Shown here: in pieces, positions 1 through 37,649 of the stretch
Layout of the letters: each line of letters begins with the position of its first letter
How positions within the stretch are numbered: position 1 is the first letter of the stretch
IMG/VR virus record: IMGVR_UViG_3300050019_000085
Coordinates: 1 to 37,649 of that record
DNA length: 37,649 bases
From: a virus
Reading direction: 5' to 3' (one strand)
Notes under the pieces: generated by a model
Databases searched by the model: none
The model's input: only the letters and a program-made list of their open reading frames with translations
What the model was told of the DNA's origin: nothing
Translations under genes and position numbers: made by a program

Positions 1-228
1 ACATGAAAGCTCTTGGCGGTGTGGCCTTGGAGCAGGCTCTTGGTGCAGAGCTCAGGGAACTGTTGAGTGGCATTGCCTGGTTGCGCCCCTGGCAAGTAGA
101 GCATGTTGCCGAGACGCCGGATGCCGGAGATGATTTTCCCGCAGAAGTTGAATGCCGAAAGACGGCTCTAGTCACCACACGCACCAAGCATACCTGTTTT
201 GGAATAGGAGCCGGGAAGCAACACGAAA
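1..228. other. left edge, no recognisable gene
   Basis: An open frame runs on the + strand from position 3 to 341 (112 codons) and another crosses the same stretch on the - strand. Neither shows a family I recognise and the + frame has no ribosome-binding site inside the window. The first ~150 bases have an even, coding-like composition, so this may be the end of a gene that is cut by the window edge or the remains of one. I assign no function. Confidence 0.2.
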
Positions 229-636
229 TTGCCCCCGGCACGAGAGTTTATAAGGAAACTGGTAAGTGTGAAGGTAAGTTCGGAAGTTGCTATATGTGCC
301 TTCCGTGTGTTGATATTTGTTTGGAGCCTGAATGGTGGTAGACAAGGGACGCTCAATTTCATCGGTAAGTTTGGATTGTGGGAGTTGCAGATCAACCGTT
401 TCCATGCCCGTTTCTACCGCACGCGGGACGAAGCCATGAAGTGCGTGACTCGGTATTTGACAGCAGCAGAAATCACCGAACGTCAGATTACGCGCGTCAG
501 GGAACTTACCCGCATGACAGAAGCAGAAGCCCCGCGCCTGCTTATACTGGAACTGTTGCGTGATGATTACCCGCGTGATGTTGCTACCATCCTGCTGGCC
601 CGCGCCCAGCACGCCCCATCCTGTGGCGTGGAATAA
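229..636 (+). CDS. small hypothetical protein
   Basis: The open frame has 135 codons, but only the last ~85 residues look like a genuine soluble protein: charged, amphipathic and helix-forming, with many Arg, Glu and Leu residues. The first ~50 residues overlap another open frame and read like non-coding sequence. The true start is therefore more likely a TTG at 376 or 385, although neither has a strong ribosome-binding site. It lies upstream of the packaging genes. No family is recognised and no catalytic motif is visible. Confidence 0.35.
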   Translation: MPPAREFIRKLVSVKVSSEVAICAFRVLIFVWSLNGGRQGTLNFIGKFGLWELQINRFHARFYRTRDEAMKCVTRYLTAAEITERQITRVRELTRMTEAEAPRLLILELLRDDYPRDVATILLARAQHAPSCGVE

Positions 637-639
637 ATC

Positions 640-980
640 ATTTGCCTCGCCACCAAGCAATCCCCACCCTCCCCCCAGCCCGGCCTCCGGAAACTGAACG
701 CGCGTGTGACGCAACCCAGAACCCGGCCCCGGCCCCGAAGTCAGAGCAAACCCCGAAAAAACGGTAGAGTGAGGCACGTCAAAAGCAAACCCCAGCCAGT
801 AATACGACCAGTGACGCCCCTGTGGGTGAATAAGTGCCCGCCGAGCAACGTATCCACCCTGCCGCCCGCGCCCCAGCCCCGGTCACCTGTGGCCCGGCGC
901 TGGCCACCCCTGCAAATCCCCGGATACCAGCCATGTATCCCCCACGCTGTGGGCGGATTATTACCATTCGGTTAACATTC
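640..980 (+). other. C-rich stretch with a possible basic, proline-rich ORF
   Basis: The + strand is strikingly rich in C between about 650 and 960, unlike its surroundings. An open frame from GTG 706 to 975 would encode an 89-aa Arg/Pro-rich basic peptide, but an open frame also exists on the opposite strand and no ribosome-binding site precedes it. The low-complexity peptide could simply reflect the base composition. I treat it as non-coding or uncertain. Confidence 0.25.
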
Positions 981-1003
981 GCTATACCGTCCGACCGGAC
1001 GGT
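961..1003. promoter_or_regulatory. promoter-like sequence with a perfect 18-bp palindromic operator
   Basis: Positions 986-1003 form a perfect inverted repeat, ACCGTCCG-AC-CGGACGGT. Dyads of this type and GC pattern are typical operators of TetR/AcrR-family repressors (family knowledge). A weak promoter, TTACCA (961) with a 16-nt spacer to TATACC (983), would start transcription inside the dyad, so a bound repressor would block it. No repressor gene is present in this window, so the regulator would be encoded elsewhere or by the host. Confidence 0.45.
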
Positions 1004-1012
1004 TTATTCAAC

Positions 1013-1193
1013 AAAGCTTTTGTTATCATGTATTTAACTTCGAGATCGCCTCCTACCCCCGGCTTGGCCGCTAACCTACTCATTCTAAAAGCTTTGCGAG
1101 AGGGGGTAAGGGGGGTCATTTTTGGTTTTGACTTCGCCTGACAGCCGCGCGCCGCTTGAACGCATAGGACCGCATATTGGATTTTGAAATTCC
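1013..1193. other. intergenic stretch before the first nuclease gene
   Basis: No gene is visible. The stretch holds two AAAGCTTT-like sites, a G-rich run (GAGGGGGTAAGGGGGG, about 1100-1116) and AT-rich sequence leading to the promoter at 1194. Its place upstream of terS would suit a cos or pac site, and the G-run recalls cos regions of HK97-like phages, but nothing here proves that. Confidence 0.2.
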
Positions 1194-1194
1194 T

Positions 1195-1230
1195 TGATTT
1201 TCAATACGCTGATGTGCTATAATCAGCAAA
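1195..1230 (+). promoter_or_regulatory. promoter of the HNH gene, leaderless architecture
   Basis: TTGATT lies 18 nt upstream of a perfect TATAAT (1218-1223) preceded by TG (extended -10, TGC-TATAAT). Only 9 nt separate the box from ATG 1233, so the transcript should begin at or within a few bases of the start codon. GCTGAT/ATCAGC forms a 6-bp inverted repeat around the -10 box, which could be an operator. Confidence 0.6.
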
Positions 1231-1232
1231 TC

Positions 1233-1973
1233 ATGTCGAGAGCCGAACGAGACTTTTACTTCGTGAGAGTGCTTAACCTCATTGTGCTCGACCGGGTGGG
1301 CACTTATTCAAATGGGTCTGCCCTGTGGGAATGCTGCTGCGACTGCGGAACAACACAAGTTAGGTCAGCGGCGTCACTCACGTATCAACTCCCAAAGCGT
1401 GGCTTCTTTCCATGTGAAGTGTGCCATGCAAATTTAGAATGTGCGAGCGACAAACAGCGACGAGAATGCAGGGAACGAACTGACGCAAAACGTGCCGCAC
1501 ATAAATGCCCAGATTGTGGACTTACAGAATGGCCGGGAAAGCTCTTCGGACGCTGCCCAGATTGCCGGAAGCATAACAGTCAAGGGGAGAGCCGGGGAAT
1601 AGCTGAGAGAATAAAGCGCTTTGGCGTCGCATGGGAACACGTAAATCGTTCGCGTGTTCTTCGGCGTGATAAAGTATGCCAACATTGTGGCAAACCCGAC
1701 AAGCCAAATCTTGACCATATTCTTCCCATGAGTCTTGGTGGAGCACATAGCTATGCAAACACACAGCGACTCTGTCAGAAATGCAATTCAGAAAAGCGCT
1801 CGCACATTGAACTCGAATTGAGGCTCGCCGGTGTTGTCGACCTCACACCATTTAAAGTTGCCAAGAATCCGCCGGGGACGCCATACACGAGAGAAGTTGA
1901 GACGCATAAGGAATGGCTTACCAAATTCAAGGAACGAAAGAAAGCGCTTGCATTCCTGCGCGCCGGGAGGTAA
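1233..1973 (+). CDS. HNH endonuclease with zinc-ribbon clusters
   Basis: A 246-aa protein. The N-terminal half carries CxC/CxxC zinc-ribbon clusters, including a CPDCG pair followed by CPDC. The C-terminal half holds a classical HNH nuclease core: CxxC at CQHCG, the metal/catalytic pair in LDHILP, a following conserved Asn, and the closing CQKCN cluster. Such proteins make site-specific double-strand breaks in cognate DNA and spread by gene conversion as free-standing homing nucleases. ATG 1233 is chosen over an upstream in-frame codon because it lies 9 nt after a TATAAT box and starts a sensible protein. There is no Shine-Dalgarno sequence, so it is probably translated from a leaderless mRNA. 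It sits between the left edge and the small genes before terS. Confidence 0.85.
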   Translation: MSRAERDFYFVRVLNLIVLDRVGTYSNGSALWECCCDCGTTQVRSAASLTYQLPKRGFFPCEVCHANLECASDKQRRECRERTDAKRAAHKCPDCGLTEWPGKLFGRCPDCRKHNSQGESRGIAERIKRFGVAWEHVNRSRVLRRDKVCQHCGKPDKPNLDHILPMSLGGAHSYANTQRLCQKCNSEKRSHIELELRLAGVVDLTPFKVAKNPPGTPYTREVETHKEWLTKFKERKKALAFLRAGR

Positions 1974-2031
1974 GCTTATTGTGCGCAGTAAATTTGCATG
2001 CAAAGCAACAGGGCTGGGAGGCCCACAAAAC

Positions 2032-2235
2032 ATGGCCACGATTGACATCACCAACGCAGCGAAGGAACTCACGAAACTCGAAGGCAAGCTGGAGCGCATC
2101 CAAGGACGCGCGACGACTGCCATTGCCAAGGCGACTGCCAAGGCGACGAAACTCTACGCGGAAAAGGTCGCCACTGCCCAGAAGGCAGTAGCCGAAGCGA
2201 AAGCAACCCTGCAAGCGCTGGCCGCGAAGGCGTAG
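2032..2235 (+). CDS. small Ala/Lys-rich coiled-coil protein
   Basis: A 67-aa protein made almost entirely of Ala, Lys, Glu and Thr in a pattern that predicts one long, basic helix or coiled coil. GGGAGG precedes ATG 2032 by about 10 nt. It is followed directly by a rho-independent terminator at 2266. No family is recognised. Composition suggests a DNA- or RNA-coating or scaffolding peptide, but this is only an inference. Confidence 0.55.
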   Translation: MATIDITNAAKELTKLEGKLERIQGRATTAIAKATAKATKLYAEKVATAQKAVAEAKATLQALAAKA

Positions 2236-2265
2236 AACCCGTTTCCCAAGGTAGGCTATAATCAG

Positions 2266-2288
2266 CCCCGGCTCCCGCCGGGGTTTTC
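2266..2288 (+). terminator. rho-independent terminator
   Basis: CCCCGGC pairs with GCCGGGG across a TCCC loop and is followed by TTTTCTT. It closes the upstream small-gene unit. A TATAAT-like sequence (2257-2262) sits just before the hairpin. Confidence 0.8.
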
Positions 2289-2296
2289 TTCTTGGA

Positions 2297-2320
2297 CCCG
2301 TCACACGTCCGGGGTCCATT
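2297..2320 (+). promoter_or_regulatory. CCCGTCACAC motif, site 1
   Basis: CCCGTCACAC at 2297-2306, just after a terminator and 47 nt before ATG 2353. The -10-like position 8 nt downstream reads TCCATT, a poor match. It belongs to the family of repeated intergenic motifs described in the findings. Confidence 0.45.
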
Positions 2321-2352
2321 GACGCCACAAGTGCGTCGGGGAGGCTACCGCT

Positions 2353-2670
2353 ATGTTTGCTGAGATCGTTTCTCTTGTTGCTGCCGGGCTGCTCGCCACT
2401 GCTTACTTCGAACGGAAGTCACTGAAGGCAGACGCTGTTGCCGCCGAGGCAGAGGTTGTTGCCGCTGGTCTAAAGTTCCTCACGCAACTCCGCACGAAAG
2501 AGTCACAGGTCCGCGCCAAGATTTATGCGGACATCACCAAGGCGCTCGTCGCCGCCAAAGCGGATGCCGAAAAGATTGAAGAACTTGTGAAGAGTGGTGA
2601 CGCTCTTGTCGACGGGCGTGTGAAAGGGCTGGTTTCGGACATCGAGGCCGCTCTGAAGAAAGCTATCTAA
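2353..2670 (+). CDS. small membrane-anchored coiled-coil protein
   Basis: A 105-aa protein with one hydrophobic N-terminal segment (about residues 3-18), which would be a membrane anchor or signal anchor, followed by ~85 residues of charged helix rich in Ala, Lys and Glu. GGGGAGGC about 10 nt upstream supports ATG 2353. The stop abuts the terS start with no gap, suggesting translational coupling. No family is recognised. Confidence 0.65.
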   Translation: MFAEIVSLVAAGLLATAYFERKSLKADAVAAEAEVVAAGLKFLTQLRTKESQVRAKIYADITKALVAAKADAEKIEELVKSGDALVDGRVKGLVSDIEAALKKAI

Positions 2671-3216
2671 ATGAGCCGACGCCCCAAACCGACAGCGCTT
2701 AAGGAACTGGAAGGGAACCCCGGCAACAGGATTCTTAACCACGAAGAGCCGAAACCGAAACTTGGCTACCCTGAAAGGCCGAGAGGTCTTTCGTTCTGCG
2801 CGCAGCGAGAGTTTGGACGCATTTGCGACCTGCTTAACCAGCTACATTTGCTGGCGGAGACTGACGGCAAGGCGTTGGCGATGTATTGCGACGCTTATGC
2901 TGATTGGGAAGATGCCAACAGAAAGTGCCGGGCGGATGGCAACTGGACGAGCGAGCCTATTATCAACAAGGAAGGCGACGTCGTCGGTGTCAAAGAAAAA
3001 GTCGCTCCTTGGTTTATGGTCAAGGTTACTGCAATGAAGGTGATGAAGTCTTACCTCATTGAGTTCGGCCTGACCCCGGCGAGCCGGTCGAAGCTGAAGA
3101 TTGAGAAGTCGAAAGCACCAGAAGATGAGGGTCTTCTCTCGCGTGATGCTGCTGGCGCGGCACAGGCAAACGATGAGCCAGATTTGAGCGCTATCGACGA
3201 GACAGTTATCAACTAA
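2671..3216 (+). CDS. terS: terminase small subunit, P27 family
   Basis: A 181-aa protein that begins with the P27-family signature (RPKPTALKELEGNPG). Phage terminase small subunits of this family bind the packaging initiation site and recruit and regulate the large subunit during genome packaging. The middle region is helical and the C-terminal ~40 residues are acidic and probably flexible. The start directly follows the preceding stop codon. The large subunit gene lies about 790 nt downstream, separated by two tRNA genes and a structured region, which is unusual because these genes are normally adjacent. Confidence 0.9.
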   Translation: MSRRPKPTALKELEGNPGNRILNHEEPKPKLGYPERPRGLSFCAQREFGRICDLLNQLHLLAETDGKALAMYCDAYADWEDANRKCRADGNWTSEPIINKEGDVVGVKEKVAPWFMVKVTAMKVMKSYLIEFGLTPASRSKLKIEKSKAPEDEGLLSRDAAGAAQANDEPDLSAIDETVIN

Positions 3217-3223
3217 GGTTTTC

Positions 3224-3360
3224 GTGTTGAAAGGTCAGGGTTCAGCTCCCTCCGTCCAGTGCGGAGAGGGAGAGCATGGCCGACTAGATGCGAGGGGAGC
3301 GGCAGTCAACACAACCGCCCGGCGGACAACGAGTTGTGTCCGAGGCTGCTGGGCGAGACA
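3224..3360 (+). ncRNA. structured region, candidate small RNA
   Basis: Between terS and the first tRNA lie two strong inverted repeats and no credible gene. CTCCCTCCG (3246-3254) pairs with CGGAGAGGGAG (3262-3272), with a 2-nt bulge. Further on, ACACAAC (3309-3315) pairs with GTTGTGT (3333-3339), and this stem is extended by AGCGGC (3298-3303) with GCTGCT (3345-3350) across a symmetric 5-nt internal loop. The nested helix suggests RNA structure rather than chance. Function is unknown; it could be a small RNA or a processing or leader element of the tRNA transcript. Confidence 0.4.
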
Positions 3361-3380
3361 CAGCCGCTCCATTATTTCTT

Positions 3381-3455
3381 GCGGAACTAGCTCAGTGGCA
3401 GAGCGTCTGCTTTCCATGCAGAAGGCCGTGGGTTCAAGCCCCGCGTTCCGCTCCA
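3381..3455 (+). tRNA. tRNA-Gly(TCC)
   Basis: A complete cloverleaf. The acceptor stem GCGGAAC pairs with GTTCCGC, the D-arm contains GCTCAGTGGCAGAGC, and the anticodon stem TCTGC/GCAGA holds the loop TTTCCAT with anticodon TCC. The T-arm is GTGGGTTCAAGCCCC, and the 3' CCA is encoded. Confidence 0.95.
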
Positions 3456-3575
3456 ATTATTTATGATGGGTCTTGGTCTGCAACGTGCGCCGCGCGAAGA
3501 GTGCGTTGTGGTAGGGATATTTAAGAAGCGGAATGCGTCCTGTCCCGGACGAGAGTTCCCGCCCCTCACGCTTTT

Positions 3576-3683
3576 ATGCCTGACGCGAGAGCATTGCTCT
3601 GCAAGGTGCTGGCCGCCTGCTTTATCGTAGGTGTCGTTGTCGGTTTTTTGCTCGGCATCATCGCTGCGGCCTTAGCAAGTTAG
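3576..3683 (+). CDS. possible 35-aa single-pass membrane peptide
   Basis: A short frame between the two tRNAs encodes a 35-residue peptide with a charged N-terminus (MPDAR) and a continuous ~22-residue hydrophobic stretch rich in Val, Leu, Ile, Gly and Ala. The stop codon overlaps the first base of the tRNA-Thr gene. There is no clear ribosome-binding site. It could be a real membrane micropeptide or a chance frame. Confidence 0.3.
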   Translation: MPDARALLCKVLAACFIVGVVVGFLLGIIAAALAS

Positions 3684-3758
3684 CTGGCGTAGCTCAGTTG
3701 GCAGAGCCGTCGATCCGTAATCGACATGTCGGTGGTTCGAATCCATCCGTCAGCTCCA
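3683..3758 (+). tRNA. tRNA-Thr(CGT) with C at position 33
   Basis: The cloverleaf is complete. Acceptor GCTGGCG pairs with CGTCAGC (one G-U pair), the D-arm is normal, and the anticodon stem GTCGA/TCGAC encloses TCCGTAA. The T-arm is GGTGG-TTCGAAT-CCATC, and the 3' CCA is encoded. The loop places C rather than the nearly universal U at position 33, with anticodon CGT. Confidence 0.9.
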
Positions 3759-3871
3759 AGTGTTGCTCGACCTTCGTTGCTTGGCTCAGGACCGCAGCGG
3801 AGCGCTTCAAACAGTATGAAGAAGGGAGGGTCTTTTCCTGTAAGTGCTAACGAGATTCTCAAGAGGCCAGC

Positions 3872-4144
3872 GTGGAAGAATTGCTGGCGGAACTCCCATC
3901 CGGCTTCGACGCCGGCTTCAAATATAAATTTTGAAAAAAAAAAGAACTAACCGCACGAGACGAGCGGGAGATAATCGTCGCGCTTCGAAGAGGGGATACA
4001 CCAAGTGTCAGAGCTAGTAATTCGCCCACCATCTGCCCCACGCATAGACGCCTACAAAGTGGCTGTAAAATATGCCACAGATGTCATCACCGGCAGCATA
4101 GTCGCCGGAAAGCTCCTGCAACTGGCCGCGAGGCGCTTCATTGA
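3872..4144 (+). pseudogene. small ORF upstream of terL, broken by an in-frame TGA
   Basis: GTG 3872 follows AGAGG by 6 nt and opens a frame of 20 residues ending in ...GFKYKF, then TGA (3932). The same frame stays open after the stop through an A10 run. It continues with KKKELTARDEREII and ALRRGDTPS, which look like the start of a helix-turn-helix protein, and then runs into terL in a different frame, where it loses any protein-like character. It is probably a decayed small DNA-binding gene. Readthrough or a sequencing error in the A-run are alternatives. Confidence 0.3.
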
Positions 4145-5879
4145 GGACCTAAAGGTCGGCCCCGCACGAGGCGTCACTTTCAATAAATCCGCTGCCCAGC
4201 ACGTCGTCGACTTCTTCGGTTGCCTGCGCCACAGCAAGGGAAAGCTCTTTGCAAACAAGCCCTTCATCCTTGAACCTTGGCAGGTATTCATCCTTGCTAA
4301 CATGTTTGGGTTCATGCGCGCGGACGGGACCCGGCGCTTTCGCGAGGTTCACATTGAAGTCGCTCGCAAAAATGGCAAGACCACCTTCATGTCAGGCATC
4401 GGACTTTACATGATGGTTGCTGACGATGAGCCCGGTGCAGAGGTTTACAGCATCGCAACAGGCCGCGATCAGTCGCGCATCGTGTTCGATGAGGCTGTGC
4501 GCATGCGGAACAAGTCACCGCTGCTGCGCTCCAAGATCCAGTCCTTCCGGCTTAACCTGAGCGTGCTTGAGACCGCTTCGAAGTTCGAACCGCAGTCAGC
4601 CGATTATGGAACGGCTGATGGTAAGAACGTCCATTGCCTGATTGCTGATGAGCTCCACCAGCATCCTTCCCGGCTTCTCTACGACGCTTATTATGAAGCG
4701 ACTGCCTCCCGCACGCAGCCTATGATTATCGCCATTACCACAGCAGGTTATGACACGATGGGCATCTGCTTCTCGCAGAGGAAGATCGCGGAGAACATTC
4801 TCACGCGAAACGTCTCGGTCGAAAGCGGCGACACCATGTTTGCTTATATCGCCTGCATTGATGAGCCGGACAAAGACACCGGCAAGGGTGGTGATGACTG
4901 GAAAGACGAGAAGTGCTGGCCGAAGGCGAACCCGAACCTCGGTGTGAGCGTGCAGATGGAAAATATGCGCGAGGCCGCTGCGAAGGCGGACGTTGACCCG
5001 ACCGCTCTCAACAGCTTCCTCTGCAAGCGCCTGAACGTTTGGACAAGTCAGGAGATCCGCTGGATGCCACCGGACAAATGGGCAAAGTGTAATGCCGCCG
5101 GGCCGCTGGCTTCCCCGAAGGAACTTCGTCTCGCTGCGATAGAGCGTCTCCGCCACCGAGTTGCTATTGCCGGGCTTGATCTTTCGGCCAAGATCGACTT
5201 ATCAGCATTCGCTCTTCTCTTCCCGCCGGTAACAGAGCGGACTGAGCGCATTCCGATTCCGCAGATGTCGCAGGACCTCTGGGCACGCCGACCTATTCAG
5301 TTTGAAGAAAAGATAGTGCAGGTCGGTGACCCGTTCTGGTCCGCGCTCGTGTGGTTCTGGGTTCCCGAGGGATGCGTTGCTGAGCGAACGAAGAAGGACC
5401 GCGTGCCTTACGACGCGTGGGTGCGCGACGGCTACCTCGGAACATGTCCCGGCTCCGTTATTGACCACGAGTTCATCTACAAGCAAATCATAGAGCTCAG
5501 CAAGCAGTTCGAGTTCCACAGTGTGGCGTTCGATGCTTGGAACGCGCAGTGGATTTCTAAGAAGCTCATCGACTCTGGGTTCAAGGCCGAACAGGCCAAG
5601 ATGACCTTTCAAGTAATGAGTGAACCGATGAAAGAAATGATGGGCATGGTGCTGGAGAAGAAGTTCGAGCACTTCGGCGACCCCATCCTAGCTTGGAACG
5701 CGGGCAACGTTGCAGCAACGACTGACCCCAACGGAAACATACGCCCGGACAAGGAAAAGTCGAAGGAAAAGATCGACGGCGTTGTCGCACTCATTATGGC
5801 GCTGAGTTTGGTTTGCAAGGACCCGACAGTGGCCGCCGCCGCTGGCTGGGATTATTCGAAGGGGATTACATTTCTATAA
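4005..5879 (+). CDS. terL: terminase large subunit
   Basis: A 624-aa protein with the two-domain organisation of HK97-type large terminases, which pump DNA into the prohead and cut it. The ATPase domain shows a Walker A-like ARKNGKT around residue 122 and a Walker B with catalytic Glu (LIADE) around residue 212. The nuclease domain begins near residue 390 with GLDLS (metal-binding Asp), followed by FDAW around residue 507. It closes with DGVVALIMAL near the C-terminus, where the last metal-binding Asp is expected. The GTG start at 4005 is preceded by GAGGGG. The length is typical of the family. Confidence 0.95.
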   Translation: MSELVIRPPSAPRIDAYKVAVKYATDVITGSIVAGKLLQLAARRFIEDLKVGPARGVTFNKSAAQHVVDFFGCLRHSKGKLFANKPFILEPWQVFILANMFGFMRADGTRRFREVHIEVARKNGKTTFMSGIGLYMMVADDEPGAEVYSIATGRDQSRIVFDEAVRMRNKSPLLRSKIQSFRLNLSVLETASKFEPQSADYGTADGKNVHCLIADELHQHPSRLLYDAYYEATASRTQPMIIAITTAGYDTMGICFSQRKIAENILTRNVSVESGDTMFAYIACIDEPDKDTGKGGDDWKDEKCWPKANPNLGVSVQMENMREAAAKADVDPTALNSFLCKRLNVWTSQEIRWMPPDKWAKCNAAGPLASPKELRLAAIERLRHRVAIAGLDLSAKIDLSAFALLFPPVTERTERIPIPQMSQDLWARRPIQFEEKIVQVGDPFWSALVWFWVPEGCVAERTKKDRVPYDAWVRDGYLGTCPGSVIDHEFIYKQIIELSKQFEFHSVAFDAWNAQWISKKLIDSGFKAEQAKMTFQVMSEPMKEMMGMVLEKKFEHFGDPILAWNAGNVAATTDPNGNIRPDKEKSKEKIDGVVALIMALSLVCKDPTVAAAAGWDYSKGITFL

Positions 5880-5890
5880 GCCGTTGACAG

Positions 5891-5979
5891 CCGGAACACC
5901 TCCGTGGTTTGCTCCCAGTATAATATGCCGGGAGCGGTACGCAAGGTCACGAAGGTAACCCCTTGGTAACCCGTCACAT
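5891..5979 (+). promoter_or_regulatory. leader with a 16-bp repeat, TATAAT box and CCCGTCACAT motif (site 2)
   Basis: The gap between terL and the GIY-YIG gene has three signals in order: CCGGAACACCTCCGTG (5891-5906), exactly repeated at 16892-16907; a perfect TATAAT (5919-5924); and CCCGTCACAT (5970-5979). A 14-codon frame begins at ATG 5925 but looks accidental. This stretch probably drives the nuclease and the portal unit downstream. Confidence 0.45.
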
Positions 5980-6005
5980 GAACCGGACACAGGGGACTCT
6001 CCGCC

Positions 6006-6722
6006 TTGTTCATCTACTTGATAACTAACACGGTAAACGGCAAGTACTACGTGGGGCAGACCATCAAGGCGGTCGCCACACGTATGCGCTTCCACTGGGC
6101 TCAGGCGCGTGCGGCACGAGACAAGATGCGACTTCACCGCGCCATGCGGAAGTATGGACCAGACGCTTTTGAATGGGACGTGCTTGCAACTGCGGACTCG
6201 GTCGAGCAGCTAGACCTTCAGGAGCGATTATGGATAATTGCGCTGGATGCGCGCAATCCGGATGTGGGATATAACCTAGCTGCGGGCGGTGAAGGTGGTA
6301 TCGGAGCAACCGCTTGGTCACAGGAGCAGCGGGACATACACTCATGTCGTATGTCTGGACCAGCAAATTATTTCTTCGGTAATCCACAAGGTCGCTTCGG
6401 AACAGAAGCAGCAATCAAGTGGGCTGCTGAACATCCAGAAGATAAGAGTGCCATCTGTAAACGCGCCGCAGATATAAGTTGGGATGGCACAACCACAGAA
6501 GAGCGAACAGCAAGAACCGCTAATATGCGCTACGCGAGGTGGGCTAAAGGTGTAACACGCACGTGGAATAGTGGTAGCAAAGAACGGCTGCGTGCATCGG
6601 TAACTGGCGCAAGGAATCCGTTCTTCGGTAAGCATCACACACCAGAATCAATAGCAAAAGCAAACGCCACGCGAGCAGCAAGGCGCGAGGCAAGAAAGGA
6701 GGCTATCAATGGGATGGCTTAA
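6006..6722 (+). CDS. GIY-YIG homing endonuclease, free-standing
   Basis: A 238-aa protein. The N-terminal ~90 residues form a GIY-YIG nuclease domain: IYLITN and KYYVGQT are the GIY and YIG strands, R and H residues follow in the first helix, a Glu lies in LQERLWI, and GYNLAAGG closes the domain. The C-terminal part is basic and contains a NUMOD3-type DNA-binding motif (NPFFGKHHTPES). The start is TTG 6006. The last 14 bases overlap the start of the portal gene, whose Shine-Dalgarno sequence lies inside this gene. It is not inside the downstream intron but immediately 5' of the intron-bearing gene, which suggests it may promote inheritance of the intron-containing locus. Confidence 0.9.
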   Translation: MFIYLITNTVNGKYYVGQTIKAVATRMRFHWAQARAARDKMRLHRAMRKYGPDAFEWDVLATADSVEQLDLQERLWIIALDARNPDVGYNLAAGGEGGIGATAWSQEQRDIHSCRMSGPANYFFGNPQGRFGTEAAIKWAAEHPEDKSAICKRAADISWDGTTTEERTARTANMRYARWAKGVTRTWNSGSKERLRASVTGARNPFFGKHHTPESIAKANATRAARREARKEAINGMA

Positions 6723-6800
6723 TCGTATGTACAAAGCGGCAGTGAGTGGGGTTCCTGAAGTTCGAACCTCTCTCGAAAATCCGCAAACACCCTTGTCCTT
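6709..6800 (+). CDS. portal protein, exon 1
   Basis: ATG 6709 has a near-perfect ribosome-binding site, AAAGGAGG, 6 nt upstream. The frame gives 30 complete codons of a typical HK97-type portal N-terminus (MGWLNRMYK...ENPQTPLS) plus two bases. Read on without splicing, it stops after two more codons. The exon ends in ...TTGTCCTT, which pairs with GAGGACAA downstream with a terminal U-G pair, the signature of a group I 5' splice site. Joining it to position 7101 continues the portal frame. Confidence 0.8.
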
Positions 6801-7100
6801 AATGTAAGTTTGCCGGAGAGGACAAAGAGAAGCCACAAACGTGGTCCGGCTGAATGGCTTCTCGACATCTTGGACATAACCGTTTAGAGATGTATAAACT
6901 GTGTGAATTCGGTGGAACTCCAGAACGGACAATACCGAGCCAAGCCTCAGTGATGAGGAAGGTGTAACGACTATCCCGAAAGGGAGTAGGGGTCAGCGAC
7001 CCCGAAGCGCACAGCCCCAAAAGCACCGGGTGATGAGATAGTCTGCTCTGCATGGGAACATGCAGAGGTTACGTGGAAGCGACGTAACCGCAACAACTGG
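6801..7100 (+). ncRNA. group I intron in the portal gene
   Basis: This ~300-nt self-splicing intron has no ORF. P1 is formed by exon TTGTCCTT (6793-6800) with the guide GAGGACAA (6818-6825), ending in a U-G pair at the splice site. P2 is GAGAAGCC/GGCTTCTC. The core includes CGGT...ACCG (P4-like) followed by GAGCCAAGCC. P7 pairs GACTATC (6969-6975) with GATAGTC (7037-7043). Small hairpins TCCC/GGGA and GGGGTC/GACCCC lie between the P7 strands. P9 is CTCTGCATG/CATGCAGAG, then GTTACGT/ACGTAAC. Taking G7100 as the terminal G restores the portal frame. The exact 3' site could differ by a few bases. Confidence 0.85.
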
Positions 7101-8775
7101 TAACGGCGGGCGAACGGACTCTGGCATCCGAGTCAGCGAAATGACTGCGCTGCAAGTCGGCACGGTGTTCGCTTGCGTGAACGTCATCTCGGATGGCGTG
7201 TCCTCGCTTCCCCTGCACGTTTATCAGCGCTCGAAGATTGGCGGTCGCGACAGCAAGACCTTGGCTGTTGACAGTCAGCTCTATGATCTTATCCACCTTG
7301 AACCGAACCCGGAAATGACCAGCGCGGTATTCTTCAAGGTCGCAATGGTTCACGCCTTGTTGTGGGGCAACGCTTACTCGGAAATTCAGCGGAACAACAG
7401 CAACCAAATCATTGCCATCTGGCCACGCAACCCGGCGCGCACTCGTCCTATCCGCATTCTTAAACCGATCACGTTTCAAGGTGACCTCCTCCCTGCCGGG
7501 ACGCTTATGTACGAGACTTCCGATTCGATGATGGACTCGTCCAGTTACACGGTCAACGAGAACCCGGAATCAATGAGCTACGGATTGCGCCGGTTGGTGC
7601 TTGCGGAGGACATGATTCACGTCCCCGGCTTGTCACTCGATGGCCGCCTCGGACAGTCTACTGTATGGCTGGCCCGGCAGGCTTTTGGCATTGCCTTGGC
7701 CACTGAAAAATATGGAGCTAAGTTCTTCGGAAACGGTGCACGCCCTTCAGGCATCCTTACGATGCCGAACAAGCTGGAGGACAAGTCAATCGAAACCCTC
7801 CGGCGTTCGTTCGCTGAGGCGCACGGCGGCGAGAACGCGTTCAAGGTTGCAGTCCTTGAGAATGGTGTCACCTACACCAAGATTGCTGCGACCCCTGAAG
7901 AGGGTCAGATGCTTCAGCTTCGCAAGCACGAGCGCGAAGAGATCGCCGCGATATTCGGCGTTCCCGCACACATGATTGGTGCATCCGAGAAGGGTGGCAA
8001 GTCGAATGTTGAACAGAGCAGCATCGAGTTTGTGCTATACTGTCTCCACCCTTGGCTGCGTCGCTTCGAGCAGGAGCTTGAACGTAAGCTCTTCTCCAGC
8101 ATGGGCCGGTCGGCGGGTAAGTTCTTTGCGAAGTTCGACACCCGGAAGTTGATGTATCCGGACGCGGCTGCCCGCAGTTCTTTCTATTCACAGGGCAAGC
8201 AGTGGGGCTTCTTGAACACCAACATGATTCTCGAACTGGAGGACATGAATCCAATCGATAACCCGAAGGTGGGCGAGACGTTCTGGCAACCGATCAACAT
8301 GCAGGACGCTGGTGACCCACAGAAGCTGGGTGCATCAGACCAAGCCGACCTTGACACGAAGTCGAAGCAGGCCGTCGCAGAGCACGCCGCGCAGATGACG
8401 CAGGAGACAGCACAGGTCGCGGCAAAGACAAACATGAAGGTTGCAGAGCAGGCGCACGGACATGCGATTGCCGCAGCGCAAGTAAGCAACAAGCATGAGC
8501 AGACGATGGCGAAGCTGGGACACCCGCCGCAAGCGGCTGCGCCGACTGCTGCCGCACCCGCGAAGCCCGGCACCCCGGCAGCACCTGCTGCCGCGCCAGC
8601 GCCCGGCAAGACGGCCAAGCGCTTCTCCAACGCACCCGAAGTCAAGGAGGCGATGGAGGCGGCGATGAACGAGGGCTTTGTGTTCGTGACGGCACTGAAC
8701 GAAGAGGGCGCGACCACCTACCGCTACCTGAATCCTGATCGCCGCGAATTGCTCATCACCTTCGAGCCTCGATAA
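7101..8775 (+). CDS. portal protein, exon 2
   Basis: This exon encodes the main body of an HK97-type portal protein, the dodecameric ring at the packaging vertex through which DNA enters and leaves. It has the family's opening (SGIRVSE..AL..GTVFACVNVISDGVSSLPLHVY), the clip/stem region, and GKSNVEQ..IEFV. After about residue 420 a long Gln/Ala-rich helix and a Pro/Ala linker lead to a ~50-residue C-terminal domain that is not part of the basic portal fold. With the intron removed the protein is about 588 aa. An internal ATG at 7060 lies inside intron P9 and is not a credible start. Confidence 0.93.
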
Positions 8776-8819
8776 TAACCACGAAGGTATTGACGAACTG
8801 CTTACCAACAGAGAAAGCT

Positions 8820-10757
8820 ATGTCTGAAGAGCAACTGAGGTTCGACGACACGCCGCCAGCACCTTGGTATGGTTGCGATCTCGACGGCACGCTCGCTGTT
8901 TCAGACGGCACCCATGCTTTAGGTGTCATCGGCGCGCCCGTTCCGAAAATGGTTGAGCGTGTGAAGCAGGCACTCGCCGAGGGCAAGGACGTCCGCATCT
9001 TCACTGCTCGCATTGCAGACCTCACCGGCGTAGATTTAGAAACCGAGATAAGAGCGATTCAAGAGTTCTGCCTTGCGAACATCGGTCGCGTGCTTCCTGT
9101 GACTTGCACCAAGGACGCGGGTATGGTGGAGTTGTGGGACGACCGTGTGCGTCAGGTCGAAAAGAATACAGGTGAGTTCGTTGTCGGTCGCGCCGAGGTC
9201 CAGCAGCCGGTCGCCCACAAGTATGGAACTACGCAGGCAGACATTCCTGATGGCCCGGCGGCAGACGCGATTGAGGCTGTCCGCGCGCTTATAGCAGATG
9301 AGGATTTAGCAGGGCAGGGAAAGAATGTCGAGGGGAACCACGTAACAGTGCGCTACGGCTTCTTCGGCAACGACTGTGGGAGCATCGCATCTTTCCTCTC
9401 CAAGCAGAAGCCGTTCGAGGCGATGCTGGGCAAGACGGAGATGTTTCCGGCAACTGAACATTCGGATGGTGCGGCAGTAATAAAGGCCCCTGTCATATCG
9501 CTGGATCTGCGGCGCATCAATGCACAGCTTGCCGAGCAAGGTCCGTTCAAGCCGTCCGACTTTGAATATAACCCACATGCCACCATCGCATACGTCAAGC
9601 CGGAGGTTGCCGAGAAGTATGTTGGACTGTGCGGAACCGAAGGAAAGACATTCAAGGTCGACGGCATAACTATCAATAAGTCAAACGGTCAGTCGCTGTT
9701 CGTGAAGCTCACCGGCGGCAATACCACTGAGTTCGGTCCGCAGGGTGAGCCTATTATAACACGTTATTCCGAGGACCAGCCACGCGACGATCACGGCAGA
9801 TTCGCAGCCGGTGGCGGAAGTGCGCAGGAAAAGCCAGATGAGGTGAAGCAGGTCGAATCATTGCAGAGTAAGATGCGAGACCTTGAGAATCAAGCAGCCG
9901 CAATCGAGACTGGCGGAAAACCCGGCGAACAGCTACAAAAACTTTCAGAGATAGCATCGGCCCATCAAGACCTGTATAAACAGGTTCAGGAACTGAAGAA
10001 CGGAAGCGTCTACAAAGAGTGGACCGCTCAGCAAGAGAAGCAACAGTCGATTGAGCACAAGGCCGAGATAGAGAAGGTCGTCGAACGCACGGCGAAGGAC
10101 ATGAACTACGAGCGCGTGCAGGTGCTTAGTAAGGAAGATAGTGTCTACCCTAAAGGCTTCGATGTTGGCGGCAAGCACTTCAATGCTGGAGGTTATGCCA
10201 ACTTGACGACCGGACAGATAACCATCATTTCGACTGCCACGCATGCTGACTATGTGCCCGCGATTCTTGCTCACGAGATAGAGCACGAACGGTTCCAAGG
10301 CGCTCTCAACGCCTACAACTTCGAGCATCAAGCACTGATGAAGATACCCGGCGACGAGTTGTTCGGTCGTCCCGGAGAACCGAACACTGGTGTGCTCAGG
10401 GCTAGCGGAGAAGTGAAGCCTGAATACCAGAACAAATACCCGGTGACCACGCTGCTGCAGAAGTCATTAGAGCAGGATAAGTTCAAGCTTTATGACAGCG
10501 ACGGCTGCACGAAATACAGTGAAGCTTACTGGAAGCATTACGTTGACAACGGTCGCAAATCGGCGGACGGCGAGCGAGCTATGCACGAAACGCTCGCAGA
10601 GATAGCCAGCGTGAAGGTTACCACCGGAAAATTCCCAGAGAAGAGCACCACTGGCTGGCGAGATTTGTATCGTGCGGTCGACAAGGTTGCCAAGAGCGGA
10701 AATGCTCTGTGGCCGAACGGACTTACACCCAAGCACTATGTGACCGGGGAGGACTGA
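8820..10757 (+). CDS. three-domain HAD phosphatase / 2H phosphoesterase / HExxH peptidase fusion
   Basis: A 645-aa protein between portal and prohead protease. Residues 1-120 form a HAD-type phosphatase with DLDGT (D20, D22), the FTAR motif (T62), and TKD...WDDR (K98, D107/D108). Residues ~135-300 form a 2H phosphoesterase with two HxT motifs (H174-V-T176 and H253-A-T255). Such enzymes hydrolyse 2',3'-cyclic phosphates or cyclic and oligonucleotides; the anti-CBASS protein Acb1 uses the same chemistry. A motif YSEDQPRDDHGRFA (from residue 316) leads to a coiled coil. A zinc-peptidase-like domain follows, with HEIEH at 485-489. The stop overlaps the next start (TGATG). A role as a packaged, injected effector is inference; the domain calls are firmer. 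Confidence 0.8.
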   Translation: MSEEQLRFDDTPPAPWYGCDLDGTLAVSDGTHALGVIGAPVPKMVERVKQALAEGKDVRIFTARIADLTGVDLETEIRAIQEFCLANIGRVLPVTCTKDAGMVELWDDRVRQVEKNTGEFVVGRAEVQQPVAHKYGTTQADIPDGPAADAIEAVRALIADEDLAGQGKNVEGNHVTVRYGFFGNDCGSIASFLSKQKPFEAMLGKTEMFPATEHSDGAAVIKAPVISLDLRRINAQLAEQGPFKPSDFEYNPHATIAYVKPEVAEKYVGLCGTEGKTFKVDGITINKSNGQSLFVKLTGGNTTEFGPQGEPIITRYSEDQPRDDHGRFAAGGGSAQEKPDEVKQVESLQSKMRDLENQAAAIETGGKPGEQLQKLSEIASAHQDLYKQVQELKNGSVYKEWTAQQEKQQSIEHKAEIEKVVERTAKDMNYERVQVLSKEDSVYPKGFDVGGKHFNAGGYANLTTGQITIISTATHADYVPAILAHEIEHERFQGALNAYNFEHQALMKIPGDELFGRPGEPNTGVLRASGEVKPEYQNKYPVTTLLQKSLEQDKFKLYDSDGCTKYSEAYWKHYVDNGRKSADGERAMHETLAEIASVKVTTGKFPEKSTTGWRDLYRAVDKVAKSGNALWPNGLTPKHYVTGED

Positions 10758-10909
10758 TGATTACACGCGAAGTGGTGGGCGGCAAGCAAGCGACGGTGTC
10801 ACACCTGAATGACAAGTGGGAGCCGTGCGACCCGAAGGACGCCACGCTGGTAAAGGTGGTCTTTGACGACGGCGGGGTGCTGTTTGGAACCCGCACGCCG
10901 AAGCAGTAA
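10757..10909 (+). CDS. 50-aa hypothetical protein
   Basis: Starts within the stop of the preceding gene (TGATG overlap) after GGGAGG, so it is translationally coupled. The 50-residue sequence is mostly beta-strand-like with no membrane segment or cysteines. It lies between the HAD-2H-peptidase protein and the prohead protease. No family is recognised. Confidence 0.7.
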   Translation: MITREVVGGKQATVSHLNDKWEPCDPKDATLVKVVFDDGGVLFGTRTPKQ

Positions 10910-10912
10910 GCA

Positions 10913-10936
10913 CCCGTCACACATACCCGATAATAC
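10913..10936 (+). promoter_or_regulatory. CCCGTCACAC motif, site 3
   Basis: CCCGTCACAC at 10913-10922, then 8 nt, then TAATAC (with GATAAT overlapping). It lies directly upstream of the prohead protease start at 10947. Confidence 0.55.
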
Positions 10937-10946
10937 AGGGACACCT

Positions 10947-13190
10947 ATGCCTATTGAAGAGCGTTTCTCCGAGGACCAGCCGCGTGACCCAGACGGCAAG
11001 TTTGGGAGCGGAAGTTCAAGCTCTCCCCACGAGAATGAAGCTGTTAAAAAGGCCGGTGGTTTTGTGCCGCACGCCCCAGAGAGTGCTCCGGTCACTTCGC
11101 TCGCCGGGCACGTCGCTGCTGACCACGAAGTTCTAGCCGAGCACATGAACGAGTTTCTGAAGGAAGGAAACGTTGACTCCTACCACGCCTTCAGTGTGGC
11201 CGACAAGGCGCTCTCGGGTGGTAAGGTTTCAAAGGGGCAGGCTCGCATCGCACATGACGTGCTGGTCGAGCATCACAACGAAGCTCAGAAGGAAGGCAAC
11301 AAGGCGTTGGAAAACACGCTGAAGGCCGCGCTGGATAAATTGTCCGGAATGCGGAGCCTGTCACAGATACCTGAAACAACGGAGAAGTATATGTCAATCG
11401 AAAGACGTTATGCAACAGAACTGCGCGCTGGCGACACTCAAGGAATCGAAATGGTTCTCACAGGGTATGCCGCCCGGTTCAACACCCCATCGAAGGACCT
11501 CGGCGGGTTCCGCGAGACGATTTCCTCTGGCGCTTTTACGCGTGCTCTGGCAGAGAAACAGGACGTGGTTTGCCTGTTTAACCACGGCATGAAGAGCGAT
11601 GTTGTGCTTGGCCGGACAACTGCCGGAACGCTGGTGGTTACCGCTGATGAAAAAGGCCTCTTCTTCCGTTGCCAGCTTGACCCGAACCAGCAATCGCACC
11701 GCGACCTGCACGCTTCTGTGAAGCGCGGCGACATCAACGAGTGCAGTTTTGCATTCACTTCGAATGGCCCGAACGGTGACGACTGGACCGATGCGAAGGA
11801 CGAGCGCGGCAACTGGTATATTTCCAGAATGCTGAAGGATGTAAACCTCTTCGACGTTTCTGCCGTAACACGTCCTGCTTATAGTAACACATCCTTGCAG
11901 GCTCGGAGCGAAAACGTGACCCCTGAAATCAGAAGCATCATTACCAATCTGCTTGAGAAGCGCGGCGTGAAAGCGCCGGTCGAAAAGCGAGACGAGAGTG
12001 TCGAGCAGACCATGCAATGTATCAGCAAGTGTCTTGCACAGAAATTCCCGCAGCCGACCACCGGCGGGGAATGCTGCTCTAACTACGGCATGTATTACAT
12101 CGTCGCGACTTACGATGACAGCGTGATTGCCTGCAATAACTACGGCCCCGGACCGAACGAGTATGTCCGCATTCCGTATGTGGCCGCGCCTGATCTTGAC
12201 AACGACAACGACGTCGACGAATACATTTTCGGGACTCCGGTTCCAGTCGAGCAAGAGTGGGTGCCGTCCGAACGTGCCGTCGCGAAGTTCGAGGAAATCC
12301 GAACGATAAAGGCTGAGCATCTTGCCGCGATTGCCGCCGGTCACACTGCTACTGCGAAGGAAGCAGCCGCAGCCGCCGAGCAGCACACCAATACCGCTGA
12401 TGGTCACTCCGCAGCCGCTGCAGCCGTTCAGGCCGCCGCCGACGCCGCGAAGGAAAAGGAAGAGGCCGCCAAGCGCTGCATGGACAGTATGGGCGATTGC
12501 AGCGAGAAGCGTTGCATCTGCCAGAACCGCATGGTCAATCCGGAGGACGTTTACTACGGTGATGACGAGAACGAGTGGGATTACAATGACACCGAGGACG
12601 AGCGGGCACTAAAGACTGCCCGGCGCGTTGAAATCCGCAAGGAAGCCGTCCGCGCCATGCCTCAAATCGGCGAGGTTCGCACGAAGCTGGTTGGCGGCAA
12701 GCACGTTGCTCTGCGCGCCTTCGCTCACGCGGGCGACCCAGAAAAGACAGAGACTTGGAAGCTGCCGACGCACACCGCCGACCACGCGACTCAGTCACTT
12801 AACCGTGTTGATGCTGTGAAACTTCCTGCCGACAAGGCCATCGAAGCCCGCACGAAACTTGTGGCTTCCGTTGCGAAGTATGCACCGGCACCGATTGTCC
12901 CCGGCGAGGACCGCTCGATCAAGTATCTCGTGACCGAGAGCGATGGAACCACGCACCTGCCCGTCAGCACTGAAAGCGGAACGCCCGACCACGGCCTCAT
13001 GGGCAACGCTTGGGCAGCACTGCACGGTGGGTTCCGGGGCAATGAGTATGCCGGGCCGAACAAGTCTGAAGCCATCTCGAAGCTGAAGGCGATGTATAAG
13101 TCCGAAGGTATGGACGAGCCTGACAGCCGTATGAGCAAGGAAGAAATCGAAGAGATGGAACTTCGCTTCCGGGCAGCGGTAGCAATCTAA
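10947..13190 (+). CDS. prohead protease (S78/HK97 family) with long extensions
   Basis: A 747-aa protein, several times the length of a basic HK97 protease. The N-terminus repeats the motif found in the previous large protein (RFSEDQPRDPDGKF), followed by a ~120-residue helical region. The protease core spans about residues 165-320, with LTGYAARFN, catalytic His in FNHG (H213) and Ser in ECSFAF (S267). It cleaves scaffold and capsid N-termini during maturation. Downstream are an Ala-rich coiled coil, a cysteine cluster (CMDS..CSEKRCICQN), and a C-terminal module with DGTTHLP...DHGLMGNAWAALHGGFRGN that recurs in phage head proteins (DUF6582-like, from memory). The extensions could serve as internal scaffold. 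ATG 10947 follows motif site 3. Confidence 0.85.
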   Translation: MPIEERFSEDQPRDPDGKFGSGSSSSPHENEAVKKAGGFVPHAPESAPVTSLAGHVAADHEVLAEHMNEFLKEGNVDSYHAFSVADKALSGGKVSKGQARIAHDVLVEHHNEAQKEGNKALENTLKAALDKLSGMRSLSQIPETTEKYMSIERRYATELRAGDTQGIEMVLTGYAARFNTPSKDLGGFRETISSGAFTRALAEKQDVVCLFNHGMKSDVVLGRTTAGTLVVTADEKGLFFRCQLDPNQQSHRDLHASVKRGDINECSFAFTSNGPNGDDWTDAKDERGNWYISRMLKDVNLFDVSAVTRPAYSNTSLQARSENVTPEIRSIITNLLEKRGVKAPVEKRDESVEQTMQCISKCLAQKFPQPTTGGECCSNYGMYYIVATYDDSVIACNNYGPGPNEYVRIPYVAAPDLDNDNDVDEYIFGTPVPVEQEWVPSERAVAKFEEIRTIKAEHLAAIAAGHTATAKEAAAAAEQHTNTADGHSAAAAAVQAAADAAKEKEEAAKRCMDSMGDCSEKRCICQNRMVNPEDVYYGDDENEWDYNDTEDERALKTARRVEIRKEAVRAMPQIGEVRTKLVGGKHVALRAFAHAGDPEKTETWKLPTHTADHATQSLNRVDAVKLPADKAIEARTKLVASVAKYAPAPIVPGEDRSIKYLVTESDGTTHLPVSTESGTPDHGLMGNAWAALHGGFRGNEYAGPNKSEAISKLKAMYKSEGMDEPDSRMSKEEIEEMELRFRAAVAI

Positions 13191-13191
13191 G

Positions 13192-13215
13192 CCCGTAACA
13201 TTTTCGTGGTAAGAA
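13192..13215 (+). promoter_or_regulatory. CCCGTAACAT motif, site 4
   Basis: CCCGTAACAT at 13192-13201, then 8 nt, then TAAGAA, which runs into the ribosome-binding site AGAGGA of the first capsid gene. This is a one-to-two-base variant of the repeated motif. Confidence 0.4.
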
Positions 13216-13226
13216 GAGGAATGACT

Positions 13227-14381
13227 ATGTCCAAGTATCTAACACCAGCGCAGCAAGAATTGCTCAAGGCAATGGCCGAGGCAAATGAGGTCTCGCAGCG
13301 CTCGGAAGTCACGAAGCGCGACGAAGCCCGCTTGAGTTTCCTGCTCGCCAAAATTAAGGCTCTGACTGCCGGTGCTATCGGTGGAAAGATCGACGATGAG
13401 TGCAAGCGCTTCTTCTCCGACCTTCTCAAGGGCCATGAAATGCGCACGGTAACGTACATGGAAGCCGGTGCGCAAACACCTGCTTACACGGCTGGTCCCG
13501 AAGGCGGCTTTCTTGTTCCGCAAGAGTTCCACGACTCCGTCGTCACCGGAATGAAGCAGTTCGACCCGCTCCTAAACAAGGACATTGTGACGCTCATTGA
13601 GTCCGGCAATGGCAGCTTGAAGCCTTACAACATCCCCGGATGGGATCTGAGCACGTTCAAGGCTGTGAAGGTCGCTGAGGGCGTGCAATCGCCGTCCCTG
13701 ACCCCTCCTGTGGCCGCCACGACTATCCTCAACGGCTTCAAGTATATGGCCAGCCTTCCGGTATCGGTCGAGTTGGAAGAGGACTCGTTTGAGACCGTTC
13801 AACTGCTCATGTCACTCGGCTACGGTGTTGGCTTCGCGCGCGGCATCGGCGAGGACCTCGTGACTGGAAATGGCATCAGCGCCCCACAAGGCGTGCTTAC
13901 CGGCGCATCTGACAGTGGTGTGGTCACCGCGAACACTGGCAAGGTTGTTCTCGATGACATCGAAGATGTATATTTCTTGGTGGACCGCTATCACCGTGCT
14001 GCTCCAAAGTGTGCGTGGCTGATGAACGACATTGCTTACGAGCAAGTTCGTAAGGCTGTTGATGGTAATGGCCGTCCGCTGCTCAATGTCGCAAAGGACA
14101 TGGAAGTTCTTATGAGCAAGCCGGTCTACATTTCACCGTCATTGCCAGAATACAATCCGTCGCTCGGAACACAGGCTGATGGGTCCTTCTGCGTGTTCGG
14201 CGATTTGTCTTACATGTTCGTTCGCGTTTCCAAGCTGGTTATTAAGCGCCAGTGGCAGGTGCCCGGATACGTTGAGAACGGCGTGGCGCTCTACACCGGC
14301 ATCATGCGCGCAGATGCAAAAGTGTTTGACCCGACTGGCGGAACTACCCCGCCAATCGTGTTCGCAAATTTGAAGAGTTAA
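13227..14381 (+). CDS. major capsid protein 1 (HK97 fold)
   Basis: A 384-aa protein. A short helical N-terminal region (~75 residues, shorter than a typical delta domain) is followed by the HK97-fold core: GGFLVPQEF starts the N-arm/E-loop region, then ISAPQGVLTG and the P- and A-domains, with a final strand containing GIMRADAKVFDP. It forms the icosahedral shell or a related shell. AGAGGA upstream of ATG 13227 fixes the start. It is clearly different in sequence from the second capsid-type gene at 15074. The next gene starts 14 nt downstream, so the ferritin-like protein should be made from the same mRNA. Confidence 0.9.
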   Translation: MSKYLTPAQQELLKAMAEANEVSQRSEVTKRDEARLSFLLAKIKALTAGAIGGKIDDECKRFFSDLLKGHEMRTVTYMEAGAQTPAYTAGPEGGFLVPQEFHDSVVTGMKQFDPLLNKDIVTLIESGNGSLKPYNIPGWDLSTFKAVKVAEGVQSPSLTPPVAATTILNGFKYMASLPVSVELEEDSFETVQLLMSLGYGVGFARGIGEDLVTGNGISAPQGVLTGASDSGVVTANTGKVVLDDIEDVYFLVDRYHRAAPKCAWLMNDIAYEQVRKAVDGNGRPLLNVAKDMEVLMSKPVYISPSLPEYNPSLGTQADGSFCVFGDLSYMFVRVSKLVIKRQWQVPGYVENGVALYTGIMRADAKVFDPTGGTTPPIVFANLKS

Positions 14382-14395
14382 CTTAGGGGGAAGTC

Positions 14396-14857
14396 ATGCA
14401 AGGAAACGCCGAAGTAATTGCAACCCTTCAGGCCGCATTGTCAGCGGAGGGTAAATTGAACCTGCAGAGTCGTCTGGACACCCAGCAACTGAAGTTTATG
14501 GGAGTGCCGAAGCTCGCATGCAAGTTCGATGGGATAGGGGACGACGCACACTGCTACCTTAAGCTGGTAACAAAGCGCTGTCTCTTCCTCAACGGCAATC
14601 CGAGCTATTCAGTTCCTGAACTGGTGCGCATCACCAACGTTACCGACATGATTAAGAACACGTTGGAGTTAGAGTTGGGCATCGTCGGACCCTATGAGCA
14701 GGCCGTTCAAGTCGCACAGAAGGCGATGGATGACACGACCAGAAACCTGTTCGAGCACTTGCTGAAATGGCACCAGAAGCATGTGGGTTGGCTGGAAAAG
14801 CAACTTCGCCTCATCAATATTCTCGGAGAATCGGACTACATTTCCGAGAAACTGTAG
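14396..14857 (+). CDS. bacterioferritin-like protein
   Basis: The 153-aa length and whole-protein pattern match bacterioferritin, the 24-subunit iron-storage cage: QGNAEVIATLQAAL at the start, CLFLNGNP, TLELELGI in helix C, and HVGWLEKQL...ILGESDYI at the end. By alignment from memory with E. coli Bfr, the ferroxidase ligands E18, the helix-C Glu and the final His (H129) are kept. The ligand equivalent to E127 is replaced and the E51/H54 region (GDDAHC) is altered with a small insertion. Met52, the haem ligand, is absent. The catalytic centre is therefore partly degenerate. AGGGGGAAG precedes the ATG. It lies 14 nt after capsid protein 1, an arrangement like an encapsulin shell with ferritin-like cargo. 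No cargo-loading peptide is obvious at the C-terminus. Confidence 0.8.
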   Translation: MQGNAEVIATLQAALSAEGKLNLQSRLDTQQLKFMGVPKLACKFDGIGDDAHCYLKLVTKRCLFLNGNPSYSVPELVRITNVTDMIKNTLELELGIVGPYEQAVQVAQKAMDDTTRNLFEHLLKWHQKHVGWLEKQLRLINILGESDYISEKL

Positions 14858-15073
14858 GCGCAAGCTTTTGTATTTGGAAGGCTTAGCACGTTTCCAAAAA
14901 AATCGGTCAGGTATTGAAAGAGCCTCAATACCCGTCACACCGATGTGGGACTATGTATGCGCCGCCAAGGCGCTCCCTGCCCGAGGAAGGTTGTTCCGGG
15001 CAACTCTCGCAGTAGACAACCCCCGAACAACTTAGAAGCAAATTCGCCCTATTGGGCAAGAGGAGATTTTTCC
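14858..15073 (+). promoter_or_regulatory. 216-nt leader of capsid gene 2 with hairpin and motif site 5
   Basis: No gene is credible here. GGTATTG (14910-14916) pairs with CAATACC (14926-14932), and this hairpin overlaps CCCGTCACAC (14931-14940), which is followed after 8 nt by GACTAT. A smaller GCCC/GGGC hairpin (about 15045-15056) lies just before the ribosome-binding site AGAGGAG. The long leader suggests independent, strong expression of the second capsid gene. Confidence 0.5.
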
Positions 15074-16453
15074 ATGTCGCGCCTGAAAACCATCATGGAG
15101 GACCGCGCCAAGCTGCACACCGACGCAGTTGCTCTGTTGAACGCCGATAAACAAACCCCCGAGACCCGCTCCGAAGCTACCCGGATGCTGGCCGAAGTCG
15201 AGACGCTGAGCAAGGACATTGCCAACATTCAGCTCGCCGACAAGCAAGCTGCCGAACTGGCTGCCGCGAACGGTGCTCTTCCGACCGAACAGCGTGGCGG
15301 AACGTCGACCGCCGAGGAATATCGCTCCGCATACAGCGAGTGGCTGCTTAAGGGCAAGCCCGGCTCGCGTGGTTCTTGCAAAGGCGGCACGGCACCCGAG
15401 CTCCTGTCGAAACTTGACCAGACTCAGGTTGCCTTCCGCAACATGACGCAAGAACAGCGCGACCAGCAAGCTGGCACGCAGAGCATCACCTACACCGAAG
15501 GCAATCTGGGCGGCTACTTTGTCCCGGCTGGCTTCGTGCAGGACATCGAAAAAGCCACCAAGTATTTTTGCCCGCTGCTCGATGGCACGACCATTCGCAT
15601 CATGGAAACGGCGACCGGTAACGTTCTGCCTTATCCGACCAGCAACGACACGAATCAGGCGTGGCATCTGACGTCCGAAACCACGCAGGTTGTGGACAAA
15701 GGCACCGCTGCCAACTACCCGACGACCGGCACACTGCCGAGCGACGATGCTGGCAACGTTCTGGCTTCGCAGATCACCTTCGGCGCGTTCAAGGGCTCGA
15801 CCGGCCTCGTCCGCGTATCGCTCGAACTGATGCAGGACAGCGCATTCAGCCTCGAAGCGTTCCTGAAGGAAGCCTTCGGCATCCGCTTGGCTCGTGGCTA
15901 CGAATATTACCTGACGCAGGGCTCCGGCACCAACGCGCCCTTCGGCTTGGTGCCCGCAGTTGCAGCCTCCGGCGCAGTTGCCGTGACTGCAGCCGGTTCC
16001 AGTGCGAACGACGGCATCGTCGCCAACACGGGAGTAAACAGCATCGGCTATCAGGACATCGTGAACCTGATTCACTCCGTCGACCCGACCTACCGTATCG
16101 GCGCGAAGTTCATGTTCAATGACCAGACGCTGGCTCACCTGAAAACGCGCATCGACAAGTTCGGTCGCCCGTTGTGGGTGCCTTCTGTCCGTGAGAGCGA
16201 GCCCGACAAAGTTGCGGGCTACTCCTACGTCATCAACCAGTCCATCGCCGGTATCGCTCCTTCAGCGACAGTGGCGCTGTTCGGCGCATTCAACAAGTTC
16301 ATCGCCCGCAAGGTGCGTGACCTGTCGATTGCACGACTGGACGAGCGGTTTGCGGATTTCGGCGAAGTCGCCTACATTGGCTTCAGCAGAATCGACAGCC
16401 GGTTGGTCGACGCTGGCACGCACCCAATCAACGCCCTCGTGATGCACAGCTAA
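15074..16453 (+). CDS. major capsid protein 2 (HK97 fold)
   Basis: A 459-aa protein with the complete HK97 layout. A ~110-residue charged helical N-terminus corresponds to the delta (internal scaffold) domain that the protease would remove. The core then begins at TEGNLGGYFVP and contains GTNAPFGLV and the late SRIDSRLVDAGTHPINALV segment. AGAGGAG 6-10 nt before ATG 15074 marks the start. The full-length delta domain, long leader and strong terminator make it the better candidate for the main shell protein, leaving the role of protein 1 open. Confidence 0.93.
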   Translation: MSRLKTIMEDRAKLHTDAVALLNADKQTPETRSEATRMLAEVETLSKDIANIQLADKQAAELAAANGALPTEQRGGTSTAEEYRSAYSEWLLKGKPGSRGSCKGGTAPELLSKLDQTQVAFRNMTQEQRDQQAGTQSITYTEGNLGGYFVPAGFVQDIEKATKYFCPLLDGTTIRIMETATGNVLPYPTSNDTNQAWHLTSETTQVVDKGTAANYPTTGTLPSDDAGNVLASQITFGAFKGSTGLVRVSLELMQDSAFSLEAFLKEAFGIRLARGYEYYLTQGSGTNAPFGLVPAVAASGAVAVTAAGSSANDGIVANTGVNSIGYQDIVNLIHSVDPTYRIGAKFMFNDQTLAHLKTRIDKFGRPLWVPSVRESEPDKVAGYSYVINQSIAGIAPSATVALFGAFNKFIARKVRDLSIARLDERFADFGEVAYIGFSRIDSRLVDAGTHPINALVMHS

Positions 16454-16477
16454 TCGCTGGCAGAACGAAGTCCTAAA

Positions 16478-16517
16478 GCCGGAGAGCATGGCGCAACAAG
16501 CCGTGCCTCCGGTTTTT
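16478..16517 (+). terminator. strong rho-independent terminator after the capsid genes
   Basis: CCGGAG (16479-16484) pairs with CTCCGG (16507-16512) and an inner CATGGC pairs with GCCGTG around a GCAACAA loop, followed by TTTTTCTTTC. It separates the head genes from the connector genes. Confidence 0.9.
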
Positions 16518-16524
16518 CTTTCTT

Positions 16525-16548
16525 GCCGTCACACCCACGTGTTCATAT
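16525..16548 (+). promoter_or_regulatory. GCCGTCACAC motif, site 6
   Basis: GCCGTCACAC at 16525-16534, then 8 nt, then TCATAT, directly after the terminator and before GAGGAG and GTG 16564. Its place right behind a terminator supports a promoter role. Confidence 0.55.
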
Positions 16549-16563
16549 TGAGGAGTTCTCTCA

Positions 16564-16890
16564 GTGGCTTCAGATAATATCTTCTGCTGTATTGCTGGCT
16601 GCAATCACGTTGGCTGGAAGGCAGATGCTGCCGGTCGACTGTATTGCAAGGAACATTGGAATGAAGCAATCGACGAGTTGTGCTCTTCGTGTCCCAAGTG
16701 TGATGTGCTGGGCTGCATGGGAGAAGGATTTGTAACAGAGACCAAGACTGGTAAACATTATTGCCATAAGCACGCATGGAGGTCTAACCGAAGCGATGAA
16801 CACGGTCTGAACCATCCAAATAAGGCTGAATGGAACGAGGCTGATGTTATACGAGCGCATTCCTTCGGCATAAGAATCGAGGAGTGCTGA
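16564..16890 (+). CDS. small cysteine-rich zinc-binding protein
   Basis: A 108-aa protein with two related metal-binding halves: CCIAGC...YCKEHW and CSSCPKCDVLGC...YCHKHAW. Each ends in a CxxH pair, so the pattern suggests two zinc sites in a treble-clef or B-box-like fold. GTG 16564 follows GAGGAG by about 9 nt. It opens the connector module and has no recognised phage family. It could bind nucleic acid or a partner protein. Confidence 0.7.
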   Translation: MASDNIFCCIAGCNHVGWKADAAGRLYCKEHWNEAIDELCSSCPKCDVLGCMGEGFVTETKTGKHYCHKHAWRSNRSDEHGLNHPNKAEWNEADVIRAHSFGIRIEEC

Positions 16891-16891
16891 C

Positions 16892-16930
16892 CCGGAACAC
16901 CTCCGTGACACCGTAGGGGGGAACTATTAT
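16892..16930 (+). promoter_or_regulatory. second copy of the 16-bp repeat with TATTAT box
   Basis: CCGGAACACCTCCGTG (16892-16907) repeats the sequence at 5891-5906. TATTAT (16925-16930) abuts the ATG of the next gene, just as TATAAT precedes ATG 5925 in the other copy. Confidence 0.4.
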
Positions 16931-17182
16931 ATGCTGGTCCGGATGAAAACAGGATGTGTCGAGGACGTTCACGACTTCGTCGGCGAGAGGCTTATTCGGG
17001 AAGGTCGTGCCACGCGCGTACCTTCAAAAAAGGAACTGATTCTGCAGGCAGAAAATGCAGGCGGCCCGGCAGCCACGGTCGGTATTGAAATGGCAACTCT
17101 TGAGCCGAAGGCGGAGTGCGCTGTTGTCAGATTTGTTCGCGGACCTAAGAGCCCGAGAAGGAATAGCTTATGGCAGGGATAA
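16931..17182 (+). CDS. small hypothetical protein of the connector module
   Basis: An 83-aa protein. Its first half (VRMKTG..EDVHDFVGERLIREGRATRV) resembles small phage proteins that often precede the head-tail connector gene and contain an 'R-x-L-I-x-x-G-x-A' pattern. The last 13 bases overlap the next gene. TAGGGGGG upstream serves as ribosome-binding site. Its function is not known. Confidence 0.65.
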   Translation: MLVRMKTGCVEDVHDFVGERLIREGRATRVPSKKELILQAENAGGPAATVGIEMATLEPKAECAVVRFVRGPKSPRRNSLWQG

Positions 17183-17895
17183 TCGTTCAAACGGACCCGA
17201 CGTCCGAACCAGTAACACTGGCGCAGGCAAAGAACTTCCTGCGAGTCACGGTTGGCGATGACGACGCACTCATAAGTGTGCTCATCATGGCTGCGCGTGA
17301 ATCGTGCGAGAACTTCTGCAGCCGGAGCTTCGCCATCAAGGGCTATCTACAGACGCTGGACTCCTTTCCTTATTACACCGACACGGTGATGAGCCAGATG
17401 GCCTACCCGCCCAGCTATTATGCTCTGCCGATGTACTCGACAACTCTGTGGAACTATTCTCAGATGATTAAGCTCTACATGCCGCCCGCGATTTCTGCTG
17501 CTATTGATTACACAGACCCATTGGGCGAAAACAAAACGTTGGTGCAGGACGTCGATTTTCTTCTTGATAATGTGTCGGAGCCGTCCAGAATATTCCCCAT
17601 GCCCGGTATCATGTGGCCACCGGTTCTTTACTGCCCGAATGCAGTCCGCATTCGATTTAAGGCAGGCTTCGGTTCGACGGACACTGACCCAGCACCGATT
17701 GATGGCGACGTGGCGCAGGGCTCCGGAAGGCAGCCGATGCCGGGCAGGGTGAAGCTTGCCATCATGCAGCTTCTGGCCGGGTGGTATGAGAACCGCGAAT
17801 CACTGACTGAAGCGAATATGAAAGAGATGCCGCAGCATGTGAAGATGATTCTCTGGTCGCTGCGCATCATGGATTTACAACCGACCCGTGGATAG
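17170..17895 (+). CDS. head-tail connector, gp6-like
   Basis: A 241-aa protein. Its N-terminus (PVTLAQAKNFLRV, DDDALISVLIMAARE, CENF) is the signature of HK97 gp6-type connectors, which form a ring under the portal and start the neck. A ~90-residue middle insertion rich in Tyr and Pro precedes the conserved end (VKLAIMQLLAGWYENRE). Start ATG 17170 overlaps the preceding gene. The -35 region of the endonuclease VII promoter lies inside its 3' end. Confidence 0.85.
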   Translation: MAGIIVQTDPTSEPVTLAQAKNFLRVTVGDDDALISVLIMAARESCENFCSRSFAIKGYLQTLDSFPYYTDTVMSQMAYPPSYYALPMYSTTLWNYSQMIKLYMPPAISAAIDYTDPLGENKTLVQDVDFLLDNVSEPSRIFPMPGIMWPPVLYCPNAVRIRFKAGFGSTDTDPAPIDGDVAQGSGRQPMPGRVKLAIMQLLAGWYENRESLTEANMKEMPQHVKMILWSLRIMDLQPTRG

Positions 17896-17909
17896 GTTAT
17901 AATGCAACA
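17874..17909 (+). promoter_or_regulatory. promoter of the endonuclease VII gene, leaderless architecture
   Basis: TTTACA, an 18-nt spacer and TATAAT (17898-17903), with exactly 6 nt before ATG 17910. No Shine-Dalgarno sequence is possible in that space, so the mRNA should be leaderless. Confidence 0.6.
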
Positions 17910-18317
17910 ATGACCGAACTAGGAACTGCTCAGAAAACTAAGGCCGCCACAAAACGATTTAGAAAGGCCCACCCTGAATGGTGGAAGTGGATGTGCTGGA
18001 AGGGTCGTCTTAAACGTGAATACGGAATGACCGAGCAAGACTTTAAAAGAATGCTCGAAGAGCAGGGTGGTTGTTGCGCCATCTGCCACAGACCTCTTCT
18101 TCTTGGAGACACATACAACATCTGCGTTGACCACAAGCACGGCCACAAACGTCCACGCGGACTAGTTCACAGGAATTGCAACGCTTTGCTCGGCTACGCA
18201 GAGGACAACGCCATAATCCTTCGTCTGGCCGCAGAATATTTGGAAGCTTACGAAATGAAGCACGCGGAAGAACAACCATGTGGTATCGTGACTGCCCACA
18301 ATGCAAACGAGGTTTGA
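17910..18317 (+). CDS. recombination endonuclease VII-type nuclease
   Basis: A 135-aa protein of the T4 gp49 (endonuclease VII) family. It has CAICHRPL (first zinc Cys pair), CVDHKHG (catalytic DH), GLVHRNCNALLGYAEDN (second Cys and conserved Asn) and a C-terminal helix. These His-Me-finger enzymes cleave branched DNA, and short phage versions often behave as free-standing mobile nucleases. It is inserted between two connector genes and carries its own promoter, which favours the mobile interpretation here. Confidence 0.9.
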   Translation: MTELGTAQKTKAATKRFRKAHPEWWKWMCWKGRLKREYGMTEQDFKRMLEEQGGCCAICHRPLLLGDTYNICVDHKHGHKRPRGLVHRNCNALLGYAEDNAIILRLAAEYLEAYEMKHAEEQPCGIVTAHNANEV

Positions 18318-18376
18318 GAAAAAGGAGCCTCCGAGATATTTTGACATGCGTTTGCGGCTGGGTTTGGGGCGCTTAA
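18278..18376 (+). CDS. 32-aa zinc-ribbon microprotein
   Basis: It overlaps the last 40 bases of the endonuclease VII gene in another frame. The 32 residues contain CPQC and CVCG, two cysteine pairs about 18 residues apart, which is the smallest unit that can form a zinc ribbon. GGAAG lies just upstream of the ATG. The conserved-looking cysteine spacing argues for a real gene. Its function is unknown. Confidence 0.5.
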   Translation: MWYRDCPQCKRGLRKRSLRDILTCVCGWVWGA

Positions 18377-18377
18377 G

Positions 18378-18401
18378 CGTGTCACACCGCGACGCTATTA
18401 T
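18378..18401 (+). promoter_or_regulatory. CGTGTCACAC motif with TATTAT, site 7
   Basis: CGTGTCACAC at 18378-18387, exactly 8 nt, then TATTAT (18396-18401), followed by GGAGGTG and ATG 18416. The spacing is the same as at sites 9 and 10. Confidence 0.6.
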
Positions 18402-18415
18402 GGAGGTGCGGCTCG

Positions 18416-19015
18416 ATGTCTATCAACTGGAAAAGCGGACGTATAGCCTCGGGCAAGCTTCGCCATCGCATCGATCTCGTGAAGGTGAGTCCGGTTCAAG
18501 ACACCGCCGGTGGCATCAACCTCAACAATAACACTCTCTACGCGCAAGTATGGGCTTCGGTTGAGCCCATGAGTGGTATGGAAACGATGGCCGCGAACGC
18601 GCAGACCACCGTCGACACTTATCAGATGGTCCTGCGATACATTGGGGCTGCACCGGCTTGGCAGCCGGACACGGTTTACCTTGGTAAGGGTCTGGTCCGA
18701 GACAGGAACGGCTATCTTCAGCAAGCGCAGTCCGGCGGCGGACTTTCAGGCACGATTGAACCGGACTGGTCAGAAGTTGAAGGCGAGTTCACTGAGGACG
18801 GCGACCCGAGTACGGGTGTCGTATGGCTCAACGTTGGGCTGGCACCACTTTACACAGGCGTTACGTCCGCACTGCAGGTATGGTGGCAGGGACGGCAGTT
18901 TCAGATTACCACCGTTCAGAATCCGGACGGACGCAACAAGATGCTCTGCATCATGGCAGTTGAAATCAACGATTCGCGTCAACAGCTTCACAGTGAACCT
19001 GTTGGGAACGGATAA
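18416..19015 (+). CDS. head-tail adaptor (gp7/SPP1 gp16-like) with inserted domain
   Basis: A 199-aa protein. The ends match the short phage head-tail adaptor family: IASGKLRHRIDLVK at the start and WWQGRQFQITTVQNPDGRNKMLCIMAVE at the end. These proteins connect the head-completion ring to the tail. A ~65-residue segment (about residues 80-142) is inserted in the middle with the pattern AWQPDTVYLGKGLV...EPDW...VVWLNVG, which resembles small beta-domains usually found on phage fibres. GGAGGTG precedes ATG 18416. The adaptor call is good; the inserted domain's role (possibly surface binding) is inference. Confidence 0.8.
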   Translation: MSINWKSGRIASGKLRHRIDLVKVSPVQDTAGGINLNNNTLYAQVWASVEPMSGMETMAANAQTTVDTYQMVLRYIGAAPAWQPDTVYLGKGLVRDRNGYLQQAQSGGGLSGTIEPDWSEVEGEFTEDGDPSTGVVWLNVGLAPLYTGVTSALQVWWQGRQFQITTVQNPDGRNKMLCIMAVEINDSRQQLHSEPVGNG

Positions 19016-19018
19016 ATA

Positions 19019-19753
19019 ATGGCGTTGAAAAATATATTGACGGCCAACTTGCTTGACCCGCAACGGGGGCGATACGTCCCCGGCGATTGCTACTACTGCC
19101 GCGATACCAAAGAAACATGGTGGGTTGCGGCGGACGGCTCACTTATTTGCCTCAATGACCTTTCCTTGGGGGTCAGCGCCACTGCCCGTGCTTACGGCCC
19201 ACAAGGGCCGCCGGGGCGCGACGGTGCGCCGTCTACGGTACCCGGCCCACAGGGTATGCCGGGAAGGAACGGCGCTGATGGTAAGGATTCAACCGTACCC
19301 GGCCCACAAGGGCCGCCGGGGCCGCCGGGCGTGTCAATTGTCGGCCCGCGCGGTGAAAGGGGCCTGAATGGTCGCAACGGGTCGGATTCAACCGTACCCG
19401 GCCCACAAGGGCCGCCGGGGCGCGACGGTGCGCCGTCTACGGTACCCGGCCCACAAGGGCTTGCAGGTAAAGATGGTCGCAACGGGTCGGATTCAACCGT
19501 ACCCGGCCCACAAGGGCCGCCGGGTGTGGCTGTTATAGGGCCACGAGGAGAACGTGGTGAACACGGCATCCCCGGAAAGGATGGACGTGATGGTCAGCCG
19601 GGACGAGATGGCAAGGACGCCGACATGTCTGTCCTGCTTAAACAAGTTGCTGATTTGAAAGTGACAGTGCAAGCATTGATTGATATGAACAAGAACGCCG
19701 GACTGTACATTGACTGGCTGAAAGCTAAGAGGTTGGCACGTGCAAACTCCTAA
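19019..19753 (+). CDS. collagen-like fibre protein
   Basis: A 244-aa protein with a ~60-residue N-terminal head containing CYYC, then ~140 residues of Gly-X-Y repeats (GPQGPPG, GRDG, GERG) broken by short STVPGPQ joints, and a C-terminal coiled coil (VADLKVTVQALIDM). Collagen-like phage fibres trimerise, with the coiled coil as clamp. It starts 4 nt after the adaptor gene and overlaps the next gene by 14 nt, so the two fibre proteins are probably made together. Its place among head-tail genes suggests a head or neck fibre. Confidence 0.85.
   Translation: MALKNILTANLLDPQRGRYVPGDCYYCRDTKETWWVAADGSLICLNDLSLGVSATARAYGPQGPPGRDGAPSTVPGPQGMPGRNGADGKDSTVPGPQGPPGPPGVSIVGPRGERGLNGRNGSDSTVPGPQGPPGRDGAPSTVPGPQGLAGKDGRNGSDSTVPGPQGPPGVAVIGPRGERGEHGIPGKDGRDGQPGRDGKDADMSVLLKQVADLKVTVQALIDMNKNAGLYIDWLKAKRLARANS
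19195..19525 (+). repeat. tandem repeats encoding the collagen-like shaft
   Basis: A unit containing CCCGGCCCACAAGGGCC and GCCGCCGGGG recurs about five times at ~50-100-nt spacing with near-identical bases even at third codon positions, implying recent duplication. GGCCC/GGGCC makes each unit internally palindromic. Confidence 0.85.
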
Positions 19754-22415
19754 CCTTCATCTTAATCTTTTCGCACCACTGGGCGTAGGTTGGCGCGAGG
19801 ACGCAACCGCCGGGGAATTGCTCGACGATAATATGGTGGTGCTTGATGCAGCCGTCGCCAATGCTGGGACTGTAAAGTCAGTAAACGGACACGTTGGTGT
19901 TGTTGTATTATCTGCCACCGATGTTGGTGCTGACACTTTCGGCTCCGCCGCAACGGCTCAGTCAAACGCGGAAGGCTACACGGACACAAAGATTTCCGCT
20001 GAAGTCACGCGTGCGAACGCGGCTTATGATGCCTCCGGCTCCGCCGCAACGGCTCAGTCAAACGCGGAAGGCTACACGGACGGAAAGGTACCACACACCC
20101 TTGCAGCCGTCACTAGCAAATGGATAAACAGCTATGATGCGACAACTGAAACATTTACAGCAACGCAGCCAGCTTATACAGATATAAGCGGAACTCCTGT
20201 TCTCGCCGCTATCGCTACTTCTGGTAAATGGTCTGATTTAAAAAATGCCACTGGCGCTCTCACCCTTTCCAACGGCACGAACGGCACGACATTCAACCAG
20301 ACCTCCGCAGTCAACTGGGCGTGGGCGAACATCACGGCGGCTACACCCGGCATAGCCAACCCTATTACATCGGGCCTTGGTGCGACTAATGCCAACTCCT
20401 CTACTACAGGGGCAAGTATGACCACTCACAGCCTAAGCATGACGCTAAACGTCAATATAGGCGATGCCGTGATTGTAGTTACAAACTGTGCCGACGCGAA
20501 CGGAACTTTAGCAGATAACGGGGCATCGGGTGGTAACACTTATGTGAAAATCGGCGGAAATTCATCTTTTTATGGTACGGGTCAGATGTGGCTTTGTTCT
20601 TCGGCAACAAAGTCCGCAACCAGTATTACTGTGAGTGACGCTGTATTAGAGGTCCTTGCTATAAGCGCAGCGACCTTCCTAAATGTGAGTGGAGTTGGAA
20701 CCGTAGTAATCAGCACAGGGGGCACTTACACTGACCCCATGACTGGCAACGTTACCACCCTCAACGCAAATTCTTTGGTTGTAGGAGTTATGTGCTTTGA
20801 TGGGTCAACAACGGTGACTGCCGTCTCTGGCACGATTCTGACGTATACCCACAATTCCGGCGATGTTGTTGACATTGCCATGCTTACTAAGGCAGCACCG
20901 ACAACTGGCTCCTACACTATTTCTGCTAACCATTCAAATAGTACGAAAACCTATGAGCAATTCACTGTAGAGTTACAGTCCACATCTACCCCTGTAACCA
21001 ACCAATCGTCACCTATCTTGGCCCTTGCTGGTACCGCGTGGGACTCAGTTGGGCCGAGTTCCATAGCGGATTCTTGGACGATTCAAGATGTTTTGGGTTC
21101 AGGCACGGATGGAACAAGCCAACTGAACATAGCCCACACGGGAACAACTGGCTCGTATGGCATCAACATTCTCAACCCCAACACGGGTGTATTTGGGGCA
21201 TCCACGGTCATCCCTGCTTTGAACGTCTCAGTGAATGGCAGTAAAATGAACACGGAATTTGCCGCCATCCAAGGTGTCAATTTCACAAGCAGCACTGCTA
21301 TTCCCACTGCGGTTTATGGAGGCGTCACTGTCCCCCCCAGTTCCATAGCATTCTCTGTACAAAGTATAATGGGTTGCATCGCTTCGGCATCGACCACGAG
21401 CTATGTCGAAGCTGCTTACTTTCAGGCACGCGCACTGGCCGCAGGCACAAAAATTGAGGCCAGTAATAGCGTTGCAGATGATGGAGGGTTCAATACATGG
21501 TCATGTATTGGGCATGAAATCAATCTGGGATTAGCTTATCAAAGTGCCACAACCCCTCTGGACTATCATTGGTCAGCGTTGTCCATTAGTTTCTACGGAA
21601 CAGCACACCCAGCATCGGGGGTTAATATAATAGCTGGCGCAAGCAGTTCTCCTCTGGCTGCTTTGGTCGTTGACTACTCGCTTAACACCGCTCCGCACAA
21701 CATGGTTTACATGGTCCCGCCAGACAATCTTGGGACAACCCCTGCGGTAAGATTGACGAACCACGCCCACACGTATGACGTATTTGATGTCTTTGACGAT
21801 GGTCACATGGCATTAGGTTCTGGCTCTGGCGCTGTTGACTCTAGCATCTCCCGCCTCGGTGCAGCATCGTTGGCCGTGGGTAACGGGACTGCTGGGGACT
21901 TCTCTGGTGCTCTTAAACTAACGAACCTCTCTGTTCAAGGAACCTTGACAGACGGCTCGGCTTCCGTTGGTACCGCTGGGCAAATACTCAGTTCTACCTC
22001 AACAAAGGTAGCGTGGGTCAACGCTGGTGGTGCAGGCGTAGTTGCAACTAGCAACTTGACAGCACAATCCGCTTCCATCGCAGCGACTACGATTTATGCC
22101 GTCCCTGCTGCGGGTGCAGGGCTATATCGTGTATCATACGTCGCCACGATTACTACTGTGGACTCCACGGGGTTTACCCTCGGCGGGACTACGGGCTTTC
22201 AGGCGAAGTATACGAACAACAGTGACAGCGTGGTCAAGACGAGCAATCCTACTACCCCACCTGTCTCTTCTATCAATGCAACTGGAACGAGCATCAGCGG
22301 GGTAATTTACGCAAACTGCAAGGCGAGCACAAACCTGCAATATCTCTTCACAATCACGACGCTTACGGGAGACGGTAGGTACGACCTCTCGATAAGGGTC
22401 GAGGCACTTTTGTAA
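19740..22415 (+). CDS. large fibre protein
   Basis: An 891-aa protein starting at GTG 19740 inside the collagen-like gene. The N-terminus (NLHLNLFAPLG..DDNMVVLDAAV) resembles attachment regions of phage fibres. Two copies of GSAATAQSNAEGYTD follow, then a long Ser/Thr/Gly-rich beta region. The last ~130 residues form a jelly-roll-like domain (GAGLYRVSYVATI...RYDLSIRVEALL). It is probably a trimeric host-binding or decoration fibre. Because it lies between head-tail connector genes rather than after the tail tip, it may be a head fibre. Confidence 0.75.
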   Translation: MQTPNLHLNLFAPLGVGWREDATAGELLDDNMVVLDAAVANAGTVKSVNGHVGVVVLSATDVGADTFGSAATAQSNAEGYTDTKISAEVTRANAAYDASGSAATAQSNAEGYTDGKVPHTLAAVTSKWINSYDATTETFTATQPAYTDISGTPVLAAIATSGKWSDLKNATGALTLSNGTNGTTFNQTSAVNWAWANITAATPGIANPITSGLGATNANSSTTGASMTTHSLSMTLNVNIGDAVIVVTNCADANGTLADNGASGGNTYVKIGGNSSFYGTGQMWLCSSATKSATSITVSDAVLEVLAISAATFLNVSGVGTVVISTGGTYTDPMTGNVTTLNANSLVVGVMCFDGSTTVTAVSGTILTYTHNSGDVVDIAMLTKAAPTTGSYTISANHSNSTKTYEQFTVELQSTSTPVTNQSSPILALAGTAWDSVGPSSIADSWTIQDVLGSGTDGTSQLNIAHTGTTGSYGINILNPNTGVFGASTVIPALNVSVNGSKMNTEFAAIQGVNFTSSTAIPTAVYGGVTVPPSSIAFSVQSIMGCIASASTTSYVEAAYFQARALAAGTKIEASNSVADDGGFNTWSCIGHEINLGLAYQSATTPLDYHWSALSISFYGTAHPASGVNIIAGASSSPLAALVVDYSLNTAPHNMVYMVPPDNLGTTPAVRLTNHAHTYDVFDVFDDGHMALGSGSGAVDSSISRLGAASLAVGNGTAGDFSGALKLTNLSVQGTLTDGSASVGTAGQILSSTSTKVAWVNAGGAGVVATSNLTAQSASIAATTIYAVPAAGAGLYRVSYVATITTVDSTGFTLGGTTGFQAKYTNNSDSVVKTSNPTTPPVSSINATGTSISGVIYANCKASTNLQYLFTITTLTGDGRYDLSIRVEALL
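19941..20081 (+). repeat. 45-bp direct repeat in the fibre gene
   Basis: The segment 19941-19985 is repeated at 20037-20081 with essentially no differences, encoding GSAATAQSNAEGYTD twice. It is an in-frame internal duplication. Confidence 0.85.
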
Positions 22416-22454
22416 TTTAGTATCTCGGTGTTTAGCGACATCGGGCTAGAGTAT

Positions 22455-22474
22455 GGCGGGGCCTTATCCCCGCC
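22455..22474 (+). terminator. GC hairpin after the fibre gene
   Basis: GGCGGGG pairs with CCCCGCC around CCTTAT. No T-run follows, so it is either a weak terminator or a processing or stability hairpin before the HNH gene. Confidence 0.4.
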
Positions 22475-22497
22475 TGCTCGTCCTATAAGGAGGACAC

Positions 22498-23043
22498 ATG
22501 AGCACAGGAATAAATAGGCTTGGCGCAAACAACGGTAGATGGAAAGGCGGGGTATATACTCTCCCCGGATACAATTCATACCACTCGGCAAAGCAACGGT
22601 GTACCAATCCCAAAAGTAAGCAATGGAAAGATTACGGCGGTAGGGGCATAGAGTTCAGATTCACCGATATTGCGCAGTTGTTTGCAGAGATTGGTTCACG
22701 TCCCAAGGGTATGAGCATAGACCGCATCGACAACGATGGTCATTATGAATCTGGGAATGTTCGCTGGGCGACACGCAAGCAACAGCGAGAGAATAGCAGA
22801 CCGTCCCCTCTACCCTCTGAAGAAGCCCGTAAAAATATGAGTTCCTCTTTGGTAGGAAATACAAACTGTCTTGAGAAGCGTTGGACATTAACCACCGAAC
22901 AACGTCAGCATCGTAGTGCGGCATTAAAAGGAAAATTAAAGACGGGCGCTGCTTTGGCAGCCTGTATAGCAAACGCCAAGAAAGCAACTGCGGCAGTTAA
23001 GGGTAAGAAAAGAGACGGACTCCGAGGCAAAATCCTCGGGTAG
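22498..23043 (+). CDS. HNH-type homing endonuclease
   Basis: A 181-aa protein. The first ~100 residues carry the signature of a common phage HNH family: RCTNPKSKQWKDYGGRGI, then F..F.AEIG.RP.GMSIDRIDN.GHYE.GNVRWAT. The last ~80 residues are Lys-rich and probably bind DNA. It has a strong ribosome-binding site (AAGGAGG) at ATG 22498, unlike the leaderless nuclease genes elsewhere in this phage. CCGAGG/CCTCGG at its 3' end can form a hairpin. It sits between two fibre-type genes and is most likely a mobile insertion. Confidence 0.85.
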   Translation: MSTGINRLGANNGRWKGGVYTLPGYNSYHSAKQRCTNPKSKQWKDYGGRGIEFRFTDIAQLFAEIGSRPKGMSIDRIDNDGHYESGNVRWATRKQQRENSRPSPLPSEEARKNMSSSLVGNTNCLEKRWTLTTEQRQHRSAALKGKLKTGAALAACIANAKKATAAVKGKKRDGLRGKILG

Positions 23044-23086
23044 TTGAGCAAGTCCTTAGGGAAACCAAGGGCGGAAGAGACACTTT

Positions 23087-23824
23087 ATGGCAAACAAAGT
23101 TTATGCTGACAACGCAATCGTTGTCTATGATGCAAACGCTGGCACGCTGCACCCCGGCGTAGGGTTAGTCCTTGACGGGAAGAATCAAACGGCGGCAGTT
23201 CCGCAGACTACTATCGCCGTACCGTCTGTCAGTGGGATTTATCTCATTACACTGTACCTGCGTATTGCTACACCCTCATCGGGTACGGGAGCGACCAGCA
23301 CAATAGGACCAGTGACCGTACATTTTTCCTGTGCGGATTGTCTAGTCCCTGTGCAACTCATTTCGGGACTCCTTTTGCAAGATGGAAACTATTCTCAAAC
23401 GAATAGTGCCAACACACAGAACGTGTCCCTATCAGGTTCTGTCCTAATCAATGCCCTCGCAGGCCAGCCTATCAGTATTGACATTGGATATGCTAGTTCT
23501 GGATTGACACCTACGTGTACGGCTACGTGTACGTTGACTTCCGCTGCGTGGAATGTTGCGGGTATAGAAGTCCGTGGCACACCTGTGTACGTAGGCGGGA
23601 ACGGCGTTTCGCAATCTGGTGGAGCGACGACTGAGACGGTGACGTATTCTCCTACGTCGGGTAATGCCACAGTGCTGTACTTCTCTACGGGTTCGGCTAT
23701 TACCGGGTTGACTGTAAAAGACAACCTCAATCACACTTTGTCGGCTGGACCGACCTCAGGTTTGCTGTCTTCATTTTACCGGAAAAACGGCGTAAAGCCC
23801 CTGCCTTCAGGCATGGGGATATAA
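23087..23824 (+). CDS. fibre or appendage protein, C-terminus altered by an inserted element
   Basis: A 245-aa reading frame. The first ~165 residues resemble the jelly-roll end of the large fibre (PSVSGIYLITLYLRIATPSSGTG...), suggesting a shared origin. The next ~60 form an Ig-like or small beta domain (TVTYSPTSGNATVLYFSTG). From about residue 231 the frame enters the miniature element at ~23779 and ends in element sequence. Removing ~279 bp would give an alternative ending SSFYRRRLA and a stop at 24076, so the native protein was probably ~236 aa. The last residues are therefore foreign but few. Confidence 0.7.
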   Translation: MANKVYADNAIVVYDANAGTLHPGVGLVLDGKNQTAAVPQTTIAVPSVSGIYLITLYLRIATPSSGTGATSTIGPVTVHFSCADCLVPVQLISGLLLQDGNYSQTNSANTQNVSLSGSVLINALAGQPISIDIGYASSGLTPTCTATCTLTSAAWNVAGIEVRGTPVYVGGNGVSQSGGATTETVTYSPTSGNATVLYFSTGSAITGLTVKDNLNHTLSAGPTSGLLSSFYRKNGVKPLPSGMGI

Positions 23825-24057
23825 GGCGTATTCCGCCGCAAGGCGGAAAGTGTTTGCACTTCGCACAAAATCGTGATACTATTGTTGCATGGTGAGGCGA
23901 AAACCAAGCCAAGCCTAAGCAAATGTTGCACCGAACTAAACCTCGCGGCGGGGCACGCCGAGAGGATAAACGCTTGCGGACAGTGTGTCAGTCTGGCGAA
24001 AGCCAGCAACGCTGGTTGAACCAAGAATCCCCCGCCTTTAGGCGTGGGGAGTGTCAA
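23779..24057 (+). mobile_element. IS200/IS605-type miniature element, copy 1
   Basis: About 279 bp. The left-end hairpin is CCCCTGCC-TTCA-GGCATGGGG (23798-23818) and the right-end hairpin is CCCCCGCC-TTTA-GGCGTGGGG (24029-24049), ending in GTGTCAA. There are no terminal inverted repeats of the usual kind and no target duplication, as in single-strand IS200/IS605 transposition. Inside are a promoter (TTGCAC 23854, 17 nt, TACTAT 23877), ATG 23889 opening a 9-codon frame (MVRRKPSQA), TTCCGCC/GGCGGAA-type hairpins, and a structured 3' part. It looks like an internal deletion of a tnpB-bearing element, possibly keeping part of its guide RNA. A T-rich TTTA flanks the left end. Confidence 0.85.
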
Positions 24058-24177
24058 CCGTAGAAGACTAGCCTGACCCGTGCGTAAATTGCACAGTTTG
24101 CCACCACAACCATAAGGAGAGCCAATGATTCGATTGGATGTAAGCACCTTGACTATCGCCCACAGGTGGGTATTAAA
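24058..24177 (+). other. gap with a 23-codon ORF carrying a strong ribosome-binding site
   Basis: After the element, AAGGAG at about 24115 precedes ATG 24125, which opens a 23-codon frame (to 24196) overlapping the gp10-like gene in another frame. It could be a leader peptide coupling translation to the gp10-like gene, or chance. Confidence 0.3.
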
Positions 24178-24687
24178 ATGGAAGATGAAGAGGTAAAGAT
24201 TACCGGGCTTGTGGAGCTTCAGGACGCACTGGAGCAGCTACCCTACCGCGTTGCCAAGAAGGGTCTCAAAGCATCGCTACATGACGCGGCTGCGCCCGTG
24301 GAGGCCAGTATGGTGAGGGAAGCGCCGAAGGAAAGCGGCTTCCTTGCCGAGCACTTCAGCACGAAGATAAGCATCGCACGTGACCAACTGTCCGGCTCTG
24401 CCTTCATCGGTCCGAAGGGGAAGGTTGACTATCCGGCCTTTATGAGCGGGGCCTACCGTATCGTTCGGAATGCGAAGGGGCGGGCTGTGAAGGTGGGCCG
24501 CGTCGCGGTCGCCACGGTCGCCCGGTTCCTTGAGTTTGGAACCAGCCGAATGGGCAAGAACCCGTTTATGACGCGCGCGTGGGAAACGACCAAGGGCACT
24601 GCTCTTGATGCGATGATAAAGCGGCTCGCCTCGGTGGTCGAAGAGGCGGCGGACGAGAGTCCTAAAGGGCCGGAAGTTCTGCCGTAG
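24178..24687 (+). CDS. HK97 gp10-like tail-completion/neck protein
   Basis: A 169-aa protein with the gp10-family pattern: ITGLVELQDALEQLP near the start, the central PVEASMVREAPKESGFL, then FLEFGTSRMGKNPFMTRAWE near the end. It forms part of the neck between head and tail tube. ATG 24178 is preferred over GTG 24166 because AGGTGGG lies 7 nt before it. It is separated from the other connector genes by the fibre module. Confidence 0.88.
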   Translation: MEDEEVKITGLVELQDALEQLPYRVAKKGLKASLHDAAAPVEASMVREAPKESGFLAEHFSTKISIARDQLSGSAFIGPKGKVDYPAFMSGAYRIVRNAKGRAVKVGRVAVATVARFLEFGTSRMGKNPFMTRAWETTKGTALDAMIKRLASVVEEAADESPKGPEVLP

Positions 24688-24689
24688 GA

Positions 24690-24713
24690 CCCGTCACACG
24701 AAACAGTTATTCT
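24690..24713 (+). promoter_or_regulatory. CCCGTCACAC motif, site 8
   Basis: CCCGTCACAC at 24690-24699, 8 nt, TATTCT, followed by GGGGAGA and GTG 24724. Confidence 0.55.
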
Positions 24714-24723
24714 GGGGAGAACT

Positions 24724-25167
24724 GTGCTTGTCGAAGCGCTTCAAGACGTGTTGACGACCGACCCCGGCATGGTCACTCTGCTGGGTACTCCGGCTACGCG
24801 TCCGGATAGCACGAATGGCGTGTTCCCCACGCAGGCAATTGACCAGCCGACGATGCCTTATGTCGTGCTGAGTCAGGTATCAGGCGTTCCGACCGCCGGT
24901 GAGTTGATGAAGGGCACAGGCCCGTTGACCACGGAGCGCTGGAGACTTTCGTGCCACGGCACGACGTATTTCAGAGCCAAGAAATTTGCGAAGTATGTCC
25001 GCCGGTTCCTGTTAAGTTTATTCGGACCGAACGCGGCAGGGAAATGCATAGTGCAGGGCGCAGCCTGCCTTATGGAAGCTGACTTCTCCGAGAACCTCGG
25101 CAAGGGGACGGAGTATAGCACACACATAGATTTTGAATTTGTCTACATCGATCAGGATGTAGCTTAA
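24724..25167 (+). CDS. tail completion protein, DUF3168/gp17-like
   Basis: A 147-aa protein beginning with EALQDVLTTDPGMVTLLG and continuing with PYVVLSQVSG, the pattern of the DUF3168 family that caps the tail tube or terminates tail growth. GTG 24724 follows GGGGAGA by 5-6 nt. It lies between the gp10-like gene and the tail tube, the usual order. Confidence 0.85.
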   Translation: MLVEALQDVLTTDPGMVTLLGTPATRPDSTNGVFPTQAIDQPTMPYVVLSQVSGVPTAGELMKGTGPLTTERWRLSCHGTTYFRAKKFAKYVRRFLLSLFGPNAAGKCIVQGAACLMEADFSENLGKGTEYSTHIDFEFVYIDQDVA

Positions 25168-25228
25168 GAGTTTGTTGTAAAAGGGGCTGGCGAAAGCTGC
25201 GGTAAAATCGCGGTAAAGGAGCATAACA

Positions 25229-25684
25229 ATGTCGTATAATGGTTCTCAATCATTTGCAGGTCGGCAAACCGTCCTGAAGTATTCGGTCAACCCCCCGTCC
25301 GTTCCATACGCGGAACTGAACGAAATCAAAACCATCGGCTTCAGCGGTTCGAAGGCCGACGTTCAAGACGTTACCAACATGAACTCCTCGCAATTCAAGG
25401 AGTGGTTGCCGACGCTGATTGATTCTGGCGATCTGTCCCTCACGGGAAACATGATTCCGAACGATCAGTCGGAAGTGGACGTCCTCGGCTTCTTCAACAA
25501 CCTGACGCTGGTTTATTGGGAAGTCGTCCTTCCTCCGGGCATCGGTTTCCCGGTATCGGAAGGCACGTTCAGCTTCAAAGCATTCGTTGTTTCCGTCGAC
25601 CGCACGGTTCCGGTCGAGAAGGAAGCGACGCTTTCTCTTAAGCTAAAAATAACAGGTCCGATAGCATTTTCCGCCGGTTCTTAA
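25229..25684 (+). CDS. major tail tube protein
   Basis: A 151-aa protein with the beta-rich composition and size of siphophage tail tube proteins: KTIGFSGSKADVQDVTNM near the start, a central SLTGNMIPND, and a C-terminal KEATLSLKLKITGPI strand. It polymerises into the tail tube through which DNA passes. AAAGGAGC precedes the ATG, after a short GCGGTAAA direct repeat. The position before the chaperone and tape-measure genes is canonical. Confidence 0.85.
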   Translation: MSYNGSQSFAGRQTVLKYSVNPPSVPYAELNEIKTIGFSGSKADVQDVTNMNSSQFKEWLPTLIDSGDLSLTGNMIPNDQSEVDVLGFFNNLTLVYWEVVLPPGIGFPVSEGTFSFKAFVVSVDRTVPVEKEATLSLKLKITGPIAFSAGS

Positions 25685-25690
25685 GCAGCT

Positions 25691-25709
25691 TCTGTGGTAT
25701 AATGGGCTG
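25691..25709 (+). promoter_or_regulatory. extended -10 promoter of the GIY-YIG gene, leaderless architecture
   Basis: TGG-TATAAT (TATAAT 25698-25703) with 6 nt to ATG 25710. The -35 region is weak, which an extended -10 can compensate. It has the same 6-nt spacing as the endonuclease VII gene and the tnpB-remnant start. Confidence 0.55.
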
Positions 25710-26543
25710 ATGCTCATTTACCTAGTGACGAATCTGGCCAACGGTAAACTCTACGTTGGCCAGACGCGGCTGACACTGGCGCGGCGCTGGAAGCAACACG
25801 TTCGTGATGCTAGGAATGGTTCGACCACCTTGATTGGCCGTGCCATTCGCAAGTATGGCGTGGATTCCTTTTCGCTTGCGGTTCTCTGTACTTGTTCTTC
25901 GCAGGAGGAACTCGACACGCGCGAGCGAGAGCACATCTCCAGCCTCGGCACTCATTCATCAACAGGTAAAGGGTACAACCTGACCGCCGGTGGTTTCGGC
26001 GGTCATCATGGTGCTGTCGGTCCTATGACGGGCAAGCACCATTCTATTGCCACGCGTGAACGAATGCGGAGGGCACATACAGGAATTGACACTCCCCACG
26101 CCTAAAGGCGGGGGATTCTTGGTTCAACCAGCGTTGCTGGCTTTCGCCAGACTGACACACTGTCCGCAAGCGTTTATCCTCTCGGCGTGCCCCGCCGCGA
26201 GGTTTAGTTCGGTGCAACATTTGCTTAGGCTTGGCTTGGTTTTCGCCTCACCATGCAACAATAGTATCACGATTTTGTGCGAAGTGCAAACACTTTCCGC
26301 CTTGCGGCGGAATACGCCTTATATCCCCATGCCTGAAGGCAGGGGCTTTACGGCGCTTTTCCGGTAAATAACAATAATTTCGGCAAGACGGCAACTGACG
26401 CTCAAATAAAGGCTGCGCGGAACAATGCCCGTAAGATGGGGCTTGCTAACAAGGGGCGAACGCATGTCTTTATTCCGTCCGCCGCATTCTCGGAAAGATT
26501 ACGTATTGGTTGGGCAGCACGCCTCGGCTACTATGGGGCGTAA
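25710..26543 (+). pseudogene. GIY-YIG homing endonuclease split by a miniature element
   Basis: The 5' part (25710-26085) encodes a GIY-YIG domain: LIYLVTN, KLYVGQT, RKYGVDSF, EREHI and GYNLTAGG, then a NUMOD3-like segment ending ...RMRRAHTG. It is cut by the element at 26086-26364. Beyond it, the same frame resumes with NNNNFGKTATDAQI and runs to a TAA at 26541-26543. Removing 279 bp joins the parts as TGI-NNNNFGK, a natural NUMOD3 sequence, so the insertion can be read back precisely. The intact protein would have been about 184 aa. As it stands, only a truncated protein with the nuclease domain can be made. Confidence 0.85.
26086..26364 (-). mobile_element. IS200/IS605-type miniature element, copy 2
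   Basis: The reverse complement of copy 1, nearly identical over ~279 bp, with differences noticed only at the left tip. The right tip (TTGACAC on the + strand) is at 26086 and the left tip is next to TAAA at 26365. A long open frame across it on the + strand appears in both copies only because the copies are identical, and is not a gene. It disrupts a GIY-YIG gene. Confidence 0.85.
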
Positions 26544-26560
26544 CACGCACCTGATATTAT
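26537..26560 (+). promoter_or_regulatory. GGCGTAACAC motif with TATTAT, site 9
   Basis: GGCGTAACAC at 26537-26546, 8 nt, TATTAT (26555-26560), upstream of the tail chaperone gene and overlapping the stop codon of the broken nuclease gene. Confidence 0.55.
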
Positions 26561-26588
26561 GGAAAGGTAAAGGGGGAAATAAAGGGCT

Positions 26589-27032
26589 ATGAAAACGCCA
26601 TTACGAAGAAGGATAACACCAGCAGTTCCTTTTGTTTTGAAGTATGAGGACGCCAGCGGCAAGTATAAGGAGTCCTTCCGTTTGTCCTACGACTGGAACG
26701 CCCTGTGTCTGGTCGAAGAAACTCTGGGCAAGTCCATGCTTATGGACATCGGAGAAATCCTAGACAATCCAACCATAAAGAACGTATCGGTTCTGTTGTG
26801 GGCCGCTCTGCAGGAAAACCACCCGGAGTATGAAGGCCTCGAAGGACTGCAAACCGTTCGCTGCAATCTCACGATTGCGACGGCGAAGGAAGCCAAGGAA
26901 GCTTGTGCTGCGGCGTTCATCACGCAGTTACCGCCCGATCAGGTCGAGGCGTTCAAAAAGGTTATGGCGGCAAATGCCGCCGGGGAGCCTGCCCTCCCTT
27001 TAACAGAGAGCCCGGCACCGGCACAGCCTTAA
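26589..27032 (+). CDS. tail assembly chaperone, gpG-like
   Basis: A 147-aa protein with SFRLSYDWNALCLVEETLGKS, the pattern of tail assembly chaperones that coat the tape measure during tail assembly. The frame ends soon after a slippery heptamer CCCTTTA (26996-27002, read C CCT TTA). A -1 shift there continues into the next frame, producing a longer fusion as in lambda gpG/gpGT. AAAGGG precedes ATG 26589. Confidence 0.85.
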   Translation: MKTPLRRRITPAVPFVLKYEDASGKYKESFRLSYDWNALCLVEETLGKSMLMDIGEILDNPTIKNVSVLLWAALQENHPEYEGLEGLQTVRCNLTIATAKEAKEACAAAFITQLPPDQVEAFKKVMAANAAGEPALPLTESPAPAQP

Positions 27033-27361
27033 GGCTCGTTGATTTTTGGGCCATCGCAAAGTTCGACTTGGGGCTGCCTGAAGAAGAAATCGGGCACCTC
27101 AATTTTAAAGAGTATGACGTGCTGCTGAAGCGCAAGCAGATGGCAGACGACCGACAACGATTGAATGCTGGATTCATCTGGGCCGCGATACACAACACGG
27201 CTTATGGTGACCCGGACCGGGAGGCAAAGCAGCCGACCGACATTGTTCCCAGCATGAACAAGGAAGAGCCGCTACCGGACCTTACGAAAATGACGCCGGA
27301 GCAGCAGAAGTATTACATTTTCCGAACGTTCCAAGGAGCCGGGAAACGTAATATGAGGTAA
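26996..27361 (+). CDS. tail assembly chaperone, gpT-like part made by -1 frameshift
   Basis: No good independent start exists, and the open frame upstream of 26996 is a shadow of gpG. After the shift at CCCTTTA, the sequence reads PFNREPGTGTALRLVDFWAIAKFDLGLPEEE and ends 8 nt before the tape-measure gene. The gpT part normally recruits tail tube subunits to the chaperone-coated tape measure. The position, frame (-1) and slippery heptamer all fit the conserved arrangement. Confidence 0.82.
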   Translation, partial: PFNREPGTGTALRLVDFWAIAKFDLGLPEEEIGHLNFKEYDVLLKRKQMADDRQRLNAGFIWAAIHNTAYGDPDREAKQPTDIVPSMNKEEPLPDLTKMTPEQQKYYIFRTFQGAGKRNMR

Positions 27362-27368
27362 AACTGAA

Positions 27369-30251
27369 ATGGCCAACATCCTCGGATTTTTGGGTGTGGA
27401 ATTAGGTCTTAACACCGCTTCGTTCAAAGGCGGATGTGACAAGGCCACCTATGCGGCCAAACAGTTCAGCGGACAGTTGCGTCAGGAGTTCTCGCAGCTT
27501 GGCGCAAGCTTCTCTCAGCTAGGATCACAGCTCGCTGGAAGTCTTGGCCCGCTAGGAGGTGTTGTAAGCAGCCTTACGCAAAGCCTTAACGTAATGGGAA
27601 GTTCAATCGCTGCGGCGGGTCGCGGAGCCCCTGCGCTTATGGCGATAGCTGGCGTGGTTGGCGGCCTTGGCTTTGCTGCAGTTGGTGCAGCCGTTGGTTT
27701 AGTTGAACTTGCAAAGGGCGGTGCGGACGTTGTAGAACAGCTTAATTTGCTGTCTGCAAAAACTGGTATAAGTATTGAACACCTTCAAACGTTGAAGGCG
27801 GCTGGCGACGTTGTTAACCTTCCAATAGAATCTCTGGCACGTGGTTTCAAACGCTTCAGTAAGGCGCTTGCCGACGGCGGCGACGACACTAAGCGAACAA
27901 CTTCAATTCTTAAAGAACTTGGCGTTACCTCACACGATCCCTACGAGGCCTTTCTACAATTGGCTGACGGCATTTCAAAGGTTGAAGACCCGAACAAAAG
28001 AGCAGCAGAAGCCTCTGCACTTCTTGGTATGCGCGTTTCTCAGCAGCTTCTTCCAGAATTGGAGAAGGGGCGGGCAAGTTTTGAAAGATGGTCCACAGAA
28101 ACCAAAGTCTTCGGTGCGGCAATCGGGGTTGAGGCTGTAGCAAATCAAGAAAAATTCAAAGTTTCGCAGGAACGACTATCCATGTCATGGGACCGCTTGA
28201 AGGTCTCTTCTGGATGGATTATTCCGTGGCTCGCAGACTTTAACACAGGGTTATCCTTAGCGATAACGCATCCTCTATATCTACTTGGTGGAGATTTATC
28301 ATCAGCAAAACCTAAAGCGGCTGCTGATCAGGATGCTGATAAGAAAGCTGCCATTAGAGCAAAGGCTCTTGCTGACGCAGATGAAGCTGCTTCCGCCGCG
28401 TTGAAGGTTTACCAAAACACAAAGGCTGGCGGTGTGGCTGGTATAGCACTGGCAAATGCACAGCAGAATATAAAAGACCTTCTCCAAGAAAACACAGCGG
28501 AGTCGAACACACTGGCTGCCGCCGAACAGCGACAGATACCGTATCTTGAAAAGCAAGCGTCACTTGAGAAACAGCGTCTTGCTGCGACTATGAACTTGTC
28601 GCAGACGACGAAGGCTTTTGTTGATGAGCAGGCTGTCACCGTCACGAAATCTTATGGTGAGGCGCTGAAGGCTCTCGGTCCGGAAAGTGCAGAGGCTGCA
28701 CGCCAGCAAGCCGTCTCCGCCGAAGTTGAGAAGCTCGCCAACAAGCAACGGCAGGAAGGCATCTACGGAACCAAGCAGGCCGTGGAAGCGCTGAAGGAAA
28801 TGCGCACCGCCGCGAATGATGCTTCGCTGGCGAACATGGCGTTCAGCAAATCGGCGGAGGCCAGCAAGCTGCTGGAATCGTTCTCCGACCGCATGCAGGA
28901 ATCGACGGACAAGATGCACGCCGCCGCCGCTGCCACCGATAAGATAGGGAAGGCACAGGCGGACTTGGACTTCGGACTTGACAAGGCGAAGCAAGCCTTG
29001 GCTGACCAAGGGTCCGCATATCAGGAACTGCTCAAGAGCGCGACGGCAACCGACGAAGAGAAAAAGCGGGCAGCCGACCTTTTGGAAAAGAACACCCGTG
29101 CGTTGCTGGCGGACACCGACGCACTTGAAAAGAACAAAGAGGCGCTGGCCGAAAAGATAAGCGCTGAGACGATCACCAAGCAGGAACAGGTGAACGCCGC
29201 AACGAAAGATTATTTGGACCTGCTGAGTGCGGAGCCGGAATGGGAAGCGAAGGCAGACCACGCGGCACGGCAGGAAGCCACCAGTATTGGGTTGAAGGGC
29301 ACAGCGCTGAAGAAGTTCCTCGACCTCAAGCACCAAGAAGCGGACATGCAACACAGTGAAGTCGCTCCGAAAGAGGAAGCGGCAAAGGCGCTGGAGCCGG
29401 GAACCAAGGATGCCGGAAAGCAAGCTGCTGCGAACCTCGCTGCTATTCGGGCGATGTCTGCTGGCTATTTGCAGCAGGGAGGTAATGTCAAGGTTCTGGA
29501 CAAGGCTTTGATGGAAGCTGACTTACGGGTGCAGCAACTTAAGGCGGCCAACGGTAGCATGTTCGCCGGGGCAAAAGCTGGGATGCTGCAGTTCGTTATG
29601 GAAACGAAAACGCTCGGGCAAGCGATACAGCAGAATATTGTCAAGGGACTTAACAACGTAAACTCTGCGTTCGCCAAGAGCATTGTGGAGGGAAAGAACC
29701 TCGGCGCGGCGATGAAGGGTGTCGCCAAGGGTATTGCTGAGGACATGCTTCAGGCAGGACTAAAGATGGTGGAAAGCTGGATTTTGCAGCACATCATTAT
29801 GAGCACTGTGACAAAGACCACTGCAGCTACAGATGCGGCCACGCAGATTGCTCTCAATAAAACTGTCGGCATGTCCGCCGCTGGACTTGCTGGAGCAAAC
29901 GCCGTGGCATCATTTTCACTGGCTCCGTGGCCCATCGACTTGGGTGCGCCCGCGTTCGGTGCTTCAATGTTTGCTGAAGCACTGTCGTTTGCCGCTTTCG
30001 AACAGGGTGGCATCGTGCCCAAAACGGGCATGGCTAAAGTTCACGAAAAGGAAATGGTTCTACCGCGACCGATTGCCGAGAAGGTCACGAAGATGGCGGA
30101 CCCTGATGCGGGGCGCATGGCCAACAGAAAAAACGTTACGGTCAATATGAACATAAGCACGCCGAATGCCAGCAGTTTCGGGCATTCGCAGAACCAGATT
30201 CAAACAAAAGCACACTTGGCTGCTACAAAGATGGCTAAGAGGAATGGGTAA
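27369..30251 (+). CDS. tail tape measure protein
   Basis: A 960-aa protein, the longest in the window. The N-terminus (GFLGVELGLNTASFKGGCDKATYA) matches tape-measure openings. Hydrophobic Gly/Ala-rich segments (about residues 85-120 and 835-880) could span membranes during DNA ejection. Most of the centre is Lys/Glu/Ala-rich coiled coil. No peptidase or lysozyme motif is visible. Tail length scales with this protein; about 900-1000 residues usually corresponds to a tail of roughly 130-150 nm (rule-of-thumb inference). Confidence 0.92.
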   Translation: MANILGFLGVELGLNTASFKGGCDKATYAAKQFSGQLRQEFSQLGASFSQLGSQLAGSLGPLGGVVSSLTQSLNVMGSSIAAAGRGAPALMAIAGVVGGLGFAAVGAAVGLVELAKGGADVVEQLNLLSAKTGISIEHLQTLKAAGDVVNLPIESLARGFKRFSKALADGGDDTKRTTSILKELGVTSHDPYEAFLQLADGISKVEDPNKRAAEASALLGMRVSQQLLPELEKGRASFERWSTETKVFGAAIGVEAVANQEKFKVSQERLSMSWDRLKVSSGWIIPWLADFNTGLSLAITHPLYLLGGDLSSAKPKAAADQDADKKAAIRAKALADADEAASAALKVYQNTKAGGVAGIALANAQQNIKDLLQENTAESNTLAAAEQRQIPYLEKQASLEKQRLAATMNLSQTTKAFVDEQAVTVTKSYGEALKALGPESAEAARQQAVSAEVEKLANKQRQEGIYGTKQAVEALKEMRTAANDASLANMAFSKSAEASKLLESFSDRMQESTDKMHAAAAATDKIGKAQADLDFGLDKAKQALADQGSAYQELLKSATATDEEKKRAADLLEKNTRALLADTDALEKNKEALAEKISAETITKQEQVNAATKDYLDLLSAEPEWEAKADHAARQEATSIGLKGTALKKFLDLKHQEADMQHSEVAPKEEAAKALEPGTKDAGKQAAANLAAIRAMSAGYLQQGGNVKVLDKALMEADLRVQQLKAANGSMFAGAKAGMLQFVMETKTLGQAIQQNIVKGLNNVNSAFAKSIVEGKNLGAAMKGVAKGIAEDMLQAGLKMVESWILQHIIMSTVTKTTAATDAATQIALNKTVGMSAAGLAGANAVASFSLAPWPIDLGAPAFGASMFAEALSFAAFEQGGIVPKTGMAKVHEKEMVLPRPIAEKVTKMADPDAGRMANRKNVTVNMNISTPNASSFGHSQNQIQTKAHLAATKMAKRNG

Positions 30252-30254
30252 ACC

Positions 30255-30920
30255 ATGAGTTTCTTCGAGAGCGAGTTTCCAACAGCGGTCGGCTTCCTCG
30301 CATCCGGAGGTCCAACGTTCTCTACCGGCGTGAACGAGGGATTCTCGGGGGATGAGCAACGCAACAGAAATTGGAAGAATACGCGTGGTGTGTGGACTAT
30401 TGACCTTAAATGCAAACCGCAAGCATACTTCGATGCCGTACATGCGTTCTTTCTCGTAGTCGGAGGGCAGGCAGACGCTTTTCGATTTAAGGACCACAGA
30501 GATTTCAACGCAACCGGTCAACTCCTTGGCACGGGAGACGGCACTACGACTGTTTTTCAGTTGGTTCGCAATTACACCAGCGGCGGACGAACCTATGTTC
30601 GGACGATTTTTAAGCCGGTAACATCCTCAGTGCTTGACTTCGAGGGGAATCCGCTTCCAGACACAGTCAATATTTATGATAACGGCGCGCTCCAGACGCC
30701 TATTACCATTTGGACTGTTGATTACACTACAGGCATCGTTTCGTTTGCGACCCCGCCAGCGGCGGGGCACATCATCACAGCCGATTTTCAATTTCATTTT
30801 CCAGTGCGCTTCACAAGCGACGAGCTACGTGCACAGATCGAAGAGTCCTACGTTGAAGGCGGTTTGACATTGATAACTTGGCCGAATTTTGAACTGCGAG
30901 AAGTAAAGATTTTGACTTAA
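30255..30920 (+). CDS. tail tip protein, DUF2460
   Basis: A 221-aa protein with F.SEFPTAVGFLASGGPTFSTGVN at the start and FRFKDHRDF in the middle, closing with VRFTSDEL.AQIEES. This is the DUF2460 family, equivalent to gp12 of the Rhodobacter gene transfer agent, a distal tail component around the hub. It starts 4 nt after the tape-measure stop. Confidence 0.88.
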   Translation: MSFFESEFPTAVGFLASGGPTFSTGVNEGFSGDEQRNRNWKNTRGVWTIDLKCKPQAYFDAVHAFFLVVGGQADAFRFKDHRDFNATGQLLGTGDGTTTVFQLVRNYTSGGRTYVRTIFKPVTSSVLDFEGNPLPDTVNIYDNGALQTPITIWTVDYTTGIVSFATPPAAGHIITADFQFHFPVRFTSDELRAQIEESYVEGGLTLITWPNFELREVKILT

Positions 30921-30925
30921 TGGAA

Positions 30926-30935
30926 GCAGTCACAC
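30926..30935 (+). promoter_or_regulatory. weak match to the CCCGTCACAC motif
   Basis: GCAGTCACAC lies in the 38-nt gap before the DUF2163 gene, without a good -10 box at the usual distance. It is possibly a degenerate site. Confidence 0.2.
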
Positions 30936-30958
30936 GACCATGAAACAGCACACCGACT

Positions 30959-31945
30959 ATGAAAACAGCATCTCAAGGATTGACGGCACACCTCACGCAG
31001 GAGACGACAAACCTCTGTCGACTTCTTAAGATAGCACGTGCGGACGGAGTGCAGTTGTACTTTACAGACTTTGATGAGAACCTACTCTACGACACTTCCG
31101 TCGAGGGTGTGAATCCATCTCTTTTTGAAACTGTGTTCCTGTATGTTTCTGCAGACGGCCTTACGGTAAGTGCTCTTGAATTAAAGGACGACGGCTCACC
31201 AAGCAACTGTGCCATTACCGGATTTTTAAACGATGCAGGGATAAACGAACATGATGTAAATGCCCGGCTGTATGACAATGCTACGTTTGAACTGCGCACA
31301 GTCAACTGGTCAGACTTAACGCAAGGTCCTATAAAGATGCTCTCCGGAACAATTGGAGATGTCATCTTGGATAGAGTCGGTGGTTGGCAAACAGAATTAC
31401 GTGGGCTGACACAGAAACTTACCACTCAAATCGGTAAGGTCTATGGGCCGACATGCCGTGCTGAATTGTTTGGAGGCGGTGCAGAAGGCATTGACCCGCA
31501 CAACCATTTCAAGTGCCGCCTGAATCGTGCAGATTGGGTGCAAAACGGTACTGTAAAGTTATCACCGGATGCATTGACCATCATTCCATTTAGTGAACCA
31601 TCCATTGCTGAAGGCTTGGAGATGGTGGGATCAGCAACGCCAGATTTACCTGCACCAGCAGGTTGGTTCAATGACGGCTTAATCACGTTTACCAGTGGTG
31701 TGTTGAATGGATATAGCTTCGAGATTGCAACATGGGATGGTGCAATACTCGGCCTATTCGGTGGCGCTCCTCTGCCTTTTGCACCGTCGCCGGGAGACAC
31801 CTTTGAAATAGAACCGGGCTGCGATAAGGTGAGAAGTACTTGTTCCAAAAAGTTTAGCAACATCGTCAATTTTGCAGGTGAAGCTGATATTCCGGGCCTG
31901 AACGTAATCAGCGCTGCCGGTCGGCAGCAGGTACAAACGAAGTAA
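30959..31945 (+). CDS. tail tip protein, DUF2163
   Basis: A 328-aa protein of the DUF2163 family (GTA gp13-like): TTNLCRLLKIARADGVQLYFTDFD near the start, ELRGLTQKLTTQIGKVYGPTCRAELF in the middle, and a Cys-containing C-terminal end (GCDKVRSTCSKKFSNIVNFAGEADIPG). The cysteines recall the iron-sulphur cluster found in hub proteins of related tails. No clear ribosome-binding site is seen before ATG 30959. Confidence 0.88.
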   Translation: MKTASQGLTAHLTQETTNLCRLLKIARADGVQLYFTDFDENLLYDTSVEGVNPSLFETVFLYVSADGLTVSALELKDDGSPSNCAITGFLNDAGINEHDVNARLYDNATFELRTVNWSDLTQGPIKMLSGTIGDVILDRVGGWQTELRGLTQKLTTQIGKVYGPTCRAELFGGGAEGIDPHNHFKCRLNRADWVQNGTVKLSPDALTIIPFSEPSIAEGLEMVGSATPDLPAPAGWFNDGLITFTSGVLNGYSFEIATWDGAILGLFGGAPLPFAPSPGDTFEIEPGCDKVRSTCSKKFSNIVNFAGEADIPGLNVISAAGRQQVQTK

Positions 31946-31954
31946 GGTGAAGCA

Positions 31955-34414
31955 ATGTCAGTAAACCAACTGCAGGTCCAAGCTCTACTCGACCTATCCA
32001 TAAGCTCATCCTCTAATGGTGTTACGATACCGATAGGGTATGGGACTAATTCTGTTGGTGCGAACATCATTTGGAGCGGCGGCCTAAATGAAAAAATAAC
32101 AGCCGTGGCTGTCAAAGACAGCAATGACGTTACACACACCTTGAACCTATACACCTATACGGTGAGTTTTGCGGCAGCCTTCGGAGAAGGACCGGGAACA
32201 ATAGCAAAAATTTGGGGAAACAGCATTGTCCTGTACGACAATACGGGCGAGTTTACGGACTTCCAAGGAGTATTCAATTCGGAGACTGTCTACAACGTTG
32301 GTGCTATTGTTCGCTTTAATTCGGGAGAGGGCGGAGACCGCTTTTTTATCTGTGTGGTGTCTTACAATCAACTTCCATTCCCTGCACCTGCAACTACTAG
32401 ACCCGGCACGAAGCCGAACCCGTGGCAGCTTTATACAGGTGGCGTTGCAACGGCTGGCGGGCAGGCGTATCCCAGTCCGACATTGTATTCGGGAACCGAT
32501 ACTCAAGATGTTGACCCAACCATTCTTGCCGCCGTTGGCGTGAACAATACGTCCGCATTTCGTGGTTTGATCTACGCTGTTTGGAAGGACCTCGATGTAA
32601 CATCGTTCAATAGTCAAATTCCTTCCATTCGCGGTATTGTTTCCTTTGGTACGAGTAATCCATCTATAACAGATGCGAATGTAACAGGCAATGTTGACTA
32701 CATTGTCGCAGATGTTTGCGGACGCTGCAGCATAGACCCAGCAGATATTGATACGCTAGACCTTCTGCCTGTTGTGAACACTGCCGCTGACGTTTATCAG
32801 TCCGATGGGTCTGGCATACCCGCTCTGACACTGGCGCAAGGAGGTGTAGTCAATTTTTACCAAGGAGCCAACTGTGGCGCACCCTTTCTATTTTCATATC
32901 CGGGTGCGGACTTCAACAGACCATTGCCCGCCCCGAAACTTACGTACCAGATGCGTCCAACAGAAACTATTCTCTGGAACCCATACCCTGCCGATTCGAC
33001 TTATGCTGTGTTTCCGGCTCCGGGCTATACTTCATTTTTGCCCGGATGGACGTCGCTGGATAGCTTTAATCTTTTGCCCATGAACATCGTCGGAGTTACT
33101 TCTGGTGGAGCAGGACCAGCAACTTATGACGGCAACGCCTTTGCACCGTGGACTCCAGCCAATGTTGGTGACTTCGGACAAGCAAACTGGGTGATGACAC
33201 AATGCTGCACACTTAATGTGGCGGTTGCCGGTAACTACACTTTCAAGTGCTCTTCAAACGACGCAGTAGTCATTGGCATTGGCAACGGAGCAACCCGTGT
33301 GAGCGGACCAATGGTGTTCAGCACGGCCAACGGCGGTCAGACCATGACCAAGACTGCGGTCAAGGGCTACGCCATAATGATGGCCGAAAACATTGACATG
33401 GGCGAAAACGACAATCGCACAGGTATTGATCCAAATCCGCAACCGGGCGGAATCCCCGGCGGCTTTCCCTATTTAGATACCACGTTGAGCACCTTCGTGG
33501 TAAACTTTCCAGTTGTCGGACAATATGGCATAGAGCTTGATTATGGACAGCACGTTCGGGCGCGCTGCCTCAATTTAAACTGGATGATGAATGGTGCGCA
33601 ATCGCCTATTCTTCCTATCGCCACGACGCCGGGTGCAGACCCTACAGCAACACCGTTCGGCTTTCTTATAGCAGACCAAAAAGATGGAAGATCCGTCCTT
33701 AAGGAACTTCAAGATGCGTTTTTCTTTGATATGGCGGAGTCTGACTTTCAACTCAAATTTATTCGGCGGGGCGCACATCCAAGCGTGCTGACTCTTCCGC
33801 AGGACGATCTTGGTTTGAAGAGCGACAACATTCGTGTCAAGAAAACTATTATACAGGAACAGGATGCCCCTCGTCTTGTAACTGTTGATTACATCGACCC
33901 CACACTTGACTACCAACATGGAAGCCAAGAGAAGATTCGCAGTTCCCGTGTGGTAAAGTCACTGAATGAAACCAAGGTTGATCTTTCAAATACGTCGCTC
34001 TCGCAAACAATCGCACGACAGATTGCCGAGAAAACTCTTTACACGACGTGGATGGAGCGCGAGCCCTTTGAGATGAATCTGTGGAAAGCGTTTTATTCGC
34101 TGCTTGATCCAACGGATACGGTTGACTTTGTGGTTGCAGACGTAACCTATGAGCAACGGCTTAAAACAGTGGGCATTGGACAAGATTATGGTGTCAAAGC
34201 GGAGGGCGTGTCGCAACTCGCGGCAGCTTACGCCAGTGCAACGGCTGGGGCGGAATACAGCAACGTTGTGGTTGCAGTTCAGTATCCGTATCTTTTGCTT
34301 GAGAGTCTTGATTTCTTTCTTCTTGAAGACGGCGTGTCAAGAATATTTATGGAGTCAGTCTCTGGTGTGACCGCAACATTTAGTGATTCTAATGATTTGA
34401 TAAACGGAACGTAA
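31955..34414 (+). CDS. tail hub/central tip protein (GTA gp15-like) with inserted PA14-like domain
   Basis: An 819-aa protein. The N-terminal (TIPIGYGTNSVGANIIWSGG) and C-terminal parts (SDNIRVKKTIIQEQDAPR, VTVDYIDP, ...FYSLLDPTDTVDF) match GTA gp15/TipJ-like baseplate hubs that build the tail tip. In the middle (about residues 355-545) lies an inserted PA14-like beta domain: WTSLDSFN..., YTFKCSSNDAVVIGI and QYGIELDYGQHVRARCLNLNW. PA14 domains bind carbohydrates, so this may contact host-surface glycans (inference). AAGGTGAAG precedes ATG 31955. Confidence 0.82.
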   Translation: MSVNQLQVQALLDLSISSSSNGVTIPIGYGTNSVGANIIWSGGLNEKITAVAVKDSNDVTHTLNLYTYTVSFAAAFGEGPGTIAKIWGNSIVLYDNTGEFTDFQGVFNSETVYNVGAIVRFNSGEGGDRFFICVVSYNQLPFPAPATTRPGTKPNPWQLYTGGVATAGGQAYPSPTLYSGTDTQDVDPTILAAVGVNNTSAFRGLIYAVWKDLDVTSFNSQIPSIRGIVSFGTSNPSITDANVTGNVDYIVADVCGRCSIDPADIDTLDLLPVVNTAADVYQSDGSGIPALTLAQGGVVNFYQGANCGAPFLFSYPGADFNRPLPAPKLTYQMRPTETILWNPYPADSTYAVFPAPGYTSFLPGWTSLDSFNLLPMNIVGVTSGGAGPATYDGNAFAPWTPANVGDFGQANWVMTQCCTLNVAVAGNYTFKCSSNDAVVIGIGNGATRVSGPMVFSTANGGQTMTKTAVKGYAIMMAENIDMGENDNRTGIDPNPQPGGIPGGFPYLDTTLSTFVVNFPVVGQYGIELDYGQHVRARCLNLNWMMNGAQSPILPIATTPGADPTATPFGFLIADQKDGRSVLKELQDAFFFDMAESDFQLKFIRRGAHPSVLTLPQDDLGLKSDNIRVKKTIIQEQDAPRLVTVDYIDPTLDYQHGSQEKIRSSRVVKSLNETKVDLSNTSLSQTIARQIAEKTLYTTWMEREPFEMNLWKAFYSLLDPTDTVDFVVADVTYEQRLKTVGIGQDYGVKAEGVSQLAAAYASATAGAEYSNVVVAVQYPYLLLESLDFFLLEDGVSRIFMESVSGVTATFSDSNDLINGT

Positions 34415-34419
34415 AGACT

Positions 34420-36093
34420 ATGGGAAACCCAAAAAATTACAACGACACAAACCCGGCAGCCCCAGCAGGGGCAAGCAACGTAAAGTGGCAGGCGGTCGCA
34501 CCAGACCCCAACCCAGACGTGCCTCGTGATGTGTCCGCCTATATGCCACCCATGACAGCAACTGTCGGCGGCGCTGTCCCAACACCGCCGAATGATTCTA
34601 CACAGGTGCTGCGCGGCAACGGCACGTGGGGCGCTGGTGGGTCGGGTGCTTCTATTTCTTCAGTGCAACAGGAAGCCTATGTGTATTCTGCTGATACTGG
34701 CGCTGCCAATGCGTATGTTGTGACGTTATCTCCTGTGCCCACCATTATTACGGGCAGCGAAGTGTTATTTAAGGCAGCGCACGCCAATACGGGTGCTTCG
34801 ACCATCGCTGTAAATGGCGGAAGTGCTACTGCAATAAAAAAGAATGGGACTATTGACCTTGCTTCCGGTGATATTGTCGTTGGGCAAATCGTAGCACTCT
34901 CGTTTGATGGCACGAACTATCAGATGACGAGTCCTGCGGTTTCCACTTCTTCTGGTACCTTGGCGAGTGACAGTGATGTCACCATTTCTTCTCCTACAGA
35001 CAAGGATATACTGGCGTACAAGACAGCAGATAGTAAATGGGAAAATCGGACAGCATCGGCGCTTGGACTTGAACTCACAGCTAACAAGGACGTCGCCAGC
35101 GGTTACGCTGGGTTGGATGGTGCGTCTCTATTAAAAACTACAGAGTTTCCCGCGTTGACCGGTGATGTCACCACGGTGGCTGGCGCTGTATCCTGCACTG
35201 TGGTGAAAATAAACGGCACCGCTGTGAAAGCTGGCATGACGCCGAGCGATGGAGATGTGTTATCGTGGGTCGCAGCGAACAGCGATTGGGAAAACAGTAC
35301 ATTGACTTCTCTTGGAAATGCGAACGCTTCTCAACTGCGCGGCAACAACATAGCTACGACAGCACCGTTTGATGGTCAACTATATCGTTGGAGTGCCGCG
35401 AACAGTGCTTGGGAACCTTCAACGGGGTCAATCCCTGCATATAGTTTGCAGGCAGATGGTTCAGCCGCAATTCCAGTATCGGGGGCGCAGGGTCCAATGC
35501 TCTGGAGTTACTCTGCGACTACATCTACGGGAGTAGTGGCTACCGGCACAGAAATTTCTGGTATAACGTTAGCTACAGGAACTGCCAACCCGTCCGCTTC
35601 TTTAGTACAGGGAAGAGCGAGTTCAACAACTGCCGGAAATATATCTCTTGGCATTCACAGAAGCATAAAATGGAGGATCGCGCTTACTCAGACTACAAAT
35701 TGTCGTATGTGGCTCGGTCTGGGAAGCATATTTGCAGCATCTCCCGCGTACGTGACCGACACTCCAGCAGCGGCGATTGTAGGATTTAGATATTCGGCGG
35801 GAGTGGATACGAAGTGGTCTTGTGTAACGCAGACAGGCGCGACACATCAGACAGTGAATCAAGAAACTACCGCATCTCACGTAGACACGAACACTCATGA
35901 TTTTGAAATTCGCTGGGACGGTGTGAATGCAATCTTTTTGATTGATGGTACTCAAGTAGGGTCTCAGAACGGAAATATACCAGCCACAACCACTTTATTT
36001 CTTGCTTTCGCCACCTTGGATAACAAGACGTCCGCAGCGATTCAGTCGTTTACTTTCCATCGTTGCGGTGGTTATTGGAAGTGGACGGACTAA
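34420..36093 (+). CDS. tail fibre protein
   Basis: A 557-aa protein starting 6 nt after the hub gene. The Pro-rich N-terminus is followed by LRGNGTWGA, a motif common in phage fibres, and repeated ...W(E/S)N/A-type beta units (SKWENRTA, SDWENSTL, SAWEPSTG). The last ~200 residues look like a concanavalin/LamG-type sandwich (HDFEIRWDGVNAIFLIDGTQVGS). It probably trimerises and binds the host surface. Confidence 0.8.
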   Translation: MGNPKNYNDTNPAAPAGASNVKWQAVAPDPNPDVPRDVSAYMPPMTATVGGAVPTPPNDSTQVLRGNGTWGAGGSGASISSVQQEAYVYSADTGAANAYVVTLSPVPTIITGSEVLFKAAHANTGASTIAVNGGSATAIKKNGTIDLASGDIVVGQIVALSFDGTNYQMTSPAVSTSSGTLASDSDVTISSPTDKDILAYKTADSKWENRTASALGLELTANKDVASGYAGLDGASLLKTTEFPALTGDVTTVAGAVSCTVVKINGTAVKAGMTPSDGDVLSWVAANSDWENSTLTSLGNANASQLRGNNIATTAPFDGQLYRWSAANSAWEPSTGSIPAYSLQADGSAAIPVSGAQGPMLWSYSATTSTGVVATGTEISGITLATGTANPSASLVQGRASSTTAGNISLGIHRSIKWRIALTQTTNCRMWLGLGSIFAASPAYVTDTPAAAIVGFRYSAGVDTKWSCVTQTGATHQTVNQETTASHVDTNTHDFEIRWDGVNAIFLIDGTQVGSQNGNIPATTTLFLAFATLDNKTSAAIQSFTFHRCGGYWKWTD

Positions 36094-36148
36094 GAAGGAG
36101 ACCGCAGTCTTTGTTTTTAATCAAGTAAAAGTCAAGGAGGCTTACAAA

Positions 36149-36796
36149 ATGGCGGATACAAAAATAAGTAGCTTAGCGTCCTCAGCAGCACAACTCACAG
36201 ATTTGCTGCCGGTCGCGCGCGCCGGGGCCAATTATGGCGTGACAGTTGCAAGCATTCTCGCAGCGCTTGCTTACCCAGCGCATAGCTTTATCTTTGGAAG
36301 CAAGGACGTTAGTCTGTCTTATGCAACTGTCGGCGGTGCGAGTCGCGGAAATGCAAACGAGGTTGGTGTTGCTCGCTTGATATTGAAAGAGTCCATCACG
36401 ATAACAAGCGTGTCGGTCTTCGTCGTAACGGCCTCTGGAACGGGCAACGACTTTGTCGGCATCTATTCCTTTGACGGAAACACTAAAATTGTAGATTCCG
36501 GGCCTTTGGATGGACATTCCGCATCGCAGGTCATAAGAAGTTTATCGTTTCCTGCTATTACCATTCCACCGGGAAGCTACTGGTTTGTTTGGGGTTCCGA
36601 TCAAGCTTCCGCAGGTTCTTTATATGGCAAAGCAGCAGCGGTTGCCTACAATGCACTTGCCAATGGAATAAGCACTTCGTTTGGGCGCGCCGCGAATCCC
36701 ATAGCAGGTGGCGTTTTGCCAGCAACTCTCGGCACTATTACGCCCTATGCCTACGGGGATTCGGTGTGCAACGTTATCGAGGCTATGTTCCAATAG
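36149..36796 (+). CDS. tail appendage protein
   Basis: A 215-aa protein. MADTKISSLASSAAQLTDLLPVAR is a recurrent N-terminal sequence in phage fibre and appendage proteins. The rest is beta-rich with no catalytic motif. AAGGAGG 8 nt before ATG 36149 decides the start over an upstream in-frame codon. It follows the fibre gene and is likely part of the same host-binding assembly. Confidence 0.75.
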   Translation: MADTKISSLASSAAQLTDLLPVARAGANYGVTVASILAALAYPAHSFIFGSKDVSLSYATVGGASRGNANEVGVARLILKESITITSVSVFVVTASGTGNDFVGIYSFDGNTKIVDSGPLDGHSASQVIRSLSFPAITIPPGSYWFVWGSDQASAGSLYGKAAAVAYNALANGISTSFGRAANPIAGGVLPATLGTITPYAYGDSVCNVIEAMFQ

Positions 36797-36820
36797 CCCG
36801 TCACACGGGCGCGGTATAAT
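36797..36820 (+). promoter_or_regulatory. CCCGTCACAC motif with perfect TATAAT, site 10
   Basis: CCCGTCACAC at 36797-36806, 8 nt, TATAAT (36815-36820). GCCCGT/ACGGGC makes this copy palindromic. It is the best full match of the module and precedes the membrane-protein gene by 67 nt. A GTGCC/GGCAC hairpin lies in the leader. Confidence 0.65.
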
Positions 36821-36887
36821 GAAGGTAGTGTCGGCGCAAGTGCCAGCCTAATCCCCGGCGGGCACGGTGCTAAACGAAGGGAAGCCA

Positions 36888-37223
36888 ATGTCACCCAATC
36901 AGTTCACCTGGTTCATGGAAAGCCAACACGACCTAAACCTGAAGATGTCTGCTAGTTTAGGCCGTCTTGAGGAAACCACGCACACCACAAACGTGTGGCT
37001 GTTCGGCGGCGATGGGCAGCAGGGTGCGATGCCAAAGCTTTACGAGAAGATCACAACCGTCGAGACAAGAGTCGGAACATTGGAAGGCGTGAAGAACAGC
37101 ACTCGGTCATGGATAGCGGGTGCACTCGCCGTGTTCACGTTGGAAGGAACTGCGCTCGGCATCTACTTTTCGAAGGTTGCCGCGCATACACAAGCACTGC
37201 AGCAAATAATCAAGCACCAGTAA
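36888..37223 (+). CDS. small membrane protein, probable holin (XhlA-like)
   Basis: A 111-aa protein with an N-terminal amphipathic region, a short coiled coil (YEKITTVETRVGTLEG), and one hydrophobic segment (WIAGALAVFTLEGTALGIYF), in the order seen in haemolysin XhlA-type holins. Such proteins help release endolysin by damaging the membrane. GAAGGGAAG before ATG 36888 sets the start. No endolysin is in the window, so the role rests on topology and on its place after the tail genes. Confidence 0.5.
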   Translation: MSPNQFTWFMESQHDLNLKMSASLGRLEETTHTTNVWLFGGDGQQGAMPKLYEKITTVETRVGTLEGVKNSTRSWIAGALAVFTLEGTALGIYFSKVAAHTQALQQIIKHQ

Positions 37224-37238
37224 ACTTTCTGTGTTATA

Positions 37239-37526
37239 ATGAGGCGTGCCGCCAATATTGATGCGAATCAGCCAGCTATTGTCAGCGCATTGCGCGCGGC
37301 AGGGGCGTCGGTCGAACCAAAACTGGCGCGAGTCGGCGACGGTGTGCCGGACCTTCTGATTAGCTTTCGGGGTAAATGGACTGTTTTAGAAGTGAAGGAC
37401 GGAAGTAAACCACCGAGTCGTCAGGCTCTAACGCCTGATGAAGTGCGTTGGCACGCACAGCAGCAGGCTCAGGTTCATGTTGTGAACAGTGTTGAGCAGG
37501 CTCTAAAAGTTTTAGATTCAATTTGA
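37239..37526 (+). CDS. VRR-NUC domain nuclease, 3' end supplied by an inserted element
   Basis: A 95-aa protein of the single-domain phage VRR-NUC family (PD-(D/E)XK fold): RRAANIDANQPAIVSALRAAGA, then GVPDLLISFRGKWTVLEVKDG with the catalytic D and E-V-K. Relatives act on branched or damaged DNA. The ATG is embedded in TATAATG (37235-37241) with no ribosome-binding site. The stop codon lies in TTGAC, the tip of a miniature element, so the natural C-terminus may be a few residues different or longer. Confidence 0.88.
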   Translation: MRRAANIDANQPAIVSALRAAGASVEPKLARVGDGVPDLLISFRGKWTVLEVKDGSKPPSRQALTPDEVRWHAQQQAQVHVVNSVEQALKVLDSI

Positions 37527-37649
37527 CACTCCCCACGCCTAAAGGCGGGGGATTCTTGGTTCAACCAGCGTTGCTGGCTTTCGCCAGACTGACACACTGT
37601 CCGCAAGCGTTTATCCTCTCGGCGTGCCCCGCCGCGAGGTTTAGTTCGG
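37523..37649 (-). mobile_element. IS200/IS605-type miniature element, copy 3 (cut by window end)
   Basis: Begins with TTGACACTCCCCACGCC and is identical to copy 2 over all 127 visible bases. The remaining ~150 bp lie beyond the window. It is inserted at the 3' end of the VRR-NUC gene. Confidence 0.85.

Follow-up and report, generated by a model that had tools for sequence, protein, structure and literature searches.

The window analyzed here is a whole IMG/VR virus record of 37,649 bases that carries a late region of the standard tailed-phage type. Its head module encodes two HK97-fold major capsid proteins (MCP1 and MCP2) and, between them, a bacterioferritin (Bfr)-like protein:

7060..8775, + strand: portal protein (PF04860), not followed by the Bfr-like gene in the window
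8790..10757, + strand: large ORF with a 2'-5' RNA ligase/2H phosphoesterase-like domain, filling the window's post-portal slot
10863..13190, + strand: prohead protease of the S78 type, listed as the longest ORF; translation probably begins at an ATG near 10947, past ACCCGTCACAC at 10912
13206..14381, + strand: MCP1, HK97-fold major capsid protein 1, 391 aa (PF05065, 1e-30; TIGR01554)
14396..14857, + strand: Bfr-like gene, 153 aa, ferroxidase-degenerate (pattern E18/A51/H52/Y54/E93/H126/H129), with profile and fold matches
14858..15073, + strand: gap from the Bfr-like gene to MCP2, holding a conserved ACCCGTCACAC at 14930-14940 that also stands ahead of MCP2 in relatives
15074..16453, + strand: MCP2, HK97-fold major capsid protein 2 (PF05065, 6e-38; TIGR01554); listed ORF from 14945
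17170..17895, + strand: head-tail adaptor (Ad1/gp6-like), with which the head module ends

The Bfr-like ORF opens with an ATG, has AGGGGGAAGTC immediately 5', and begins 14 nt after the MCP1 stop. A further 216 nt separate its end from the likely start of MCP2, for which the ATG at 15074 is likelier than the GTG at 14945. The initial annotation had placed the gene 14 nt past one capsid gene and ahead of a second, and both neighbors are indeed of the HK97 type. An Rfam search of the gap ahead of MCP2 returned no known RNA. The element in this gap, ACCCGTCACAC, occurs six times in the window with at most one mismatch (2296, 5969, 10912, 14930, 24689 and 36796; 0.63 expected), always on the + strand. 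Several copies are followed by a TATNAT-like hexamer, and the element also stands ahead of MCP2 and other genes in relatives L040-L051. ACCCGTCACAC is possibly a phage-specific promoter; if so, the Bfr-like gene would be transcribed together with the protease and MCP1, and not with MCP2.

Several other features of the window deserve mention. A tag, RFSEDQPRDPDGKFASG, is common to several ORFs between portal and MCP1 (window positions 9777 and 10977) and recurs in L040-L043, L045, L047 and L048, sometimes repeated inside one ORF; it may possibly serve as a head-targeting or packaging tag. We looked for the candidate head-targeting tag RFSEDQPRD, common to neighboring ORFs of the lineage, on the Bfr-like protein, where it is absent. 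A group I intron (Rfam RF00028, 6791-7065) lies directly upstream of the portal gene and touches its start, adjoined by a GIY-YIG endonuclease ORF (6006-6722). Two tRNA genes (3381-3452 and 3683-3755) lie between the small and large terminase genes, and a collagen-like GPQGPPG repeat protein (19019-19753), with copies in relatives, is encoded between a head-tail connector and a large structural ORF. Finally, a 283-nt inverted repeat with 99% complementary arms 2 kb apart (23775-24057 and 26086-26368) is either a mobile element or an assembly artefact.

The ORF at 14396-14857 is a bacterioferritin homologue, though not an ordinary Bfr. Profile searches matched its product to Pfam Ferritin above the cut-off (4.9e-13) and to the bfr profile TIGR00754 over residues 1-151 (2.9e-16), yet its 59.8 bits fall short of the curated TIGR00754 cut-off of 125.55. 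Solved bacterioferritins align over the full length of the protein (best 6e-14), so the end-to-end bacterioferritin pattern first noticed in these 153 residues holds. As a monomer, the protein is predicted by AlphaFold2 to form four helices and a short helix E with a mean pLDDT of 95.5, that is, the four-helix ferritin fold together with the helix E typical of Bfr. The top PDB matches of this model are bacterioferritins (TM ~0.97, rmsd 1.1 Å, 154 alignment columns), with identity to host-type Bfr of only ~25-32% in the fold matches. PHROG families gave no match to the protein.

The resemblance to Bfr (TIGR00754; Streptomyces coelicolor 5xx9/7y6f, E. coli 1bcf) thus covers fold, length (TM 0.97) and the short helix E, and extends to an N-terminal MxGxxEVI-type pattern and the E18, E94 and H130 positions. 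Unlike the window protein, Bfr is acidic and has E51, H54, E127 and the haem ligand Met52. The window protein also scores below the bfr cut-off, and its family carries the phage-specific DDTTRNLFEHLLKWH on helix D and is encoded in phage head modules.

We mapped the metal ligands by sequence and fold alignment; the phmmer alignment has one gap, which we set in the B-C loop. Three Bfr ligands are retained, E18, E94 (E93 here) and H130 (H129 here), and three are replaced: E51 by Ala, H54 by Tyr and E127 by His126. The position of haem Met52 is occupied by His52, so the partial loss of ferroxidase ligands and the missing haem Met that the initial annotation described are both confirmed. An alignment of H52 with H54 was ruled out, as the fold match is nearly ungapped; it is also contradicted by both profile alignments, which set H52 on Met52 and Tyr/Phe54 on His54. 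Haem binding by H52 was judged unlikely because the M52H variant of E. coli Bfr is given as haem-free in PMC3184983, which cites Andrews et al. (1995).

The same pattern runs through the family, for which 26 sequences were analyzed, reducing to 15 representatives at 85% identity. Position 51 is A/T/S and position 54 is F/W/Y in all 26, the E127 position is His in 25, and the haem Met52 position is His in 22 and Gly in 4. E18 (25/26), E93 (26/26), H126 (25/26) and H129 (24/26) are widely retained, and all four occur together in 24. Given known Bfr chemistry, a normal di-iron ferroxidase would not be expected, since both bridging carboxylates, E51 and E127, are absent; the leftover E18/E93/H126/H129 cluster could form one mononuclear metal site. 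In one member, L029, whose gene also occupies the post-portal slot, E18, H126 and H129 are gone as well, yet the prediction for this protein is still the same helical bundle (pLDDT 92.8).

These residues weigh heavily on whether the gene is an auxiliary metabolic gene, encoding a working iron store or detoxifier during infection as has been considered for the bfr of a lake-sediment virus (PMC10904782). The Bfr-like sequence and fold, the purifying selection described below and the joint retention of four ligands in 24 of 26 sequences would all suit such a role. Set against them are the lost bridging carboxylates and H54 (E51 and H54 being absent throughout the family), the His or Gly in place of the haem Met, the near-neutral charge, and L029, which lacks nearly all ligands. 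The window protein has a pI of 6.4 and a net charge of -1, compared with pI 4.9 and -13 for Streptomyces Bfr (residues 1-151). Because the ferroxidase is lost, the evidence argues against iron storage, and we regard a metabolic role as improbable. The lake-sediment gene itself, a bacterioferritin homologue on a viral contig (a Vrana Lake vOTU), is likewise under purifying selection; unlike the window gene, it is reported as Thermoproteota-derived and presumed iron-oxidising, and a link to a head module goes unmentioned in the excerpted text of that paper (PMC10904782).

The initial annotation had also raised a capsid-ferritin pair, perhaps an encapsulin-like compartment. In such a system a ferritin would be packed into an MCP1 or MCP2 shell, either as a separate iron compartment or within the phage capsid. 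The gene does adjoin an HK97-fold capsid gene in the window, and the EncFtn encapsulins share this arrangement of a shell gene beside a ferritin-like gene, a likeness confined to this window. Unlike a shell without packaging genes, however, the window encodes terminase, portal and protease, the full phage packaging machinery, and the related loci too have the usual packaging genes of phages; the protein is of the Bfr type and not of the EncFtn type, and its C-terminus is the short helix E, with no conserved extra tail in the alignment that would resemble a cargo tail. Moreover, MCP1 homologues 60-66% identical to that of the window occur in nine loci, most of which also have MCP2, and the family profile finds nothing in any plus-strand ORF of these nine loci, even at E 10. 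Since these relatives have the same capsid genes without the Bfr-like gene, and since the usual neighbor of the family is the portal, the proposed pairing was not borne out, and a packaged cargo is highly improbable.

The space between the two capsid genes is itself variable: L042 has almost nothing there, and small unrelated ORFs occupy it in L040, L041, L045, L047 and L048, so the Bfr-like gene is one cargo among several at this site. L040-L042 and L045-L048 keep a diverged pair of HK97-type capsid genes. The two usually stand in tandem, separated by a gap of variable content; L046 has other structural genes there instead.

Relatives of the Bfr-like protein, 44-62% identical, are encoded in 27 further IMG/VR loci, most of them fragments, two of which (L021 and L031, from one metagenome) may be halves of a single genome. 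All 25 family members scanned match both Pfam Ferritin and bfr. Two scans of 84,980 species genomes with exact short peptides found no family member in bacterial genomes or prophages. As both the IMG/VR and the bacterial-genome scans depend on exact short peptides and could miss distant copies, the family size is a lower bound and absence elsewhere is unproven. The portal alignment was too diverse to serve for a scan of the collection. Five tblastn matches in annotated phages (22-26% identical) were set aside as too weak to count as relatives: the two inspected look like cellular bfr genes, one lying on an Acinetobacter chromosome-like contig and the other, of actinobacterial type, having a bfd-like ORF upstream of it, and two Salmonella matches fall in records of more than 500 kb. 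The Bfr-like genes are best read as a new, phage-specific family that derives from bacterioferritin and lacks the ferroxidase.

A search of these relatives for a conserved capsid-ferritin pair identified the portal, not the capsid, as the conserved neighbor. In 25 of the 26 other loci with visible upstream sequence, the Bfr-like gene is the next sizeable gene past the portal gene, overlapping the portal stop by 4 nt in 14 of these 25; in three non-overlapping loci, 190-461 nt separate the two genes and may encode a small ORF. The single exception, L010, has the gene after a MuF-like gene, so a head-module position is kept across the loci. A placement after a capsid gene occurs only in this window among the loci found. 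The 25 portals are of two types, 21 PF04860-type and 4 lambda-type, the latter identified by PF05136 in L024 and L025 and by same-sized ORFs in the same place in L026 and L027, so that two unrelated portal families are both followed by the Bfr-like gene. Downstream in the carrier loci lie proteases of the S78, ClpP-like or S49 type and capsids of PF05065 or PF25209. This repeated placement beside unrelated portals is our main argument that the role of the protein is tied to head assembly.

The Bfr-like gene is nevertheless mobile and dispensable in relatives. The portals of L003 and L019 are 98% identical and their Bfr-like proteins only 65%; at the DNA level, portal and protease are mostly 90-98% identical, most of the Bfr-like gene 57-64%. 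The pattern is reversed between L002 and L013 (portal 24%, Bfr-like protein 70%). The contrast between L003 and L019 indicates that portal and Bfr-like protein need not match each other closely. Close relatives L033, L034 and L040-L048 lack the gene altogether, and in L033, whose portal is 70% identical to that of L013, portal and protease genes overlap directly.

At the same time, the gene is under strong purifying selection. Omega is ~0.07-0.12 in most of the informative, less saturated pairs, with similar values for the portals of such pairs; pairs with dS above ~1 are saturated and were left out of the estimates. Conservation is concentrated in helix D, where residues 110-126 have a mean entropy of 0.21 and 11 of 17 positions are invariant, compared with 0.9-1.7 in other segments. 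This helix carries the phage-specific DDTTRNLFEHLLKWH, a motif that the cellular Bfrs shown in our alignments lack, and the patch does not change between phages whose portals and capsids are unrelated. This constancy makes self-assembly or a shared host target likelier than binding to the portal or the shell. Selection also speaks to whether the gene could be a neutral or selfish passenger, a small gene in accessory hot spots of head operons with no role for the phage. Its easy exchange and loss, and the other ORFs that occupy such variable gaps in relatives, are what a passenger would show, but a low omega is not, nor is a helix-D patch that stays invariant in phages with at least two types of portal, which leaves this explanation with very little probability.

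A late host-directed effector is the main rival explanation: the protein would stay free in the cytoplasm and act on host iron or ferritin. It could, for example, co-assemble with the bacterioferritin of the host and, lacking ferroxidase and haem ligands, disable the cage, its location in the head operon serving timing and dose only. The loss of catalytic and haem ligands with retention of the Bfr fold and N-terminus agrees with this scheme, as do the swapping of alleles between near-identical head modules and the dispensability of the gene. Mixed Bfr/Ftn cages are known, moreover, and heteropolymer structures are among the fold matches (9bts, 9iig, 9h1u). However, the gene stays behind the portal in unrelated head modules, which a free effector would not require; the protein has lost the acidic net charge seen in host-type Bfr; and co-assembly is uncertain at ~25-32% identity. 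On balance we consider an effector unlikely.

We favor the reading in which the Bfr-like protein is an accessory head-assembly or virion protein, to which we assign a probability of roughly 0.4. The initial suggestion that a degenerate ferritin may have been reused as a structural part still leads. More specifically, and more doubtfully, several tailed-phage lineages may have made a bacterioferritin into a ferroxidase-dead head part that is co-produced with the portal and resides in or on the prohead or virion. The protein would be produced in step with the portal and would self-assemble through the invariant helix-D surface into all or part of a ferritin cage, and the E18/E93/H126/H129 cluster would bind at most one metal ion, probably in a structural role. 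For the window, this reading has the gene arriving as a cassette behind the protease-MCP1 gene group, at its 3' end, in the variable space that separates MCP1 from MCP2. Counting against a head protein are the absence of the gene from L033 and from the nine MCP1 relatives, the loose match between portal and Bfr-like protein in L003 and L019, a helix-D patch that is indifferent to portal and capsid type, and the missing RFSEDQPRD tag.

The ferritin-like protein gp217 ('ferritin') of a Vi01-like phage was detected by mass spectrometry in a phage preparation, and its authors put it in one operon with a phage morphogenesis gene (PMC10892097). Unlike the window protein, gp217 is assigned by Phyre2 only, is grouped with a tail completion gene and was proposed to serve tail iron; infection of TonB- and FeoB-deficient strains by this phage was unchanged (PMC10892097). 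Two peptides of host Bfr turned up in CsCl-purified phage in another study, which calls for caution in reading such mass spectrometry data (PMC9206674).

The ferritin fold is also shared by ferritin/Dps-like proteins and fusions of uncultured phages in BFVD. These differ from the window's family in being Dps- or ferritin-like rather than Bfr, in identities of ~10-18% in the fold matches, and in that several are far longer than the fold. Three BFVD entries named 'Prohead protease' (A0A6J7XDU5, A0A6J7WIS1 and A0A6J7WPK9) show the ferritin fold in matches of 138-152 alignment columns, a hint that ferritin and head genes may be linked elsewhere too. In the open-access literature, which our search covered, we found no description of a portal-linked, ferroxidase-dead bacterioferritin family.

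Among protein containers, ferritin cages and HK97-fold shells form two distinct classes. The family described here would be annotated as ferritin or bacterioferritin without having a di-iron centre, which calls for caution in naming every phage bfr an iron-metabolism gene. If the favored reading is true, a disarmed ferritin gene conserved beside the portal gene of unrelated phage heads would mark a rare instance in which viruses reuse a cellular cage protein. If the protein instead acts on the host, it would represent a new way of attacking host iron storage.
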